A program made the translations under genes and the position numbers. Shown here in pieces: positions 1 to 64,000 of a stretch of 64,000 bases of DNA. This DNA comes from an uncultured Lysobacteraceae bacterium (GTDB taxonomy: Bacteria > Pseudomonadota > Gammaproteobacteria > Xanthomonadales > Xanthomonadaceae), in NCBI GenBank assembly GCA_902825775.1, contig CADECF010000012.1:62001-126000 (forward strand), in the 5' to 3' direction. Below the pieces are notes generated by a model. That model saw only the letters and a list, made by a program, of their open reading frames with translations. It made no database searches and was not told where the DNA came from. The first letter of the stretch is position 1; every line of letters starts with the position of its first letter.

Positions 1-2883
1 TTCGCCGGCACCGCCGGTTTGGACAGCAGTGCGTTCGGCCGCCAGGCCAAGGCGCGCGTGCAGGGCAGCACCGCGTTGGGCGCGCAGAGCGACGTATTGG
101 CGGAAAACGCCGTCGCGCTCGGTGCGTATTCGGTCGCGGACCGCGCCAACACGGTATCGGTCGGCAGCGCGTACGAAGTGACCGATAGCGATGGCTATCC
201 GGTCGGCCCGTTCCAGCGCCAGATCACCAACGTCGCCGCCGGCACCGAGGATTTCGATGCGGTCAACGTCGCGCAATTGAACGAAGTCGCCGGCGACATG
301 AAGTACGTTGCCGCCAACGGCAGCGAAGACGACGATCAGGGCGCGACGGCCGAAGGCGATTTCGCCACCGCCGTGGGTTCTGCGGCATCTGCATTGGAAA
401 TGGGCGCCACCGCTTTCGGCAGCGGCGCATTCGCAGTCGGCGAATACGCGACTGCGGCCGGCTTCAACAGCGTGGCGTCGGCGAAGTGGGCCACGGCTTA
501 CGGCGTCGGCAGCCTAGCGACGGGACAAAGCGCCGTCGCCGTCGGCGGACAGATGGTGGTGTGGGACGGCAATACCGGGGAAGAGCAGATCTGGTCGACC
601 GAAGCGTCCGGCCAGGAAAGCACCGCGGTCGGCACCGCGGCGCGCGCCACTAGCTACGGCAGCACCGCGATAGGCGTGGTATCCGAAGCCAGCGGCGAAA
701 CGTCGACGGCGATCGGTGCGGCCAGTACGGCGCGCGGCGATTGGAGCGTGGCCGTCGGCGGCGAATCGCGCGCGTACGGCACCTTCAGCACGGCACTGGG
801 CAATCAAGCGCAGGCGCGCGGCGATCGCACCATCGCGATGGGCGGCTTGTCCGTCGCCGAAGGCACCGAAAGCCTCGCGTTCGGCGGCTTGGCAGCGACC
901 GGCGGCGTGCAGAGCGTGGCCTTGGGTTGGAACAGCATCGTCTTCCCCGGCGCCGACGGCAGCATGGCGTTGGGCGCGAATAGCGAAGTGGCGCCCGACG
1001 TCGCCAATTCGGTCGCGTTGGGCAACAACTCGTATGTCGACCGCGCCAACGCGGTATCGGTCGGCACGATCGCGCGCGTGCACGACGGACAGATCCCGAT
1101 CGATGTCGAAGCCATCGACCGTCAGATCATCCACGTCGCCGCCGGCACCGAAGCCACCGATGCGGTCAACCTGGCGCAGTTGCAGGAAGTCGCCGACCAA
1201 GTCGGGGAAGGCAACCGCTACTTCAAGGCCGACGGCCTCGAAGACGACGATGCCCAAGTCAGCGGCAAGTACGCCGTCGCGGCCGGCGCGCGCAGCAGTG
1301 CGCGCGGCACCGGCACCACCGCGATGGGCGGCAGCGCATTGGCCGACGGCCAGTACGCGACCGCGGTGGGTTTCGGCAGCAATGCGATGGAGGACGACAG
1401 CGTCGCCGTCGGCGCCGGTGCGCGCGCTTCGGCGGCCGGCGCGGGTGCGTTCGGCGGTTCGTCGCGCGCTTCGGGCGTCAACAGCACTGCGATCGGCACC
1501 GGCAGTTATGCCGGGGCGGCGAACAGCGTCGCGCTCGGTGCGGGTTCGGTGGCCAATCGCGCCAACGCGATCTCGGTGGGTGCGGCCGGCGTCGAACGCC
1601 AGATCACCAACGTCGCCGCGGGCACTGCCGACACGGATGCGGTCAACGTCAGGCAATTGCGCGAAGCCGGCCTGGTCGGCGAGAACGGCAGCACGCTGAG
1701 CGCGGTCAGCTACGACAATAAGGACAAGGACAGCATCACGCTGTCCGGCGAAGACGGCACCACGCTGAAAAACGTCAAGTCCGGCCTGGTTTCCGCCGAC
1801 AGCACCGACGCGATCAACGGCAGCCAGCTGTTCGGCGCGCAACGCGGCATGGCCGATGCGCTCGGCGGCGGTTCCACCGTCAATGCGGCGGGCGCCATCG
1901 TCGGCACCAGCTTCAACGTGATGGGCGGTGCGTTTGGCAACGTCGGCGATGCGCTCGAAGCCTTGGATCGCGGCTGGTCGGCGCTGGATGGACGCGTGAC
2001 GGCGCTCGAAGATGCCGGCCCCGGCGAACAACCCGGTGGCGGCAACAGCGGCCATGTGGCTGTGGACGGCGCCGGCGACGGCAGCGACAACGCCAACGTC
2101 AACCAAGGCACCGGAGCGGTGGCGGTCGGTTCGAACGCCTCCGCAGGCGGCAACAACGGCACCGCGATCGGCGGCAATGCGGTCGCTGTCGGCGCCGGCG
2201 ACACGGCGATCGGCGGCAACGCCAAGGTGCACGCCGACGGCAGCACCGCGGTGGGCGCCAACAGCACGATCGCGGCGGCAGGCACCAACGCCGTCGCGAT
2301 GGGCGAAGGCAGCGCCGTGCAAGCCGCTTCCGGCACCGCCATCGGCCAGGGCTCGAGCGTCAACGCCGGCGCCACCGGCGCCGTCGCGCTCGGTCAGGGT
2401 TCGGTGGCCAATCGCGCCAATACGGTGTCGGTCGGTTCCGCGGGCCATGAACGCCAGGTCGCCAACGTCGCCGACGGCACGCAGGACACCGATGCGGCGA
2501 ACGTACGCCAAGTCAACGCAGGCGATGCGAAAACGCTGACCCAGTCCAAGGCTTATACCGACTCACGCTTCCAGGAAGCCCTGGCCGCGCCGATGGCCGC
2601 AGTCGACGATCTGCGCGACATGGTCGGCAAGCGCTTCGACGAACAAGGCGAGCGCATCGACCGCATGGGCGCGATGAACTCCGCGATGATCAACATGGCC
2701 ACCAGCGCCGCGGGCGTGAACAAGCAGAACCGCATCGGCGTCGGCGCCGGCTTCTCCGGCAGCGCGCAAGCGTTGTCGGTCGGCTATCAGCGCGCCATCA
2801 GCGACAGCGCCACGATCACCGTGGGCGGTGCGTTCAGCGATGAAGAGAGTTCGGCCGGCGTCGGCCTCGGTTTCGGCTGGTAG
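1..2883 (+). CDS. Trimeric autotransporter adhesin (YadA/Hia-like), 5' end outside the window
   Basis: A surface adhesin that trimerises and anchors in the outer membrane (type Vc secretion). The frame is open to base 1, so the N-terminus and signal peptide lie upstream of the window. The visible part has many short head repeats of the AxAxGxxSxA type and four neck modules, each pairing an ANRANTVSVG-like stretch with a later RQITNVAAGT and DAVNVxQL stretch. A stalk region with STDAINGSQL follows near residues 595-605. The last ~70 residues form a YadA-type membrane anchor ending in an aromatic residue (GLGFGW). The head-neck alternation indicates a long fibre built by module duplication. Family assignment is very secure; the ligand cannot be predicted. 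Confidence 0.95.
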   Translation, partial: FAGTAGLDSSAFGRQAKARVQGSTALGAQSDVLAENAVALGAYSVADRANTVSVGSAYEVTDSDGYPVGPFQRQITNVAAGTEDFDAVNVAQLNEVAGDMKYVAANGSEDDDQGATAEGDFATAVGSAASALEMGATAFGSGAFAVGEYATAAGFNSVASAKWATAYGVGSLATGQSAVAVGGQMVVWDGNTGEEQIWSTEASGQESTAVGTAARATSYGSTAIGVVSEASGETSTAIGAASTARGDWSVAVGGESRAYGTFSTALGNQAQARGDRTIAMGGLSVAEGTESLAFGGLAATGGVQSVALGWNSIVFPGADGSMALGANSEVAPDVANSVALGNNSYVDRANAVSVGTIARVHDGQIPIDVEAIDRQIIHVAAGTEATDAVNLAQLQEVADQVGEGNRYFKADGLEDDDAQVSGKYAVAAGARSSARGTGTTAMGGSALADGQYATAVGFGSNAMEDDSVAVGAGARASAAGAGAFGGSSRASGVNSTAIGTGSYAGAANSVALGAGSVANRANAISVGAAGVERQITNVAAGTADTDAVNVRQLREAGLVGENGSTLSAVSYDNKDKDSITLSGEDGTTLKNVKSGLVSADSTDAINGSQLFGAQRGMADALGGGSTVNAAGAIVGTSFNVMGGAFGNVGDALEALDRGWSALDGRVTALEDAGPGEQPGGGNSGHVAVDGAGDGSDNANVNQGTGAVAVGSNASAGGNNGTAIGGNAVAVGAGDTAIGGNAKVHADGSTAVGANSTIAAAGTNAVAMGEGSAVQAASGTAIGQGSSVNAGATGAVALGQGSVANRANTVSVGSAGHERQVANVADGTQDTDAANVRQVNAGDAKTLTQSKAYTDSRFQEALAAPMAAVDDLRDMVGKRFDEQGERIDRMGAMNSAMINMATSAAGVNKQNRIGVGAGFSGSAQALSVGYQRAISDSATITVGGAFSDEESSAGVGLGFGW

Positions 2884-3022
2884 CAAGCAGCGCGACTCGC
2901 GCGCTCATCGTCGTTAGGGCCAGGGACGGCCCGCTTTTTCCCGAGATTTTCCGGTAACGCAACAGGGCATCGCCGGTTCCCCCGCGTCGTCGATGCCTCC
3001 ATCACCCCTGGAGAGAGATGCA

Positions 3023-4870
3023 ATGTCCAAGAAGTCCTTACGCACCACCTCGTGCCTGCTCGCCATCGCCGTTGCGATGGCGACGCCATTGACCTTCGCC
3101 GCAGGCAAGGCGCCGTTGCGCGCCGTCGCTGCGGCCGCGACGCCGGATCCGGATGCGCGCATCGACCGGCTCATCGTCCGCTACCGTTCCGGCGCCATCG
3201 AACGCAGCAACAAGCAGCGCCTGGTCGGCGCCGTGCAGTCGGCGTTGAACCGTTCCGGCATCGCCGCGGCCGGCAGCGCATCCGTGCAGTACGTGCGCAA
3301 GACAGCCACCGGCGCGGACGTGGTCAAACTTTCGCGCAAATTCGACCGCGCCAGCGCGGACGCGTTGATGCGCACGCTCGCCGCCGATCCGTCCGTGGCC
3401 CATGTCGAACCGGACCGGCGCGCCTTCATCACCGGCCAACCGCTGCGCGCCACCGTCGCAAAGACTTCGGCGACGCCCACGCTGACGCCGGACGACGAAT
3501 ACTTCGCGCAATACCAGTGGCATCTGCATCATCCGACCGGCGGCATCAACGCACCGTCGGCCTGGAATTCGTCGACCGGCGAAGGCGTGGTGGTGGCGGT
3601 GCTCGATACCGGCGTCGCCGATCATGAGGACCTCAACGACAACGTGCTCGAAGGCTACGACTTCATCACCGATCCGTTCGTCTCGCGTCGCGAAACCGCC
3701 GATCGCGTGCCGGGCGCGCACGACTACGGCGACTGGAACGACGACGGCAGTCAGTGCCCGGTGCGTCCCAGCAGCTTCCACGGTACGCACGTGTCCGGTA
3801 CGGTCGCGGAACTGACCAACAACGGCATCGGCATGGCCGGCGTCGCGCACCACGCCAAAGTGTTGCCGGTGCGCGTGCTCGGCCGTTGCGGCGGTTACAC
3901 GTCCGATATCGCCGACGCCATCGTCTGGGCTTCCGGCGGCGCGATCGACGGCGTCCCGGCCAACGAGAATCCGGCCGAAGTGATCAACCTCAGCCTGGGC
4001 GGCAACGGCGCTTGCACGGCCGGCTCCGAATACCAGCTCGCGATCGACCAGGCCATCGCCAACGGCACCACGGTCGTGGTCGCAGCCGGCAACAGCAACG
4101 TCAACATGTCCAACTTCAGTCCCGCCAGCTGCGCCGGCGTGATCGCGGTGGGTGCGACGCGTGTCACCGGCGGCAAGGCCGACTATTCCAACTTCGGCAC
4201 CGGCGTCGATCTGTCCGCGCCGGGCGGCGGCGGCGCGATCGACGGCAATCCCAACGGTTACGTCTGGCAGAACATCAACGACAGCGAAACCGCGCCGGAA
4301 GAAGGCACGCAAACTTATATGGGCATGACCGGTACGTCGATGGCCGCGCCGCACGTCGCCGGCGTGGTCGCACTGGTGCAAAGCGTCGCCGAAACGCCGC
4401 TGACGCCGGCCGCGATGGAAACGTTGCTGAAGGAAACCGCGCGTCCGTTCCCGGTCAGCATCCCCGGCAGCACGCCGCTGGGCGCAGGCATCGTCGACGC
4501 CGAAGCCGCGTTGGGCGGCATCGTTCCGCCATGCGAAGGCGACGAATGCACGCCCGATGCGACGCCGATCGTCAACCGTTCGCCGGTCAGCGGCCTGATG
4601 GGCGACAAGGACGCCGAACTGCTGTTCTCGCTGGACGTGCCCGCAGGCGCCAGCGGCCTCAGCTTCATGACCTACGGCGGATCGGGCGACGTGACGATGC
4701 TGGTGAGCTTCGCCGCGGAACCGGCAACGGACGACTACGACTTCCGCTCCACGCGTCCCGGCAACAACGAACGCATCAACATCGCCGCACCGAAGGCGGG
4801 CACGTATTACATCAAGCTGGTAGGCGTGGCCAAGTTCGCGAAGGTGACGTTGGAAGCGCGGCATAACTGA
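3023..4870 (+). CDS. Secreted subtilisin-like serine protease (peptidase S8) with C-terminal PPC domain
   Basis: An extracellular S8 endopeptidase of 615 aa. The ATG at 3023 is chosen because a GGAGAGAG ribosome site sits just upstream and a clean signal peptide follows (MSKKSLRTT, then a hydrophobic core ending at TFAAGKA). An in-frame ATG at 2993 would put ten charged residues ahead of it. Residues ~30-145 look like an I9-type propeptide. The catalytic triad is Asp195 (VLDTGVAD), His253 (HGTHVSG) and Ser439 (GTSMAAPHVAG). The last ~100 residues resemble a bacterial pre-peptidase C-terminal (PPC) domain, common in exported proteases. It follows the adhesin gene in the same direction by ~140 bp, so the two could be co-expressed; whether it processes the adhesin is only a guess. 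Confidence 0.95.
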   Translation: MSKKSLRTTSCLLAIAVAMATPLTFAAGKAPLRAVAAAATPDPDARIDRLIVRYRSGAIERSNKQRLVGAVQSALNRSGIAAAGSASVQYVRKTATGADVVKLSRKFDRASADALMRTLAADPSVAHVEPDRRAFITGQPLRATVAKTSATPTLTPDDEYFAQYQWHLHHPTGGINAPSAWNSSTGEGVVVAVLDTGVADHEDLNDNVLEGYDFITDPFVSRRETADRVPGAHDYGDWNDDGSQCPVRPSSFHGTHVSGTVAELTNNGIGMAGVAHHAKVLPVRVLGRCGGYTSDIADAIVWASGGAIDGVPANENPAEVINLSLGGNGACTAGSEYQLAIDQAIANGTTVVVAAGNSNVNMSNFSPASCAGVIAVGATRVTGGKADYSNFGTGVDLSAPGGGGAIDGNPNGYVWQNINDSETAPEEGTQTYMGMTGTSMAAPHVAGVVALVQSVAETPLTPAAMETLLKETARPFPVSIPGSTPLGAGIVDAEAALGGIVPPCEGDECTPDATPIVNRSPVSGLMGDKDAELLFSLDVPAGASGLSFMTYGGSGDVTMLVSFAAEPATDDYDFRSTRPGNNERINIAAPKAGTYYIKLVGVAKFAKVTLEARHN

Positions 4871-4882
4871 TCGAAGCTGCCC

Positions 4883-4908
4883 GCAGGTCCCGGTTCGCCG
4901 GGGCCTGC
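4883..4908 (+). terminator. Hairpin downstream of the subtilase gene
   Basis: An 11-bp stem (GCAGGTCCCGG with CCGGGGCCTGC, one G-T pair) closes a TTCG tetraloop 12 bp after the protease stop codon. There is no clear T-run after it, so it may stabilise the mRNA end or act as a weak terminator. Confidence 0.5.
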
Positions 4909-4923
4909 AGGCATCCGATTCTT

Positions 4924-5103
4924 GTAGGAGCGACTTCAGCCGCGAATTCTTCAGCTATTCGTGGGAGCGGCTTCAGCCGCGAGCTCTTCAGTTGTCATCC
5001 CGAGCGTAGCGAGGGATCTACTCCACGAAGTAATGCGACCTTTCCTCCAAGCAGGAAAAACGGCAAGAAAGCATCAAGAGCTCGCGGCTGAAGCCGCTCT
5101 CAC
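4924..5103. repeat. Dispersed palindrome family A: two direct copies and one inverted copy
   Basis: Copies of the element built on GGAGCGGCTTCAGCCGCGAG occur at 4924-4948 and 4961-4985 (forward) and 5079-5103 (inverted). The spacer 4990-5078 also holds a CCCGAGCGTAGCGAGGGATC-type repeat. The same family recurs near 17.9, 32.8, 46.5, 59.9 and 63.4 kb. It fills the gap between convergent genes and marks the distal border of the small-gene cluster. Confidence 0.85.
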
Positions 5104-5128
5104 AGACCAGCCGACGCCACGGTGGCCA

Positions 5129-5605
5129 TCAGCGCCTGTTATCCGCGCCGGCGCAAACATTGTTGGCATGCCGTACCGTCAGGCGCCATTTCCCGTCGCG
5201 GAGCATCCAGATGTTCGTGTACCGGCGTTGCAGCGTCTTCCCGGCATTGGGCGCGCCGGCCGCGGGCACGACGACTTCGCCGCCCATGACCACGACCATG
5301 TCTTTGAAGAACAGGAACTTCTCGGGGTGCCGTTCGAAAGACGTATAGCGGATGACGCCTTGATCGATGAGATCGAGCAGTTCCTTCTTCTCCTTCACGA
5401 TCCTGTTCGTCGGGTGATTCACCGTGACATCGTCGTCCATGAGTGCGTCGAGCGCCTTCGCATCCCCATGGAAGATCGCAGCGGCGTGCGCAAGATCAAG
5501 TTCGCGTATTTCCTTCTCGAGCGCTGGGTTCGGCATCGAGTCTTGCGCGGCGGCGGCCGCGCTCGAAAGCAGTGCCGCGAGTAAGAACGCTATTCGGATT
5601 TTCAT
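5129..5605 (-). CDS. Exported NTF2-like (SnoaL/DUF4440-type) protein
   Basis: A 158-aa protein with an N-terminal signal peptide (MKIRIAFLLAALLSSAAAAAQ) and an NTF2-like fold typical of DUF4440/SnoaL-like domains: an N-terminal helix (EKEIRELDLAHAAAIFHGD), LMDDDVTVNHP, and a C-terminal strand set (RRYTNIWMLRDGKWRLTVRH). The ATG at 5605 is preferred over one at 5683 because the signal peptide begins there. Such domains bind small ligands or serve as steroid-isomerase-like enzymes; no substrate can be given. It is the last gene of a minus-strand run with two VOC genes and the cassette array; no attC site is visible around it. Confidence 0.75.
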   Translation of the reverse strand: MKIRIAFLLAALLSSAAAAAQDSMPNPALEKEIRELDLAHAAAIFHGDAKALDALMDDDVTVNHPTNRIVKEKKELLDLIDQGVIRYTSFERHPEKFLFFKDMVVVMGGEVVVPAAGAPNAGKTLQRRYTNIWMLRDGKWRLTVRHANNVCAGADNRR

Positions 5606-5707
5606 GGGCTCGCCTATGCAGGAAATCGAACGTCGACAAGGGATTCCCTCAGTGCAACGGAGCGAGTGCTTCCGGCCGGCCATTTTCGCTATGCGATGGC
5701 GCTTGCT

Positions 5708-6088
5708 TCAGTCCATCTTCTCCGTCGCCACTCCGAAGCAATGGGAGTGCCCGTCGTCGTCGGTGACGAAGAATTCGGTCTGCCCGTAGTCGCGATCTGC
5801 GAGTTCCGAGACGGCATAGCCGATCCGCTGCAATCGCGCCCTGAGCGCATGAATGTCGCCGGGGGCCCAATAAAGCCGGATGCCTTCGTAGTTTTCCGGC
5901 GTATCGGACGCGCCGGTCCGCTGGTTGAGCCAGAAATAGAGATGCTCGTTGTGGACCATGCAACCGATCAGCCGTCCATCCTGCCGCATCGCCCGATCCA
6001 TGGTGAGGCCGAGCCCCTCGACCCAGAAGCGCAGGCTCTTTTCGAGATCCGCGCTGGGAATGACCGGCATGCACGACGCGATCGACAT
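5708..6088 (-). CDS. VOC (glyoxalase/bleomycin-resistance) superfamily protein
   Basis: A 126-aa single-domain vicinal-oxygen-chelate protein. It has paired beta-alpha-beta modules: an N-terminal CMPVIPSADLEKSLRFWVEG stretch, a middle HLYFWLNQ strand, and a C-terminal TEFFVTDDDGHSHCFG segment that in the family supplies metal or ligand contacts. Members bind or detoxify small molecules, including bleomycin-like drugs and glyoxal adducts; this one cannot be assigned a substrate. It starts 9 bp after the stop of another VOC gene, so the two are probably co-transcribed and are distant relatives. Confidence 0.8.
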   Translation of the reverse strand: MSIASCMPVIPSADLEKSLRFWVEGLGLTMDRAMRQDGRLIGCMVHNEHLYFWLNQRTGASDTPENYEGIRLYWAPGDIHALRARLQRIGYAVSELADRDYGQTEFFVTDDDGHSHCFGVATEKMD

Positions 6089-6097
6089 CGGTGCGCG

Positions 6098-6466
6098 CTA
6101 CAGTGCCTGGCCGAAATACAAGGTATGGCTCTGGTCGTCCTTGATCACGAATTCCCTCGTGTTCCACGGGGTCTCATGAACGTCGCTGACGAAAGCAACG
6201 CCATTCTCCTTTAAGCGAGCGGCGACGGCTTCGATCTCGCTCGTCTCGAAGTAAAGGTGAAAGTGCCCGCCTTCGTCCACGTACTCGATGGAGGGGTCGG
6301 CGTCGTCCACCTGCTTGAGATGAAAGACCTGTTGCCCGGAACGGACACCGGCGTAGAAGTCCTGGTACTGGAACTCGAGGCTCATCCCCAGCTTGGTCGT
6401 GTAGAAGCGAACGGACGACGCCAAGTCCTGGGTGCGCAACTGCGGCACTATGCGCGAGATCGTCAT
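6098..6466 (-). CDS. VOC (glyoxalase/bleomycin-resistance) superfamily protein
   Basis: A 122-aa VOC-fold protein. The order is an N-terminal VPQLRTQDLASSVRFYTTKL module, a central FHLYFETSEIEAVAARLKEN strand-helix, and a C-terminal FVIKDDQSHTLYFGQ strand. It probably works as a dimer. The start ATG follows a strong AAGGAGG ribosome site that overlaps the degenerate right end of the neighbouring attC-like site, so the gene sits directly behind a recombination junction. It is followed after 9 bp by a second VOC gene. Substrate unknown; sugar-, antibiotic- or aldehyde-binding are all possible for this family. Confidence 0.8.
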   Translation of the reverse strand: MTISRIVPQLRTQDLASSVRFYTTKLGMSLEFQYQDFYAGVRSGQQVFHLKQVDDADPSIEYVDEGGHFHLYFETSEIEAVAARLKENGVAFVSDVHETPWNTREFVIKDDQSHTLYFGQAL

Positions 6467-6473
6467 GGTCCCT

Positions 6474-6532
6474 CCTTAGCTATCGATCGAGCCGGCGCGG
6501 GAAGCGGGTTCGGATCGAATGAATGGTCAGAC
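6474..6532 (-). other. attC-like integron recombination site (site 5, degenerate)
   Basis: Read on the minus strand it begins with GTCTGAC (R'' box), continues with CATTCATTCGATCCGAA, has a GC-rich central palindrome and ends with GCTAAGG in place of GTTRRRY. Length (59 nt) and left half match the four sites upstream. The degenerate right box overlaps the ribosome site of the following VOC gene. Confidence 0.65.
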
Positions 6533-6537
6533 GGGTG

Positions 6538-6972
6538 TTATACGCGCTCATGGGACACGGCAACGGTGTAATCGGACTGCAAGACCGCGGTTCGGAAGGC
6601 GGGAAGCGCTTCCACGGCATCGAAGAACGCGTCCGCGGTGGGGTAATCGAAAGACCAGAGCATCGCTTCCACGCCATTCAGCGCGCCGGTCGGCGGGCAA
6701 GTCAATTCGCAGTGCAGTTGTTCGAAATGGTCGTGCTCTCCGTCCGAATCGCTGAATCCGAACTGGCACACAGGATCAAAGTAGAAGAGAGGTTTTCCAG
6801 TGAAGTCGTACGTTCCGACCTGGAAGAGAAGACCCACGCTCTCCGGCCCGAAAACTTCCCGGCCATACTCCTTGAACGCCGACCAAGCGGCCAGTGCCGA
6901 CACAGGGCTTGCGATCGCCCCATGCGCTTCTAGCAAGGCCCCGAGTCGCTTTGCTTGAGGAGTGCTGGGCAC
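6538..6972 (-). CDS. Cassette-encoded protein of unknown function
   Basis: A 144-aa soluble protein starting with GTG after an AGGAGG ribosome site that overlaps the right end of attC-like site 4. No signal peptide or membrane segment. Features are an acidic, aromatic-rich middle (GLLFQVGTYDFTGKPLFYFD, then DSDGEHDHFEQLHCELTCPP) and a C-terminal segment with two ADAFFDAVEAL-like helices. I do not recognise the family. Its stop codon lies 5 bp from the left box of attC-like site 5, the one-ORF-per-attC arrangement of an integron cassette. Confidence 0.7.
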   Translation of the reverse strand: MPSTPQAKRLGALLEAHGAIASPVSALAAWSAFKEYGREVFGPESVGLLFQVGTYDFTGKPLFYFDPVCQFGFSDSDGEHDHFEQLHCELTCPPTGALNGVEAMLWSFDYPTADAFFDAVEALPAFRTAVLQSDYTVAVSHERV

Positions 6973-6983
6973 GTGGATAGTCC

Positions 6984-7040
6984 TCCTACGCCAGAGTTAA
7001 GCCGCCGCGAAGCGGATTCGGCTTGAATGAACAGTCAACC
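6984..7040 (-). other. attC-like integron recombination site (site 4)
   Basis: On the minus strand: R'' box GGTTGAC, TGTTCATTCAAGCCG, central stem with CGCTTCGCGGCG, GGCTTAACTCTGGCG, then a degenerate right box CGTAGGA. 57 nt. The stop codon of the preceding gene (7035-7037) lies inside the R'' box, as is common for gene cassettes. Confidence 0.75.
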
Positions 7041-7457
7041 CTCGCCCGGGATACCCGAGGCGGCCATACTTGTGTGAACTAGGATGTCTGCAATCTTCCA
7101 CGCGCCAGATTGCTTCTGAAGAAGCAATTGAATCTGAAGGCGGGATCCGTCGTTTAGCGCGACGCTAGGCCTAACTCCACCTTGGCCTCTACCAACCCAG
7201 AAATCGGAGAAGTTGTCGATGGCAAGAATTTTCCGTAACCCGTTGCTTGCAAGGAATGTCTCGAACTGTGAGGGCGGAACGGAAGCGGATAGCGGCGTGC
7301 CGAGGTATCGGTAAGCAGCCACATGGTCCCCAGCGACCAAGAGACGACAGAAATCCTTTGCTGCCCGCCGCAACCCGTGAGAGCCGGCGTAAAGAAAGAC
7401 AAAGAACAGGGCAACAAAGGCAACGATGGAAAAAATGATAGTTAAGGCAATGACCAT
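7035..7457 (-). CDS. Membrane-anchored NTF2-like small protein (integron cassette)
   Basis: A 140-aa protein with an N-terminal membrane anchor (residues ~3-25, IALTIIFSIVAFVALFFVFL) and an extracytoplasmic domain that looks NTF2/DUF4878-like: AAKDFCRLLVAGDHVAAYRY near residues 33-52, FETFLASNGL in the middle, and a C-terminal LLLQKQSGAWKIADI strand. It probably faces the periplasm. It is the sole gene between attC-like sites 3 and 4, and its stop codon overlaps the next attC, so it is a self-contained cassette. Function unknown. Confidence 0.75.
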   Translation of the reverse strand: MVIALTIIFSIVAFVALFFVFLYAGSHGLRRAAKDFCRLLVAGDHVAAYRYLGTPLSASVPPSQFETFLASNGLRKILAIDNFSDFWVGRGQGGVRPSVALNDGSRLQIQLLLQKQSGAWKIADILVHTSMAASGIPGEG

Positions 7458-7472
7458 TGCGATCCCTATGAG

Positions 7473-7529
7473 GCCTAACGCCTGAATTAAGTGCCGCTAT
7501 GCGGTTTAGGTTTGAATGAACTGTTAGGC
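7473..7529 (-). other. attC integron recombination site (site 3, best preserved)
   Basis: On the minus strand the site runs from GCCTAAC (R'') to GTTAGGC (R'), exact reverse complements of each other. Between them are AGTTCATTCAAACC, a central CCGCATAGCGG stem and CTTAATTCAGGC. 57 nt. It matches the RYYYAAC...GTTRRRY architecture of attC sites and resembles attC sites I recall from Xanthomonas integrons. Confidence 0.9.
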
Positions 7530-7532
7530 GCG

Positions 7533-7964
7533 CTAGTCGACGACGCTGAGCTTGACCTGCGCGCCATCTGGTAGGGCCATAATTTGCTTGGCGATGCGGC
7601 CCGAGGCCGACACAAGCCCGCCGAGCGAGATGGTAGCGAGATTATCGCCGCCATACTCGCCACCAAGCGTGCCGGGTATCTTGAAGCAGTATTTGAAGCC
7701 CGGCCGGAGCGGGCCTAGGCGCTCCCGAGCTTGTTGCGCCAGTTCCGTCATGTGCCAGTCGCGCAAGAAATTTTGATCTTGCAAGAGCTGGTCGAGTTCG
7801 GCTTTGGAGTTTGCAATGACCTTGCAGTACAGGTCCTCGGGGCAGAGGCGCCAGTAACGGCCGCTTTGGTCCTTAATCACCAGGTTTCCGAAATCGTTGT
7901 CCCCGACGATCTGGTCCGGTTTAAGCCCGGTCCAGCCCCATGCATCCTTAACGACCTGCTGCAT
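7533..7964 (-). CDS. DUF1851 / T6SS immunity protein Tdi1 C-terminal domain-like protein (integron cassette)
   Basis: A 143-aa soluble protein: GWTGLKPDQIVGDNDFGNLV, then YWRLCPEDLYC, a helix with FLRDWHMTELAQQARERLGP, then CFKIPGTLGGEYGGDNLATI and a C-terminal ALPDGAQVKLSV. This pattern matches what I know as DUF1851, the C-terminal domain of the Tdi1-type type VI secretion immunity proteins, which also occurs alone. It has no signal peptide and should be cytoplasmic. No cognate toxin gene is adjacent; the flanking attC sites show it moves as an individual cassette. An orphan immunity gene is a reasonable inference, but not proven. Confidence 0.75.
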   Translation of the reverse strand: MQQVVKDAWGWTGLKPDQIVGDNDFGNLVIKDQSGRYWRLCPEDLYCKVIANSKAELDQLLQDQNFLRDWHMTELAQQARERLGPLRPGFKYCFKIPGTLGGEYGGDNLATISLGGLVSASGRIAKQIMALPDGAQVKLSVVD

Positions 7965-7976
7965 AGCTTACATGGC

Positions 7977-8036
7977 ACCCAACGCCTGAATTAAACCGAG
8001 CCGCCCAAGGCGGACTGGCATGATGAATTGTCAGGC
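7977..8036 (-). other. attC integron recombination site (site 2)
   Basis: Minus strand: R'' GCCTGAC, AATTCATCATGCC, central GTCCGCCTTGGGCGG stem, CTCGGTTTAATTCAGGC, R' GTTGGGT (fits GTTRRRY). 60 nt. It separates the two-gene cassette from the DUF1851 cassette. Confidence 0.85.
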
Positions 8037-8038
8037 CC

Positions 8039-8371
8039 TTACAGCAGAGGCCTATACGCCTTGACAAGCTTGCCATATCGGCGAGCGGCCCAGACGCCAA
8101 GTGGGAGGCCAAGGACATACGCGGCTAGTAGCGTAAGTGCTAGCCATGGGCTGTTGGGCGGCACGAGGTGAAAAAATGCCACCGCCAGCAGAAGAACAAG
8201 GCTCGGCGCAATAGTTAGCAAAAGCGTCTTGCGGCTCAGCATGTTTTCGCCTCTGCACAGACCGCAGTGATGCGTCTCAGGAAATTTTGATGGAACAAGA
8301 TCCCAATTCGTTATACGGAAGGGCACGTTGCAGTGTGCGCAGGTGAAATCTGGCAGCGACCGACGCTGCAC
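8039..8371 (-). CDS. Small zinc-ribbon membrane protein (second gene of a two-gene cassette)
   Basis: A 110-aa protein. The GTG start at 8371 directly abuts the stop of the preceding lipoprotein gene, so translation is probably coupled. The N-terminal ~40 residues hold two Cys pairs (CAHC and CGLC, with HHC just before the second), a likely zinc ribbon. Two membrane segments follow (TLLLTIAPSLVLLLAVAFF and LALTLLAAYVLGLPLGVW). The C-terminus is short and basic. Function unknown. The gene ends 2-3 bp from attC site 2. Confidence 0.7.
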   Translation of the reverse strand: MQRRSLPDFTCAHCNVPFRITNWDLVPSKFPETHHCGLCRGENMLSRKTLLLTIAPSLVLLLAVAFFHLVPPNSPWLALTLLAAYVLGLPLGVWAARRYGKLVKAYRPLL

Positions 8372-8782
8372 TTATGGCATCTCCACACAGCGTCGCACAT
8401 CCTGGATCTCCCCAGACCAAAGACCTAGATGGCCACGGCTGGCCCCTGTAAATCTACCCTCTACCAGAGCGTAGGCGGTATTGAACGGCTTTCCGCTTCG
8501 TGAAACACAGATGCCAGAGTCGAGCCAAAGGCCGTTAGACCTAATGCGGTGCTCATGATCCTCACGGTGCAAATAGATAGCGCTGCTCTCGAACTCGCGA
8601 TGGATAAATCCGTGAGTACGGATGAGCTTGCCCTCATATTTATCTGGCTCTGCGATGAGCTTGATAAGCGAGGTGGTGTCAATCTCGCTTGAATCAGGCG
8701 CGGATGCAGACGCAGACGTGGATGCGGGTTGAGAACACCCGGGTAGCGTCAAAGAGAACAGCAATATCCAACAATAGTTCAT
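8372..8782 (-). CDS. Putative lipoprotein of unknown function (first gene of a two-gene cassette)
   Basis: A 136-aa protein with a lipoprotein signal (LFSLTLPGC, lipid attachment at Cys16) and a Ser/Ala-rich linker. The domain contains LIKLIAEPDKYEGKLIRTHG, then ESSAIYLHREDHEHRIRSNG, followed by a conserved-looking Trp and Cys pair. Proteins with a YxGKxxRxxGxxxxEFE...YLxxED layout recur among gene cassettes as I remember them; the fold looks like a small beta-barrel. It probably sits in the periplasm or outer membrane. No function can be stated. Confidence 0.7.
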   Translation of the reverse strand: MNYCWILLFSLTLPGCSQPASTSASASAPDSSEIDTTSLIKLIAEPDKYEGKLIRTHGFIHREFESSAIYLHREDHEHRIRSNGLWLDSGICVSRSGKPFNTAYALVEGRFTGASRGHLGLWSGEIQDVRRCVEMP

Positions 8783-8785
8783 GGT

Positions 8786-8845
8786 ACCAAGCGCCTGAAT
8801 TAAGCCGGCCCGCGAAGCGGCCTCGGCTTGAATGAATTGTTAGGC
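8786..8845 (-). other. attC integron recombination site (site 1)
   Basis: Minus strand: R'' GCCTAAC, AATTCATTCAAGCCG, central GGCCGCTTCGCGGGCC stem, GGCTTAATTCAGGC, then GCTTGGT as a two-base variant of GTTRRRY. 60 nt. Confidence 0.85.
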
Positions 8846-8858
8846 AGCGGCCCAAAGA

Positions 8859-9155
8859 CTACGAACATTTGCATGGTGACCGCTTTCTGTGGAGTGGCTC
8901 TACCGTACAACGACCAAGCAATCTGGATCGTTTTATCAGAATTACCTCACCAAGCTCAGATGGAGGCGGCGATTGCAGCTTGCACGAGCCCGTTCCTCCG
9001 CCAGTACAACAAGTAACATAGAGGACTCTATTTCCCTGGATAGTTCTTGGGTAAACACGATTTTCAATCAGCTCAGGCGGTAGAGCACGATCTGCCATCA
9101 ATATCAGAGCGGCCAAGGCTCCAAGACCAATTAGGGTTGTGAGCAACATTTTCAT
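8859..9155 (-). CDS. Small membrane-anchored protein of unknown function (first cassette)
   Basis: A 98-aa protein starting MKMLLTTLIGLGALAALILM, one N-terminal membrane segment followed by a cysteine-containing, basic C-terminal domain (YVTCCTGGGTGSCKL, RSRLLGRC, SPCKCS). The ATG at 9155 is preferred over 9215 because the hydrophobic segment begins there and the longer form would cross the upstream core site. I do not recognise the family. The final Cys-rich tail could bind metal or form disulfides in the periplasm. It lies between the upstream core site and attC site 1. Confidence 0.55.
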   Translation of the reverse strand: MKMLLTTLIGLGALAALILMADRALPPELIENRVYPRTIQGNRVLYVTCCTGGGTGSCKLQSPPPSELGEVILIKRSRLLGRCTVEPLHRKRSPCKCS

Positions 9156-9178
9156 GTAGCGGTAATCTTGAACAAGCT

Positions 9179-9196
9179 GCCTAACTACAATTAGGC
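9179..9196 (-). other. Upstream boundary of the cassette array: isolated core site
   Basis: Minus strand GCCTAATTGTAGTTAGGC: a consensus GTTAGGC core preceded, 4 nt away, by its near-complement GCCTAAT. It could be the core of an attI site whose integrase has been lost, or an attC that lost its central palindrome. No integrase ORF lies between it and the DUF1415 gene (9312). Confidence 0.6.
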
Positions 9197-9311
9197 CCTC
9201 GCCGGGGCATAGCACCTATCGTCTGCTTCCGTTCGTGCTCGGTCAATAAGCCAACGAAATCATACGTTTGGCGAACCGGATGTCGTTATTTCGCCGCATA
9301 ACCCTCTTGCG

Positions 9312-9863
9312 CTATTCGCCTTGCTCAACAATGCGGCGCCAGCCCTCGTGCCCAAGCCGCGTCAACGTTTCGATATTGCGATCGACGATCGCATCCGGAT
9401 CCGGAAACGCATCCACCGCACGCGCCACGCTGTCTTCGCGCAGCAGATGCAAAGTGGGATAGGGCGAGCGGTTGGTGTAGTTGGCGATGTCGTCCGGCTC
9501 GCTGCCGGCGAACTGGTATTGCGGGTGGAAGCTGGCGACTTGCAGCACGCCGTCCAGCGCCATCGATTCGACCAGGCCGTCGGCCAGGTCGAGGAAGTCG
9601 TTGTAGTCGAGGAAGTCGGTCAGCACTTGCGGATGCACGATCAGGGTCGTGTCGATCTGTTCGGCGGGCATGTCGCGCAGCAGCGCAAGTTCCTCGCCCA
9701 GCGTTTGCAATAGATCTTCCGGCGTGGAAGCTTCGCTCAGCACGAAGCGCACTTGCTGCTTGGCGACCACGGCTTTGGCGAACGGGCACAAGTTGAGGCC
9801 GATCACCGCCCGCTGCAGCCAATGCTGCGTGGCGGCGATCGGATCCTGCGGATCGGCGGACAT
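9312..9863 (-). CDS. DUF1415 family protein
   Basis: A conserved 183-aa cytoplasmic protein of unknown function. Diagnostic features are an N-terminal TQHWLQRAVIGLNLCPFAKA, the central DTTLIVHPQVLTDFLDYNDF, and FHPQYQFAG followed by NRSPYPTLHLLRE near residues 110-140. The single conserved Cys in NLCPFAK is a candidate functional residue. It lies 21 bp downstream of the yajQ stop, in the same direction, and could be co-transcribed with it. It is the chromosomal neighbour immediately upstream of the cassette array. Confidence 0.85.
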   Translation of the reverse strand: MSADPQDPIAATQHWLQRAVIGLNLCPFAKAVVAKQQVRFVLSEASTPEDLLQTLGEELALLRDMPAEQIDTTLIVHPQVLTDFLDYNDFLDLADGLVESMALDGVLQVASFHPQYQFAGSEPDDIANYTNRSPYPTLHLLREDSVARAVDAFPDPDAIVDRNIETLTRLGHEGWRRIVEQGE

Positions 9864-9884
9864 CGTGTCGTGGCCGTGCGTCGA

Positions 9885-10367
9885 TCAGTCGCGGAAATTG
9901 TTGAACTGCAGCGGCAGGCCGAAGTCGCTCTTGCGCAGCAGAGCCATCGCCGCTTGCAGGTCGTCGCGTTTCTTGCCCATCACGCGCAGCTTGTCGCCGT
10001 TGATCTGAGTATCGACCTTGAGCTTGGCGTCCTTGACCGCGTTGACGATCTTTTTGGCCTGGTCGCGTTCGATGCCCTGTTTGACCTTGATCTGCTGCCG
10101 CGCGCCGGCGACGTTGGTCAGCACTTCGCCCGGCTCCAGGCAGCTGATGTCGATCTTGCGCGCGATCAGCCGGTTGCGCAGGATGTCCACCATCTGCTTC
10201 AACTGGAATTCGCTCGGCGCGGACAGCGCCACCGTGCCCTCTTCCAGCACGAACGAAGCCTCCACGCCCTGGAAATCGAAACGCGTGGTCAGCTCGCGAT
10301 TGGCCTGGTCCACGGCGTTGATCAGCTCGTGGGAGACGACTTCCGAGACGATGTCGAACGAGGGCAT
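9885..10367 (-). CDS. yajQ: YajQ family nucleotide-binding protein
   Basis: A 160-aa protein with the conserved start MPSFDIVSEV and two ferredoxin-like repeats; motifs include NRELTTRFDFQGVEA and DGDKLRVMGKKRDDLQ-like stretches near the C-terminus. The YajQ homologue of Xanthomonas campestris is a reported cyclic di-GMP-binding protein that affects virulence gene expression; that role may apply here. The start is fixed by homology, since an upstream ATG at 10424 would add 19 residues not seen in the family. The upstream small gene ends 28 bp before it. Confidence 0.92.
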   Translation of the reverse strand: MPSFDIVSEVVSHELINAVDQANRELTTRFDFQGVEASFVLEEGTVALSAPSEFQLKQMVDILRNRLIARKIDISCLEPGEVLTNVAGARQQIKVKQGIERDQAKKIVNAVKDAKLKVDTQINGDKLRVMGKKRDDLQAAMALLRKSDFGLPLQFNNFRD

Positions 10368-10395
10368 GGCGGCATGGGCGAGTGAGGGCGCGCGA

Positions 10396-10656
10396 TTATG
10401 GCAGGGCTTCGGGCCGGGCCTCAAACCGCTGCGCGTATTTGCGTTCGTCGGCGATCAATTGCACCTGCTCGTCCGACAGGTCGGGCGCGCCGTAAACCGC
10501 GTACACCAGCTCGCCGTTCTGGCGGCCCAACTGGTGTAGCCGGTAGCGCGACTGGCCGCTGCCGGTGTTGGGCGGGTAGTGCAGCGGCGCTTCGTCGCCG
10601 TCCAGATCCAGTTCGCTGTTGTCGACGGTGCCACCTACGAAAAGGGCTCGCATCAT
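10396..10656 (-). CDS. Small conserved hypothetical protein
   Basis: An 86-aa soluble protein. The ATG at 10656 follows a GGAG ribosome site at 7-nt spacing. It has no signal peptide. Visible segments are MMRALFVGGTVDNSELDLDG, a Tyr/Arg-rich middle (SRYRLHQLGRQNGELVYAVY) and an acidic helix (LSDEQVQLIADERKYAQ). The style resembles small phage-like or regulatory proteins, but I do not recognise the family. It lies 28 bp upstream of yajQ in the same direction. Confidence 0.65.
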   Translation of the reverse strand: MMRALFVGGTVDNSELDLDGDEAPLHYPPNTGSGQSRYRLHQLGRQNGELVYAVYGAPDLSDEQVQLIADERKYAQRFEARPEALP

Positions 10657-10839
10657 GCGGGTTCTCCGTGAGGATGTAGGAATCCATGATGCGATGCAGC
10701 GCGTTCGCTGCGGATGAAACATGCGTTTTAGCGGCGGAATGCTGGGTTGCGAAGGGCGCAACGCCTGACTTTCCGCCTATTGAGACGCTTGCGGGACGCC
10801 GTTAAGGTGCGACGATCGACGGGGCGAGGGGGGATGCCG

Positions 10840-12069
10840 ATGAAAGCTTGGCTGGCGATGTTGAGCCTATGTTTGGCGACGGCTCCGGCCGCGGCGCAGC
10901 CGGAACGGCCCCGGAAACCGACAGCGGAAGCCGCTACCGCCGCATTGATCGAAGGCGCCAAGGCCTCGCGCAGCGATGCGATGCTGGTGCTGCGCGACGG
11001 CAAGACCGTCGCCGAGTACTACCGCAGCGGCCAGGCGCCGGGCCCGATCGAGATGATGTCGGCGACCAAATCGATCGTGGCGCTGGCCATCGGCGGGCTG
11101 ATCGCCGACGGCAAGATCGCTTCGCTCGATGCGCCGGTGCACACCTGGTATCCGGAGTGGAAACAAGGCCGCAAACGACAGATCTCGCTGCGCATGCTGA
11201 TGGACCACACGTCCGGCCTGCAGAACGTGATGCGTGCCGACGAAGAAATCTACCCGTCGCCGGATTTCGTGCAATTGGCGTTGGCCGCGGAACTGGATAG
11301 CGATCCGGGCAAGGCTTTCGCCTACAACAACAAGGCGGTGAACCTGCTGGCCGGCATCGTCGCCAAAGCGTCGGGCGTGCCGATGGACCGGTACCTGCAG
11401 CGCAAATTGTTCACGTCGATGGGCATCCAGCCCGGCACATGGGAACGCGACAAGGCCGGCAATCCGCATGCGATGTCCGGTTTGCCGTTGCGCGCCGCGG
11501 ACGCGGCGAAACTCGGGCAATTGGTGCTGGACGAAGGCCGTTGGAACGGACAGCAGCTGTTGCCGGCCGCGTTCGTGCGCGAGATGCTCTCTGCGAGCAA
11601 ACTCGTCGGCGAAAGCGGCTTGTTGTGGTGGCGCGAGCCGGCATGGGGACGCTTCATCGCCGAGGCGGGCAGCCTCGACACCATGCGCAAGGCCGGCGTG
11701 CCGGAGGCGGTGGTGAGCAAACTGCAACCGTTGGTCGGCCGCAGTTTCGAGGGCCAGGGCGAGCTGATCCCGGCGATCGAAGCGGCGCTGGGCGAAGGTG
11801 CGATGGAGACCTGGGGCAAAGAGGTGATGTCGCGCGGGCTCAGCCCCGGCAAGATTTTCAAGATCGATATGGGTCCGATGGTGGCGTACGCGGCCAAGGG
11901 CTTCCAGGGCCAGTTCATCGTGATCGTGCCGCAGGCGCGGCTGGTGGCGGTGCGTTTGGTCGCATCGACCGATGAGTGGAAACCCAGCGACGGTTACGAC
12001 GATTTCGGCAAGCGCGTGATCGCGTTGGCCGATGCGTTGGTGTCAGGCGATTTGAAACCGCTGCCGTAG
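10840..12069 (+). CDS. Exported class C beta-lactamase-fold serine hydrolase
   Basis: A 409-aa serine hydrolase of the beta-lactamase/transpeptidase-like superfamily. The start MKAWLAM at 10840 is chosen because a GAGGGGG site precedes it and a signal peptide follows (cleavage near APAAAQ). The nucleophile motif SATK is at Ser74-Lys77, within MMSATKSIVALA, and the YxN motif is Tyr162 (FAYNNKAVN). Members include AmpC-like lactamases, D-aminopeptidases, esterases and carboxypeptidases; the substrate cannot be read from the sequence. A resistance role is unlikely to be its main function. It is divergent from the small hypothetical gene upstream. Confidence 0.85.
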   Translation: MKAWLAMLSLCLATAPAAAQPERPRKPTAEAATAALIEGAKASRSDAMLVLRDGKTVAEYYRSGQAPGPIEMMSATKSIVALAIGGLIADGKIASLDAPVHTWYPEWKQGRKRQISLRMLMDHTSGLQNVMRADEEIYPSPDFVQLALAAELDSDPGKAFAYNNKAVNLLAGIVAKASGVPMDRYLQRKLFTSMGIQPGTWERDKAGNPHAMSGLPLRAADAAKLGQLVLDEGRWNGQQLLPAAFVREMLSASKLVGESGLLWWREPAWGRFIAEAGSLDTMRKAGVPEAVVSKLQPLVGRSFEGQGELIPAIEAALGEGAMETWGKEVMSRGLSPGKIFKIDMGPMVAYAAKGFQGQFIVIVPQARLVAVRLVASTDEWKPSDGYDDFGKRVIALADALVSGDLKPLP

Positions 12070-12095
12070 CGCAGTCCAGCGGCTTTGCGCTGCTC

Positions 12096-12249
12096 TTTGT
12101 AGAGCGGGGCTTGCCCCGCTGCTCTTGCTTTTCGCCGGAGCCAACAGCAGCGGGGAAGCCCCGCTCTACAAAGCGGAGCAACAGCAGCGGGGCAAGCCCC
12201 GCTCTACAAAAAACGGGAGCAAGGGCAGCGGAGCAAGCTCCGCTCTACA
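12096..12249. repeat. Palindrome family B: four copies in 154 bp
   Basis: Copies of the element centred on AGCGGGGCTTGCCCCGCT: one forward (12103-12120), one close variant near 12149-12166, and two inverted (12186-12203 and 12227-12244). The last copy carries AGCGGAGC/GCTCCGCT, a paired change that preserves the stem. This region separates the serine hydrolase gene from the EamA gene. Confidence 0.85.
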
Positions 12250-12278
12250 GGGAGTCGGCGGTGCGCGATACTTGCCCG

Positions 12279-13160
12279 ATGAACCCGCACGCCGCCCGTA
12301 CCCGCGCCATGCTGTACATGCTGATCGCCGTGGCGCTGTTCGCGCTGATGGACGCCGGCCTGAAGCTGCTCGCCCCGCATTACCCGCCGTTGCAAGTGGC
12401 GATGCTGCGCGGCGCGTCCGCCTTGCCGCTGGTCCTGGCCTGGGCGCTGCTCAGTGTCGGCGCGCGCGGCTTGCTGCGCGTGCATTGGCGCCTGCATCTG
12501 CTGCGCGGCGTGCTGGGCGTGGCGATGATGTTCGGATTCGTGTACGGCTTGCGCACGCTGCCGCTGTCGACGGCGTATGCGATCACCTTCGTCGCGCCGC
12601 TGCTGGTCACCGCGATGGCCGTGCCTTTCCTAGGCGAGAAAGTCGGCCCGCGGCGTTGGACCGCGATCGCCATCGGCCTGATCGGCGTGCTGGTGGTGCT
12701 GCGGCCGACCGGCGCCGGCATGCTCACCCTCGGCGGCCTGGCGATCCTGCTGGCGGCGATCTGCTATGCCGCGTCGGCCATCACTGTGCGCATGCTCGCC
12801 CAGCGCGACAGCACCCAGGCGATGGTGTTCTGGCTGATGACGATCATCGCGCTGGGCGCGGGCGCGTTGTCGGCGCACGAATGGACTGCGATACGCAGCC
12901 AGGACCTCTGGGTGATCGCCGGCATCGGCGTCACCGGCACGCTGGCGCAGATCGCACTGACCGAAGCCTTCCGCCGCGGCGAAGCCTCGTTGATCGCGCC
13001 GCTGGAATACACCGCACTGGTCTGGGGCGTGTTGCTGGACGTCACACTTTGGGGCGTCCTGCCCGATTCGGTGACCTGGCTCGGCGCGGCGATCATCGTC
13101 GCCAGCGGCCTGTATCTGTTGCGCCGCGAAAAGACGCACGCCGTCGCGGTGCCGCCCTGA
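12279..13160 (+). CDS. EamA/DMT-family inner-membrane transporter
   Basis: A 293-aa protein with ten predicted hydrophobic segments in two EamA repeats (from MLYMLIAVALFALMDAGLKL and from MLTLGGLAILLAAICYAASA). It should export a small metabolite or amino acid in the RhaT/YdcZ/RarD superfamily manner; substrate unknown. The start MNPHAARTR at 12279 is preferred; MLYMLIA at 12309 is possible. The open frame extends further upstream, but that part reads through the family B repeats and is not coding. The C-terminus is a short basic tail. Downstream is a convergent small gene separated by a shared terminator. Confidence 0.85.
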   Translation: MNPHAARTRAMLYMLIAVALFALMDAGLKLLAPHYPPLQVAMLRGASALPLVLAWALLSVGARGLLRVHWRLHLLRGVLGVAMMFGFVYGLRTLPLSTAYAITFVAPLLVTAMAVPFLGEKVGPRRWTAIAIGLIGVLVVLRPTGAGMLTLGGLAILLAAICYAASAITVRMLAQRDSTQAMVFWLMTIIALGAGALSAHEWTAIRSQDLWVIAGIGVTGTLAQIALTEAFRRGEASLIAPLEYTALVWGVLLDVTLWGVLPDSVTWLGAAIIVASGLYLLRREKTHAVAVPP

Positions 13161-13165
13161 TGCGT

Positions 13166-13208
13166 AAAAAAACGAGTCCCGCTCCGCGCCGCAGGCGCCG
13201 AGCGGGAC
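13166..13208 (-). terminator. Shared terminator between EamA gene and convergent small gene
   Basis: Stem GTCCCGCTC (13176-13184) with GAGCGGGAC (13200-13208) and an inner GC helix. Seven A residues at 13166-13172 give a T-run on the minus strand, so it terminates the 13228-13425 gene and may also stop EamA transcripts. Confidence 0.8.
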
Positions 13209-13227
13209 CGGGTCGCGTACCGTGCTT

Positions 13228-13425
13228 CTACTGGCTGCTGCCAGGCGTCCAGCTACCGCTGGGCGAGCCGCTGCCTTCGCTCAGGATCTGTTTCCAGGTG
13301 ACTTCCTGGCCCTTGCGATGGCCTTTTTCGGTCAGCTTGAGCCCGGTCGGATCGATGGTGAGGGTATAGGCCTTGTCGTCGATTTCGATTTCGCGCCTCA
13401 GCGACTTGTCCAGTTTGGTGGCCAT
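13228..13425 (-). CDS. Small conserved hypothetical protein
   Basis: A 65-aa protein, MATKLDKSLRREIEIDDKAY and onward, with a GGAG ribosome site at good spacing; the longer open frame to 13587 lacks such support. It has a lysine- and glutamate-rich N-terminal half, a beta-hairpin-like TLTIDPTGLKLTEKGHRKGQ, and a Ser/Gly/Pro-rich tail. No signal or membrane segment. Small proteins of this sort are common in the family, but no function is known to me. Confidence 0.75.
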   Translation of the reverse strand: MATKLDKSLRREIEIDDKAYTLTIDPTGLKLTEKGHRKGQEVTWKQILSEGSGSPSGSWTPGSSQ

Positions 13426-13573
13426 CGGGTCATCTCCTCGATTTGAAAAATGCCCTGCCACTCTTCCGATTCCGCATTCAGATGGCGTGAAGACGGCCGG
13501 CGCTGCGCCGCGCCATGACCGTTTAACGCAGCCGGAGTAGGCTCGGCGGCCCGCCGTCGGTAAAGGTGACGCG

Positions 13574-14020
13574 ATGGTCCAGAGCAAAGCGGCATCGGTC
13601 GCCGACTACCTGGCCGAACTGCCGGCGGAGCGGCGCGCGGCGATGTCGAAAGTGCGCGATCTGGTCAATGCGCATATGCCGGCCGGCTACAACGAGACGA
13701 TGGCCTTCGGCATGATCGGTTGGGGCATTCCGCTGTCGCGATATCCGAACACGTACAACAAGCAACCGCTCGGATACGTGGCGCTGGCGGCGCAGAAAAA
13801 CGGCTACTCGCTGTACCTGATGGGCGTGTACAGCGTAGGCGAGCAGGAAAAGAAATTGCGCGCAGCCGCCTCCGCGCAGGGCAAGAAACTCGATATGGGC
13901 AAGAGCTGCCTGCGTTTCAAAAAGCCGGACGACCTGCCGCTGGACGCGATCGGCGAACTGATCGCGTCCATGAGCGTGGACGACTACATCGCGGTGTACG
14001 AAGCCAACCGGAAGCGCTGA
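13574..14020 (+). CDS. DUF1801 domain protein
   Basis: A 148-aa cytoplasmic protein of the DUF1801 (YdhG-like) family: an N-terminal helical region (VADYLAELPAERRAAMSKVR), HMPAGYNETMAFGMIGWGIP, then YVALAAQKNGYSLYLMGVYS and a C-terminal MGKSCLRFKKPDDLPLDAIG. The fold is compact alpha/beta; related proteins in Gram-positives have been linked to iron or frataxin-like chemistry, but no function is set here. It is divergent from the 13228 gene; their 148-bp gap must contain both promoters. Confidence 0.85.
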   Translation: MVQSKAASVADYLAELPAERRAAMSKVRDLVNAHMPAGYNETMAFGMIGWGIPLSRYPNTYNKQPLGYVALAAQKNGYSLYLMGVYSVGEQEKKLRAAASAQGKKLDMGKSCLRFKKPDDLPLDAIGELIASMSVDDYIAVYEANRKR

Positions 14021-14032
14021 CGCCGTACCGAA

Positions 14033-14103
14033 CGTAGCCCGGGTAAGCGCAGCGCACCCGGGACACGTCGCGACCCGGGTGCGCTGCGCTTACCCGGGCT
14101 ACG
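14033..14103. repeat. Palindrome family C: 30-bp perfect inverted arms
   Basis: Arms at 14033-14062 and 14074-14103, starting CGTAGCCCGGGTAAGCG, are perfect reverse complements with an 11-nt loop. It sits between convergent genes (DUF1801 and the OmpA-like lipoprotein), where it could act as a bidirectional terminator. A second copy is at 56586-56654. Confidence 0.9.
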
Positions 14104-14119
14104 GTTGTCCGTCGAAACG

Positions 14120-15211
14120 CTAACTTTGTTTCACCAGCTCCACGCGCCGGTTCTTGGCGCGTCCGCTCTCGCTGCCATTGTCGGCGAGCGGTTTGTCGGG
14201 CCCGAAGCCTTGCGCGCTGAGCCGCTCCGCTGCGATGCCCTTGGCCACTAGCGCCGCAAGCACCGATTCGGCGCGCTCCTTGGACAGCGTGCGGTTGCGT
14301 TCGGCGGTGCCGGTGCTGTCGGTATGGCCGTCGATCGACAGCTTCAACGCCGAATCGGCCTGCAGCAGCTTGGCGATCTCGTCGATGGCCGGCGCCGCGT
14401 CGGGCCGCAGCGTGGCCTTGTCGGTGTCGAAATTGATGTATAGCGCGACGCGGCCGTCGGCATCGAGTTTCTTCTTCATCGCCGCGGCATCGAGGAAGGC
14501 GAGTTTGCTGGCCATCGCCTGTTTCTCCAGCACCACCAGCTCGCCGTGCAGCGGGATCGCGCCGGTGCTGACCTGGATCCAGTATTCCTTGCCGCCTTGG
14601 CGGATCAGATACGTGTGGTTTTCGCAGCCGTCGCTGGCGCAGGTGCCGTGGTAGTGCTTGTCGACCGCATCGCGGCCGCCGAAGGCGTCGTTGACCGCGT
14701 TCGTGTACTGCGAGCGGCTGACCTCGACGCCGCCGAGTTCGGCGATGGCGTTGGCGTAGTTGCGCTGGAATTCGATATCCGAATATTCGCGCTGCTCGGG
14801 GTCGGTCAACTGGAAGCGATCGCGGAACACCTTGCCTTCCACGGCCACGACTTTATCGCCCGCGATCATGTGCTCGCGGTCGAAATTCTTGCGGCGGTCC
14901 TTGTCGGCGAGCGTGCTGACCAAGCCCTCGGGTTCCTTGAAGAAGGGGAAGGGCGGCAAGGCGGCGCTGCTTTCCGGAATGCCGGCGGGGTCGAACTCGG
15001 CGGGCGCTTGCGCCGCGGCTTCCGTTTCGGCTTGGGGCTCGGGCGTCGCCGCTGCGCTGGCGTCGGCCGCGGTAGCGGCAACGGGCGCGGCTTCTGCGGC
15101 GGGCGAGGATGCGGCCGGCGACCCGCCCTGCGCGGCGTCGGCGGTTTCGCTGCGACAGGCGCTGAGCCAAAGCAGGGCCAGGGTGGACAACAGCAGTACA
15201 CGGGTGCGCAT
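14120..15211 (-). CDS. OmpA-family outer-membrane lipoprotein
   Basis: A 363-aa lipoprotein. MRTRVLLLSTLALLWLSAC gives the lipobox with the lipidated Cys at residue 19. An Ala/Pro/Glu-rich linker (to ~95) is followed by a central domain of unknown type, and by an OmpA-like peptidoglycan-binding domain in the last ~110 residues (LYINFDTDKATLRPDA, LSIDGHTDSTGTAERNR, LSAQGFGPDKP). It should tie the outer membrane to the cell wall. The longer open frame to 15343 has no ribosome site and reads into intergenic DNA. It ends just after a family C repeat. Confidence 0.88.
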   Translation of the reverse strand: MRTRVLLLSTLALLWLSACRSETADAAQGGSPAASSPAAEAAPVAATAADASAAATPEPQAETEAAAQAPAEFDPAGIPESSAALPPFPFFKEPEGLVSTLADKDRRKNFDREHMIAGDKVVAVEGKVFRDRFQLTDPEQREYSDIEFQRNYANAIAELGGVEVSRSQYTNAVNDAFGGRDAVDKHYHGTCASDGCENHTYLIRQGGKEYWIQVSTGAIPLHGELVVLEKQAMASKLAFLDAAAMKKKLDADGRVALYINFDTDKATLRPDAAPAIDEIAKLLQADSALKLSIDGHTDSTGTAERNRTLSKERAESVLAALVAKGIAAERLSAQGFGPDKPLADNGSESGRAKNRRVELVKQS

Positions 15212-15299
15212 GAGCGGTCTCCAGGCGGGCACGAGGCGATCGGAACCTATATACGCGAAAAGGACCCCGGAACCGCCACCGCGCTGCACGAAAACGAAA

Positions 15300-15319
15300 A
15301 CGGGCCCCGCGGGGCCCGT
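15300..15319 (-). terminator. Rho-independent terminator of the OmpW gene
   Basis: A perfect 20-bp palindrome (ACGGGCCCCGCGGGGCCCGT). On the minus strand it is followed by TTTCGTTTTCG, 46 bp after the OmpW stop codon. Confidence 0.8.
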
Positions 15320-15364
15320 CGTCTTATCGTTTTTTCGAAGCAATCGGCTTTTCGAAGGGATCGG

Positions 15365-15991
15365 TCAGAAGCGCGCGCCGACGCCTACGCCGACCACCCA
15401 AGGATCCATCTGCGCTTCGCCGACCTTGACGCCGGCCGACTTGATGTCCGCATCGCCCTTCATGTAGCGGGCGTCCGCGCGGGTGAACCAGCGCTCGTTG
15501 ATGTTGAAGTCGGCGCCGACGGTGCCGATCGCGCCCTTGGGCGTGGTCAGACCGACGTGCTGGCCGTTGAGCTTCTCGTCGCTGACGTTGGACTCGTAGT
15601 AACCCAGGCCCACGAAAGGACGGATCGCCTGGCCGGCGGTGCCGAAGTGATATTGGCCGCTCACCGCGACCGGCTGCTGCTTGATGCTGCCGACGTTGGC
15701 GCCGTCGGCGCGGACGCGCTGCTCGGACTTGTCGGCGGCGCCCCACAACTCGACTGCGAAATTATCGGTGGCGTACCAGCTGCCGCTCAGGGTCGGCATG
15801 CCGCCGCCGTCGAAACCGTTCTTGCCCGGTGCGTTTTCCAAAGCGTCGGACTTGGGTTTCATATGCGCATAACCGCCGGTGACGGCGAAACGCTTGCTGG
15901 CTGCGGAATCGGAAGCGTCCTGGGCGAAAGCCGCAGGCGCGATGGCCAACGTGGCGGCAACTGCAAGGCTCAGGGTGCGAAAGGACAGCAT
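15365..15991 (-). CDS. OmpW-family outer-membrane beta-barrel protein
   Basis: A 208-aa exported protein. Signal peptide MLSFRTLSLAVAATLAIAPA ends near AFAQD. The mature part has alternating aromatic/small residues in ~8 strands, with TGGYAHMKPKSD at the start, FVGLGYYES in the middle and a C-terminal GVGVGARF ending in Phe, the usual outer-membrane assembly signal. OmpW proteins are small barrels proposed to pass hydrophobic compounds and to respond to osmotic or oxidative stress. A clear terminator follows. Assignment to OmpW rather than an OmpA-like barrel is probable but not certain. Confidence 0.8.
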   Translation of the reverse strand: MLSFRTLSLAVAATLAIAPAAFAQDASDSAASKRFAVTGGYAHMKPKSDALENAPGKNGFDGGGMPTLSGSWYATDNFAVELWGAADKSEQRVRADGANVGSIKQQPVAVSGQYHFGTAGQAIRPFVGLGYYESNVSDEKLNGQHVGLTTPKGAIGTVGADFNINERWFTRADARYMKGDADIKSAGVKVGEAQMDPWVVGVGVGARF

Positions 15992-16156
15992 AGTGAATCT
16001 CCTCGTTGGTATTCGAATGCCCGGGGAGAGGGCACGGAAATCCTAACGAGATCTTTATGAACTCCCTTTGTGCGCACCATGAATATTCCGCGGTGATTCA
16101 TGGAACTTTTTCGTAGCGTTCATGTTTGCGCGCATCGCGCGATAACATATCGGCTT

Positions 16157-16690
16157 ATGAAAGATGAATCCACGCGTCCGCTTCGCGGCTTGCCGCCGGC
16201 CGTCAGCGACGATGCGCGCTTATTGGTGCTCGGTTCGATGCCCGGCGAAGCGTCTCTGCGGCAACAGCAGTATTACGGCCATCCGCGCAACCGCTTCTGG
16301 TCTTTAGCGGAAACGATATTCGGAGTCGACGCTACGATGCCTTATCCGCAAAGGATCGCCGCGTTGAATGCGGCCGGCGTCGGCTTGTGGGATGTGTTGG
16401 ACGCGTGCGTGCGGCGCGGCAGCCTGGACAGCGCCATCGTACGCGCCAGCGAAATCGCCAATCCGTTCGCCGGGCTGTGCGAGCGGTTACCGCGGCTCGA
16501 AGCGATCGCCTTGAACGGCGCCAAGGCCGCGCAGGCTTTCGCGCGGCATGTCGAGCCGCAAATGGATGCGGCGTCGTTGTCGCGGCTGTCGATCCATCGC
16601 TTGCCGTCGACGAGCCCGGCAAACGCGTCCTACGCGTTCGCGCAGTTGCAGGCCGCGTGGGCCGTGGTGTCGTCCACCCGCAGCGCATAG
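16157..16690 (+). CDS. Hypoxanthine-DNA glycosylase (uracil-DNA glycosylase superfamily, family 6)
   Basis: A 177-aa DNA repair glycosylase that removes deaminated adenine (hypoxanthine) from DNA. Motif 1 is GSMPGEASLRQQQYYGHPRN, with a NRFW end typical of this subfamily; a WDVLDACVRRGSLDSAI block follows and a C-terminal HRLPSTSPAN corresponds to the final UDG motif. The ATG at 16157 (MKDESTRPLRG) is preferred over 16100 because the domain begins at once. Its last 61 bp overlap a small minus-strand gene. Confidence 0.85.
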   Translation: MKDESTRPLRGLPPAVSDDARLLVLGSMPGEASLRQQQYYGHPRNRFWSLAETIFGVDATMPYPQRIAALNAAGVGLWDVLDACVRRGSLDSAIVRASEIANPFAGLCERLPRLEAIALNGAKAAQAFARHVEPQMDAASLSRLSIHRLPSTSPANASYAFAQLQAAWAVVSSTRSA

Positions 16691-16851
16691 GCGCGGGTGC
16701 CGCTGGCGGTCGCGAGCTGCGCGGCCGATACGCAGGCCTGGTTGTTCTTGGCCGGTTCCGGCTGATAAAGCCCATAACCGCCGCCGATGCCGGCGGTCAG
16801 CAGGGCCAGCGCCAGCGCAGCGCGCTGGAAAACATGGTGCAAGCGTTGCAT
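16630..16851 (-). CDS. Small membrane-anchored hypothetical protein, overlapping the glycosylase gene tail-to-tail
   Basis: A 73-aa protein. AGGTGA 5 nt before the ATG at 16851 supports this start. One membrane segment ([18 protein letters not shown]) is followed by a periplasm-facing tail with three Cys (NNQACVS and HAACNC). No known family. The 3' end lies antisense over 61 bp of the glycosylase gene; codon use there has to serve both genes, so it is either a real overlap or a somewhat shorter true ORF. Confidence 0.55.
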   Translation of the reverse strand: MQRLHHVFQRAALALALLTAGIGGGYGLYQPEPAKNNQACVSAAQLATASGTRAYALRVDDTTAHAACNCANA

Positions 16852-17039
16852 GACGGTCACCTGAGTCTGGTCTGGGTCTCGGATCCCTTGTACGTAGGGA
16901 TGCGTCAGGAGCGGTCAGCGTTGCATCGGTGCCGTGCCGATTCACGTGACGAAGGTCATAACCCCGACCGGCATGGGACGCGGGGCGGCGGATTTGGCAA
17001 GCTGAGAGCGTCCGGAAACATCCGTCACGGGGAAAGACC

Positions 17040-17795
17040 ATGCGTTCGGTTTCGATAGGGCTGTCGTTGTTGCTGCTGGCCGGCGCCGCCCAGGCCACCG
17101 AGATCAATGTCGAGTGCAATGTGGAGAGCGATTACGATTTCGCGATCACCGACAAGAGCGTCATTTTCACCCGCAACACGGGCACGCCCAAGGCGATCGT
17201 GATGCGCCAGGGCCGGCTGTTCGTCGACGACCGCTGGGTTACGCTCAGCGCGGCCGACAGCAAGCGCGTGGCCGACTACGAGCGCGAAGCGCGCGCGGTG
17301 ATGCCGCTGGCGCGGCAGGTGGGTCTGGATGCGGCCGATATCGCATTCACCACGCTCGGCGAAGTCGCCGCCGGTTTCGGCAGCGATCCGGCGCGCACCC
17401 GCGCCAAACTCGACAAGGCGCGCAAGCAGCTCGACCGCGACTTGGCGCGTTCGATCAGCCCCAGCCACTACAACAGCGAAGCCATGGGCGAGAGCATCGG
17501 CAACGCGGTCAAGGAAGTGATGCCGACCCTGATCGGCGACATCGTCAGCGGCGCGCTCGGCGCGGCTTTCTCCGGCGACGAGGCGCGGATGAAGCGGATG
17601 GAGAACATGGACAAGGACATCGAAGCGCGCATCAAGCCGCGCGCGGATGCGCTGGAAGTCCGCGCCCGGACCCTGTGCCAGAAGATGGAAACGCTGGACC
17701 GGATCGACAACACGCTGGACTACCGCCTGGCCGACGGCAGGACGCTGGACCTGCTGGAGCTCAAGCCGCCGGAAAAGCGCCGCGAGCGCGATTGA
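17040..17795 (+). CDS. DUF2884 (YggN-like) periplasmic protein
   Basis: A 251-aa exported protein. Signal peptide MRSVSIGLSLLLLAGAAQA ends before TEINVECN. The rest matches the DUF2884 layout: an N-terminal strand region (DYDFAITDKSVIFTR, MRQGRLFVDDRWVTLS), then a long helical stretch (ADYEREARAVMPLARQ; ARTLCQKMETLDRIDNTLDY). Two or three Cys residues could form a disulfide. Function unknown. A cluster of family A palindromes lies directly downstream. Confidence 0.8.
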   Translation: MRSVSIGLSLLLLAGAAQATEINVECNVESDYDFAITDKSVIFTRNTGTPKAIVMRQGRLFVDDRWVTLSAADSKRVADYEREARAVMPLARQVGLDAADIAFTTLGEVAAGFGSDPARTRAKLDKARKQLDRDLARSISPSHYNSEAMGESIGNAVKEVMPTLIGDIVSGALGAAFSGDEARMKRMENMDKDIEARIKPRADALEVRARTLCQKMETLDRIDNTLDYRLADGRTLDLLELKPPEKRRERD

Positions 17796-17836
17796 GGCGC
17801 TTCTTTGCGGAAGCGGCTTTGGCGGGAGCAGCTTTC

Positions 17837-17945
17837 GTGGGAGCGGCTTTCGTGGGAGCGGCTTCAGCCGCGAGCTCTTGATCCAGATTTACAGCCGGAC
17901 AAAAAAGCTCGCGGCTGAAGCCGCTCCCACGAAAGCCGCTCCCAC
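17837..17945. repeat. Palindrome family A: perfect 40-bp inverted repeat
   Basis: Arms 17837-17876 and 17906-17945 are exact reverse complements over 40 bp and enclose a 29-nt spacer. Each arm is a partial plus a full copy of the GGAGCGGCTTCAGCCGCGAG unit. It lies between the DUF2884 gene and the pdh E2 gene in the same orientation, so it could act as a strong transcription or RNA-end barrier. Confidence 0.92.
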
Positions 17946-18040
17946 AAAAAACAGGCATCCGGGCCCATACGGCAATCGTGAGTTGGCGCTTAACGCGCCA
18001 GCCGCCACAATAGCCCTCTCACTGTACGTCGGAGGGCCGC

Positions 18041-19429
18041 ATGGCCGAGTTGAAGGAAGCGCGCGTCCCGGATATCGGCGGCTACGACGACGTGCCGGTG
18101 ATCGAAATACTGGTCGCGGTCGGCGACACCGTGGCCAAAGACCAGGGCCTGATCACGCTGGAGTCCGACAAAGCGACAATGGAAGTACCGGCGCCGTTCG
18201 CCGGCGTGATCAAAGAATTGAAGGTCAAGATCGGCGACGCGCTGTCGGAAGGCAGCGTGGTGGCGATGATCGAAGCGGCCGACGGTGCCGCCGCTCCCGC
18301 CGGAAAACCCGCACCGGCCGCGCCGGCGGCGGTGGTCGAGTCGACCAACGATCCCACCGTCGAGCCGGTCGCACCCGATGCCAAGCCCGATAACATCGCG
18401 CAGGCCGCGATCGCCGCCAGCGCCGCGGTCCAGGCCACCGCGCCCGTCGCACCGATGGGCGCCGGCCTGCCGCCGGTACGTTTCGATGCCGACGCGCTGC
18501 TGCCCGGCAAGGTTCCGTACGCCAGTCCGGCCGTGCGTTTGTTCGCACGCGAACTCGGCGTCGAGCTGGCGCAAGTCGCAGGTTCGGCGCGCGGCGGACG
18601 CATCACCAAAGAAGACGTGCAGAACTACGTCAAGCAAACGCTGCAGTCCGGCGGCGGCGCGACGGTCGCTGCCGTCGGCGGCGGCGGCGGTTTGAATCTG
18701 CTGCCGTGGCCGAAAGTGGATTTCGCCAAGTTCGGCGAGGTCGAAACCAAGCCGCTGTCCAAGATCAAGAAGATTTCCGGCGCCAACCTGGCGCGCAACT
18801 GGGCGATGATCCCGCACGTCACCCAGCACGACGATGCCGACATCACCGATCTCGAAGCGCTGCGCGTCGCCCTGAATAAGGAAAACGAAAAGGCCGGCAT
18901 CAAGCTCACCATGCTTGCCTTCATCATGAAGGCCAGCGTCGCCGCGCTGCAGAAGTTCCCCGATTTCAATTCGTCGCTGGATGCGAGCGGCGAAAACCTG
19001 ACGCTGAAAAAATATTTCCACATCGGCTTCGCGGCGGACACGCCCAATGGGCTGGTGGTGCCGGTGGTGCGCGACGTCGACAAGAAGGGCGTGATCGACA
19101 TCGCCCACGAAACCTCCGATCTGGCCAAGAAAGCGCGCGACGGCAAGCTCGGCCCGGCCGAGATGAGCGGCGGCTGCTTCTCGATCAGCTCGCTGGGCGG
19201 CATCGGCGGTACCGCGTTCACGCCGATCGTCAATGCGCCGGAAGTGGCCATCCTGGGCGTGTCGAAATCGGCGACCAAACCGGTCTGGGACGGCAAGCAG
19301 TTCGCGCCGCGGCTGATCCTGCCGCTGTCGCTGAGCTACGACCACCGCGTGATCGACGGCGCCGCCGCCGCGCGCTTCACCGCTTATCTGGCGCAGTTGC
19401 TCGGCGACATGCGCCGCGTGCTGTTGTGA
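18041..19429 (+). CDS. aceF: Pyruvate dehydrogenase E2: dihydrolipoyllysine-residue acetyltransferase
   Basis: Transfers the acetyl group from the lipoyl arm to CoA in the pyruvate dehydrogenase complex (cytoplasm). 462 aa. One lipoyl domain at residues ~4-78 with the lipoylated Lys44 (ESDKATMEV). An Ala/Pro linker precedes the peripheral-subunit-binding domain near 163-200 ([20 protein letters not shown]). The catalytic domain runs from ~230 to the end, with His435 and Asp439 in [12 protein letters not shown]. Only one lipoyl domain is present, versus three in E. coli. The E3 gene follows after 10 bp; the E1 (aceE) gene is not in the window. GGAGGGCC ribosome site. Confidence 0.95.
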
Positions 19430-19439
19430 GTCCGCGATC

Positions 19440-21245
19440 ATGACGAACACGATCGAAATCAAAGTTCCCGACATCGGCGGTTACGACGATGTGCCGGTGA
19501 TCGAAGTGCTGGTCGCGGTCGGCGACACGGTCGCCAAAGACCAGGGTCTGGTCACGTTGGAATCGGACAAGGCGACGATGGAAGTGCCGTCGACCGCGGC
19601 CGGCGTGGTCAAGGAATTGAAAGTGAAGGTCGGCGACAAGCTGTCCGAGGGTTCGGTGGTCGCGATCCTGGAAAGCGAAGGCGGCGCGGAAGCTAAACCT
19701 GCCGACGCCAAACCCGCTGCCGCCGCTCCCGCTCCGGCAGCCGAGACTTCTACGGCCAAGCCGCCCGTCGTGCCATCGCCAGCCAAACCCGCGGAGCCTG
19801 CGCCGCAAGCCGTCGCGTCCAGCGGCAAGAAGGCCGACATCGAATGCAAGTTCGTCGTGCTCGGCGCCGGCGTCGGCGGCTACAGCGCAGCATTCCGCGC
19901 CGCGGACCTCGGCATGGACACGGTGCTGGTCGAACGCTACGCCACGCTCGGCGGCGTCTGCCTCAACGTCGGCTGCATTCCGTCGAAGGCGCTGTTGCAT
20001 GCGGCCGCGGTGATCGAAGAGGCCGCACATGCCGCCGATTTCGGCGTCGATTTCGGCAAACCCAAGATCGCGCTCGACAAACTGCGCGCTTACAAGGAAA
20101 AAGTCGTCGCTCAACTGACCCGCGGCCTGGCCGGCATGTCCAAGCAGCGCAAGGTGCGCGTGGTGACCGGCACGGCCAAGTTCGTGTCGTCCAACGAAAT
20201 GGAAGTGATCGTCGACGGCAAGCCTCAATTGCTCCGCTTCGAGCAATGCGTGATCGCCGCCGGTTCGCAACCGTTGAAGCTGCCAGGTTTCCCGTGGGAC
20301 GATCCGCGGGTGATGGATTCCACCGATGCGCTGGAGCTGGCCGAAACGCCGAAGAAGCTGCTGGTGGTCGGCGGCGGCATCATCGGCCTGGAAATGGCCA
20401 CCGTGTACCGCGCGCTGGGCAGCGAAGTCACCGTAGTCGAGCTCGCCGAACAACTGATGCCCGGCACCGACACCGATTTGGTCAAGCCGCTCGCCGACCG
20501 CTTGAAGAAACAGGGCGTCGCCATCCACCTGAAAACGAAAGTGGTCGAGGCCAAGGCGCAGAAGAACGGCATCGCCTGCACGTTCGAAGGCGCCAGCGAG
20601 CCGGAAAACAAATTGTTCGACCGCGTGCTGGTATCGGTGGGCCGCAACCCCAACGGCAAGAAAATCGACGCCGACAAGGCCGGCGTGCGCGTCGGCGACC
20701 GCGGTTTCATCGACGTCGACCGGCAGATGCGCACCAACGTGCCGCACATCTTCGCCATCGGCGACATCATCGGCCAGCCGATGCTGGCGCATAAAGCCTC
20801 GCACGAAGGCAGATTGGCGGCCGAAGTCGCCGCCGGCGAAAAGAAAGAGTGGGTGGCACGGGTGATTCCGTCGGTGGCCTATACCGATCCGGAGATCGCC
20901 TGGGTCGGCGTCACCGAAACCGAAGCCAAGGCCAAAGGCATCGCTTACGGCATCGGCAAATTCCCGTGGGTGGCCAGCGGCCGCGCGATCGGCATCGGCC
21001 GCACCGAGGGCTTCACCAAGCTGTTGTTCGACGAGGCCACGCACCGCATCATCGGCGCCGGCATCGTCGGCGTGCATGCCGGCGATCTGATTTCCGAATT
21101 GGCACTGGCCATCGAGATGGGTTGCGAAGCGGCCGATATCGGCCACACCATCCACCCGCATCCCACGTTGAGCGAATCGGTCGGCATGGCGGCGGAGGTG
21201 TTCGAGGGCACCATCACCGACCTGTATATTCCGAAGAAGAAATAA
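19440..21245 (+). CDS. lpdA: Dihydrolipoyl dehydrogenase (E3) with N-terminal lipoyl domain
   Basis: Re-oxidises dihydrolipoamide with FAD and NAD+, the last step of the PDH cycle. 601 aa. Residues ~4-78 form a lipoyl domain almost identical to that of the upstream E2 (Lys44), a layout also known from Neisseria E3. After a Pro/Ala linker the flavoprotein begins at ~140 ([20 protein letters not shown]). The redox disulfide is Cys174-Cys179 (CLNVGC); a [13 protein letters not shown] segment marks the NAD-binding domain; the base dyad is His574-Glu579 (HPTLSE). The start at 19440 is the only one that keeps the lipoyl domain complete. Confidence 0.95.
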
Positions 21246-21270
21246 TCGCCGACAAGGCCAGGAGTGGGAC

Positions 21271-21507
21271 ATGCCCAAGCTTTACGACAAGTCGAACGAC
21301 CGCCTGCTCGGCGAGGTCAGCCAGGAAGACGTCGACCTGCTGGTCGCGCAGTTCGAAGAGAAATCGAGCCGCGACCGGGATTATTACGTCAACAACGATA
21401 CTTTCCTGATGCTGGCCGATGCCGGCGCATCGTCGACCTTGCTCGATGCGATCAAGTCGGCGCTGGATTCCAATGGCGAGTGCGAGATCCGCTGGCAGGT
21501 CGATTGA
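21271..21507 (+). CDS. Small conserved hypothetical protein (possible pdh operon member)
   Basis: A 78-aa acidic soluble protein: MPKLYDKSNDRLLGEVSQED, then LLVAQFEEKSSRDRDYYVNN and LMLADAGASSTLLDAIKSAL. AGGAG precedes the ATG. It starts 25 bp after the lpdA stop in the same direction and is convergent with the following outer-membrane gene (5-bp gap). No signal peptide. The composition suggests a small regulatory or assembly protein, but I know of no function. Confidence 0.7.
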   Translation: MPKLYDKSNDRLLGEVSQEDVDLLVAQFEEKSSRDRDYYVNNDTFLMLADAGASSTLLDAIKSALDSNGECEIRWQVD

Positions 21508-21511
21508 TTGA

Positions 21512-22318
21512 TCAGAACGCGAAAGTCACGCCTGCGATCGGACCTTTGAAGCGCTGATCCAATCCCAGCACGCCATCCCGGCCGCCGCGCTCGACGTCGA
21601 TCTTGAACCAGTCGTAGCCCACGTACGCGCCGAAGTTCTTGGTGAAGCGGTACTCGGCGATCGCGTTGGCGCGGCTGATGTCGCCCTCGTAATCGTCGAA
21701 ATTGCCCCAGTCGGCATTCAAGTACTGGCCCTGCACGACGAAACGCCAATGGTCGTTCGGCGATGCCGTATAGCGCAGACCGACCACCGGCGCGTAGCCA
21801 TCGTCGCTGGCGCTGTCCTCGTAGCTGAAAGGTCCCGCTTGCGCATACAGTTTGGCTTCCAGCTTGGCGTACTCGACGCCGATCTGCAGGCCCAGGCTGT
21901 TGGTTGGCATCTCGACGATCGAATAGTCGTACATCGCGCTGGCCAGTTCGAACTGCGCTTCGGTCTTGGCGAAGCTGCCGCGCGGGATGGTGATGTTCTC
22001 GAACGAGAAATCGTGGTCCAGCGTCGCGCGCCGGTCCTTGTCGTAATTGAAATAGTTGAACAGCAGGCGGTGGCGGTCGCCGAACTTGAACATGCCTTCG
22101 ACGCGGGGGACGAGCTCCTCGCCGCCGAAGTCGAAGTCTTCCTCGAAGCTCAGGGGCTGGCCGGCGAAAACGGTACGGCCGGAAAGCGTGCTGTCGGCTT
22201 CGGCGTTCATCGCGCCCAGGCGCAATACGAAACGGTCCTCGTCGGCATGGGCGGGCAAGGCGAGCAGGGCGCCCGCGAGCGCCACGCCAAGGGTCAAGGG
22301 GGTTTTTTGGGGGATCAC
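21512..22318 (-). CDS. Outer-membrane beta-barrel protein (porin-like family)
   Basis: A 268-aa exported barrel protein starting with GTG (GGAG ribosome site 8 nt upstream) and a signal peptide ending near ALPAHADEDR. The mature protein has ~10-12 amphipathic strands, e.g. FVLRLGAMNAEADSTLSG, HRLLFNYFNYDKDRRATL, and AIAEYRFTKNFGAYVGYDWF, and ends GPIAGVTFAF with a terminal Phe, the assembly signal. No homology assignment beyond 'outer membrane beta-barrel' is secure; cargo unknown. A hairpin and the atp promoter lie upstream. Confidence 0.75.
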   Translation of the reverse strand: MIPQKTPLTLGVALAGALLALPAHADEDRFVLRLGAMNAEADSTLSGRTVFAGQPLSFEEDFDFGGEELVPRVEGMFKFGDRHRLLFNYFNYDKDRRATLDHDFSFENITIPRGSFAKTEAQFELASAMYDYSIVEMPTNSLGLQIGVEYAKLEAKLYAQAGPFSYEDSASDDGYAPVVGLRYTASPNDHWRFVVQGQYLNADWGNFDDYEGDISRANAIAEYRFTKNFGAYVGYDWFKIDVERGGRDGVLGLDQRFKGPIAGVTFAF

Positions 22319-22443
22319 GGCAAGGCTCCGGAGTCAAAAATAAGGGCGGAACTTCATGTACCGCCCGGTGTATTAATGACCTGTCGCCGGTGGAGTAAGC
22401 GTGAAAGCGTTTCCAGTCGAGTGAACGCTTCAGCGGAAAAGGC

Positions 22444-22469
22444 GAAGCCCCGGTTTGCGCCGGGGCTTC
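22444..22469 (-). terminator. Strong GC hairpin between the barrel gene and the atp operon
   Basis: Stem GAAGCCCCGG with CCGGGGCTTC around TTTGCG; on the minus strand it is followed by GCCTTTTCC. It might insulate the barrel gene from minus-strand read-through. The rest of the 375-bp gap 22319-22693 holds the barrel gene's upstream region and the atp promoter; no ORF is seen. Confidence 0.5.
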
Positions 22470-22590
22470 GGGGCCTGCCACAGGGATCGACGAGGGTGTG
22501 GGGCAGGCTCTCAAGAATTGACCGACGCATCCCGAAAAGGTTCCGCGCGTACGGACCGATGACGCGCGGACTTCGCTTTCGCGCAGATAA

Positions 22591-23979
<1,389 letters not shown>

Positions 23980-24044
23980 TTTCCCGCGACGGAATTTTCG
24001 CAACAAAGTTTTTCAATCCACCCACCAGTCCCAACTTCAATTAG

Positions 24045-24338
<294 letters not shown>

Positions 24339-24398
24339 TCAGCAACGCGGTCAGGCAATCGCCGATGGCATAGGGCCGTCGGCGCCAGGAGCAACGCA

Positions 24399-24869
24399 AT
24401 GGATATCAACCTCACATTCATCGTCCAGGGACTCGCGTTCTTCGCGGTCGCGTGGATGGTGATGAAATTCGGCTGGCCGCACATCATCGCGGCCATCGAG
24501 GAACGTCAGCAGAAGATCGCTGAAGGCCTCGCCGCGGCCGACAACAGCCAGAAGGCGCTGGCCCAGGCGCAGGACAAGGTCAACGAAGAGTTGAAGGTCG
24601 CCCGCACCAAGGCCAACGAGATCATCGAACAGGCGCACCAGCGCGCCAATCAGATCATCGACGCGGCCAAGACCGAAGCGATCGCCGAAGGCGCGCGCCA
24701 GAAGGCGCTGGCCGAAAGCGAAATCGCCGCGGCCTCCAACCGCGCCCGCGAGGATCTGCGCAAGCAGGTGTCCGCGCTGGCCGTGACCGGTGCCGAGAAG
24801 CTGCTGCGCCGCGAGATCGACGCCAACGCCCACAAGGCCCTGCTCGAAGAACTGGCGGCAGAGATCTGA
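24399..24869 (+). CDS. atpF: ATP synthase F0 subunit b
   Basis: Peripheral stalk subunit: one N-terminal membrane helix ([20 protein letters not shown]) and a long coiled-coil rich in Ala, Lys and Glu ([20 protein letters not shown]). 156 aa, the normal length. AGGAG ribosome site; its stop is followed by the atpH start after 1 bp. Confidence 0.96.
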
Positions 24870-24870
24870 T

Positions 24871-25398
24871 ATGAGCCAGGCCCTCACCCTCGCCCGTCCC
24901 TACGCACGCGCCGCGTTCTCGCTGGCGCGCGACGGCGGCAAATTGTCGGCTTGGTCCGATGCGCTCGGTTTCGCCGCGCGGATCGGTGCCGATCCGAAGA
25001 TCGCCGCCTTGCTGGGCAATCCCAAGCTGACCCACGCCGACGCGGTGACGCTGTTGTCTCCCGACGACGCCAGCGAAACCTTCGGCAACTTCCTCGCGCT
25101 GCTGGCCGACAACCGCCGCCTCGCGCTGTTGCCCGAGATCGCGGGCCTGTACGAGGAACTGCGCGCCGAAGCCGAGCGCGTGGTCAAGGCGAAGGTGACC
25201 TCCGCCGCGGCGCTGCCGGCCGGCGAACTCGACACGCTCAAGGCCGCGCTGAAGAAGCGCTTCGGCCGCGAGGTCGAGATCGAGACGGCGATCGACGAGT
25301 CGCTGATCGGCGGCGCGGTGATCGATGCCGGCGACGTGGTGATCGACGGTTCGCTGCGCGGCAAGTTGTCGCGGCTGCAGACCGTGCTGGCCAATTAA
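24871..25398 (+). CDS. atpH: ATP synthase F1 subunit delta
   Basis: Links the peripheral stalk to the top of F1. 175 aa: LTLARPYARAAFSLARDGGK at the N-terminus and a C-terminal RFGREVEIETAIDESLIGGA with VIDGSLRGKLSRLQ, both family hallmarks. The ATG follows the atpF stop almost directly, so translation is probably coupled. Confidence 0.95.
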   Translation: MSQALTLARPYARAAFSLARDGGKLSAWSDALGFAARIGADPKIAALLGNPKLTHADAVTLLSPDDASETFGNFLALLADNRRLALLPEIAGLYEELRAEAERVVKAKVTSAAALPAGELDTLKAALKKRFGREVEIETAIDESLIGGAVIDAGDVVIDGSLRGKLSRLQTVLAN

Positions 25399-25407
25399 AC
25401 GAAATAC

Positions 25408-25460
25408 GTAGGGTGGGCCTCGGCCCACCGAACGCGATGGTGGGCTAAGGCCCACCCTAC
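25408..25460. repeat. Palindrome family D inside the atp operon
   Basis: Outer arms GTAGGGTGGGCC (25408-25419) and GGCCCACCCTAC (25449-25460) enclose smaller nested arms. It sits between atpH and atpA, whose gap is normally short; a second copy is at 35517-35567. Confidence 0.85.
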
Positions 25461-25478
25461 ATTGGGACAAAAGAAGAC

Positions 25479-27029
<1,551 letters not shown>

Positions 27030-27043
27030 GAACCGCGATGTCC

Positions 27044-27111
27044 GGAACCCGGAACCCGGGACCGGAAAAGCGGCGTTCTTGGGCCGGTCCCGGGTCCCCG
27101 GTTCCGGTTCC
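27044..27111. repeat. Imperfect palindrome between atpA and atpG (family F)
   Basis: Arms rich in GGAACCCGG (27044-27065) and the inverted form CCGGGTCCCCGGTTCCGG (27084-27111). It lies 15 bp after the atpA stop and 30 bp before the atpG start. Confidence 0.75.
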
Positions 27112-27140
27112 CATCCAGACACAGCAATAGCGAGCGACAA

Positions 27141-28004
27141 ATGGCAGGCGGCAGAGAAATCAAAACCAAGATCAAGAGCGTGCAGAACACCCGCAAGGTG
27201 ACGCGCGCGCTCGAAATGGTCTCGGCCTCCAAGATCCGCAAGGCGCAGGAGCGTATGAAGGCTTCGCGTCCGTACGCGCGCGCGATGAAGCAGGTCATCG
27301 GCCATCTGGCGCAGGCCAATTCCGAGTTCCAGCATCCCTATCTCGTGCAACGCGCCGAAACCAAGCGCGTGGGCTACATCATCGTGTCGTCCGACCGCGG
27401 CCTGGCCGGCGGCCTCAACAACAACCTGTTCCGCAAGCTGCTGGGCGAAATTCGCAAGTGGCAGGAGCAGGGCGTCGAAGTCGACGTGGTCACCATCGGC
27501 CAGAAAGCGTCGGTGTTCTTCCGCCGCATCAAGGTCAACATGCTGGCCACGGTCACCCACCTGGGCGATCAGCCGCATGTCGAGCAACTCGTCGGTGTGA
27601 TCAAGGTGATGCTGGACGCGTACACGGCCGGCAAGGTCGACCGCGTGTTCCTGAGCTACAACGATTTCGTCAACACCATGACTCAGCGGGCGGCGTTCGA
27701 CCAGCTGTTGCCGCTGCCCGAGTCCGATACCCAGATCACGCACCACGACTGGGACTACATCTACGAACCCGATGCGCAGACCGTGCTGGAGCACGTGCTG
27801 ACCCGCTACGTGGAATCGCTGGTGTACCAAGCGGTGATGGAGAACGTCGCCTCCGAGCACGCGGCGCGCATGGTCGCGATGAAGGCGGCCAGCGACAACG
27901 CCACCAAGCTGATCGGCACGCTGAATCTGGTCTACAACAAGGCGCGCCAGGCGGCGATCACGCAAGAGATTTCGGAAATCGTCGGCGGCGCAGCGGCCGT
28001 TTAA
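27141..28004 (+). CDS. atpG: ATP synthase F1 subunit gamma
   Basis: The central rotor shaft. 287 aa with the conserved N-terminal coil ([36 protein letters not shown]), the [20 protein letters not shown] region and the C-terminal [20 protein letters not shown]. No oddities. Confidence 0.97.
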
Positions 28005-29489
<1,485 letters not shown>

Positions 29490-29503
29490 GATAGGGAACC
29501 GTC

Positions 29504-29929
29504 ATGGCATCCACCATCCGTTGCGACATCGTCAGCGCCGAGGCCGAGATCTTCCACGGCGAAGCGACCATGGTCGTCGCCACCGGCGAATTGGGCGAGC
29601 TCGGCATCGCGCCGCGCCACGCGCCGCTGATCACGCGCCTGAAGCCCGGCAAGGTCGTGGTGACGCAGCCGAACGGCGAAACGCTGGATTTCGCCATCTC
29701 CGGCGGCATCCTCGAAGTGCAGCCGCAGGTCGTGACCATCCTGGCCGACACAGCGGTGCGCGCGCAGGACATCGACGAGGCGTCGGTCCGCGCGGCGATC
29801 GAGGAAGCCGAGCGCGTGCTGGCGCACAAGGATCCGAAGATGAGCGCCGAAGAAGCGCAGGCGCAGCTGGCGATGAGCGTCGCCCAGCTCAGCGCGCTGG
29901 AGCGTTTGCGCAAGAACATGAAGCACTGA
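29504..29929 (+). CDS. atpC: ATP synthase F1 subunit epsilon
   Basis: Rotor subunit and intrinsic ATPase inhibitor. 141 aa with an N-terminal beta sandwich ([40 protein letters not shown]) and a C-terminal helical hairpin. Last gene of the operon, followed by a clear terminator. Confidence 0.96.
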
Positions 29930-29949
29930 TCTTCGCGACGACGAAACGA

Positions 29950-29976
29950 AAACGCCGGCCTCGCGCCGGCGTTTTT
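29950..29976 (+). terminator. Rho-independent terminator of the atp operon
   Basis: Stem AAACGCCGGC (29950-29959) with GCCGGCGTTT (29965-29974), loop CTCGC, followed by T residues to 29976; 21 bp after the atpC stop. Confidence 0.92.
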
Positions 29977-30094
29977 GCTTCCCGGCTTTCGCTTTGTAGA
30001 GCGGGGCTTGCCCCGCTGCTCTTGCTCTTATGCCGTCATCCCAGCGAACGCTGGGACCCATGTTGCTCTTGCAGCCGTCATCCCCGCGAAGGCG

Positions 30095-30178
30095 GGACTG
30101 CGGAGGCAGGATGCCGGAGCGAACATCCGCGCAGCGGATGGCCCGAAGGGCATGCCGCAGGAGCGGCATGTCATCCAG
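30095..30178. repeat. 84-bp triple-hairpin element, copy 1
   Basis: Three successive hairpins: CATCCGC/GCGGATG (30124-30140, loop GCA), GCCC/GGGC (loop GAA) and ATGCCGC/GCGGCAT (loop AGGA). Its sister copy lies 75 bp further on. Confidence 0.8.
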
Positions 30179-30253
30179 CGACTTGGCTCCGGCTTTGTAG
30201 AGCGGGGCTTGCTCCGCTGCTCTTGCCCTTAAGCCGTCATCCCGGCGCACGCC

Positions 30254-30337
30254 GGACTGCGGAGGCAGGATGCCGGAGCGAACATCTGCGCAGCAGATGG
30301 CCCGAAGGGCATGCCGCAGGAGCGGCATGTCATCCAG
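30254..30337. repeat. 84-bp triple-hairpin element, copy 2
   Basis: Same as copy 1 apart from two differences, which fall on the two sides of the first stem (CATCTGC/GCAGATG, 30283-30299) and compensate for each other. Confidence 0.8.
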
Positions 30338-30738
30338 GCCGACGTGGCCGGTGCATGACGCAGCGACTCGCGCCTTGCAAAACAGCTTCCGCGCTGCGCG
30401 CGGGTCACCCTTCGGCAAGCTCAGGGCAGGCTTTCTTTGTTGGCCCAAAGAAAGTAACCACTGCGCCGCAGGAGCGGCGCGAACGGCGAAGCCGGCCCGC
30501 AGGGCGGAGGGCAGGATGCCCGGAGTAAAGAAAGGGCCCGAAGCTTAAGTGATTCGTCGCGTCTGAAACACCCGCGGGCGACCTTGCCTTCGTCTTGGTT
30601 GACCTTCTTACGAAGGTATTAGATTTTGATTCGTCACGTATGGGTGACGTGGCTTTTGCGGATTTTCGCTAAGCAGGCGTTCGGGTCGATCGCGTCGAAT
30701 CTAAGCAAAGGCAGCGGAGCAAGCCCCGCTCTGCAAAG

Positions 30739-30803
30739 GTAGGTGCGAATTCATTCGCACGCTCTTGATACGTCGAAAAGCGTGCGAATGAATTCGCACC
30801 TAC
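30739..30803. repeat. Palindrome family E: 23-bp perfect inverted repeat
   Basis: Arms 30739-30761 and 30781-30803, containing GTGCGAATTCATTCGCAC, are exact reverse complements around a 19-nt spacer. Its position downstream of gtrA (30852, minus strand) would suit a terminator, though there is no T-run. Confidence 0.85.
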
Positions 30804-30851
30804 GAAAAGCCAACAGCAGCGGAGCAAGCTCCGCTCCACAAAGCCGGAGGA

Positions 30852-31235
30852 CTAGCGTTTGTAGACCCAATGCCGCGACAACAAGAACCCGATCACGCCC
30901 AAGGCCAGTTCCACGCCCGGCTTGGCCAGCCAGGCCCACTTCAAGCCCAGATAGTCGTCAATCGCGCCCATCGACCAAGTGCTGACCGCGGTGGTGCACA
31001 GCCACATCATCACGAAGCGCTGCAGCTGGGTGCGGCCGACGGCGGTATCATCCCCGGCGAAAGTGAGCTTGCCGTTGAGCCAATAACCGAGCAGCGCGCC
31101 GCTGATGCGCCCGACGATATTGGCCGGCTCCACCGCCATGCCCCAGTGGCTCAGGCCGACCATCACGCCCCAATCCACCAGCCACTGGATGCCGCCGATC
31201 ACCAGATAGTGCTTCCCTTGCCTGCCCAGGCTCAT
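30852..31235 (-). CDS. GtrA-family membrane protein
   Basis: A 127-aa protein with four hydrophobic segments, e.g. YLVIGGIQWLVDWGVMVGLS, FVMMWLCTTAVSTWSMGAID and LALGVIGFLLSRHWVYKR; the Ser/Arg-His-Trp-Val-Phe/Tyr end is typical of GtrA. GtrA-like proteins are thought to flip undecaprenyl-linked sugars for glycan modification. The ATG at 31235 gives the family length; an in-frame ATG at 31313 would add 26 Pro/Arg-rich residues. The same frame stays open far upstream, antisense to glmU, which is not coding. Divergent from glmU. Confidence 0.8.
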   Translation of the reverse strand: MSLGRQGKHYLVIGGIQWLVDWGVMVGLSHWGMAVEPANIVGRISGALLGYWLNGKLTFAGDDTAVGRTQLQRFVMMWLCTTAVSTWSMGAIDDYLGLKWAWLAKPGVELALGVIGFLLSRHWVYKR

Positions 31236-31364
31236 CGGCGCAGGTACCGGAACGGCGAGCGGTGGTCGAAACGGTGCGGCGTCATGTCGTCGGGATCGGG
31301 GATCGTTGCGCATGCTAGCAGCGTAGCCCGTTAGAATCCTGCCATTGCCAGTACCGGAACCGCC

Positions 31365-32732
31365 ATGAACGCGCCCCTGCACGTCGTGATCCTCGCCGCC
31401 GGCGAGGGCAAGCGCATGAAATCCAAGCTGCCCAAAGTGCTGCAGAAGCTGGCCGGACGGCCCATGCTGGCGCATGCGATCGATGCCGCGCGCGCGCTGC
31501 AGCCGGCGGGCATCCACATCGTGTACGGACACGGCGGCGAACAGGTGCGCGCGGCGTTCGCGGAACAGACCGATCTGCAATGGGCGGAGCAGGCGCAACG
31601 ACTCGGCACCGGCCATGCCGTACAGCAAGCCATGGCGGACGTCCCCGACGGTGCGCAGGTGCTGGTGCTGTACGGCGATGTGCCGCTGATCGCATCCGAA
31701 ACGCTGCGTCGCCTGCTCGACAGTCCGGGGCGTTTGTCGGTATTGGTCGCCGAACTGGCCGATCCGACCGGTTACGGCCGCATCCTGCGCGATCCGGAAG
31801 GCCGCGTCGCCGCGATCGTAGAGCATAAAGACGCCGACGAGGAACAGCGCCGCATCCGTATCGTCAACACCGGCATCGTCGCCGCCGAAGCGACCGCGTT
31901 GAAGGGCTGGCTGGAAGCGTTGTCCAACGACAACGCGCAGGGCGAGTACTACCTCACCGACATCTTCGCGCAAGCCGCGGACGAGTACACCGCGGCGGAA
32001 ATGGTGGTCGTAGCCGACGCCATCGAGACCGAAGGCGCCAACGATCCCTGGCAGCTCGCGCAACTCGAGCGCGCCTATCAGCTGCGCGCGGTGCGCGCGC
32101 TGTGCGTGCAAGGCGTGCGTTTCGCCGATGTGAACCGCGTCGATATTCGCGGCACGGTCGTCGTCGGCAGCGATGTCGAGATCGACGCCGATGCGATCTT
32201 CGAAGGCGACGTGCATTTGGGCGACGGCGTGAGCATCGGCCCGTTCTGCCGCCTGAAGGATGTGAAGCTCGCCGCGGGCACGCAAGTACGCGCGCATTGC
32301 GACCTGGACGGCGCGATCACCGAGGGCGCGGTGCTGATCGGCCCTTACGCCCGGCTGCGGCCCGGCACGGTGCTGGCCGACGGTGCGCACATCGGCAATT
32401 TCGTCGAAACCAAAAACGCGAAGATCGGCGTGGGCAGCAAGGCCAACCATCTGACCTATCTCGGCGATGCGGTGGTCGGCGCGGGCGTGAACGTCGGCGC
32501 GGGCGTCATCACCTGCAATTACGACGGCGTCAACAAATCCACCACCACGATCGGCGATGGCGCGTTCATCGGTTCGAACTCGTCGTTGGTGGCGCCGGTT
32601 ACGATCGGCAAGGATGCGACCATCGGCGCAGGAGCGGTGATTACCAAGGATGCGCCGGACGGGCAGTTGACGGTGGCTCGGGCGCGGCAGACGACTGTCG
32701 ACGGTTGGCGCCGGCCCGAAAAAAAGCGGTAG
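31365..32732 (+). CDS. glmU: Bifunctional UDP-GlcNAc pyrophosphorylase / glucosamine-1-phosphate acetyltransferase
   Basis: Makes UDP-N-acetylglucosamine for peptidoglycan and LPS: acetyl transfer to glucosamine-1-phosphate, then uridylyl transfer. 455 aa. The N-terminal pyrophosphorylase domain starts [29 protein letters not shown] is the metal/sugar-binding region. From ~250 a left-handed beta-helix with hexapeptide repeats; [20 protein letters not shown] and [20 protein letters not shown] carry acetyltransferase residues. Cytoplasmic trimer. GlmS is encoded 8 kb downstream, so the pathway is split here. Confidence 0.97.
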
Positions 32733-32736
32733 GTTC

Positions 32737-32815
32737 TTGTGGGAGCGGCTTCAGCCGCGAGCTTTTTCAAGCACCGAATGACTCGAAAAGCTCGCGGCTG
32801 AAGCCGCTCCCACAA
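32737..32815. repeat. Palindrome family A: perfect 30-bp inverted repeat
   Basis: Arms 32737-32766 and 32786-32815 are exact reverse complements, with T/A tracts at their inner ends. It sits 5 bp after the glmU stop and 20 bp from the end of the convergent kinase gene, so it can serve both as a transcription barrier. Confidence 0.9.
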
Positions 32816-32834
32816 AAGCGCCCTGCGGTAAGCC

Positions 32835-34145
32835 TTAATCCGGCAGCACCATGCTCACGCACAAGCCGCCGCCGTCGCGGTTGAGCAGCGCGATGCGGCC
32901 GCCATGCGCTTCGGCTATTTCGCGCGCCAACGCCAACCCGAGGCCGGTGCCGTTGCGTTTGGTCGAATAGAACGGTAGCAGCGCATTCGCCAGCACCGCT
33001 TCGTTCATGCCGCTGCCGCGGTCGAGCACTTCGATCCGCCACGCGTCCGGCAAGCGGCGCAGCGACAGTTTCACTTCCAGCGGCGGCGTGCCGGACTCGT
33101 GCGCGTTCTTAAGCAGGTTCAGCAGCGCCTGCTCGAGCTGCGCGCTGTCGAACCGGGCATGGCCGTCGATCTCGTCGCCTTCCAGCGTGAAATCGACCTG
33201 GGTGCGCAGTTGCGCGATGAAGCGCGGCCAGTGCGTAGGCTCCGCGCGCGGCGCGGGCAGTTTGGCGAAGCGCGCATAGCCGCGGATGAAGCCTTCCAGA
33301 TGGCGTGCGCGTTCCTCGATGGTGGCCAGCGCCTCGGGCAAGCGCTCGGGCTGGCCGCGGCGCAACAGTTCCGCGCCCGAATGCGCCAGCGATGCGATCG
33401 GCGCCAACGAATTGTTCAACTCGTGGCTGATCACCCGGATCACCTTCTTCCAAGTCTGCACTTCCTGGCGGCGCAACTCGGTGGTGAGTTGGCGCAGCAG
33501 CAACAACTCGTGGCGGCGGCCGTTGAGGCGGAAATGCCGGCGCGCCAGGTGATAGAGCTCTTCGTCGTCGTCCGAGCCGACCGCGAACAGGCCGTCGCCG
33601 CCGCGCGCGAATGCGTCGCGCAGGCTGGGCGGCGCCAATGCGAGGATCTCGTCGAAGCGGTGCCCTTCGATCCGGCGCCCTTCGCCCAGCAGCTTGCGTG
33701 CGGCGAGGTTGCCGAACACGATGCGGCCTTCGGGCTCCAGCAGCAGCATCGCTACCGGCGTGTTTTGCACCATCGTGTCCAGCAGCAATTCGCGCTGGAC
33801 CAGACCCAGGCGTTGTTCGCGCAGCGCATCGCCGAGTTCGTTGTGCGCCGCGACCAGTTCGCCGAGCGCATCCTGGCCGTCCCAGGACAGGCCGAAGCTG
33901 AAATCGCCGTCGCGATAGCTCGCCACGGTGCCGCCCAGCGAACGGAACAGCGAATTCATCGGCGCAAACGCGCGGCGCACGTGATAGACGAGCAGCGGTA
34001 CCAGCAATGCGACCGCGGCGGCGCCCGCCGACCAAGGCGTCCACCATCGGCTCAAAAACAGCGTCAGCGCCGCGGCCGCCGCCATGTATACGACGGTCAG
34101 CGCGGCGAATTTGAGGCTTAGCGGTATGCGGCGCATCCAGCGCAT
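32835..34145 (-). CDS. NtrY-like membrane sensor histidine kinase
   Basis: Partner kinase of the upstream NtrC-type regulator. 436 aa. Two N-terminal membrane segments (SLKFAALTVVYMAAAAALTL and AAAVALLVPLLVYHV) with almost no periplasmic loop, HAMP-like linker, a PAS-like region ~115-225 (LLDTMVQNTPVAMLLLEPEG), then the kinase: H-box His241 (VISHELNNSLAPI), N-box Asn347, G1 DRGSGM (375-380) and G2 GTGLGLALA. The stop of the regulator gene lies 9 bp upstream. The tiny external loop suggests it senses something inside the membrane or via a partner such as the transporter. Last gene of the efflux operon. Confidence 0.92.
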   Translation of the reverse strand: MRWMRRIPLSLKFAALTVVYMAAAAALTLFLSRWWTPWSAGAAAVALLVPLLVYHVRRAFAPMNSLFRSLGGTVASYRDGDFSFGLSWDGQDALGELVAAHNELGDALREQRLGLVQRELLLDTMVQNTPVAMLLLEPEGRIVFGNLAARKLLGEGRRIEGHRFDEILALAPPSLRDAFARGGDGLFAVGSDDDEELYHLARRHFRLNGRRHELLLLRQLTTELRRQEVQTWKKVIRVISHELNNSLAPIASLAHSGAELLRRGQPERLPEALATIEERARHLEGFIRGYARFAKLPAPRAEPTHWPRFIAQLRTQVDFTLEGDEIDGHARFDSAQLEQALLNLLKNAHESGTPPLEVKLSLRRLPDAWRIEVLDRGSGMNEAVLANALLPFYSTKRNGTGLGLALAREIAEAHGGRIALLNRDGGGLCVSMVLPD

Positions 34146-34154
34146 CGTCAGGCC

Positions 34155-35492
34155 CTATTCGCGGCGTATGCCCAGACGGTCCAGGCGCCGGTACAGCGCC
34201 TGTCGCGACAAACCCAGCTCGGCAGCGGCTTGCGCAAGCACACCGCCGTTGCGCTCGAGCGCGGCTTCGATGGTATCGCGGTCCGGTTCATCGGCGGACA
34301 AACCGGCGGCCGCCGCCACGGCCGGCAGATCGAAGTCGGAAGCATTCAACGTATCGCCGCGCGCCAGCAAAGCGGCACGCTGCACGGCATTGCGCAATTC
34401 GCGCACATTGCCGGGCCAGTTGTGGCGCAGCAGGACGCGTGCGGCATCGTCGCCCAGGAACTTGCCTTCGGGCAGGAAGTGGCGCGCCAGCGGCAGGATA
34501 TCGTCGGGCCGCTCGGCCAGCGGCGGCAGCTTCAGTTCGATCGCGTTGAGCCGGTACAGCAGATCTTCGCGAAACTGTCCGCTGCGGATCAGCGCCGGCA
34601 GGTCGGCATTGGTGGCGCTGATCACGCGTACTTTGACGTGGCGTTCGCGATTGCCGCCGAGACGTTCGAAGCGTCCGGTTTCGAGTACGCGCAATAATTT
34701 GATCTGGCCGGCCTGGGTCAGCGTGCCGATCTCGTCCAGGAACAGGGTGCCGCCGTCGGCGGCTTCGAACTTGCCTTCGCGCGATTTGTTGGCGCCGGTG
34801 TAAGCGCCGGCCTCGGCGCCGAACAGTTCGGCTTCGATCAGTTCCGAAGGCAGCGCGCCGCAGTTGACCGCGACGAAAGGGCCGTTGCGCACCGACGAGT
34901 TGGCGTGCAGGATCTCGGCGAACTTCTCCTTGCCCGAACCGTTCGGCCCGGTGATCAGCACCGGCAATTCCGAGCGCGCCACCTGGCAGGCGAGCGACAG
35001 CACGCGTTCGCTGGCGGCATCGGCGTACACCAGGCCGCGCAGATCGTAATCGCGCATCAGCGCGCTGCGCCGGCGCTGCTCGCCGGAGCGGTGCCGCGAC
35101 AGTTCGCTGCGCGCCTGCGACAGTTCGAGCAGGTTGTTGACCGTGGCCAGCAATTTGGGATCGTCCCAGGGTTTGGCCAAGTAGTCGGCGGCGCCGGCTT
35201 TGACCAGCTCGACCGCGTTCTCCAGATGCGTCCACGCGGTCAGCAGGATCACCGGCAGGTCCGGGTGCTTTTCGCGGATCGCGCGGAACAGTTCGACGCC
35301 TTCCTCGCCCGATGTCGTATCGGCGTGGAAGTTCATGTCCTGCACCACCAGGTCGACGGGTCGGCGCTGCAGCAAATCCAAACCGGCCTGCGGCGATTCC
35401 GCGCGCACGGTATCGATGTCGTGCAGCGAGAACAGCAACTCGAGCGCGGTGGCGACGGAAGGATTGTCGTCGATGACCAGAATCGTCGGCAT
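34155..35492 (-). CDS. Sigma-54-dependent response regulator (NtrC family)
   Basis: Transcription activator, 445 aa; start MPTILVIDDN fixed by the receiver domain. Receiver: acidic pocket Asp8/Asp9, phosphoacceptor Asp52 (VVQDMNF), Thr85 and Lys107. Central AAA+ domain ~155-375: Walker A GPNGSGKE (182-189), sigma-54 contact loop GAYTGA (229-234) in place of the usual GAFTGA, Walker B GGTLFLDEIG. C-terminal Fis-type HTH (AAAELGLSRQALYRRLDRLG). It probably drives the sigma-54 promoter at 40440-40455 that starts its own operon. Confidence 0.94.
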   Translation of the reverse strand: MPTILVIDDNPSVATALELLFSLHDIDTVRAESPQAGLDLLQRRPVDLVVQDMNFHADTTSGEEGVELFRAIREKHPDLPVILLTAWTHLENAVELVKAGAADYLAKPWDDPKLLATVNNLLELSQARSELSRHRSGEQRRRSALMRDYDLRGLVYADAASERVLSLACQVARSELPVLITGPNGSGKEKFAEILHANSSVRNGPFVAVNCGALPSELIEAELFGAEAGAYTGANKSREGKFEAADGGTLFLDEIGTLTQAGQIKLLRVLETGRFERLGGNRERHVKVRVISATNADLPALIRSGQFREDLLYRLNAIELKLPPLAERPDDILPLARHFLPEGKFLGDDAARVLLRHNWPGNVRELRNAVQRAALLARGDTLNASDFDLPAVAAAAGLSADEPDRDTIEAALERNGGVLAQAAAELGLSRQALYRRLDRLGIRRE

Positions 35493-35516
35493 ACGGCTTG
35501 TCGGTGATGGTGAGAC

Positions 35517-35567
35517 GTAGGGTGGGCCTCGGCCCACCGTCGCGATGCGGGCCGAGGCCCACCCTAC
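35517..35567. repeat. Palindrome family D: 19-bp perfect inverted repeat
   Basis: Arms 35517-35535 and 35549-35567, starting GTAGGGTGGGCCTCGGCCC, are exact reverse complements around 13 nt. It lies in the 120-bp gap between the second permease gene and the regulator gene, inside the operon. Confidence 0.88.
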
Positions 35568-35612
35568 GGTGCTTCGCCGAACGAAGGAAGAACGGTTAAA
35601 GCGCCCCGGCCA

Positions 35613-36845
35613 TCATACGCTGCGGGTGGCGATCGCCGGCGGCACCGCGGCCGCGCGCAAGGCCGGACCCAGCACCGAAATCTGGCCCAGCAGCCATAGC
35701 GCCATAGCGCCGATCGGGAGGTAGAACAGCGGCAAGCGCGGCAGTTCGTACTTGCCCATCAGCAGTTGGTTGATGGCATAAGCCAGCAACATGCCGATCA
35801 CGATGCCGAGCGTGGCCAGCAAGAAGTTCTCGATCTGGAAGTAGCGCAGGATCTGCGCCCGGGTCGCCCCCAGCGCGCGCCGCACACCGATCTGGCGCGT
35901 GCGCTGCTGCACCCAGAAGCTGGCCAGGCCGACGATACCGAGCGCGGTCACCACCAGCAGCGCCACGCAGACCACCACCAGCAGCCAGGCCATCGCACGA
36001 TCCTGCTGGTAATACTCGCTGCGCAGTTCTTGGAAGGTCTTGGTGTTGTCTTCCAGGACGATGCGGTTGGGCCCGTTGCGCTTCAATGCGTCGACCGCCG
36101 CTTTCAGCACCTCGGCGCGCCGCCCCGGCTCGGTGCGGATCACGTAATTGCCGCCGAGATTGTACGGGCCGCGAATCGGAAAGATCATCGAATACTCTTT
36201 CGCCGTCGGTCCGCCCTGATCGCTCGGGCGTATCAGATGCTCGACGACGCCGACCACTTTGATCGGCTCGTCGCCCCAGCTGTAGAAAGACTTGCCGACC
36301 GCGTTCTGGCCGGGGAACAACTTGTCGGCCATGCTGCGGGTGATGATGACCGAAGGAATGGCCACCTTGCTGTTGGGCGCATCCAGCAGCGACCATTCCA
36401 CATACTCGTCCGGCGTGAAATTGCGTCCGGCGACGACGTTGAGACCGAACGTGTTCACGAACTGATCCTCGCCCATATAGACCGTGGCGTTCATGGTCTG
36501 GTGGGTCTGGTCCTTGGTCATGTTGACGCCGCTGTTCCAGGACGAATTGACGAACGGGACCTGGTTGGTCACCGTCGCGGCCTTGACGCCGGGCAGGCCG
36601 CGCAGCGCGGCCAGATCGCTCTTGGTCAGCGCATCGGCGTTTTCGTCCTTGCCGATGCCGGTCAGCTGCACGCGCACGAGTTCGTTCTCGGCGATGCCGC
36701 TGACCAGATTGATGCGGTCGACGCGCCCGCTGATCAGGAACAGGGCGTTGCAGATGATCGCGCAGCTCAGCGCGGTTTCCAGCACGATCAGCGCGGCGGC
36801 GGTCTTGTGCCGGCGCAGGGTGGAGAGGATGGGGCGCAGTTCCAT
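35613..36845 (-). CDS. ABC transporter permease, MacB/FtsX type (second of two)
   Basis: A 410-aa FtsX/MacB_PCD-family membrane protein. GGAG 7 nt before the ATG at 36845 fixes the start. Layout: one N-terminal helix (TAAALIVLETALSCAIICNA), a large periplasmic domain (~45-275), then three helices (LLVVVCVALLVVTALGIVGL; ILRYFQIENFLLATLGIVIG; LPIGAMALWLLGQISVLGPA). The cytoplasmic signature RQIGVRRALGATR is present. It should pair with the permease encoded upstream as a heterodimer. These type VII ABC proteins do mechanical work on envelope substrates rather than classical membrane transport. Confidence 0.9.
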   Translation of the reverse strand: MELRPILSTLRRHKTAAALIVLETALSCAIICNALFLISGRVDRINLVSGIAENELVRVQLTGIGKDENADALTKSDLAALRGLPGVKAATVTNQVPFVNSSWNSGVNMTKDQTHQTMNATVYMGEDQFVNTFGLNVVAGRNFTPDEYVEWSLLDAPNSKVAIPSVIITRSMADKLFPGQNAVGKSFYSWGDEPIKVVGVVEHLIRPSDQGGPTAKEYSMIFPIRGPYNLGGNYVIRTEPGRRAEVLKAAVDALKRNGPNRIVLEDNTKTFQELRSEYYQQDRAMAWLLVVVCVALLVVTALGIVGLASFWVQQRTRQIGVRRALGATRAQILRYFQIENFLLATLGIVIGMLLAYAINQLLMGKYELPRLPLFYLPIGAMALWLLGQISVLGPALRAAAVPPAIATRSV

Positions 36846-36900
36846 GGTGGTTCTCCGGGTCGTCAACGCGAACGGAGTTCGCGTCGACAGTTGAAAAGTG

Positions 36901-38217
36901 TCATTGCGATTTGAGCTGGATAGCCGGCGCCACCTGCATCGCGCGCCAGGCCGGCAACAGTCCTGCCAGCAGGCTGGCCACCACGGCGAGCACGAAGGTC
37001 ATCAGCAGCATCGTCGGATTAAGATGCGCCAGCTCGGCGTAGCTGGCCGGCTGTTGACGCACCGCCCACAGGCCCAACAGCGCCAAGCCCAGGCCCAGCA
37101 CGCCGCCCGCGAGTCCCACCGTGCCGGCCTCGATCAGGCATTGCACGAAGATGTCGCGACGCGATGCGCCCAGCGCGCGGCGCACGCCGATCTCGCCGCT
37201 GCGGCGCAGGAACTTGGCCAACAGCAGACCCACGGTGTTGAGCAGGCAGACCATCAGGAAGCCGAACGCCAGCCAGGTCTGCAGGCGCACGTCGCCCGGC
37301 ACCACCTTGTTGTAATCCAGCCATTCCATCACGTTGCGCAGGCGCGTATTGGTCGGGCGCTTGAAGCGTTCGGAGGCGCGCTGCTGGTCGGAATAGTTCA
37401 CCAGATACTGCTTGTAGGCTTCGACTTTGGCCGGCGTAGACAGCTCGACCCAATACTGGATCCAGACGCACGGCGAATTGACGCCGGTGGAACCTTCCTC
37501 GTCGTCTTCGTCGCGATGGTCGTCCCAGCAGTTCATGCTGCCGTTGCGGTCCATATCGAGATCGCGCGAGACGGTGAAAGGCAGGAAGACCTGTTCCAGT
37601 TCGCCGTAGCGGTCGCTGTTCATATCGAAGAAGCGCGGCGTCGGCCGCCAGTCGTCCATCACGCCGACGATGCGGAATTCGTTGCCGTTCATGCGCACGG
37701 TCTTGCCGACGCTGTTGGCGCCGCCGAACAGCTTGTCGTTGAGCGGCTTGGCGATCACCGCCACGCGGTCGTGCTTGTCGTCCTCGGTCTGGCTCCAGCC
37801 GTTGCCGTACAGGAACGGAGTGGCGAACATCGGGAAGAAATCCGCAGTGGTGTAACGCGCGTCGGCGTAGAACGGGTTCAGGCCGTCGCGTTCGGGCTCG
37901 ATGCCGACGCTGCCGCCGGTCATCATCGCCTGGCGGTCGCCGCGCTTCTGGCGCAGCAATTCCTGCGCGTCGTAACGGGTCAGCTGTTCCTCCGGCTCTT
38001 CGCCGGCGGTGTAGCCGTCCATGCTTTGCGGGTCCATCTGCGGGTAGAACAGCTGCGCGCTCTTCTCCGGAATCGGGTCGCCCGACAGGATGTAGAACAC
38101 GGTCAGCGTGGTCATGCTGGCGCCGATGCCCAGCGCGATCGCCAACACCATCAGCGCGGTCAGCACCTTGTTGCGCCTGAAGCTTCGCAACGCGAGGTTG
38201 AAGTAATAGCCGAACAT
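36901..38217 (-). CDS. ABC transporter permease, MacB/FtsX type (first of two)
   Basis: A 438-aa protein: N-terminal helix (RRNKVLTALMVLAIALGIGA), a large periplasmic MacB_PCD domain (~45-300, rich in Asp/Arg/Asn), and three C-terminal helices (TWLAFGFLMVCLLNTVGLLL; GTVGLAGGVLGLGLALLGLW; MLLMTFVLAVVASLLAGLLP). RSGEIGVRRALGASRRD is the coupling-helix signature. It is paralogous to the next gene. The ATPase gene ends 10 bp upstream. Confidence 0.9.
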   Translation of the reverse strand: MFGYYFNLALRSFRRNKVLTALMVLAIALGIGASMTTLTVFYILSGDPIPEKSAQLFYPQMDPQSMDGYTAGEEPEEQLTRYDAQELLRQKRGDRQAMMTGGSVGIEPERDGLNPFYADARYTTADFFPMFATPFLYGNGWSQTEDDKHDRVAVIAKPLNDKLFGGANSVGKTVRMNGNEFRIVGVMDDWRPTPRFFDMNSDRYGELEQVFLPFTVSRDLDMDRNGSMNCWDDHRDEDDEEGSTGVNSPCVWIQYWVELSTPAKVEAYKQYLVNYSDQQRASERFKRPTNTRLRNVMEWLDYNKVVPGDVRLQTWLAFGFLMVCLLNTVGLLLAKFLRRSGEIGVRRALGASRRDIFVQCLIEAGTVGLAGGVLGLGLALLGLWAVRQQPASYAELAHLNPTMLLMTFVLAVVASLLAGLLPAWRAMQVAPAIQLKSQ

Positions 38218-38227
38218 GGCGGCGTCC

Positions 38228-38950
38228 TCAGGCGTGGGTGGAGGCGGCGGCGTGGCCGTTGGCGTGCAACAGGCCGCGTTCGGTGGCGATGTCGGTGGCC
38301 ATGCCGTCGACGATGTGCACGTTGCGTTGCGCGCGCGCCGCCAGTTCCGGATCGTGGGTCACCATGACGATGGTGGTGCCCTGGGCGTTGATCTCTTCCA
38401 GCAGTTCCATCACGCCGCGCGCCATCTGCGAATCCAGATTGCCGGTAGGTTCGTCCGCGAGCAGCAGGCGCGGGCTGCCGGCCAGGGCGCGTGCGATCGC
38501 CGCACGCTGTTGCTGGCCGCCCGACAATTCGGCCGGGAAATGCTTCATCCGCGAGCCCAGGCCGACCTGGCCCAACGCGTCTTCGATGCGCAGCTTGCGT
38601 TCGGCCGCGTTCATGCCGCGGTAGCGCAGCGGTACGTCGACATTGTCGAACAGGTTCAAGTCGGGGATCAGGTTGAAGCTCTGGAAGATGAAGCCGATCT
38701 TGCGGTTGCGCAGTTTGCTGCGCGCATCGTCGGACAGGCCGCGCACGTTCTCGCCGTCGAGCACGTATTCGCCGCCGGTGAAATCCTCCAGCAGGCCGGC
38801 GATATTGAGGAAGGTGGTCTTGCCGGAGCCGGAAGGGCCAGTGACGGCGACGAACTCGCCCTCGCGGACGTGCAGGTCCAGCGAACGCAATGCGTGCGTC
38901 TCGACCAGTTCGGTGCGGTAGACCTTGGACACTTGGCGCATGTCGAGCAT
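38228..38950 (-). CDS. ABC transporter ATP-binding protein, MacB/LolD type
   Basis: The motor of the efflux complex, 240 aa. Walker A GPSGSGKT (38-45), Q-loop region GFIFQSFNLIPDLNLFDNVD, signature LSGGQQQRAAIARALAG, Walker B LLLADEPTGNLD, and the H-loop in VMVTHDPELA. The sequence is typical of ATPases that partner FtsX-like permeases. Lies between the adaptor and permease genes. Confidence 0.94.
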   Translation of the reverse strand: MLDMRQVSKVYRTELVETHALRSLDLHVREGEFVAVTGPSGSGKTTFLNIAGLLEDFTGGEYVLDGENVRGLSDDARSKLRNRKIGFIFQSFNLIPDLNLFDNVDVPLRYRGMNAAERKLRIEDALGQVGLGSRMKHFPAELSGGQQQRAAIARALAGSPRLLLADEPTGNLDSQMARGVMELLEEINAQGTTIVMVTHDPELAARAQRNVHIVDGMATDIATERGLLHANGHAAASTHA

Positions 38951-39042
38951 GACGTTCTTCCTCTGGCGGTGGTGTTGCGTGATGTGGCGTTCGTGGTTGG
39001 TTGCGGTTTTGCGACGGCGCGTTTAAACCCGCCGTGCATTTC

Positions 39043-40401
39043 TCAATTGATTTTTATGCGCTCGGCATCGCCGAATTGGTCGCTGCCGGAAACGACGATG
39101 CGCTCGCCCGGCTGCAGGCCTTCCAATATTTCGACTTCGCCCAGGCTGCTGACGCCGGTGCGGATCGGACGGCGCACGGCGCTGCTGCCGTCGACCACAT
39201 AGGCGAAGCGGCCGCCGTTCTGCTCCAGGAACGGTCCGCGCTCGACCATCAGCGCGTTGCGGCGCGTGTCCAGCACGATCCGCGCGCTCAGACGCTGGTT
39301 CTGGCGCAGGCCCGGCGGCTGCTTCTTGTCGAAGCGCAGACGCGCGTTGACTTCGCCGTTGACCACTTCCGGCGACACCGCGGACACCTTGCCCGGATAA
39401 GGTTCGCCGGTGCCGCTGGTCAGCTGCGCGGGCATGCCGATGGCGAGATCGCGCGCGAAACTTTCCGGTACTTTGATTTCCACTTCGAACACGCTCAGGT
39501 CGACCACGCTCAGGATCGGCGCATTGATCGCCACGTTTTGACGCTGGGTGATCTGCACCTGGCCCACCTGGCCGTCGAAAGGTGCGCGCAGCGTGAGCGC
39601 TTCCACCTGACGCCGTTGCTCGGTCACGATCGCGCGCTGGCGGTCGGCCAGCAGGCGCTTGTTGCGCGTATCGAGACCGGCGCCCTCGCCCTGCAGGCCT
39701 TCGTCCTTGCGCGCGTGCGCCAGGCCGATTTCGGCTTTCTTCAATTCGTCCTGCGCCTTGGCCACGTCCACTTGCGCGACCGCGCCGCCTTCGAAGCCGC
39801 GCTGATAGCGCTCCAGGTCGCGTTGCGCGGCGACGCGTTCGATCTCGGCCTGGTCGAAGGCCTTGCGCGCGGTCGCGCGCGCCAGCTGCGCGTCCAGTGC
39901 GGCGCGGCTGGCTTCGGCTTCCAAGCTGGCCAGCGTGGCTTCTTCCTGGGCCAGCTTGCTGCGCAGTTCCGGGCTGTCGATCTCGGCCATGGCCTGGCCT
40001 TTCTTGACCACGTCGCCGGCGACGACCTTGAGCGTCACCGTGCCGCCCGCGATCGCATACAAGGTCGGGCTGTTGGCGGCGATCACGCGACCATCGGCGG
40101 AAATGTCGCGTACCAGGTCGCCGCGCTTGACCTCGGCGATGCGCACGCGCGCACTGTCCACCGAACGGCTGCCGCCGCTCCAAGCGCTGACGACCCAGGC
40201 ACCGAGCAGGAGCAGCGCGGCGCTCGCGGCGCCGATCAGCATGACGTTCTTGCTCGGCAGCTTGCGGGTCTTGCCCGGCACGGAGAAGCCGCGGTCCTGG
40301 CCGGACGTATCGCGTATGCCGCCGCCTACCGGACGGTCCTGGCCGGAAGTGTCGCGGATGCCGATCGTGCGGTCTTGGCCGGAGGTGTCGCGGATGCTCA
40401 T
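39043..40401 (-). CDS. HlyD/MacA-type periplasmic adaptor with a triple-repeat cytoplasmic N-terminus
   Basis: First gene of the operon; joins the inner-membrane ABC complex to an outer-membrane channel. 452 aa. Before the single membrane helix (~52-73, KNVMLIGAASAALLLLGAWV) lie three copies of IRDTSGQDR at residues 3-11, 15-23 and 29-37. The periplasmic part has the lipoyl-like half motifs (ANSPTLYAIAGGTVTLKVVA; LRAPFDGQVGQVQI), a long coiled-coil hairpin (LRSKLAQEEATLASLEAEAS and onward) and a beta-barrel. The repeats are not a usual adaptor feature and may bind a cytoplasmic partner. Start ATG after GGGACCCGA. Confidence 0.92.
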   Translation of the reverse strand: MSIRDTSGQDRTIGIRDTSGQDRPVGGGIRDTSGQDRGFSVPGKTRKLPSKNVMLIGAASAALLLLGAWVVSAWSGGSRSVDSARVRIAEVKRGDLVRDISADGRVIAANSPTLYAIAGGTVTLKVVAGDVVKKGQAMAEIDSPELRSKLAQEEATLASLEAEASRAALDAQLARATARKAFDQAEIERVAAQRDLERYQRGFEGGAVAQVDVAKAQDELKKAEIGLAHARKDEGLQGEGAGLDTRNKRLLADRQRAIVTEQRRQVEALTLRAPFDGQVGQVQITQRQNVAINAPILSVVDLSVFEVEIKVPESFARDLAIGMPAQLTSGTGEPYPGKVSAVSPEVVNGEVNARLRFDKKQPPGLRQNQRLSARIVLDTRRNALMVERGPFLEQNGGRFAYVVDGSSAVRRPIRTGVSSLGEVEILEGLQPGERIVVSGSDQFGDAERIKIN

Positions 40402-40439
40402 TCGGGTCCCGTGGCGATGAAAAGTCCTACCTCGCTTAA

Positions 40440-40455
40440 AGCAAGCGGCGTGCCA
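40440..40455 (-). promoter_or_regulatory. Sigma-54 (RpoN) promoter of the efflux operon
   Basis: Minus strand TGGCACG-CCGC-TTGCT matches the TGGCACG-N4-TTGCW consensus exactly, about 40 bp before the adaptor ATG. An AT-rich inverted repeat (AATATCCAA / TTGGATATT, 40455-40485) abuts and slightly overlaps its -24 element. Confidence 0.88.
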
Positions 40456-40501
40456 ATATCCAACTAATTGATTGAATTGGATATTTAGCTGTATCGCAGG
40501 T

Positions 40502-40533
40502 GTCCGGACGGCCGCTGTCCGCGTCCACCGGAC
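40502..40533 (-). promoter_or_regulatory. Candidate upstream activator sites for the NtrC-type regulator
   Basis: Two palindromic elements: GTCCGGAC (40502-40509) and GTCCG-N7-CGGAC (40517-40533). They lie roughly 60-90 bp upstream of the sigma-54 promoter, where enhancer-binding proteins usually bind. The repeated CCGGACGGCCG there is also a direct repeat. Confidence 0.55.
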
Positions 40534-40587
40534 GGCCGTACGCGTCGCCGCTCGTTAAACTAGGCGCATACCCAACAAGGATTTCCC

Positions 40588-42420
<1,833 letters not shown>

Positions 42421-42432
42421 GCCTGCTGTTAT

Positions 42433-42460
42433 CCCCCTTCGAAAAAGGGGGCGAAGGGGG
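42433..42460 (+). terminator. Hairpin after glmS
   Basis: CCCCCTTC (42433-42440) pairs with GAAGGGGG (42453-42460), with an alternative inner pairing to GGGGG at 42447-42451. It is followed by GGGATTT, so it may be a weak terminator; the purine arm also supplies the ribosome site of the next gene. The core belongs to a common dispersed repeat type. Confidence 0.55.
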
Positions 42461-42468
42461 ATTTGCTC

Positions 42469-43002
42469 ATGCCTACGCGTCCAAAGCAAAGCCAGAAGCA
42501 AATCCTCTCTCCTTTTTCGAGAAAGGGAGTCGGAAGCCGCGTCGCCATCCTTGTCGGCTTATTCTGGCCGGCATCTTGGGTTGTTGCCGCAGAGTCGCCG
42601 AAGTCCTGGTTCCCCGCCGAACCCTCCTGCACAACGCCCACCGCGCCCGCCGACGCCGGCGCGGTCGTCACGCCCGGCGGCTTCATGCTGGTGCATCCGC
42701 GCAACGACCGTATCGCCGACGATTACACCGGTTGCAAGACCTTGTGGATCTACGACGATCCGGACGTGCCGAGGCGCTGGGCGACGCTGCGTTTCGTGCG
42801 CGGCGAATTGGTCCGCGCCGTGATCTGGCACCGCGAGAAGCAGGACGTCGCCGACCGCGTCTGCGATCGTCCAGCCAGCGCGCAAGCGCCCGAATGCAGC
42901 GGCGTCGAAGGCAACGAACTGACCGCGCTGCGGCTGCCGAGCTGGCCGCGCGCGTGCGCGACGGATCCGGATCGGAAAGAATGCGCGCAAGATCCGCGTT
43001 GA
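42469..43002 (+). CDS. Exported hypothetical protein
   Basis: A 177-aa protein starting at the ATG after AAGGGGGATTT. A hydrophobic segment (VAILVGLFWPASWVVAAE, ~26-43) after a basic, Gln/Lys-rich N-terminus looks like a signal peptide with a long n-region. The mature part has six or more Cys (SCTTP, TGCKTLW, RVCDRP, PECSG, RACATD, KECAQD), suggesting disulfides, with a central MLVHPRNDRIADDY. No known family. It starts in the region of the glmS-distal repeat, so the first ~20 residues could be an artefact of that repeat. Confidence 0.55.
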   Translation: MPTRPKQSQKQILSPFSRKGVGSRVAILVGLFWPASWVVAAESPKSWFPAEPSCTTPTAPADAGAVVTPGGFMLVHPRNDRIADDYTGCKTLWIYDDPDVPRRWATLRFVRGELVRAVIWHREKQDVADRVCDRPASAQAPECSGVEGNELTALRLPSWPRACATDPDRKECAQDPR

Positions 43003-43034
43003 TCCCTGTCTGATTCCGGAATGCCGCGTTGGAA

Positions 43035-44120
43035 ATGCGCAAGATCCTCCACATCGACATGGATGCGTTCTACGCCTCGGTAGAACAGCGCGACGATCCC
43101 TCGCTGCGCGGCCGTCCGGTGGTAGTGGCCTGGCGCGGCGCGCGTTCGGTGGTGTGCGCGGCTTCGTACGAGGCGCGCAAGTTCGGCGTGCGCTCGGCGA
43201 TGCCGGCGGTGCGCGCCGAGCGGCTCTGCCCGCAGGCGGTATTCGTGCCGCCGGATTTCGTGCGCTACAAAGCGGTGTCGCGGCAGGTGCGCGAGATCTT
43301 CCTGCGGCATACGGATCTGGTCGAACCGCTGTCGCTGGACGAAGCCTATCTGGACGTCACCGCGCCCAAGAGCGAACTGCCCAGCGCGACCGCGATCGCC
43401 GAAACGATCCGCGCGCAGATCCGCGACGAGACCGCGCTCACCGCATCGGCGGGCATCGCGCCGAACAAGTTCCTGGCCAAGATCGCATCGGATTGGAACA
43501 AGCCGGACGGCCAGTTCGTGATCCGCCCGGCCCAGGTCGATGCCTTCCTGTTGCCGTTGCCGGTGGCGCGGATTCCGGGCGTAGGCAAGGTGATGCAGGC
43601 CAAGCTCGCCGAGCTCGGCATCGATACGGTCGGCGATCTGCGCGCATTCGCGCTCGAGGATTTGCAAGCGCGCTTCGGCAGCTTCGGCGCGCGTCTCCAC
43701 CGGCGCGCGCGCGGCATAGACGAGCGGCCGGTGGAACCCAACCAGCCGGTGCAATCGATATCGGCCGAGGATACGTTCGAGCACGATCTGCCGTTGGCGG
43801 AGATCGAGCCGATGATCCGTCGCCTGGCCGAAAAGGCCTGGCAGGCCGCCGGAAAAACCGAGCGCGTCGGCAGGACGGTGGTGCTGAAGCTGAAGACGGC
43901 GCAATTCCGCATTCTCACCCGCAGCCATACGCCGGAAGCGCCGCCGTCGTCGCTGGAGCAGTTCATCTCGATCGCGGTGTCGCTGCGCGATCGCGTCGAT
44001 CTGCCGCCGCATACGCGCTATCGGCTGGTCGGCGTCGGATTGGGCGGTTTTCGCGATAAGGATGAAGCGTCGCAGGGCGGTCTGTTCGATGCCGCGCTCG
44101 CGGAGGACGGTCAGTCGTGA
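43035..44120 (+). CDS. dinB: DNA polymerase IV (Y family)
   Basis: Error-prone translesion polymerase. 361 aa; start MRKILHIDMDAFYASVEQ at 43035 because Asp8 and Asp10 of the first metal site follow (a TTG at 43029 is the only alternative). The second carboxylate pair is SLDEAYLDVT. A thumb HhH region (LPVARIPGVGKVMQAKLAEL) and little-finger domain follow. No C-terminal clamp-binding motif is obvious, and the tail is short and acidic. Its stop overlaps the convergent TfoX-type gene by 10 bp. No LexA box was found upstream by eye. Confidence 0.93.
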   Translation: MRKILHIDMDAFYASVEQRDDPSLRGRPVVVAWRGARSVVCAASYEARKFGVRSAMPAVRAERLCPQAVFVPPDFVRYKAVSRQVREIFLRHTDLVEPLSLDEAYLDVTAPKSELPSATAIAETIRAQIRDETALTASAGIAPNKFLAKIASDWNKPDGQFVIRPAQVDAFLLPLPVARIPGVGKVMQAKLAELGIDTVGDLRAFALEDLQARFGSFGARLHRRARGIDERPVEPNQPVQSISAEDTFEHDLPLAEIEPMIRRLAEKAWQAAGKTERVGRTVVLKLKTAQFRILTRSHTPEAPPSSLEQFISIAVSLRDRVDLPPHTRYRLVGVGLGGFRDKDEASQGGLFDAALAEDGQS

Positions 44121-44488
44121 TCGTGGTCGGCGTCGGTCGGCTCATCGAAGAAGCTCGGTGCCGGCGGCGCTTCCTCCTGCATCATCGTGGTGGTGACCGG
44201 CGTGGCCGCCGGGCGTCCGCGCGGCGGCGGCAATTTGGCGATGGCGGCTTCGGCGGCCTGCACGAGTTCGGTGCGGCGCGCGTCCGGCACTTCCTGCCAA
44301 TGGCAGTCGAGCAGTGCGCCTTCCAGCGCGTAAAGTAGGTTCAAGCTGGGTTTGAAGCCGGCGCGTTTGACGCGCATGAAGGCTTCCAGCGCGCCGGCGG
44401 CTTCCAGATCCGCGCGCGAACGCAGCCCTACCTGACGCAACCACGCCGCGCTCTTGGGGCCGATGTTGCGCAGTTTCTCGCCGCTCAT
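44111..44488 (-). CDS. TfoX/Sxy C-terminal domain protein
   Basis: A 125-aa protein whose first ~85 residues match the TfoX_C domain: LRNIGPKSAAWLRQVGLRSR, DLEAAGALEAFMRVKRAGFK, LNLLYALEGALLDCHWQEVP. In Enterobacteria and Haemophilus, full-length TfoX/Sxy activates competence genes; here the N-terminal half is absent, so activity is uncertain. An Asp/Glu/His-rich tail (EPTDADHDHD) may bind metal. Its ATG overlaps the fRMsr stop (ATGA), so the two are one transcription unit. It converges on dinB with 10 bp overlap. Confidence 0.85.
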   Translation of the reverse strand: MSGEKLRNIGPKSAAWLRQVGLRSRADLEAAGALEAFMRVKRAGFKPSLNLLYALEGALLDCHWQEVPDARRTELVQAAEAAIAKLPPPRGRPAATPVTTTMMQEEAPPAPSFFDEPTDADHDHD

Positions 44489-44982
44489 GCCAACGACTCC
44501 ACGAAAAGGGCGGCGATGGCTTCGAGTCCGCGTTGATCGTCTTCGTCGAAACGGTTCGGGATCGGGCTGTCGAGATCGAACACACCTATAAGTTCAGCGC
44601 CGATCGGTTCCTCGCCGCGCAGCAAAGGCACCACCAGTTCCGAACGCGAAGCCGCATCGCAGGCGATGTGGCCGGGGAAGGCGTGCACATCGGCGACGCG
44701 CTGCGTCTGCCGGGTGCGCGCCGCGGCGCCGCAGACGCCTTGGTCGAGCGGAATGCGCACGCAGGCCGGCAGGCCTTGGAAGGGACCCACGACCAGTTCG
44801 TGGCCGTCGTAAAGATAGAAACCGACCCAATTCAAATCCGGCAGGGCATGGGCGACCAAGGCCGACAGGTTGGCGGCATTGGCGATGCGGTCGCGCTCGC
44901 CGGCCAGCAGGGCGCGCGCCTGCTCGATGAGTTGCGTGTACTGCTCCGGCTTGGTGCCGGCGAGGGCGTTGGCGGCGAACAT
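44485..44982 (-). CDS. msrC: Free methionine-(R)-sulfoxide reductase (GAF domain, fRMsr)
   Basis: Repairs oxidised free methionine. 165 aa, all GAF domain: LNWVGFYLYDGHELVVGPFQ, and three Cys at the expected places (PACVRIP, GVCGAAA, HIACDAAS) for the thioredoxin-dependent cycle; SELVVPL and GVFDLDSPIPNRF close the fold. The ATG at 44982 (MFAANALAG) is better than 45021, which reads into the neighbouring promoter. Translationally coupled to the TfoX-type gene. Confidence 0.9.
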   Translation of the reverse strand: MFAANALAGTKPEQYTQLIEQARALLAGERDRIANAANLSALVAHALPDLNWVGFYLYDGHELVVGPFQGLPACVRIPLDQGVCGAAARTRQTQRVADVHAFPGHIACDAASRSELVVPLLRGEEPIGAELIGVFDLDSPIPNRFDEDDQRGLEAIAALFVESLA

Positions 44983-45041
44983 CCGGCGAGTGTAACAGGG
45001 GCCGGGGACAGGCATTACCATGGCCCAAACGGGGAGCCGCC

Positions 45042-45779
45042 ATGGATATCTCGCAATTGCCGGTGCAACAGGGCTTTCGTCTGCGCGGCGAGGCGGTGAC
45101 GCGGCTGGAGACCTTCGTCGATGCCGCCTTCGCCTTCGCGGTGACGCTGCTGGTGGTGTCGTTCGATGCGATGCCGGACAGCTTCGTCGAACTCTACGAT
45201 GCGTTGCGCCGTTTCCCGGCGTTCGTGGCCGGTTTCGCCATCGTCGCGCTGTTCTGGACCGCGCATCACCGCTTCAGCCGGCGCTTCGGTCTGGAGGACG
45301 GCGCGGTGATGGTGTTGAGCTTGGCGCTGGTGGCGGCTACGTTGTTCTACGTCTATCCGCTGCGGATGGTGATGTCGGCGGCGATGAGATTCTTCACCGG
45401 CGGCTGGGCGCCGAGCGAATTCGTGGTGCGCAATCTGTTGGAGTTCCGCCTGATCTTCGTGATCTACGGCGTCGGCTTCGCTGTGCTGGCCGGCATCATC
45501 GCCTGGCTCAACGCGCATGCGCTGCGGCGCGCGGACGCATTGCATCTGGACGCGGCCGAGCGCGAGATCGCGAAGGCCGAGATATCCAGCCATCTGATCT
45601 ATGTCGGCTGCGCAGCGCTTTCGATCGCGCTGGCGTTGTGGCTGTCTTTCGACCGCGGTTGGATGCAGGCGTTGCCGGGCACAGCGTACGCGCTGCTGGC
45701 CATATTCATGCCCTGGCATGCCGTGCGCAGCGAGCGCCGCATCGCGCTCTTGCTGCGCCTGCGCGAGGGCGCGGCATGA
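45042..45779 (+). CDS. TMEM175-family (DUF1211) potassium channel-like protein
   Basis: A 245-aa membrane protein with six hydrophobic segments. The first carries RLETFVDAAFAFAVTLLVVS, matching the DUF1211 RxxxFSDxxxxF region, but with Val at the Ser position of the FSD motif; the following GFAIVALFWTAHHRFSRRF matches the family's second motif. Bacterial TMEM175 proteins form K+-conducting tetramers. Since FSD is altered, selectivity may differ. Its stop overlaps the bioD start (ATGA). Confidence 0.82.
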   Translation: MDISQLPVQQGFRLRGEAVTRLETFVDAAFAFAVTLLVVSFDAMPDSFVELYDALRRFPAFVAGFAIVALFWTAHHRFSRRFGLEDGAVMVLSLALVAATLFYVYPLRMVMSAAMRFFTGGWAPSEFVVRNLLEFRLIFVIYGVGFAVLAGIIAWLNAHALRRADALHLDAAEREIAKAEISSHLIYVGCAALSIALALWLSFDRGWMQALPGTAYALLAIFMPWHAVRSERRIALLLRLREGAA

Positions 45780-46456
45780 CATTGCGGTTCTACATCACCG
45801 GCACCGATACCGGCATCGGCAAGACCGTGGCCAGCGTCGCATTGCTGCATGCGCTGCGCTCGCGCGGATTGCGCGCGGTCGGCATGAAGCCCGTCGCCAG
45901 CGGCTGCGAACGCATCGATGGCGCATGGCGCAACGAAGATGCGCTCGCGCTGCAGAAGGCGAGCGATCCCATGCCCGAGTATGCGGACGTCAATCCGTAC
46001 GCATTGCCTTCGGCGACCGCGCCGGAACTGGCTGCGCGCGAAGCCGGCGTCGAGATCGGTCCGTCGCCGATCGCGGAGGCGTACCGACGGCTCGCCGGGC
46101 GCGCCGATGCGGTGGTGGTCGAAGGCGTAGGCGGTTGGGCCGCGCCGTTGTCGGCGCAGCTCGATCAGCGAGGCTTGGTCAACGCATTGGATTTGCCGGT
46201 GATCATGGTGGTGGGCTTGCGTCTGGGATGCATCAACCACGCCCGGCTCACCGCGCAGGCGATCGTCGCCGACGGCGCCAAGCTCATGGGATGGATAGGC
46301 AACGATATCGACCCCACGCTGCCGCAGGCCGACGCCTATTTCGATCTGGTGCGGCCGCGGCTTGCGGCGCCTTGTTTGGGGCGGCTGCCGTTCGCTGCGA
46401 ATGGGTCCTTGAGCCGCTTGGCGGCGCACATCGATTGCGCGCCGTTACTCGCGTGA
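45776..46456 (+). CDS. bioD: Dethiobiotin synthetase
   Basis: ATP-dependent closure of the ureido ring of dethiobiotin, the penultimate step of biotin synthesis. 226 aa. P-loop GTDTGIGKT (9-17); MKPVASGC and VVVEGVGGWAAPL are the other nucleotide/substrate loops. No other bio genes are adjacent. The start overlaps the TMEM175 gene, so translation is coupled. Family A and B repeats fill the next 230 bp. Confidence 0.93.
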   Translation: MTLRFYITGTDTGIGKTVASVALLHALRSRGLRAVGMKPVASGCERIDGAWRNEDALALQKASDPMPEYADVNPYALPSATAPELAAREAGVEIGPSPIAEAYRRLAGRADAVVVEGVGGWAAPLSAQLDQRGLVNALDLPVIMVVGLRLGCINHARLTAQAIVADGAKLMGWIGNDIDPTLPQADAYFDLVRPRLAAPCLGRLPFAANGSLSRLAAHIDCAPLLA

Positions 46457-46463
46457 GCTTTTC

Positions 46464-46687
46464 GTGGGAGCGGCTTCAGCCGCGAGCTTTTCCCGCACCG
46501 ATATGGGCTTTTTGTAGGAGCGGCTTCAGCCGCGAGCTTTTCCAGCCGTCGGCGCCATGGCGAGCGCGCAAGCAAGGGCAGCGGGGCAAGCCCCGCTCTA
46601 CGAGGCAGGGGCAAAGTCGCTGGGTTCCCGCCTTCGCGGGAATGACGGCTTAAAAGCAAGAGCAGCGGAGCAAGCTCCGCTCTACAA
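46464..46687. repeat. Repeat cluster: family A direct repeats, family B copies, GTCATTCCC-type element
   Basis: Family A at 46464-46493 and 46514-46543 (same direction, exactly 50 bp apart), family B at ~46578-46599 and ~46661-46685 (the second with paired G-to-A/C-to-T change), and a GGGTTCCCGCCTTCGCGGGA palindrome at ~46620. No gene in 46457-46749. Confidence 0.85.
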
Positions 46688-46697
46688 AAGCGAAAAC

Positions 46698-46726
46698 AAA
46701 AAAACGGGCGCATCGCTGCGCCCGTT
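46698..46726 (-). terminator. Rho-independent terminator of the TetR-RND operon
   Basis: Stem AACGGGCGCA (46703-46712) with TGCGCCCGTT (46717-46726), loop TCGC; the A-run 46698-46704 is a T-run on the minus strand, 24 bp after the RND permease stop. Confidence 0.88.
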
Positions 46727-46749
46727 CTTCGTTTTCAACACGGAATGGA

Positions 46750-49700
46750 TCAGGCCGTATGCGGCTCCGCACCGCCGTGCGGACCTTCCGCTTCGAGTGC
46801 TTTCTCGCGATCGCGGTCGTGCGCATGGTCGCGCGCCAGGTACAGGTAGAACGCCGGCAGCACGAACAGGGTGAACATCGTGCCGATGGTCATGCCCGAA
46901 GCGATCACCACGCCCATCGAGAAGCGCGACGCGGCGCCCGGACCGCTGGCGATCAGAAGCGGGATCATCGCGAATACCAACGCTGCAGTGGTCATCAGCA
47001 CCGGACGCAGACGGATCGCGGTGGCTTCCTCGATCGCTTCGCGCTTGGACAAGCCCTGCTCGATCTGCAGCTTGTTCGCGAACTCCACGATCAGGATGCC
47101 GTGCTTGGAGATCACGCCGACCAGCGTCACCAGTCCCACCTGAGTGTAGATGTTGATGCTCATGCCCGGGAAGGCCTCGATCTGGGCCATGCCGAGGATA
47201 CCGCTGAGGATCGCCAGCACGTTGAGCGTCAGCAGCGCGCCGCAGATCGCCATCGGCACCGTCAGCAGCATGATCAGCGCATCGCGGAAGCTCTCGAACT
47301 GCGCCGACAGCACCAGGAAGATAACGATCAGGGCCAATGCGAGCGTCAGCAGCATCGCCGAGCCCTCTTCCTTGAATTGCCTCGATTCGCCGGCGTAGTC
47401 GACGCTGTAGCCCTGCGGCAGCACTTCCTTCGCGGCCTGATCCAAGATCGCCAACGCCTCGCCCTTGCTCACGCCCGGTCGCGGTGCGAACGTGATCGAC
47501 ACCGCGTTCAGCTGCTGGAAGCGCTTGAGCGATTGCGGCTGAGCGGTTTCCTTCAGCGTGACGATCGTCGATAACGGGATCAGTTCGCCATCGCGGGTGC
47601 GGGTGTAATAGTTCTGCAGCGCGTTGGCGTTGAGCCGGTCGCTGCGCTGTACCTGCGGGATCACCAGGTAGGAACGGTTCTGCATCGCGAATCGGTTGGT
47701 GTAGCCGCCCGACAGCATCGCCGCCATGTCGGCGCCGAGCGTGCGCATGTCGATGCCTAGGCCGGCCGCTTTGTCGCGGTCGATCTGCACTTCGATGCGC
47801 GGCTTGTCGATCTTCAGGTCCTTGTCCAGGAAGATGAAGCGCTTGCTCTCCATCGCTTTCTGCAGGATCGCGTCCGCGATCTCGCTGAGCTGGCTGAGCT
47901 CGCCGACGCCGCCGACGATGAACTCGCCGCCGCCGTCGCCGCCTGCACTGGGCAACGAAGGCGGTACAAGCGCGAACACGTTCAAGCCGGTGACTTGCGA
48001 CATCTGCGGCTGCAGCGTCTGCTCGAGCACGGCCTTGGTGGACTTGTCGCGCTCGCTCCACGGCTTGAGCACGAAGCCGGCCATCGCCATCGGGCTGGCG
48101 CCGCCACCGCTGGCGCCGAAGCCGCCGTTGAACAGGAAGTAATCCTGCACCTCCGGCACGGTCTTGGCGATCGCGGTGATCTCCTCGGTGTAGCGCTCCA
48201 CGTAGTCGAGCGTGGCATACGGATCGGCGTTGCCGATCGAGAAGATGAAGCCTTCGTCTTCCAGCGGCGCCGGTTCCTTGGGCGCGGTCATGTAGAGGAA
48301 GGCGCACGAGACCAGCACGATGATGCCGAACACCGCGATCACCAGCTTGGTTTCCAGCGCGCCGTGCAATTTGCGCTGGTAGCCGTGACGCAGCCAGTCG
48401 AACCGGTCATCGAGCCATGCCTCGAGCTTGCCTTTGCCGCCTTCCACGTGCGGTTTGAGGATCTTGGCGGTCATCATCGGCGTCAGCGTGAGCGCGATCA
48501 CGCCCGACAGCAGCACCGCGCCGGCCAGGGTGAAGGCGAATTCGGTGAACAGCACGCCGGTCAAGCCGCCCTGGAAGCCGATCGGCAGATACACCGCCAC
48601 CAACGTCGTCGTCATCGCCACGACCGGCCAAGCCAGTTCTCTTGCGCCCTTGATCGCCGCATCGTAAGGCGACATGCCTTCTTCGATATGCCGGTGGATG
48701 TTCTCCAAGACGATGATCGCATCGTCGACCACGATGCCGATCGCCAGCACCATCGCCAGCAGGGTCAGCAGATTGATGGTGAAACCCATCAGCAGCATCA
48801 GGAACAGCGAACCGATCAGCGACAGCGGCACGGTCACCGCCGGGATCAGCACGCTGCGCAGCGAGCCCAGGAACAGGAAGATCACCACGATCACGATGAT
48901 CACCGCTTCGATGATCGTACTGACCACTTCGTCGATCGCGTCCTGGATCGATTCGGTGCTGTCGTACGGGATCGTCGCCTTGATGCCCTGCGGCAATTGC
49001 GGAACGATCTGGCCGTCCCACAGCTTGCGCACGTCCTTGATCACATCCAGCGAGTTCGCGTCCGGGGCGACGAAGATGCCCATGAACGTGGCCGCTTCGC
49101 CGTTGATGCGGACCGAGGTGCCGTAGTTTTCGGAGCCTAACTGCACGTCGGCGACGTCGCCCAGGCGCACGATCGCGCCGTCCTGTTCGCGGATCACCAG
49201 CTTGCGGAACTCGTCGGCATTGCGCAGGTCGGTGCGCGCGGTCATATCGATCGCGACCATCTGGCCCTTGGTCGAACCTACCGCGGACAGCACGTTGTTC
49301 GATTCCAGCGCCGTGGCCACGTCGCTGGCGGTGACCTTCAGCGCGGTCATGCGGTCCGGCTTCAGCCAGATGCGCATCGCGAACGTGCCTGCGCCGAGGA
49401 TGTCCGCGCGCTGCACGCCCGGAATCGTGACCAGTTTGGGCTGGATCACGCGGGTCAGGTAGTCGGTGATCTGGTTGTTGTCGAGCGTTTCGCTGGCGAA
49501 CGAGACGTACATCGCCGCGATCTGCTGGCCCTGCTGCAGATCGATCACCGGATCTTCCGATTCCGGCGGCAGCTGGCCGCGCATCTTGTTAACCTTGGCC
49601 GCGATCTGGGTGAGCGCTTCGTTCGGATCCTGGTCCAGGCGGATGTACGCTTGGATCGTGCTGATGCCGGCCGAGCTGGTCGAACTCATGTACTCGATGC

Positions 49701-49926
49701 CCTCGGCGCTGGCGATTTCGCGCTCCAGCGGCGTGGTGATGAAGCCTTGGATCAGGTCCGCATCCGCGCCGAAGTAGGTGGTGCTGATGTTCACCACCGC
49801 GTTGCGCAGCTCCGGGTATTGGCGCACGTTCAATTCGGTGAAGGCGCGCATCCCGAACAGCAGGATGAACAGGCTCACCACGATCGCCAGTACCGGTTTG
49901 TTGATGAAGATATCGGTGAATTTCAT
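46750..49926 (-). CDS. RND efflux pump inner-membrane permease (HAE1 family), TetR-linked
   Basis: Proton-driven multidrug-type exporter; trimer in the inner membrane. 1058 aa, full length. N-terminal MKFTDIFINKPVLAIVVSLF; the proton-relay Asp pair is in LAIGIVVDDAIIVLENIHRH; internal duplication gives the second periplasmic domain and helices 7-12 (LTLALALIVIFLVLSAQFES). The C-terminus is Asp/His/Glu-rich (ARDHAHDRDREKALEAEGPH). It sits after its adaptor and TetR genes; no outer-membrane factor follows. Confidence 0.95.
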   Translation of the reverse strand: MKFTDIFINKPVLAIVVSLFILLFGMRAFTELNVRQYPELRNAVVNISTTYFGADADLIQGFITTPLEREIASAEGIEYMSSTSSAGISTIQAYIRLDQDPNEALTQIAAKVNKMRGQLPPESEDPVIDLQQGQQIAAMYVSFASETLDNNQITDYLTRVIQPKLVTIPGVQRADILGAGTFAMRIWLKPDRMTALKVTASDVATALESNNVLSAVGSTKGQMVAIDMTARTDLRNADEFRKLVIREQDGAIVRLGDVADVQLGSENYGTSVRINGEAATFMGIFVAPDANSLDVIKDVRKLWDGQIVPQLPQGIKATIPYDSTESIQDAIDEVVSTIIEAVIIVIVVIFLFLGSLRSVLIPAVTVPLSLIGSLFLMLLMGFTINLLTLLAMVLAIGIVVDDAIIVLENIHRHIEEGMSPYDAAIKGARELAWPVVAMTTTLVAVYLPIGFQGGLTGVLFTEFAFTLAGAVLLSGVIALTLTPMMTAKILKPHVEGGKGKLEAWLDDRFDWLRHGYQRKLHGALETKLVIAVFGIIVLVSCAFLYMTAPKEPAPLEDEGFIFSIGNADPYATLDYVERYTEEITAIAKTVPEVQDYFLFNGGFGASGGGASPMAMAGFVLKPWSERDKSTKAVLEQTLQPQMSQVTGLNVFALVPPSLPSAGGDGGGEFIVGGVGELSQLSEIADAILQKAMESKRFIFLDKDLKIDKPRIEVQIDRDKAAGLGIDMRTLGADMAAMLSGGYTNRFAMQNRSYLVIPQVQRSDRLNANALQNYYTRTRDGELIPLSTIVTLKETAQPQSLKRFQQLNAVSITFAPRPGVSKGEALAILDQAAKEVLPQGYSVDYAGESRQFKEEGSAMLLTLALALIVIFLVLSAQFESFRDALIMLLTVPMAICGALLTLNVLAILSGILGMAQIEAFPGMSINIYTQVGLVTLVGVISKHGILIVEFANKLQIEQGLSKREAIEEATAIRLRPVLMTTAALVFAMIPLLIASGPGAASRFSMGVVIASGMTIGTMFTLFVLPAFYLYLARDHAHDRDREKALEAEGPHGGAEPHTA

Positions 49927-49938
49927 CTCATGCTCTCT

Positions 49939-49961
49939 CCCTCTCCCGGTCGGGGAGAGGG
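49939..49961 (-). repeat. Intra-operon hairpin between adaptor and RND permease
   Basis: CCCTCTCCC / GGGAGAGGG with a short loop, followed by CTGGGTGAGG: a dispersed repeat also partly seen near 59990-60105. It fills most of the 58-bp gap and may tune expression of the downstream gene. Confidence 0.7.
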
Positions 49962-49984
49962 CTGGGTGAGGTTGCGGAAGGCGA

Positions 49985-51175
49985 TCAGCGGTTTTCGGTC
50001 TTCGGCAGCGCGTCGGCGGTCGGCTGCACCTTGTTGTTGATCGTCACTTCGGCGTCGTTGCGCAGCTTGAGCAGGCCGCTGGTGGCGACTTGTTCGCCCG
50101 GCTTCAGGCCGTCGGTCACCGCGATCAGATCGCCGCGCGTGGCGCCGGTCTTCACGAAACGCTGGGTCACGATCAGCTTGTCGCCGGTCAGCGGCTTGCC
50201 CTGCATGTCCGTCTCGCCCTCGGCGCGCTTCTTCTTGGTGATCACATAGACCGCGTTGCCGTAGGGATTGAAGCTGATCGCGGTCTGCGGAACGACCACG
50301 ACGGTGCGCTGCCCGCCCAGATCGAAACCCACATGCGCGAACGCGCCCGGCCGCAGGTTGCCTTCGGCATTGTCGAGCGTGGCCTGCACTTTGAAGTTGC
50401 GGGTATTGGCATCGACTTCGGGCTGGATGGCCGTGACCTTGCCTTCGAACGTGCGGCCCGGCATCGCATCCAAAGTAGCGCGGATGGTCGTGCCCGACAC
50501 GACCTGGCCCATGCGTTTCTCGGGCAGGGTGAAGTCGAGGTAGATCGGGTCCAGCGCCTGCAGGCTTACGATCGGGTCGCCCGGGTTGAGGAACTGGCCC
50601 AGGTTGACTTGGCGGATGCCGAGGATGCCGTCGAACGGCGCGCGGATCGTCTTCTGCGCGATCAGCGCGCGCTGCGCATCGGCATCGGCGCGGGCGCTGG
50701 CGGCGGCGGTGGCGCGCTGCTCCACTTCGTCCTGCGAGACCAGTTTGTCCTTGCCGAGCGCGCGCCAGCGGTCGCGCTGCACGGCGGCCAATTTGGCCGT
50801 GGCTTCGAGCGAATTCAACGTGGCCAATTCATTCGCGGTGTTGAGCCGGATCAATACAGTGCCGGCCTTGACCGGTTGCCCGGCTTCGAACTCGATCGAT
50901 TTCACCACGCCGCCCGCTTCGGTGGTGACGTTGGTGCCGTTGATCGCCACGAAGGTGCCGACCGATTCTTCGCCGTCGCTCCAGCGCTCCGACTTCGCGG
51001 CGACCGCGGTCACCGCCGACGCCGGCTGCGGCATGTTGTCGAAGAACTCGTTCATGCCCTTGCTCATGCCGGCTTTGACGAGGAACACGCCGCCGAAAAC
51101 GACGATCGCGCCGATCAGCATCCAGATCATCCGTTTGCGCATGGAAGGCGCGCGTGGTTGGTCACGCTTGGACAT
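49985..51175 (-). CDS. RND efflux periplasmic adaptor (MFP), TetR-linked
   Basis: A 396-aa membrane-fusion protein anchored by an N-terminal helix (MIWMLIGAIVVFGGVFLVKA); AAGGA at good spacing fixes MSKRDQ at 51175. Lipoyl-like halves (VVKSIEFEAGQPVKAGTVLI and KTIRAPFDGILGIRQVNLGQ) bracket a short coiled-coil; barrel and membrane-proximal domains follow. The TetR stop lies 14 bp inside this reading frame's start, so the two are translationally coupled. Confidence 0.93.
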   Translation of the reverse strand: MSKRDQPRAPSMRKRMIWMLIGAIVVFGGVFLVKAGMSKGMNEFFDNMPQPASAVTAVAAKSERWSDGEESVGTFVAINGTNVTTEAGGVVKSIEFEAGQPVKAGTVLIRLNTANELATLNSLEATAKLAAVQRDRWRALGKDKLVSQDEVEQRATAAASARADADAQRALIAQKTIRAPFDGILGIRQVNLGQFLNPGDPIVSLQALDPIYLDFTLPEKRMGQVVSGTTIRATLDAMPGRTFEGKVTAIQPEVDANTRNFKVQATLDNAEGNLRPGAFAHVGFDLGGQRTVVVVPQTAISFNPYGNAVYVITKKKRAEGETDMQGKPLTGDKLIVTQRFVKTGATRGDLIAVTDGLKPGEQVATSGLLKLRNDAEVTINNKVQPTADALPKTENR

Positions 51176-51944
51176 GGGGAACATCCTTGAAGGAAGGTGA
51201 AGGGTTGTCTTGGGGCAGGTAGGGCGAGCGGCATCCGAACACCGCCTCGCTCACGCGGACGACGAGCGCATCGACGGCTTCGTCGTCGACCGGATCGAAC
51301 AGCGGCCGCCAGCCGTAGCCGTTGAGCAGGTATTGCAGTTGCTTGAACAGCAGCCGGTACGGATCGCCGAAACCCTTGTGGTCCAACAAGCCGTCCTGCT
51401 GCAGCAGGTTGTACATGCCCAGGCACATCGCCCAGGGGCCGACCGTCAGCGCTTGCGGCGAGAGCGACACGCTCGCCGGCAGTTCGCCGTTGCGGAACGC
51501 TTCCACCACGATGCCGTCGACCAGTTCGCTCAGCGGCGCGCTGGCTTCCAGCGCGCGGCGGCGGCTGGCTTCCGAAGCCGCGCCCCAGATCACGTCGGTC
51601 CATACGAACTGGGCCAGGCGGAAGTGTTCGGGTTGGGTGCGGATCACCATCAGGTCGGCGAGCGCGACGGCGAGCATGCGCTCGCGGGTCGGGCCGGTCC
51701 AGCGCGCGGCGCGTTCGAACAACTCCACGCGGCTGAGGCAATTGCGCGTGGCCAATGCGACCAGCAAGTCTTCTTTGCTGGCGAAATGGTTGTACAGCGT
51801 GCCGATCGCGTAGTCGGACTCTTCGGCGATGCGCGACATCTGCAGATTGAGCAGACCGTCGCGCTGGATCAGTTCCTGGGCTTTGTCCAAGAACAGGCGT
51901 TCGCGATCGACCAGCTCGCGCTGGCGGCGTTCCTTGGTACCCAT
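51162..51944 (-). CDS. TetR-family regulator of the RND operon
   Basis: A 260-aa repressor-like protein. Start MGTKERRQRELVDRERLFLD (51944); the HTH is INLQMSRIAEESDYAIGTLY-like (LLNLQMSRIAEESDYAIGTL; YNHFASKEDLLVAL). The ligand-binding domain is long for a TetR. The open frame runs on to 52199, but no start with a ribosome site supports that. It overlaps the adaptor gene by 14 bp, and likely controls its own operon and perhaps the divergent RND genes via the palindrome at 52234-52251. Confidence 0.9.
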   Translation of the reverse strand: MGTKERRQRELVDRERLFLDKAQELIQRDGLLNLQMSRIAEESDYAIGTLYNHFASKEDLLVALATRNCLSRVELFERAARWTGPTRERMLAVALADLMVIRTQPEHFRLAQFVWTDVIWGAASEASRRRALEASAPLSELVDGIVVEAFRNGELPASVSLSPQALTVGPWAMCLGMYNLLQQDGLLDHKGFGDPYRLLFKQLQYLLNGYGWRPLFDPVDDEAVDALVVRVSEAVFGCRSPYLPQDNPSPSFKDVPHVQA

Positions 51945-52233
51945 GATTCCTGGCGCGGGGGAGGCAGGAGGTGGATTTTGAACATGATTCACGACTTGAT
52001 CAAGGCTTTTCTGCGACCGAGACGTGCTTGGGCGGAGGCAGGGGTCATGCATGAAGACACTCCCGTGCACGGTATCCGCCGTTTGAATTCGGCGAGTGTG
52101 CGGAGGCCGTGTCGCAAACTTCGAGACGATGCGGCCCTTCGATATCGGGTCGGCTTGGTGCGATGGGACCTCAACCGCACCCATGAAACGCGCGCACACT
52201 GACTTCCGGCACGGGTGAAGCCTAACCCGAATG

Positions 52234-52251
52234 CTAGACTGATCAGTATAG
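52234..52251. promoter_or_regulatory. Candidate TetR operator in the divergent RND promoter region
   Basis: CTAGACTGATCAGTATAG, a near-perfect palindrome around TGATCA, 38 bp before the second adaptor ATG. A TATAGA -10-like hexamer overlaps its right arm for the plus-strand operon, while TTGTCA (minus strand, 52256-52261) could be a -35 for the TetR direction. The rest of the 344-bp gap 51945-52288 shows no gene. Confidence 0.6.
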
Positions 52252-52288
52252 AAAATGACAATAATCAGTTAAATAGGACGAAGCCCCC

Positions 52289-53449
52289 ATGCGTCGTTAT
52301 TCGTTCGCCCTGCTCGCGCTGGCGACAGTGGCCGCTTGCAGCAAACAAGCCCCGCCGCCTGCGCCGCCGCCGCCCGAAGTGGGCGTGGTCACCCTCAATC
52401 CCGGCAATGTCGCCCTGCAAAAGGACCTGGTCGGCCGGCTGGCCGCGTTCCGCAGCGCCGACGTGCGCGCCCGCGTGCCGGGCGTGCTGCAGAAGCGCGT
52501 GTATGAGGAAGGCAGCGACGTGCGCGAAGGGCAGTTGCTGTTCGTGATCGATCCCGCGCCGCTGCAGGCCGCGCTGTCGCAAAGCCAGGCTTCGCTGGCG
52601 CAGGCGCAGGCCAACTACACCAATGCCAAGGTCGCCGCGGATCGCGCGCGGCAGTTGGCGCCCACCAAATTCATCTCCAGATCCGATCTCGACAACGCGC
52701 TGGCGGCCGAGCGCAGCGCTGCGGCGTCGGTGCAGGCGGGCAAGGCTTCGGTCGATAGCGCGCGCATCAATCTGGGTTATGCCAGCGTGCGGTCTCCGAT
52801 CGCCGGCCGCGCGGGCAAACAGCAGGTCACCGAGGGCGCGCTGGTCGGACAAGGCGACGCGACCTTGTTGACTACGGTCGACCAGGTCGATCCGCTGTAC
52901 GTCAATTTCTCGCTCAGCGTGGCCGAGTTGGAACAGGTACGCAGCGTGCAGCGCGGCAGTGCGCAGGGCCAGACGCAAGTGCAGGTGCTGCTGCCGGATG
53001 GCACGCCGTACGAGCGGATGGGCGTGCTCGATTTTTCGGGCGACGTGGTCGATCCGTCCACCGGCGCGATTTCGTTGCGCGCGCGCATCCCCAATCCCGA
53101 CAAGACCCTGCTGCCCGGCACCTACGTCACGCTCAAGGCCACGCTCGGCCAGCAGCCGAACGTATTCCTGGTGCCGCAGGAAGCGGTGCAGCGCGATGCC
53201 AACAGCGCGTATGTGCTGGCCGTCGGCAAGGACGGCAAAGTCGTGCGCAAGGACATCGCCACCGACCGCAGCCAAGGCGCGAACTGGGTCGTGAGCAAAG
53301 GCGTTGCGGCGGGCGATCAGGTGATCGTTTCGGGCCTGCAGCGCGCGCAAGCCGGGCAGCCGGCCAAAGCCGTGCCGTATCAGGCCGACGCGGGCAAAGC
53401 CGCGCCGCCGGGTGAGAAGAAGGACGGCGCTGCGGCCGCGAAGGGCTGA
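52289..53449 (+). CDS. RND efflux periplasmic adaptor lipoprotein (AcrA/MexA type)
   Basis: A 386-aa adaptor with a lipoprotein signal (ALLALATVAAC; lipidated Cys17) and a Pro-rich spacer. Conserved AcrA features: LVGRLAAFRSADVRARVPGV, YEEGSDVREGQLLFVIDPAP, a coiled-coil hairpin (AQAQANYTNAKVAADRARQL) and YASVRSPIAGRAGKQQVTEG. The C-terminal tail is Lys/Ala-rich (KKDGAAAAKG). The permease gene follows after 6 bp. Confidence 0.94.
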   Translation: MRRYSFALLALATVAACSKQAPPPAPPPPEVGVVTLNPGNVALQKDLVGRLAAFRSADVRARVPGVLQKRVYEEGSDVREGQLLFVIDPAPLQAALSQSQASLAQAQANYTNAKVAADRARQLAPTKFISRSDLDNALAAERSAAASVQAGKASVDSARINLGYASVRSPIAGRAGKQQVTEGALVGQGDATLLTTVDQVDPLYVNFSLSVAELEQVRSVQRGSAQGQTQVQVLLPDGTPYERMGVLDFSGDVVDPSTGAISLRARIPNPDKTLLPGTYVTLKATLGQQPNVFLVPQEAVQRDANSAYVLAVGKDGKVVRKDIATDRSQGANWVVSKGVAAGDQVIVSGLQRAQAGQPAKAVPYQADAGKAAPPGEKKDGAAAAKG

Positions 53450-53455
53450 TCCGCG

Positions 53456-56400
53456 ATGTCCAGATTCTTCATTAGCCATCCCATCTTCGCCTGGGTCATC
53501 GCGATCCTGATCACGCTCGGCGGCGTGCTCGCCATCCTCAACCTGGGCGTGGAGTCGTACCCGAGCATCGCGCCGCCGCAGGTGACGGTGGGCGCCAGCT
53601 ATCCGGGCGCCAGCGCGGACACCACCGAACGCGCGGTCACGCAGGTGATCGAGCAGCAGCTGACCGGCATCGACAATCTCGACTACTTCAGTTCGTCTTC
53701 CAGCTCGAGCGGACGTTCGTCGATCACGCTGACCTTCAAGCCGGGCACCGATCCGGATATCGCCCAGGTGCAGGTGCAGAACAAGGTCGCGTTGGCGACG
53801 CCGCGCCTGCCTTCGGAAGTGACCCAGCAGGGCGTGGTGGTGGCCAAGGCCAACGCCGGCTTCCTGATGGTGGCGGCATTGCGTTCCAGCAATCCGGCCT
53901 ACGACAAGAATGCGTTGTCGGACATCATCGCCTCGCGCGTGCTCGATCAGATTTCGCGCGTGCCCGGCGTCGGCAGCACCCAGCTGTTCGGCGGCGAGTA
54001 CGCGATGAACATCTGGCTCAACCCCGACAAGCTGCAGGGTTACGGTTTGTCCGCCAGCGATGCGCTCGCGGCGGTGCGCGGCCAGAACGTGCAGTTCGCG
54101 GCCGGCGCGGTCGGCGCGGAGCCTTCGCCGCAAGGCCAGGCGTTCACTGCGACGGTGTCCGCGGAAGGGCGCTACAGCACCGCCGAGCAGTTCGGCGACA
54201 TCATCCTGCGCGCCAACAGCGACGGCACCACGGTGCGTTTGAAAGACGTCGCGCGGGTGCAGAAGGGCGCATCGTCCTACGGCTTCGACCTGCAGTGGAG
54301 CGGCACGCCGGCGGCGGGTTACGCGATCCAGCTGGCACCGGGCGCCAACGCGCTGGGCGTGGCCGGCGCGGTGCGCGAACGCATGGACGAACTGCAGACC
54401 ACGTTCCCGCAGGGCGTGACCTGGTTCTCGCCGTACGACAGCTCCACCTTCGTCAGGATCTCGGTGGAAGAAGTCGTCAAGACGCTGCTGGAAGCGATCG
54501 TGCTGGTGTTCCTGGTGATGCTGATCTTCCTGCAGAACTTCCGGGCCACGCTGATCCCGACGCTGGTGATCCCGGTCGCGCTGATGGGCACGTTCCTGGG
54601 CATGTACGCGATCGGCTTCACCATCAACCAGCTCAGCCTGTTCGGCATGGTGCTGGCGATCGGCATCGTGGTGGACGATGCGATCGTGGTGATCGAGAAC
54701 GTCGAACGCATCATGACCGAGGAAGGCCTGTCGCCGAAGGAGGCGACGGTCAAGGCGATGGGCCAGATCACCGGCGCGGTGGTGGCGATCACCGTCGTAT
54801 TGGCGGCGGTGTTCGTGCCCAGCGCGTTCCAGGGCGGCAGCGCCGGCCAGATCTACAAGCAGTTCGCGATCACGATCGCGATGGCGATGGGTTTCTCCGC
54901 GTTCCTGGCATTGGGCTTCACGCCCGCGTTGTGCGCGAGCATGCTCAAGCCGACGCAGCACCACAAATCCAATTTCATCTTCCGCGCCTTCAACAAGGTC
55001 TACGACAAGACGATCAAGACCTACGTCGGCCACATCGGCAGCGCGGTGACGCATGCGCCGCGCTGGATGATCGTGTTCGGCGCGCTGGCGCTGCTGTGCG
55101 GTTTCCTGTTCACGCGCATGCCGGGCAGCTTCTTGCCCGAAGAAGACCAGGGCTACGCGCTGGCGATCGTGCAGCTGCCGCCGGGCGCCACACTGCAACG
55201 CACCAAGCGCGTGTTCGAACAGGTGCGCGGCACGATGGAGAAGCAGGAAGGCTACGAAGGCATGATGCAGGTCGCCGGCTTCAGCTTCGTCGGCCAGGGC
55301 GAGAACGTCGGCATGGCCTTCATCAAATTGAAGCCTTGGGACGAGCGCAAGATCACCGCGACCGAATTCATCCAGCAAGCCAACGGCGCGCTGTTCGGCA
55401 TCCGCGATGCGCAGATCTTCGTGATCAACCTGCCGACGGTGAACGGCCTGGGCCAGTTCGGCGGCTTCGACATGTATCTGCAGGACCGCAGCGGCCAGGG
55501 CCGCGCCGCGTTGTCGCAGGCGTTGGGGCAACTGCTCGGCAAGGCCGGCCAGAACGCCGCATTGACCGGCGTGCGGCCCAATACGCTGGCCGACGCGCCG
55601 CAGCTCAAGCTCGACGTCGACCGCACCCAGGCGCAGGCGATGGGCCTGCAGGTGAGCGACATCTACAGCGCGATCCAGCTGATGCTCGCGCCGGTGTACG
55701 TCAACGATTTCGTCGATGAAGGCCGCATCAAGCGCGTCACCATGCAGGCCGATACGGCTTACCGCACCGGGCCCGAATCGTTGAGCCGCTTCTTCACGCC
55801 CAGCCCCAACACCAATGCGTCCGGCGGCGACGCGATGATCCCGTTGTCGAACGTCGTCAAAGCCAGCTGGATCACCGGACCGCCGTCGCTGACGCGCTAC
55901 AACGGTTATGCGGCCGCCGAAGTGGTCGGCTCGCAAGCGCCCGGGCACAGTTCGGGCGAGGCGATGGACGTGATGCAGCAGATCGTGGAAGACGATTTGC
56001 CCGAAGGCTTCGGTTACGACTGGACCGGCCAGTCGTATCAGGAAATCCTGTCGGGCAATCAGGCGCCGATGCTGATGGCGTTGTCGATCTTGGTCGTATT
56101 CCTGTGCCTGGCGGCGTTGTACGAAAGCTGGTCGGTGCCGGTGGCGGTGTTGCTGGTCGTGCCGCTGGGCGTGCTCGGCGCGGTGGCCCTTTCGATGCTG
56201 CGCGGTCTGCCCAACGACATCTACTTCAAGATCGGCCTGATCACGGTGATCGGTCTGGCGGCGAAGAACGCGATCCTGATCGTGGAATTCGCGATCGAGC
56301 AACGCCAGGCCGGCATGCCGCTGCGCAATGCGGTGATCGAAGCGGCCAAGCTGCGCTTCCGTCCGATCCTGATGACCTCGTTCGCCTTCATCATGGGCGT

Positions 56401-56584
56401 CACGCCGCTGGCGATCTCCACCGGCGCCGGCGCCAACGCCCGCCATGCGATCGGCACCGGCGTGATCGGCGGCATGCTGTTCGCCACCTTCCTCGGCCTG
56501 CTGCTGATCCCGGTGTTCTACGTAGTGGTGCGGCGCATGCTGGGCGACAAGCTCGACGAGAAGCCCGTTATCGCCAACGATTGA
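53456..56584 (+). CDS. RND efflux pump inner-membrane permease (AcrB/MexB type)
   Basis: A 1042-aa AcrB-like exporter, closer to AcrB/MexB than the TetR-linked permease: MSRFFISHPIFAWVIAILIT, FAQNFRATLIPTLVIPVALM-like (QNFRATLIPTLVIPVALMGT), proton-relay LAIGIVVDDAIVVIENVERI, and NQLSLFGMVLAIG. The last segment reads VVVRRMLGDKLDEKPVIAND. No outer-membrane factor gene follows, so the tripartite pump must use a TolC/OprM encoded elsewhere. Confidence 0.95.
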   Translation: MSRFFISHPIFAWVIAILITLGGVLAILNLGVESYPSIAPPQVTVGASYPGASADTTERAVTQVIEQQLTGIDNLDYFSSSSSSSGRSSITLTFKPGTDPDIAQVQVQNKVALATPRLPSEVTQQGVVVAKANAGFLMVAALRSSNPAYDKNALSDIIASRVLDQISRVPGVGSTQLFGGEYAMNIWLNPDKLQGYGLSASDALAAVRGQNVQFAAGAVGAEPSPQGQAFTATVSAEGRYSTAEQFGDIILRANSDGTTVRLKDVARVQKGASSYGFDLQWSGTPAAGYAIQLAPGANALGVAGAVRERMDELQTTFPQGVTWFSPYDSSTFVRISVEEVVKTLLEAIVLVFLVMLIFLQNFRATLIPTLVIPVALMGTFLGMYAIGFTINQLSLFGMVLAIGIVVDDAIVVIENVERIMTEEGLSPKEATVKAMGQITGAVVAITVVLAAVFVPSAFQGGSAGQIYKQFAITIAMAMGFSAFLALGFTPALCASMLKPTQHHKSNFIFRAFNKVYDKTIKTYVGHIGSAVTHAPRWMIVFGALALLCGFLFTRMPGSFLPEEDQGYALAIVQLPPGATLQRTKRVFEQVRGTMEKQEGYEGMMQVAGFSFVGQGENVGMAFIKLKPWDERKITATEFIQQANGALFGIRDAQIFVINLPTVNGLGQFGGFDMYLQDRSGQGRAALSQALGQLLGKAGQNAALTGVRPNTLADAPQLKLDVDRTQAQAMGLQVSDIYSAIQLMLAPVYVNDFVDEGRIKRVTMQADTAYRTGPESLSRFFTPSPNTNASGGDAMIPLSNVVKASWITGPPSLTRYNGYAAAEVVGSQAPGHSSGEAMDVMQQIVEDDLPEGFGYDWTGQSYQEILSGNQAPMLMALSILVVFLCLAALYESWSVPVAVLLVVPLGVLGAVALSMLRGLPNDIYFKIGLITVIGLAAKNAILIVEFAIEQRQAGMPLRNAVIEAAKLRFRPILMTSFAFIMGVTPLAISTGAGANARHAIGTGVIGGMLFATFLGLLLIPVFYVVVRRMLGDKLDEKPVIAND

Positions 56585-56585
56585 T

Positions 56586-56654
56586 GTAGCCCGGGTAAGC
56601 GAAGCGCACCCGGGAAGCGACGGACCCCGGGTGCGCTTCGCTTACCCGGGCTAC
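56586..56654. repeat. Palindrome family C, copy 2: 29-bp inverted arms
   Basis: Arms 56586-56614 and 56626-56654 are exact reverse complements. Compared with the copy at 14033 the arms carry a C-to-A change matched by G-to-T on the other side. The stop codon of the MarR gene (56651-56653) lies within the right arm. Confidence 0.9.
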
Positions 56655-57163
56655 GGCAGACTGATGCGTAGCTTGCGCAACAGCCGCGCCAATCCCGCAC
56701 GTTCTGCCGCGCTCAGGCCGGAGACCGCTTGCTCGGCCTGATCGAAACGGGCGACGATCGCCTTGTCGACCAATCGGACGCCTTTGGCGGTCAGCGCCGC
56801 CGCGAGCGAACGCCGATCGCCTTCTTCGGCGCTACGCGAGATCAGTCCGCGGTCTTCCAGGCGGTTCAGGCACGCCGTCATCGCGCCCGAGGTCAGCAAT
56901 ACCGATTTGCGCAATGCGGTCGGCGTCAGCCGGTAAGGCGCGCCCGAGCGCCTGAGCGTGGCCAGGACATCGAGATCGGTGTAGTTGATGCCCGCTTCGC
57001 GCAGCCGTTCGCCGGCGCCGGCTTCCAGCAGCCGCCCCAGATGCAGGATGCGGCCGACGACCGCCATCGCGGAGGCGTCCAGTTCCGGCCGTTCGCGGCG
57101 CCAGTCGCGCAGCAACTGGTCGACCACGTCGCGTTGGGGTTCGGGATCGGGTTTCCTGGCCAT
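56651..57163 (-). CDS. MarR-family regulator, possibly leaderless
   Basis: A 170-aa winged-helix protein; MARKPDPEPQ at 57163 is the chosen start. The DNA-binding part: YTDLDVLATLRRSGAPYRLT, ALRKSVLLTSGAMTACLNRL, EDRGLISRSAEEGDRRSLAA (the beta wing). Starts at 57169 and 57184 are in frame, but they overlap the TATAAT at 57170-57175, which would start transcription at about the 57163 ATG. It is divergent from the hydrolase gene, the probable target, with an operator-like repeat between. Confidence 0.85.
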   Translation of the reverse strand: MARKPDPEPQRDVVDQLLRDWRRERPELDASAMAVVGRILHLGRLLEAGAGERLREAGINYTDLDVLATLRRSGAPYRLTPTALRKSVLLTSGAMTACLNRLEDRGLISRSAEEGDRRSLAAALTAKGVRLVDKAIVARFDQAEQAVSGLSAAERAGLARLLRKLRISLP

Positions 57164-57169
57164 GGTCAT

Positions 57170-57204
57170 ATTATATTCATACAAAGTATCTTGACATGAA
57201 GATA
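57170..57204. promoter_or_regulatory. MarR promoter -10 (TATAAT) and operator-like inverted repeat
   Basis: Minus-strand TATAAT at 57170-57175. TATCTT-N6-AAGATA (57187-57204) lies over the -35 region of this promoter and just upstream of the divergent hydrolase gene, a usual autoregulation layout. TTGACA (57191-57196, plus strand) lies within the repeat. Confidence 0.6.
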
Positions 57205-57246
57205 TCCAGATGGAAGCATGAAGGCGCCCCCAAACCGGTGCGGATC

Positions 57247-58743
57247 ATGCCGTCGAACGCCCAAGCGCCGCTCTGGCGGCCATACTTGCTGTGCTTTTTC
57301 ATCCTTGTCGCACCGGCCATGGCGCAGGCCCAGCACAAGCCGGGCGAAGTCGTCCTCGAAACAGGCACCGTGCGCGACGAACACGGCAAAGCGGTGCCCT
57401 ACGAAATCGGCACGCTGTACGTACCCGAAAACCGGAGCAAACCCGGTAGCCGCCTGATCGGCGTGGGTTTCGCGCGTATCAAGTCGCCCAAGCCGACCGG
57501 CGCACCGCCGGTGTTCTGGCTGCCCGGCGGCCCCGGGCTGAGCGTGCTCGAAGCCTTTCCCAAGAACGATATGGGCAAGCTGCGCACTTGGCTGGCTTTG
57601 GCGGCGGCCGGCGATTTGGTGGTGATCGAACAACGCGGTTACAGCGTTCGTGGCGAAATGCTGATGGCGCCGCGTGCGGCCTCGCCGCTCGACCAGCCGG
57701 CTTCCGTACGCAGGGAAGCCGATGCGATGCGTGCGCAAGCCACGGCCGCGATCGCTGCGAATCCCGACAAGGATCTGTCCGGCTACGACATCGGCGCATT
57801 CGCCGCCGACGTGGACGACCTGCGCCGCGCGCTCGGCTACGACAAGATCAGCCTGTTCGGCGGCAGCTTCGGCTCGCAATGGAGCCAGGCGGTGATGCGC
57901 CTGCATCCGGACATCGTCGCGCGCGCAGTATTGTCGAGTGTCGAACCGCTGAACAACGGTTACGACATGCCGTCGCAGGTATACGCCTCGCTGCAGCGCA
58001 TCGCCTACGACGCCGATCGCGATGCGGGCCTGAAACCATACTTGCCGCCCGGCGGCATGATGGGAGCGGTGGACGCTTTGCGAACGCGTTTGGCGAAAGG
58101 CCCGGTCAGCGTAAGCGTGCGCGGTGAGGACGGACGGATGCAGACCGTCTCGCTCGGTGCGGAAGACCTGCAACTGGCATTGCTCTCGCATACCCAGGAA
58201 GGCGAAAGCTGGCCCGCCTTCATCCTGTCGCTCTACCACCAGCGCTACGAACAATGGGCGCGGGAAACGATCGAGGACCGGAAGGCGGGCGACACGATCC
58301 TGATCGGTCCGCTCGTCGACAGCAGCCTGGGCGTGACCGCCGAGCGCGAGCATCGGTTGCGCACCGATCCCGCCGTGCCGTTGCTCGGTACCTGGAACTT
58401 CGAAGCGAACATCGCCTCCGCGCCCGACTGGCCGACCCGCGACATGGGCGACGGTGTGCGCAATCCTGTCGCCAGCGACATTCCGGTGGTTTTCGTGCAT
58501 GGCGACTGGGACACGTCCACGCCGATCGACAATACCTTGGGTCTGCTGCCGTACTTCCGCAACGGCCATGCGATCCTGGTCCATCGCGGCGGGCACGATG
58601 GCGCGATGTACCTGCTCAGGAATGAGCCGGCGGTGAAGCAGTCGATTTACGATTTCCTGCGGACCGGCGCCATCAACAACTTGCCGGTCGAGGTCACGCT
58701 GCCGTTGCCGGCCTTCGCCGTGCCCGACCTCCCGCCCCCATAG
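57247..58743 (+). CDS. Exported alpha/beta hydrolase (proline iminopeptidase-like)
   Basis: A 498-aa hydrolase. Start MPSNAQAPLWRPYLLCFFIL at 57247 gives a normal signal peptide (cleavage near AMAQAQ); an in-frame ATG at 57196 would add 17 basic residues and overlap the operator. Oxyanion/HGGP-like loop LPGGPGLS, nucleophile elbow GGSFGSQWS, late Asp in VFVHGDWDTSTP, and catalytic His in HRGGHDGAMYL. The lid has two Pro-rich helices. Relatives cleave N-terminal prolines or small peptides; some act on esters. Probably under control of the divergent MarR. Confidence 0.85.
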   Translation: MPSNAQAPLWRPYLLCFFILVAPAMAQAQHKPGEVVLETGTVRDEHGKAVPYEIGTLYVPENRSKPGSRLIGVGFARIKSPKPTGAPPVFWLPGGPGLSVLEAFPKNDMGKLRTWLALAAAGDLVVIEQRGYSVRGEMLMAPRAASPLDQPASVRREADAMRAQATAAIAANPDKDLSGYDIGAFAADVDDLRRALGYDKISLFGGSFGSQWSQAVMRLHPDIVARAVLSSVEPLNNGYDMPSQVYASLQRIAYDADRDAGLKPYLPPGGMMGAVDALRTRLAKGPVSVSVRGEDGRMQTVSLGAEDLQLALLSHTQEGESWPAFILSLYHQRYEQWARETIEDRKAGDTILIGPLVDSSLGVTAEREHRLRTDPAVPLLGTWNFEANIASAPDWPTRDMGDGVRNPVASDIPVVFVHGDWDTSTPIDNTLGLLPYFRNGHAILVHRGGHDGAMYLLRNEPAVKQSIYDFLRTGAINNLPVEVTLPLPAFAVPDLPPP

Positions 58744-58751
58744 CCGTTGCC

Positions 58752-58835
58752 TTGTAGAGCGGGGCTTGCACCGCTGCTTTTGGCTTTTTCGGACCTTGCA
58801 AAAAAGAGCAGCGGAGCAAGCCCCGCTCTACAAAG
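58752..58835. repeat. Family B palindromes (one forward, one inverted)
   Basis: AGCGGGGCTTGCACCGCT (58758-58775; one mismatch in the stem) and its inverted relative near 58810-58833. Together they could form a larger hairpin after the hydrolase gene. Confidence 0.8.
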
Positions 58836-58854
58836 CGCAATCAAGGGCGCAAAA

Positions 58855-58882
58855 AAACCCGGCAGCCGAGGCTGCCGGGTTT
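58855..58882. terminator. Bidirectional terminator between hydrolase and phasin genes
   Basis: AAACCCGGCAGC pairs with GCTGCCGGGTTT around CGAG. The A-run 58851-58857 gives the minus strand seven Ts (phasin), and TTTCTATTTTT follows on the plus strand. Confidence 0.9.
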
Positions 58883-58928
58883 CTATTTTTGCGACTGCCG
58901 CGGGGAGAGAGCCGCGGAATCGAAAGTC

Positions 58929-59330
58929 TTACTTGGCGGTGACCTTGCCGGCAGCCTTGACGACCTTCTCGGCATTGCTCTGGGCCTGCGCGGTGGCGGC
59001 TTCGAACTGGCCCTTGGCGATCTGGCCGATGGCTTCGTTGGTCTTCAGCGTCTGGCCGTAGACTTCCTGGCCGGTGCTGATGGCGCGCTCGACGTTCTCG
59101 CGGGCAATCTGCACGCCGTTCGGCACGACGGCCTTCAGCGCGTCGAAATCGCGGGCTTCGGCAACCTGGCCCAGGAAGGCGAAGGTGGCGTTGGCGCTGT
59201 CGTTGAACGCGGCCAGCTGCAGGCCGAAAACCTTCTCGGCATTTTCCAGGGCCAGACGGTTGATCTGAGCCGCCGTGTCCGCGAACTGACGCGTGGCGGC
59301 GGTGAACTGCTCGTTGAACTGCGGATACAT
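58929..59330 (-). CDS. phaP: Phasin-family (polyhydroxyalkanoate granule-associated) protein
   Basis: A 133-aa helical, Ala/Gln-rich protein: FNEQFTAATRQFADTAAQIN, LALENAEKVFGLQLAAFNDS, ISTGQEVYGQTLKTNEAIGQ, ATAQAQSNAEKVVKAAGKV. Phasins coat PHA granules and control their size; some Xanthomonadaceae members appear without PHA synthesis and may serve as stress chaperones. AGGAG 7 nt before the ATG fixes 59330. TGC-rich palindromes upstream suggest PhaR control. Confidence 0.85.
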   Translation of the reverse strand: MYPQFNEQFTAATRQFADTAAQINRLALENAEKVFGLQLAAFNDSANATFAFLGQVAEARDFDALKAVVPNGVQIARENVERAISTGQEVYGQTLKTNEAIGQIAKGQFEAATAQAQSNAEKVVKAAGKVTAK

Positions 59331-59376
59331 GGCGGAACTCCTGCGGAAAAATCGGCGGTATGCCGGTTTGTGCGGT

Positions 59377-59409
59377 GCAGCATAGCGCTGCTTATGTTGC
59401 AATGCAACA
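59377..59409. promoter_or_regulatory. Candidate PhaR-type operator upstream of the phasin gene
   Basis: Two adjacent palindromes: GCAGC-ATAGC-GCTGC (59377-59391) and TGTTGCA-A-TGCAACA (59395-59409), 47-79 bp upstream of the ATG. PhaR is known to bind TGC-rich palindromes. An AT-rich segment that could hold the promoter lies at 59425-59470. Confidence 0.55.
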
Positions 59410-59503
59410 ACAGGAGGTCGAATTTTTCAGGGATAAATACTTAATCTTATAAATCAATAGCTTAATAGTAGTACGCGTTCAGCTTCGAGGCAGTTAAGAT
59501 CGG

Positions 59504-59860
59504 TTAGGGCCCGCGATATCGGCATCCGGAAGTGCAGGTCTCATGGACCACGATCTCGCTCAGTGGCGGCAATGCCGGTTTCAGGCGTTCCCAGATCCAG
59601 ACCGCCAAGCGTTCGCTGGTCGGGTTCTCCAGGCCGTCGATGTCGTTGAGGTAGTGATGGTCGAGCTGCTCGTACAGCGGGCGGAACGCGGCTTTCAGGT
59701 CGGCAAAATCCATCACCCAGCCCGTGTCTGCGCCCGGTTCGCCCGACACGTGCACTTCGATCCGGAACGAATGCCCGTGCAGCCGCGCGCATTTGTGTCC
59801 TTCCGGCACGTTCGGCAGGCGGTGCGCGGCTTCGAGGGCGAAGACTTTGAAGATGTCCAT
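59504..59860 (-). CDS. queD: 6-carboxytetrahydropterin synthase
   Basis: Second step of queuosine biosynthesis from 7,8-dihydroneopterin triphosphate. 118 aa. Zinc ligands His13 (AAHRL), His28 and His30 (HGHSF); catalytic Cys24 (HKCARLHGH); the Asp-His pair is in [10 protein letters not shown]. The C-terminus [12 protein letters not shown] holds the substrate Glu. ATG after a weak AGAATGGCGCC leader. A folE2 or other que gene is not near. A longer open frame to 60298 is not coding. Confidence 0.93.
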
Positions 59861-59909
59861 GGCGCCATTCTCGACTGCAGGGTCGGCCGCGGCAATGCCG
59901 GATGCTTTT

Positions 59910-59934
59910 GTGGGAGCGGCTTCAGCCGCGAGCT
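59910..59934. repeat. Family A single copy, and a second dispersed repeat to 60105
   Basis: One copy of GGAGCGGCTTCAGCCGCGAG at 59910-59934; then 59985-60105 with CCTCACCCAACCC and CCCGCAAGCGGGAGAGGG segments, a repeat type related to 49939-49970. No gene in 59861-60123. Confidence 0.75.
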
Positions 59935-60123
59935 TGGGAGATGGCCGAGGATGCCTCCAGAAAGAGACGAAGTGACCTGCCGGCCCGCGCGCCCTCACCC
60001 AACCCCGCTCCGCGCCCCGGCCCGCGCCTAGGCGCGCGCGCTCAGCCGCACGCGCGGCAATGCCGCGCAAGCGTGTGCAGCTTCGCCCCGCAAGCGGGAG
60101 AGGGCTAATCGCGCAGCTATCGA

Positions 60124-62070
60124 TCAGCGCGAAATGGCCACGGCGCGCGTCGGCGCAAAGTCCGCACGGCGGCGTTCGCGAATGCGTTCGTCGTCGATCC
60201 GTCCCTCGACCAATTCGTAACCCAGCAATGCGAACACGCGGTCGCCGATGAAGATCGGCCGCGCATCGCCGTACCAGTCCACGCAGCTGGCTTTGCAACC
60301 GTCGTCGACGGCGCGTTCGGCGTGCGCGTCTAGCTGGCCCATTCGGCCCAGTCTCAAATCCTGGTTGCGCAGGTACAGCACGCTCGCGGTCTGATCCAGG
60401 TAGCGCTGCATGCTGTTGCTGCGCGCCTGGCCGACGATGGGCAGTCCGACGATGCCGCGCCGCTCGCTTTCGTTGCGATAGAAGAAGCCGTGCGTGCGGC
60501 TTTCGCCCTGCGCGGCGTCGCGCTGAACGAACACGCTGCGGCTGGCGGCGCGCTGGCCCAGGCCGACGCTGGTGAAATGCAGGTCTTTGCCCGCGCTGCC
60601 GACCAGCACCGCGTCGCCGCCCATCGCTTCGATGCGTTCCACCCCATGGTCGACGCCGAGCGATTGCAGGATGTCGCGATCGGCATAGCGCAAGGCATAG
60701 GCCGGCGGATGCTTGGCGCCCGCTTCGGCATTGCGCCAGCGGTAGGGCGACGCACCGTAGATCAGCCAGTCGCCGACGAAGCGGTTTTGCACTTCGCTAT
60801 CGCCGATGTTCGGCAACGGCCGGTAAGCCGATCCCGGCGCGGCCGTGCTGCCGTCGCCGAAATCGCGCAGACGCACCCGCAGCAGGGCGATGTCGCCGCT
60901 CTTGGCCTCGGCGTTCCACATGCCGTCGCCGTCGCCTTCGGCGCTGACCAGCACGTTGAGATAGCCGCGGCCGTCCTGCAGGAACGACAGTTGATCGATC
61001 GGACTGCCGCTGGTCTTCAGCGCGCTCGGCGCGCTGCCGTCCAACGGCAGACGGAACACGGCGGCGCGATTGGGTTTGCGGTCGTCGCGGTCGTAGTGCG
61101 TGGTCCACACATAGACAGAATCGGCCGACACGTAGAACACACGGCCCGACGGGCCGAGCACCGCGCTGGATTTGCACTCCATTTCGCTGCTGCGGAGATC
61201 GCAGACGCTGACCGTGTGCAGGGTCGCATCTTCGAGAGGATCCAGTTCGTCGTCGCTGCGGTAGATGCGCGTAGCCGGCAGGATACGGCGGAAGTCTTTG
61301 GCCGTGGCGCCGGTTCGCCAGCGGCGCAGCGCGGGATAGACCTCGGCCAAACCGGCATCCCACACGCTCAGGCGCATCGGCGTGTAGAAGATCAGTTGAT
61401 CGCCGATCAGGCGGCTGGCGTAGTTGCGCGACGAGTAGTAATCGTTGCTGCGCAGGTGATACGTGGCACGGTATGCGAGTCCGCCGTTGCGGTCGATATC
61501 GAACAAGCCGATTTCGGTGCCGCCTCGCGCATAGCTGTAGCCGATCACCGCCACGGTGTTCTCGGACACCAGCATCTCGTCGTACCAGGCGCCGGATGGA
61601 TCGGTGCCGGGCGCATAGGCATCCAGCATCGATACGGGCTTCAGCGCATCGCCGCCGATGCGCACGGTGAACAGGCGGCCGCGGCGCAGGATCACCAGAT
61701 GGTCGCCGTGGCGCTTGACGATGCCGCCTTCGTCGACGCCGGCGGTCTGCACGTTGGTGATGGATTCTTCCTTGTCGGCCGCTGCATCGCCCGCGGCGGA
61801 GGCGCTGTCCGCCGAAGCGGCTTCCATCGCTAACGCGGGAGCGGGCGGCGGAGGCGGCGCCATGACTGCCTGCTTGGCCGCTTCTTTGCGCTGGCGCTCG
61901 GCCTGCGCCTGCCATCGTTGCAGCAGGTGAGAGAGCTCCTGCTCGCTGGAAAACGCGCGCATCGTTTTGCGCGGCGAAGTGTCGTGCGTCTGAGGCTTGG
62001 CGGCTGCGGCTTCGTCGTTGCAGGCGGTCAGCAGGGCCAAGGCCAGAAGCAGATACGCGATCCGGGGCAT
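60124..62070 (-). CDS. Beta-propeller domain lipoprotein (PF09826-like)
   Basis: A 648-aa exported lipoprotein; [17 protein letters not shown] gives the lipid-linked Cys17. An Ala/Pro/Gln-rich region follows (~20-95), then a long beta-propeller of secreted type with [20 protein letters not shown] (hallmark TAGVDEADIVK-like), [40 protein letters not shown], and [14 protein letters not shown]. Its function is unknown; archaeal and bacterial homologues are extracellular. The ATG at 62070 is preferred over 62121 for the signal. A tRNA gene follows upstream. Confidence 0.82.
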
Positions 62071-62201
62071 GTCGATTCCTCGAGGTTCGAAGGTTCGCGG
62101 CCACGACTGCGCCGCGTTCATGACGACAAACGCATGAGGATCGTATCGGGGTTAAACGCTGCCGGCGTGCGATGACGCGGCGATCCGCCCGGACGGGCGA
62201 G

Positions 62202-62278
62202 TGGTGGCTATGGGTGGACTCGAACCACCGACCCCAGCATTATGAGTGCTGTGCTCTAACCGGCTGAGCTACATAGCC
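62202..62278 (-). tRNA. tRNA-Met (anticodon CAT), elongator type
   Basis: A 77-nt tRNA with encoded CCA. Acceptor GGCTATG/CATAGCC, D arm GCTC...GAGC, anticodon stem CAGCA/TGCTG with CTCATAA loop, T arm GGTGGTTCGAGTCCACC. First pair G-C makes it elongator rather than initiator; a CAT anticodon tRNA could also be the Ile2 type modified by TilS, but the body resembles metT. Confidence 0.95.
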
Positions 62279-62412
62279 ACGCGGCGAACCGCGAATTATT
62301 CCCGTCCAGGCCGCTCCCGTCAATTCGACCCCGCTCATGCTTGTCGCCCCGCCGATCCCGTGGCAGAGTCGGGCGCAGTGGCGAAAGCCAATTAACTTTG
62401 GGAGTCCGCATC

Positions 62413-63015
62413 GTGATCGATCCGGACGGTTACCGACCGAATGTCGGCATCATCCTGATGCGCCCGGACGGCCAGTTGTTCTGGGCGCGGCGCGTGCGGC
62501 GCGACGGCTGGCAGTTCCCGCAGGGCGGGATGAACAGCGACGAGACGCCCGTTGAGGCCATGTATCGGGAGCTGCGCGAGGAGACCGGCCTGCTGCCCGA
62601 GCACGTCGAAGTGCTCGGCGCGACCCCTGGTTGGTTGCGTTACAGGCTGCCGCAGCGCTCGGTGCGCCAGCAGGACCGGATGGTCTGCATTGGCCAGAAG
62701 CAGGTCTGGTTCCTGTTGCGGATGCTGGGCCAGGAGGCCGACCTGCGCCTGGACCTGACCGACAAGCCCGAATTCGACCTGTGGCGCTGGGTGGACTTCT
62801 GGTACCCGGTCGAGCACGTGGTTACCTTCAAACGTGGGGTCTATGCCAGCGCCCTGCGGCATCTGGCTCCGCTCGCACGGGGCGTGGCGGGGGCTCAGGC
62901 CGTCCCCCAGCCCAAACCCGATCCGCGTCGCCCATCCGGGAACGGGCGCTACCGGCCGCGCTATCGCTCAACGGTGCCCAACCGGGGCAACGGCGGCGAA
63001 CCGGGTAAGAATTGA
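62413..63015 (+). CDS. rppH: RNA pyrophosphohydrolase
   Basis: Nudix hydrolase that removes pyrophosphate from 5'-triphosphate mRNAs, starting decay. 200 aa from a GTG (GGGAG 8-9 nt before). The Nudix box spans residues ~37-59 and begins [18 protein letters not shown] with REETGL at the end; the N-terminus [20 protein letters not shown] is the RppH type. An extra C-terminal basic tail ([20 protein letters not shown]) is common in this group. Its stop codon lies in the Fur-box-like site of the next gene. Confidence 0.93.
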
Positions 63016-63030
63016 CAATCATTCTCATCT
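63010..63030 (+). promoter_or_regulatory. Fur-box-like site upstream of bfd
   Basis: AATTGACAATCATTCTCATC resembles the GATAATGATAATCATTATC/GAGAATGATTCTCATT-type Fur boxes, especially the CAATCATTCTCAT core. It is 57-76 bp before the bfd ATG and overlaps the rppH stop. Confidence 0.7.
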
Positions 63031-63085
63031 CTGGCGGAATAGATGCCAGGGCCGCCACGGCCCGAACGAGATCGAGCCAGGAAAC

Positions 63086-63295
63086 ATGTACGTCTGCGTC
63101 TGCAACGGCGTCACCGACCACGACATCCGCCAAGCGGCGGCTGCCGGCTGCCGGAGCGTGGCCGAGCTGACCATGCGCACCGGCGCCGGCGCTTGCTGCG
63201 GCACCTGCCTGGACAGCGCCGCCGAAACCCTGGAACTCGCGCGCGACGACGCCTCGGCCAAGAGCGTCCTGCCGCTGCTCTCGCAAGCCGCCTGA
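63086..63295 (+). CDS. bfd: Bacterioferritin-associated ferredoxin
   Basis: A 69-aa [2Fe-2S] protein that reduces the ferric core of bacterioferritin so that iron can be released. Ligands Cys4 and Cys6 (MYVCVCNGVT) and Cys38 and Cys41 (GACCGTCLD). Bfr follows 220 bp later, beyond a repeat. ATG after CAGGAAAC. Confidence 0.93.
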   Translation: MYVCVCNGVTDHDIRQAAAAGCRSVAELTMRTGAGACCGTCLDSAAETLELARDDASAKSVLPLLSQAA

Positions 63296-63326
63296 CCCTT
63301 TCGCTTCTTTGTAGAAGCGGCTTTTC

Positions 63327-63407
63327 GTGGGAGCGGCTTCAGCCGCGAGCTCTTTTTCGGCTCGCGCCAACATTCTCGAAAAAGCTCGCGGCTGAAGCCG
63401 CTCCCAC
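63327..63407. repeat. Palindrome family A: 25-bp inverted pair between bfd and bfr
   Basis: Arms 63327-63351 and 63383-63407 are exact reverse complements; a partial copy (GTAGAAGCGGCTTTT) precedes at 63311. It could separate bfd and bfr transcripts. Confidence 0.9.
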
Positions 63408-63515
63408 AAAAACCTACCGCGCCGATTCGCGGTCGAAAATGCGCACGATTCGCGTTCCGCCACGCTTGCGGCGATCGCGCTAACCTCGCGCCATTCAGTT
63501 CTTCGGAGTGCGGCC

Positions 63516-63989
63516 ATGAAAGGCGACGCCAAGGTCATCGAGCTCCTCAACAAGGCGCTCTACAACGAGCTCACCGCGATCAACCAGTATTTCCTGCACG
63601 CCAAGATGCTGAAGAACTGGGGCTTGAAGGAACTCGCCGAGCACGAGTACCACGAGTCGATCGACGAGATGAAGCACGCCGACAAACTTTCCGAGCGGAT
63701 CCTGTTCCTCGACGGGCTGCCCAATTTCCAGGCGCTGGGCAAGCTGCGCATCGGCGAAAACCCGCGCGAGCTGCTCGAGTGCGATCTCGCGCTGGAACTC
63801 GAAGCGCTGCCGCCGCTGAAAGCCGGCATCGTGCAATGCGAACAGGTCGGCGACTACGTCAGCCGCATGCTGTTCGCCGATATCCTGAAATCCGAAGAAG
63901 AGCACATCGACTGGCTGGAGACGCAGCTGGCGCTGATCGAGCGCATCGGCGAGCAGAACTACCTGCAGACCAAGATCGAAGACGAATAA
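63516..63989 (+). CDS. bfr: Bacterioferritin
   Basis: Iron-storage 24-mer with haem. 157 aa, full length. Ferroxidase ligands Glu18, Glu51, His54, and others in [14 protein letters not shown] and [12 protein letters not shown]; haem ligand Met52 (SIDEMKHAD). GGAG 7 nt before ATG. The gene is complete, ending 11 bp from the window's end. Confidence 0.96.
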
Positions 63990-64000
63990 GCATCTTGCAG

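Follow-up and report, generated by a model that had tools for sequence, protein, structure and literature searches.

The window, a stretch of 64,000 nucleotides analysed at full length, carries on its minus strand an array of five gene cassettes behind a host gene encoding a DUF1415 protein (9312..9863). The source genome is that of a relative of Luteimonas. Cassette 1 holds an ORF of 100 amino acids (8859..9161) with no family match. Cassette 2 holds two ORFs, one of 136 amino acids (8372..8782) that shares 40% identity over 102 amino acids with an ORF that congener G001 carries at its DUF1415 locus, and one of 110 amino acids (8039..8371) with nothing over a curated cut-off. The ORF of cassette 3 (7533..7964, 143 amino acids) matched the C-terminal domain of the T6SS immunity protein Tdi1 (T6SS_Tdi1_C, PF08906, 5.6e-11), and those of cassette 4 (7035..7457, 140 amino acids) and cassette 5 (6538..6972, 144 amino acids) had no family match. 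With one Pfam match over cut-off among six ORFs and two ORFs between the sites at 7977 and 8786, the initial annotation was right in describing one or two ORFs between sites, mostly without assigned function. Its observation of a lower GC content was also borne out (0.553 for 6533–9178 against 0.646 for the window). PADLOC found no defence genes among the six cassette ORFs. The block 6099–7037, including the cassette 5 ORF, is common to congener G003 at 69% DNA identity, and the adjoining VOC (glyoxalase-like) ORF (6098..6466, minus strand) is probably an old distal cassette. The distal flank of the locus is formed by a host S8 peptidase gene on the plus strand (2993..4870).

An attC covariance model (R1), trained on 40 sites chosen by motif scan, none of them from the window, and showing stem covariation, was run on the whole 64 kb with filters off. 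Five matches were found at E≤1, all on the minus strand: attC 1 at 8784..8846 (E 2.4e-19), attC 2 at 7975..8037 (E 1.2e-7), attC 3 at 7471..7530 (E 4e-13), attC 4 at 6981..7041 (E 5.1e-12) and attC 5 at 6476..6533 (E 5.5e-4). The five sites of the initial annotation were recovered within a few bases, and the check it had proposed returned nothing else. Both left-most sites have decayed R boxes, strongly so in attC 5, which reached an E-value of merely 0.03 when the model was searched against the whole genome. Folding of each of the five sites by itself, as single-stranded DNA, gave modest z-scores of −0.9 to −2.3, so that the evidence for them is the covariance model; a chance origin is ruled out by that model, trained on other loci. 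With their L and R boxes, covarying stem and common orientation, the sites form an integron cassette array. An Rfam search of 4500–11000 gave a single match, a snoRNA model far under its cut-off. The same type of attC is common to sites in other genera of the family, which contains Xanthomonas, and to that extent the attribution in the initial annotation was right.

The isolated core site noted earlier at 9179–9196 is real and proved to be part of a longer attI-like site at 9179..9274 on the minus strand (G000:C12:71179-71274, G000 being this assembly), with no adjacent integrase gene. The R2 attI model scored it weakly at 23.4 bits (E 0.005), and an HMM of intI-linked attI matched 9254–9179 with 10 bits (E 0.18 over 368 kb, the best reversed control having E 9.1). 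The score is weak under both models; place, strand and architecture are right. Side-by-side comparison located the crossover core GTTAGGC (R box) at 9179..9185, which forms an L/R inverted repeat with GCCTAA at 9191–9196, and a hairpin GCCC/GGGC at 9195..9208, the equivalent stem of which covaries among intI-linked attI sites. A TTGACC box at 9241..9246, at a position conserved among attI sites, is the putative −35 box of a cassette promoter (Pc). A weak −10 box, GACGAT, lies 17 bp beyond it at 9218–9223 and matches the consensus at three of six positions; the pair was absent from the output of a consensus promoter scan, and Pc activity may be proposed from the sequence. TTGAC was found in 22 of 25 orphan attI and in 16 of 31 intI-linked sites, samples that are unmatched by lineage, and the idea of a stronger Pc in orphan sites was dropped for that reason. 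Between the attI core and R'' of attC 1, 7/7 positions are complementary, and cassettes 2 to 5 show 3, 5, 4 and 4 of 7 between R' and their own R'', as in a decayed array.

In having several attC sites in a row and no nearby intI, the array resembles a CALIN, the IntegronFinder class for attC clusters without integrase, and the initial annotation had labelled it CALIN-type. It is indeed an integrase-less cassette array, but it opens with an attI-like site comprising −35 box, hairpin and L/R core, so that a label meaning attC alone is incomplete. The attI detection of IntegronFinder is confined to class 1 (PMC9024848), and the site in the window would therefore be missed. The best reading of the sequence is that the array is more than a bare CALIN and represents an integron platform that lacks intI.

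In agreement with the initial annotation, searches of the draft genome turned up no integron integrase. TIGR02249 scored 72.9 bits at best, where its cut-off is 265, the two proteins nearest to IntI were XerD and XerC, each over its own cut-off, and a search of the assembly with congeneric IntI as query found no intI either. A weak IntI-like stretch in locus L163 (tblastn with congeneric IntI, 29% over 113 amino acids, E 0.009) was listed in neither of these searches; it lies about 1.6 kb from the sole attC of G000:C2 and not at the intI position of an integron. Of the parts of a complete integron, the window has the attI, at a weak score, and lacks the intI gene.

A second attI platform without intI is present in G000 behind the gene for PPi-phosphofructokinase (PFK), and congeners carry intI-less arrays at both places, two of them at DUF1415. 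The attI of G003 at DUF1415 has decayed, was missed by the HMM and the R2 model and was recognised solely by alignment, with 80 of 128 spacer positions aligning with the window. From stop codon to core the distance at DUF1415 is 126 bp in the window and about 118 bp in G003; at PFK it is about 127 bp in G000, 203 bp in G001 and 206 bp in G003, and such short spacers leave little room for an intI. The spacer of G002 measures 486 bp and contains an extra gene. When the array loci were searched by tblastn with two congeneric IntI, intI was found at L160 and L161 alone, besides stretches at chance level. The R2 model gave 17 matches at E≤2 in four congeneric genomes, nine of them at E≤0.01, and all nine precede attC arrays in the correct orientation (7/7 after removal of two training rows). 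Behind both attI the proximal cassettes are species-specific, and distal blocks are common to G000 and G003 at both loci; G001 and G002 have no distal block in common with the others there. The proximal differences could partly be due to deletions. Among 80 named DUF1415 loci, some of which end at contig ends, a motif scan found attC at one congeneric locus only (L027), and the possibility raised by the initial annotation, that the gaps are old sequence common to distant relatives, was rejected on this count. Near DUF1415, the same 80 loci gave one weak IntI match, of 26% identity in L099, which probably belongs to a different tyrosine recombinase.

An attI model built from 20 integrase-linked attI was run on 149 genomes of the family. 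There were 43 attI loci without a listed intI neighbour. Remnants of intI were found at 16 of them, which shows that intI is often lost in cis as well, and 22 showed no intI trace. Twenty of these 22 have downstream attC and the remaining two reach a contig end; intI is listed elsewhere in 11 of the 16 genomes concerned. In two genomes of the same genus, G143:C15 and G022:C9 share 94.4% identity from −2603 to +4 of the orphan attI; the identity ends exactly at the crossover and the cassettes then differ. Neither locus has an intI trace, intI is listed elsewhere in both genomes, and the contigs end soon after the attI, at 476 bp and 383 bp respectively. Another pair from these genomes, G022:C3 and G143:C3, is 95.2% identical as far as +364, the end of the first attC lying near +360. 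The attI core matched R'' of its own attC at 7/7 positions in 16 of 23 orphan loci, a level reached in 0 of 10,000 shuffles. In a panel of 31 sites, the intI-linked attI of the same genome was the best match for seven of 11 orphan attI, one of them tied; the orphan attI of G002 ranked its own intI-attI 31st of 31, the least alike, and the attI of the window produced no row. Two orphan attI in G074 are 85% alike over −217 to +19, with no match found farther upstream; orphan attI may be spreading in units some 240 bp long. A check of host genes at seven other loci gave Pfam matches for two of eight ORFs (GH127, Big_5); the unmatched ones may be wrong frames.

The window contains attC sites and an attI-like site without detectable intI, two congeners are alike, and cassettes switch at attI or attC boundaries in other orphan platforms. 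We consider it probable that the locus is an integrase-less integron platform, with attI, putative Pc and five cassettes behind DUF1415, that was filled in trans by an integrase since lost. The cassettes would have been inserted at the attI by attI × attC recombination with IntI acting from another locus, the first ones would owe their transcription to Pc or to read-through out of DUF1415, and the later loss of the integrase from the lineage would have frozen the array. What may be the footprint of such service is seen at related loci in the differing proximal cassettes, the 7/7 signatures and the switch at the crossover. The best reading is that one integrase would serve several attI platforms in trans and is gone in this genome.

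The strongest competitor, which we regard as unlikely, is an ordinary degraded integron, in which a full intI-attI-array behind DUF1415 acquired its cassettes in cis before its intI disappeared, leaving no trace. The remnants beside attI at 16 of 43 family loci show that such decay happens, but here it would require traceless loss at two loci in three species each, with spacers of about 118–206 bp (486 bp in G002), and insertion of the species-specific proximal cassettes before each loss. The pair G022:C9 and G143:C15 also argues against it, with 2.6 kb upstream at 94% identity free of intI trace, yet differing cassettes.

It is very unlikely that intI exists in the genome and is missing from the assembly. 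The draft, in 26 contigs, is 98.7% complete and attC repeats hamper assembly, but the ttcA–plsB locus, the intI site of G003, is whole on one contig in G000, with both flanks present and neither intI nor attI in the 1.08 kb between them; even with an unassembled intI, the attI of the window would need service in trans. As that locus is intact, loss of a plsB integron of the G003 type was rejected as the direct cause; G000 may have lost this integron, or G003 may have gained it.

That the cassettes entered behind DUF1415 at a random site foreign to integrons (attG) is highly improbable. A GTT core is present at the junction, and insertion at attG, scattered sites that are neither attI nor attC, has been demonstrated in E. 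coli (PMC12444791), but the resemblance to intI-linked attI takes in −35 box, hairpin and core, and congeners have arrays without intI at the corresponding place. Such an insertion could still account for the third attC cluster in G000 (L024, C6:8-9.5 kb), whose junction is attI-like by eye and was missed by the attI model. A position outside the main integron is what attG cassettes have in common with the array in the window.

The sedentary chromosomal integron of Xanthomonas, an intI-attI-array behind ilvD, shares with the platform the host family, the attI-plus-array architecture and a long-term position, but has an intI and occupies another locus. In Xanthomonas, CALINs are reported from about 50% of the genomes and occupy seven loci besides ilvD (PMC12444791), and the text of that paper covered here makes no mention of an attI for them. 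Delta-attI-type cassettes also carry a partial attI distant from intI, within cassettes of mobile integrons as described in PMC12901181, whereas the site in the window heads a chromosomal array. No report of orphan attI platforms was found in the literature searched at the level of titles and abstracts.

The platform without intI recurs in the same genome, in congeners and in the family, and the related genomes suggest that enzyme-less attI sites are common and were loaded by an integrase encoded elsewhere. For the Lysobacteraceae as a whole, we hold the chances even that integrons are multi-platform, with one integrase gene, several scattered landing sites of attI plus promoter, each with its own array, and orphan attI that are kept. 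With the attI model, any genome of the family can be tested for platforms filled in trans. A chromosome with several attI would also be expected to undergo integrase-driven inversions between these sites; reactions between attI and attI-like sites are discussed in PMC10127599. If many CALINs start with an attI and fill in trans, each integrase in a genome could have several promoter-driven capture sites, expression of cassettes would be possible at more than one location, and hidden attI anchors would give a simple explanation for the conserved positions of CALINs.

The array on the minus strand of the window, behind the host gene DUF1415, is certainly an integron cassette array. A covariance model of attC was built from the A2 alignment of 40 sites of other genus and family loci, chosen by motif scan, in which 7 of 20 stem pairs were altered on both sides and the covariation score was matched by 0/500 shuffles; further pair types in the stem showed no excess (260/500 as high). 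The five attC sites proposed in the initial annotation (6474-6532, 6984-7040, 7473-7529, 7977-8036 and 8786-8845) were recovered by this model, which detected no others in the window. In the whole draft genome (3.76 Mb, 26 contigs, completeness 98.7%), additional clusters were located at C6:149.3-158.7 kb and C6:8.1-9.5 kb, together with a lone site at C2:81.7 kb and at least three more weak matches, away from all of these places or on the opposite strand of known sites. The congeners compared, G001, G002 and G003, gave matches (E≤0.01) in many separate places, at least 9, 64 and 30 respectively, these being lower bounds from the best 150 first-look candidates scored per genome search and including some reverse-strand duplicates of one palindromic site. 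The closest named locus to the window was that of Luteimonas cucumeris (DUF1415 protein identity 91%).

The product of one cassette ORF (window 7533-7964) has an immunity domain of the T6SS Tdi1 type; scanning of adjacent ORFs recognised no gene for a toxin. Repeats of GTGGGAGCGGCTTCAGCCGCGA, a REP-like dispersed element, occur at window 4924-5103 and in nine further places (12 matches with at most three mismatches, 0.01 expected by chance); three inverted pairs have starts 53-59 bp apart, and one cluster lies just past the distal end of the array.

An attI site very likely stands at the head of the window array. Ahead of the first cassette, in cassette direction, are found TTGACC-N17-GACGAT, a GCCC/GGGC hairpin, GCCTAA and a GTTAGGC core, in the same order as at the intI-adjacent site of G003 and at the site preceding the C6 array of the source genome. 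An HMM and a covariance model of attI were both built from 20 intI-linked sites of the family; the hairpin covaries, with 4 of 5 pairs altered on both sides (2/500 shuffles as high) and a score reached by 0/500. Among 26 array loci the HMM gave 15 matches at E≤10, of which two were training rows (loci L160 and L161); of the rest, ten with E 1.4e-12 to 1.3 preceded attC arrays and three with E 3-6 did not, the best E of a reversed control being 9.1. The window site was weak by this HMM (10 bits, E 0.18). With the covariance model, 9/9 matches at E≤0.01 in the four genus genomes, two of them training rows, preceded attC arrays in the correct orientation; E was 0.005 for the window site and 2.5e-5 for that on C6. 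Three such sites in G001 stood ahead of attC arrays (1.2e-11 to 1.9e-8), and this genome had no IntI match at 1e-30.

No integron integrase was found in the draft of the source genome: the best TIGR02249 match scored 72.9 bits, where the cut-off is 265, a congeneric IntI query returned mostly the same genes, and the two proteins nearest to IntI were XerD and XerC by the respective models. An IntI match at E≤1e-30 was present in 201 of 297 family genomes (above the cut-off in 188) and, within the genus, in G002 and G003, with none in the source genome or G001. At the ttcA-plsB locus, an intI array of G003 (L160, 2609-11438) is absent from the source genome (L252), both flanks being conserved. 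On C2 (L163, 1792-2124 and 3712-3774), about 1.6 kb from the single attC, a stretch of 113 aa weakly resembles IntI (29% identity, E 0.009); its geometry is not integron-like, and it is absent from the whole-genome IntI search results.

A second intI-less, attI-led array of the source genome (C6:148.8-158.7 kb; L023, 8810-18707) lies behind a gene for PPi-dependent phosphofructokinase (PFK). The DUF1415 array was present in the source genome, G002 and G003, with stop-to-core distances of about 126, 486 (a gap holding an extra gene) and 118 bp, and the PFK array in the source genome, G001 and G003, at about 127, 203 and 206 bp. The DUF1415 attI of G003 is decayed and recognisable by alignment only. 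IntI tblastn at both sets of array loci gave chance-level stretches and otherwise nothing. Proximal cassettes at these attI are species-specific; distal blocks are common to the source genome and G003 at both loci, and none in G001 or G002 was shared with these two there. At the PFK locus, G001 and G003 are 84% identical from -3519 to about +28 and divergent thereafter. No attC was found by motif scan at the DUF1415 locus of G001, where an ORF has 40% identity to one of the second-cassette ORFs of the window. Because the first four cassettes of the C6 array have perfect signatures (7/7), its activity probably continued later than that of the window array, in which the first cassette alone has one, as would be expected of an array no longer exchanging cassettes. 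At C6:8.06-9.98 kb (L024, 7065-8985) lies a further small cluster, whose attC sites are found on both strands; its junction GCCC-AGAGC-GGGC-ATGTAGGTTAGGC has an attI-like look but was not detected by the attI model, and may represent either an attI in decay or an attG, a non-integron insertion site.

Matches to attI at E≤1e-3 occurred in at least 90 of 149 family genomes, source genome and congeners included, a lower bound under stricter filters with 26 candidates scored per genome. At E≤1e-6 there were 106, of which 61 lay within 600 bp of an intI among those listed and 45, falling in 43 loci, did not. At these 43, tblastn with 17 IntI proteins revealed a near-complete intI at 5, a remnant at 16 and no trace (E≤1e-3) at 22. 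The trace-free loci are spread over 16 genomes, at least 11 of which carry intI elsewhere (among the intI listed); the attC covariance model detected sites downstream in the correct orientation at 20/22, the other two reaching a contig end within 0.5 kb. At L210 and L220 (genomes G009 and G084), two attI separated by about 7.2 kb point the same way and are accompanied by intI remnants; these are possibly tandem integrons. Two orphan attI of G074 (L214, L223) are 85% identical over 239 aligned bases (-217 to +19), with no match found farther upstream, a pattern that would suit duplication of a short attI unit.

Comparisons between family genomes gave what is read as a footprint of recombination in trans: the orphan attI loci G143:C15 and G022:C9 are 94.4% identical from -2603 to +4, ending at the attI crossover, and identity of G022:C3 with G143:C3 runs to +364, slightly beyond the first attC, then stops. 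The first-cassette signature behind orphan attI was 7/7 at 16 of 23 loci and 6/7 at six (0/10,000 shuffles as high); L248 scored 1/7, its core probably being misplaced by one base. These loci include the window, the C6 site and the G002 DUF1415 site and omit L232 and L237, where no attC is visible. Internal cassettes of 24 arrays had a perfect signature in 34/72. The best match of an orphan attI core was the intI-linked attI of its own genome in 7/11; as a counter-case, the orphan attI of G002 ranked its own intI-linked attI 31/31.

According to PMC12444791, about half of Xanthomonas genomes carry CALINs (clusters of attC sites lacking an integron integrase) at seven loci other than ilvD, an arrangement that its authors set against scattered attG insertion. 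PMC9024848 states that attI sites are poorly described and escape detection outside class 1, and proposes degraded integrons as the origin of CALINs; PMC10127599 discusses attI x attI-like reactions, and PMC12901181 partial attI sites in Delta-attI-type cassettes of mobile integrons. No report of orphan attI platforms was found in titles and abstract openings.

For any single locus, the main rival explanation is that a local intI was once present and then lost, a process that is real, as the remnants at 16 loci testify. Judged from sequence, the comparative data would be explained best by filling in trans, in which cassettes are inserted at attI by an IntI encoded at another locus.
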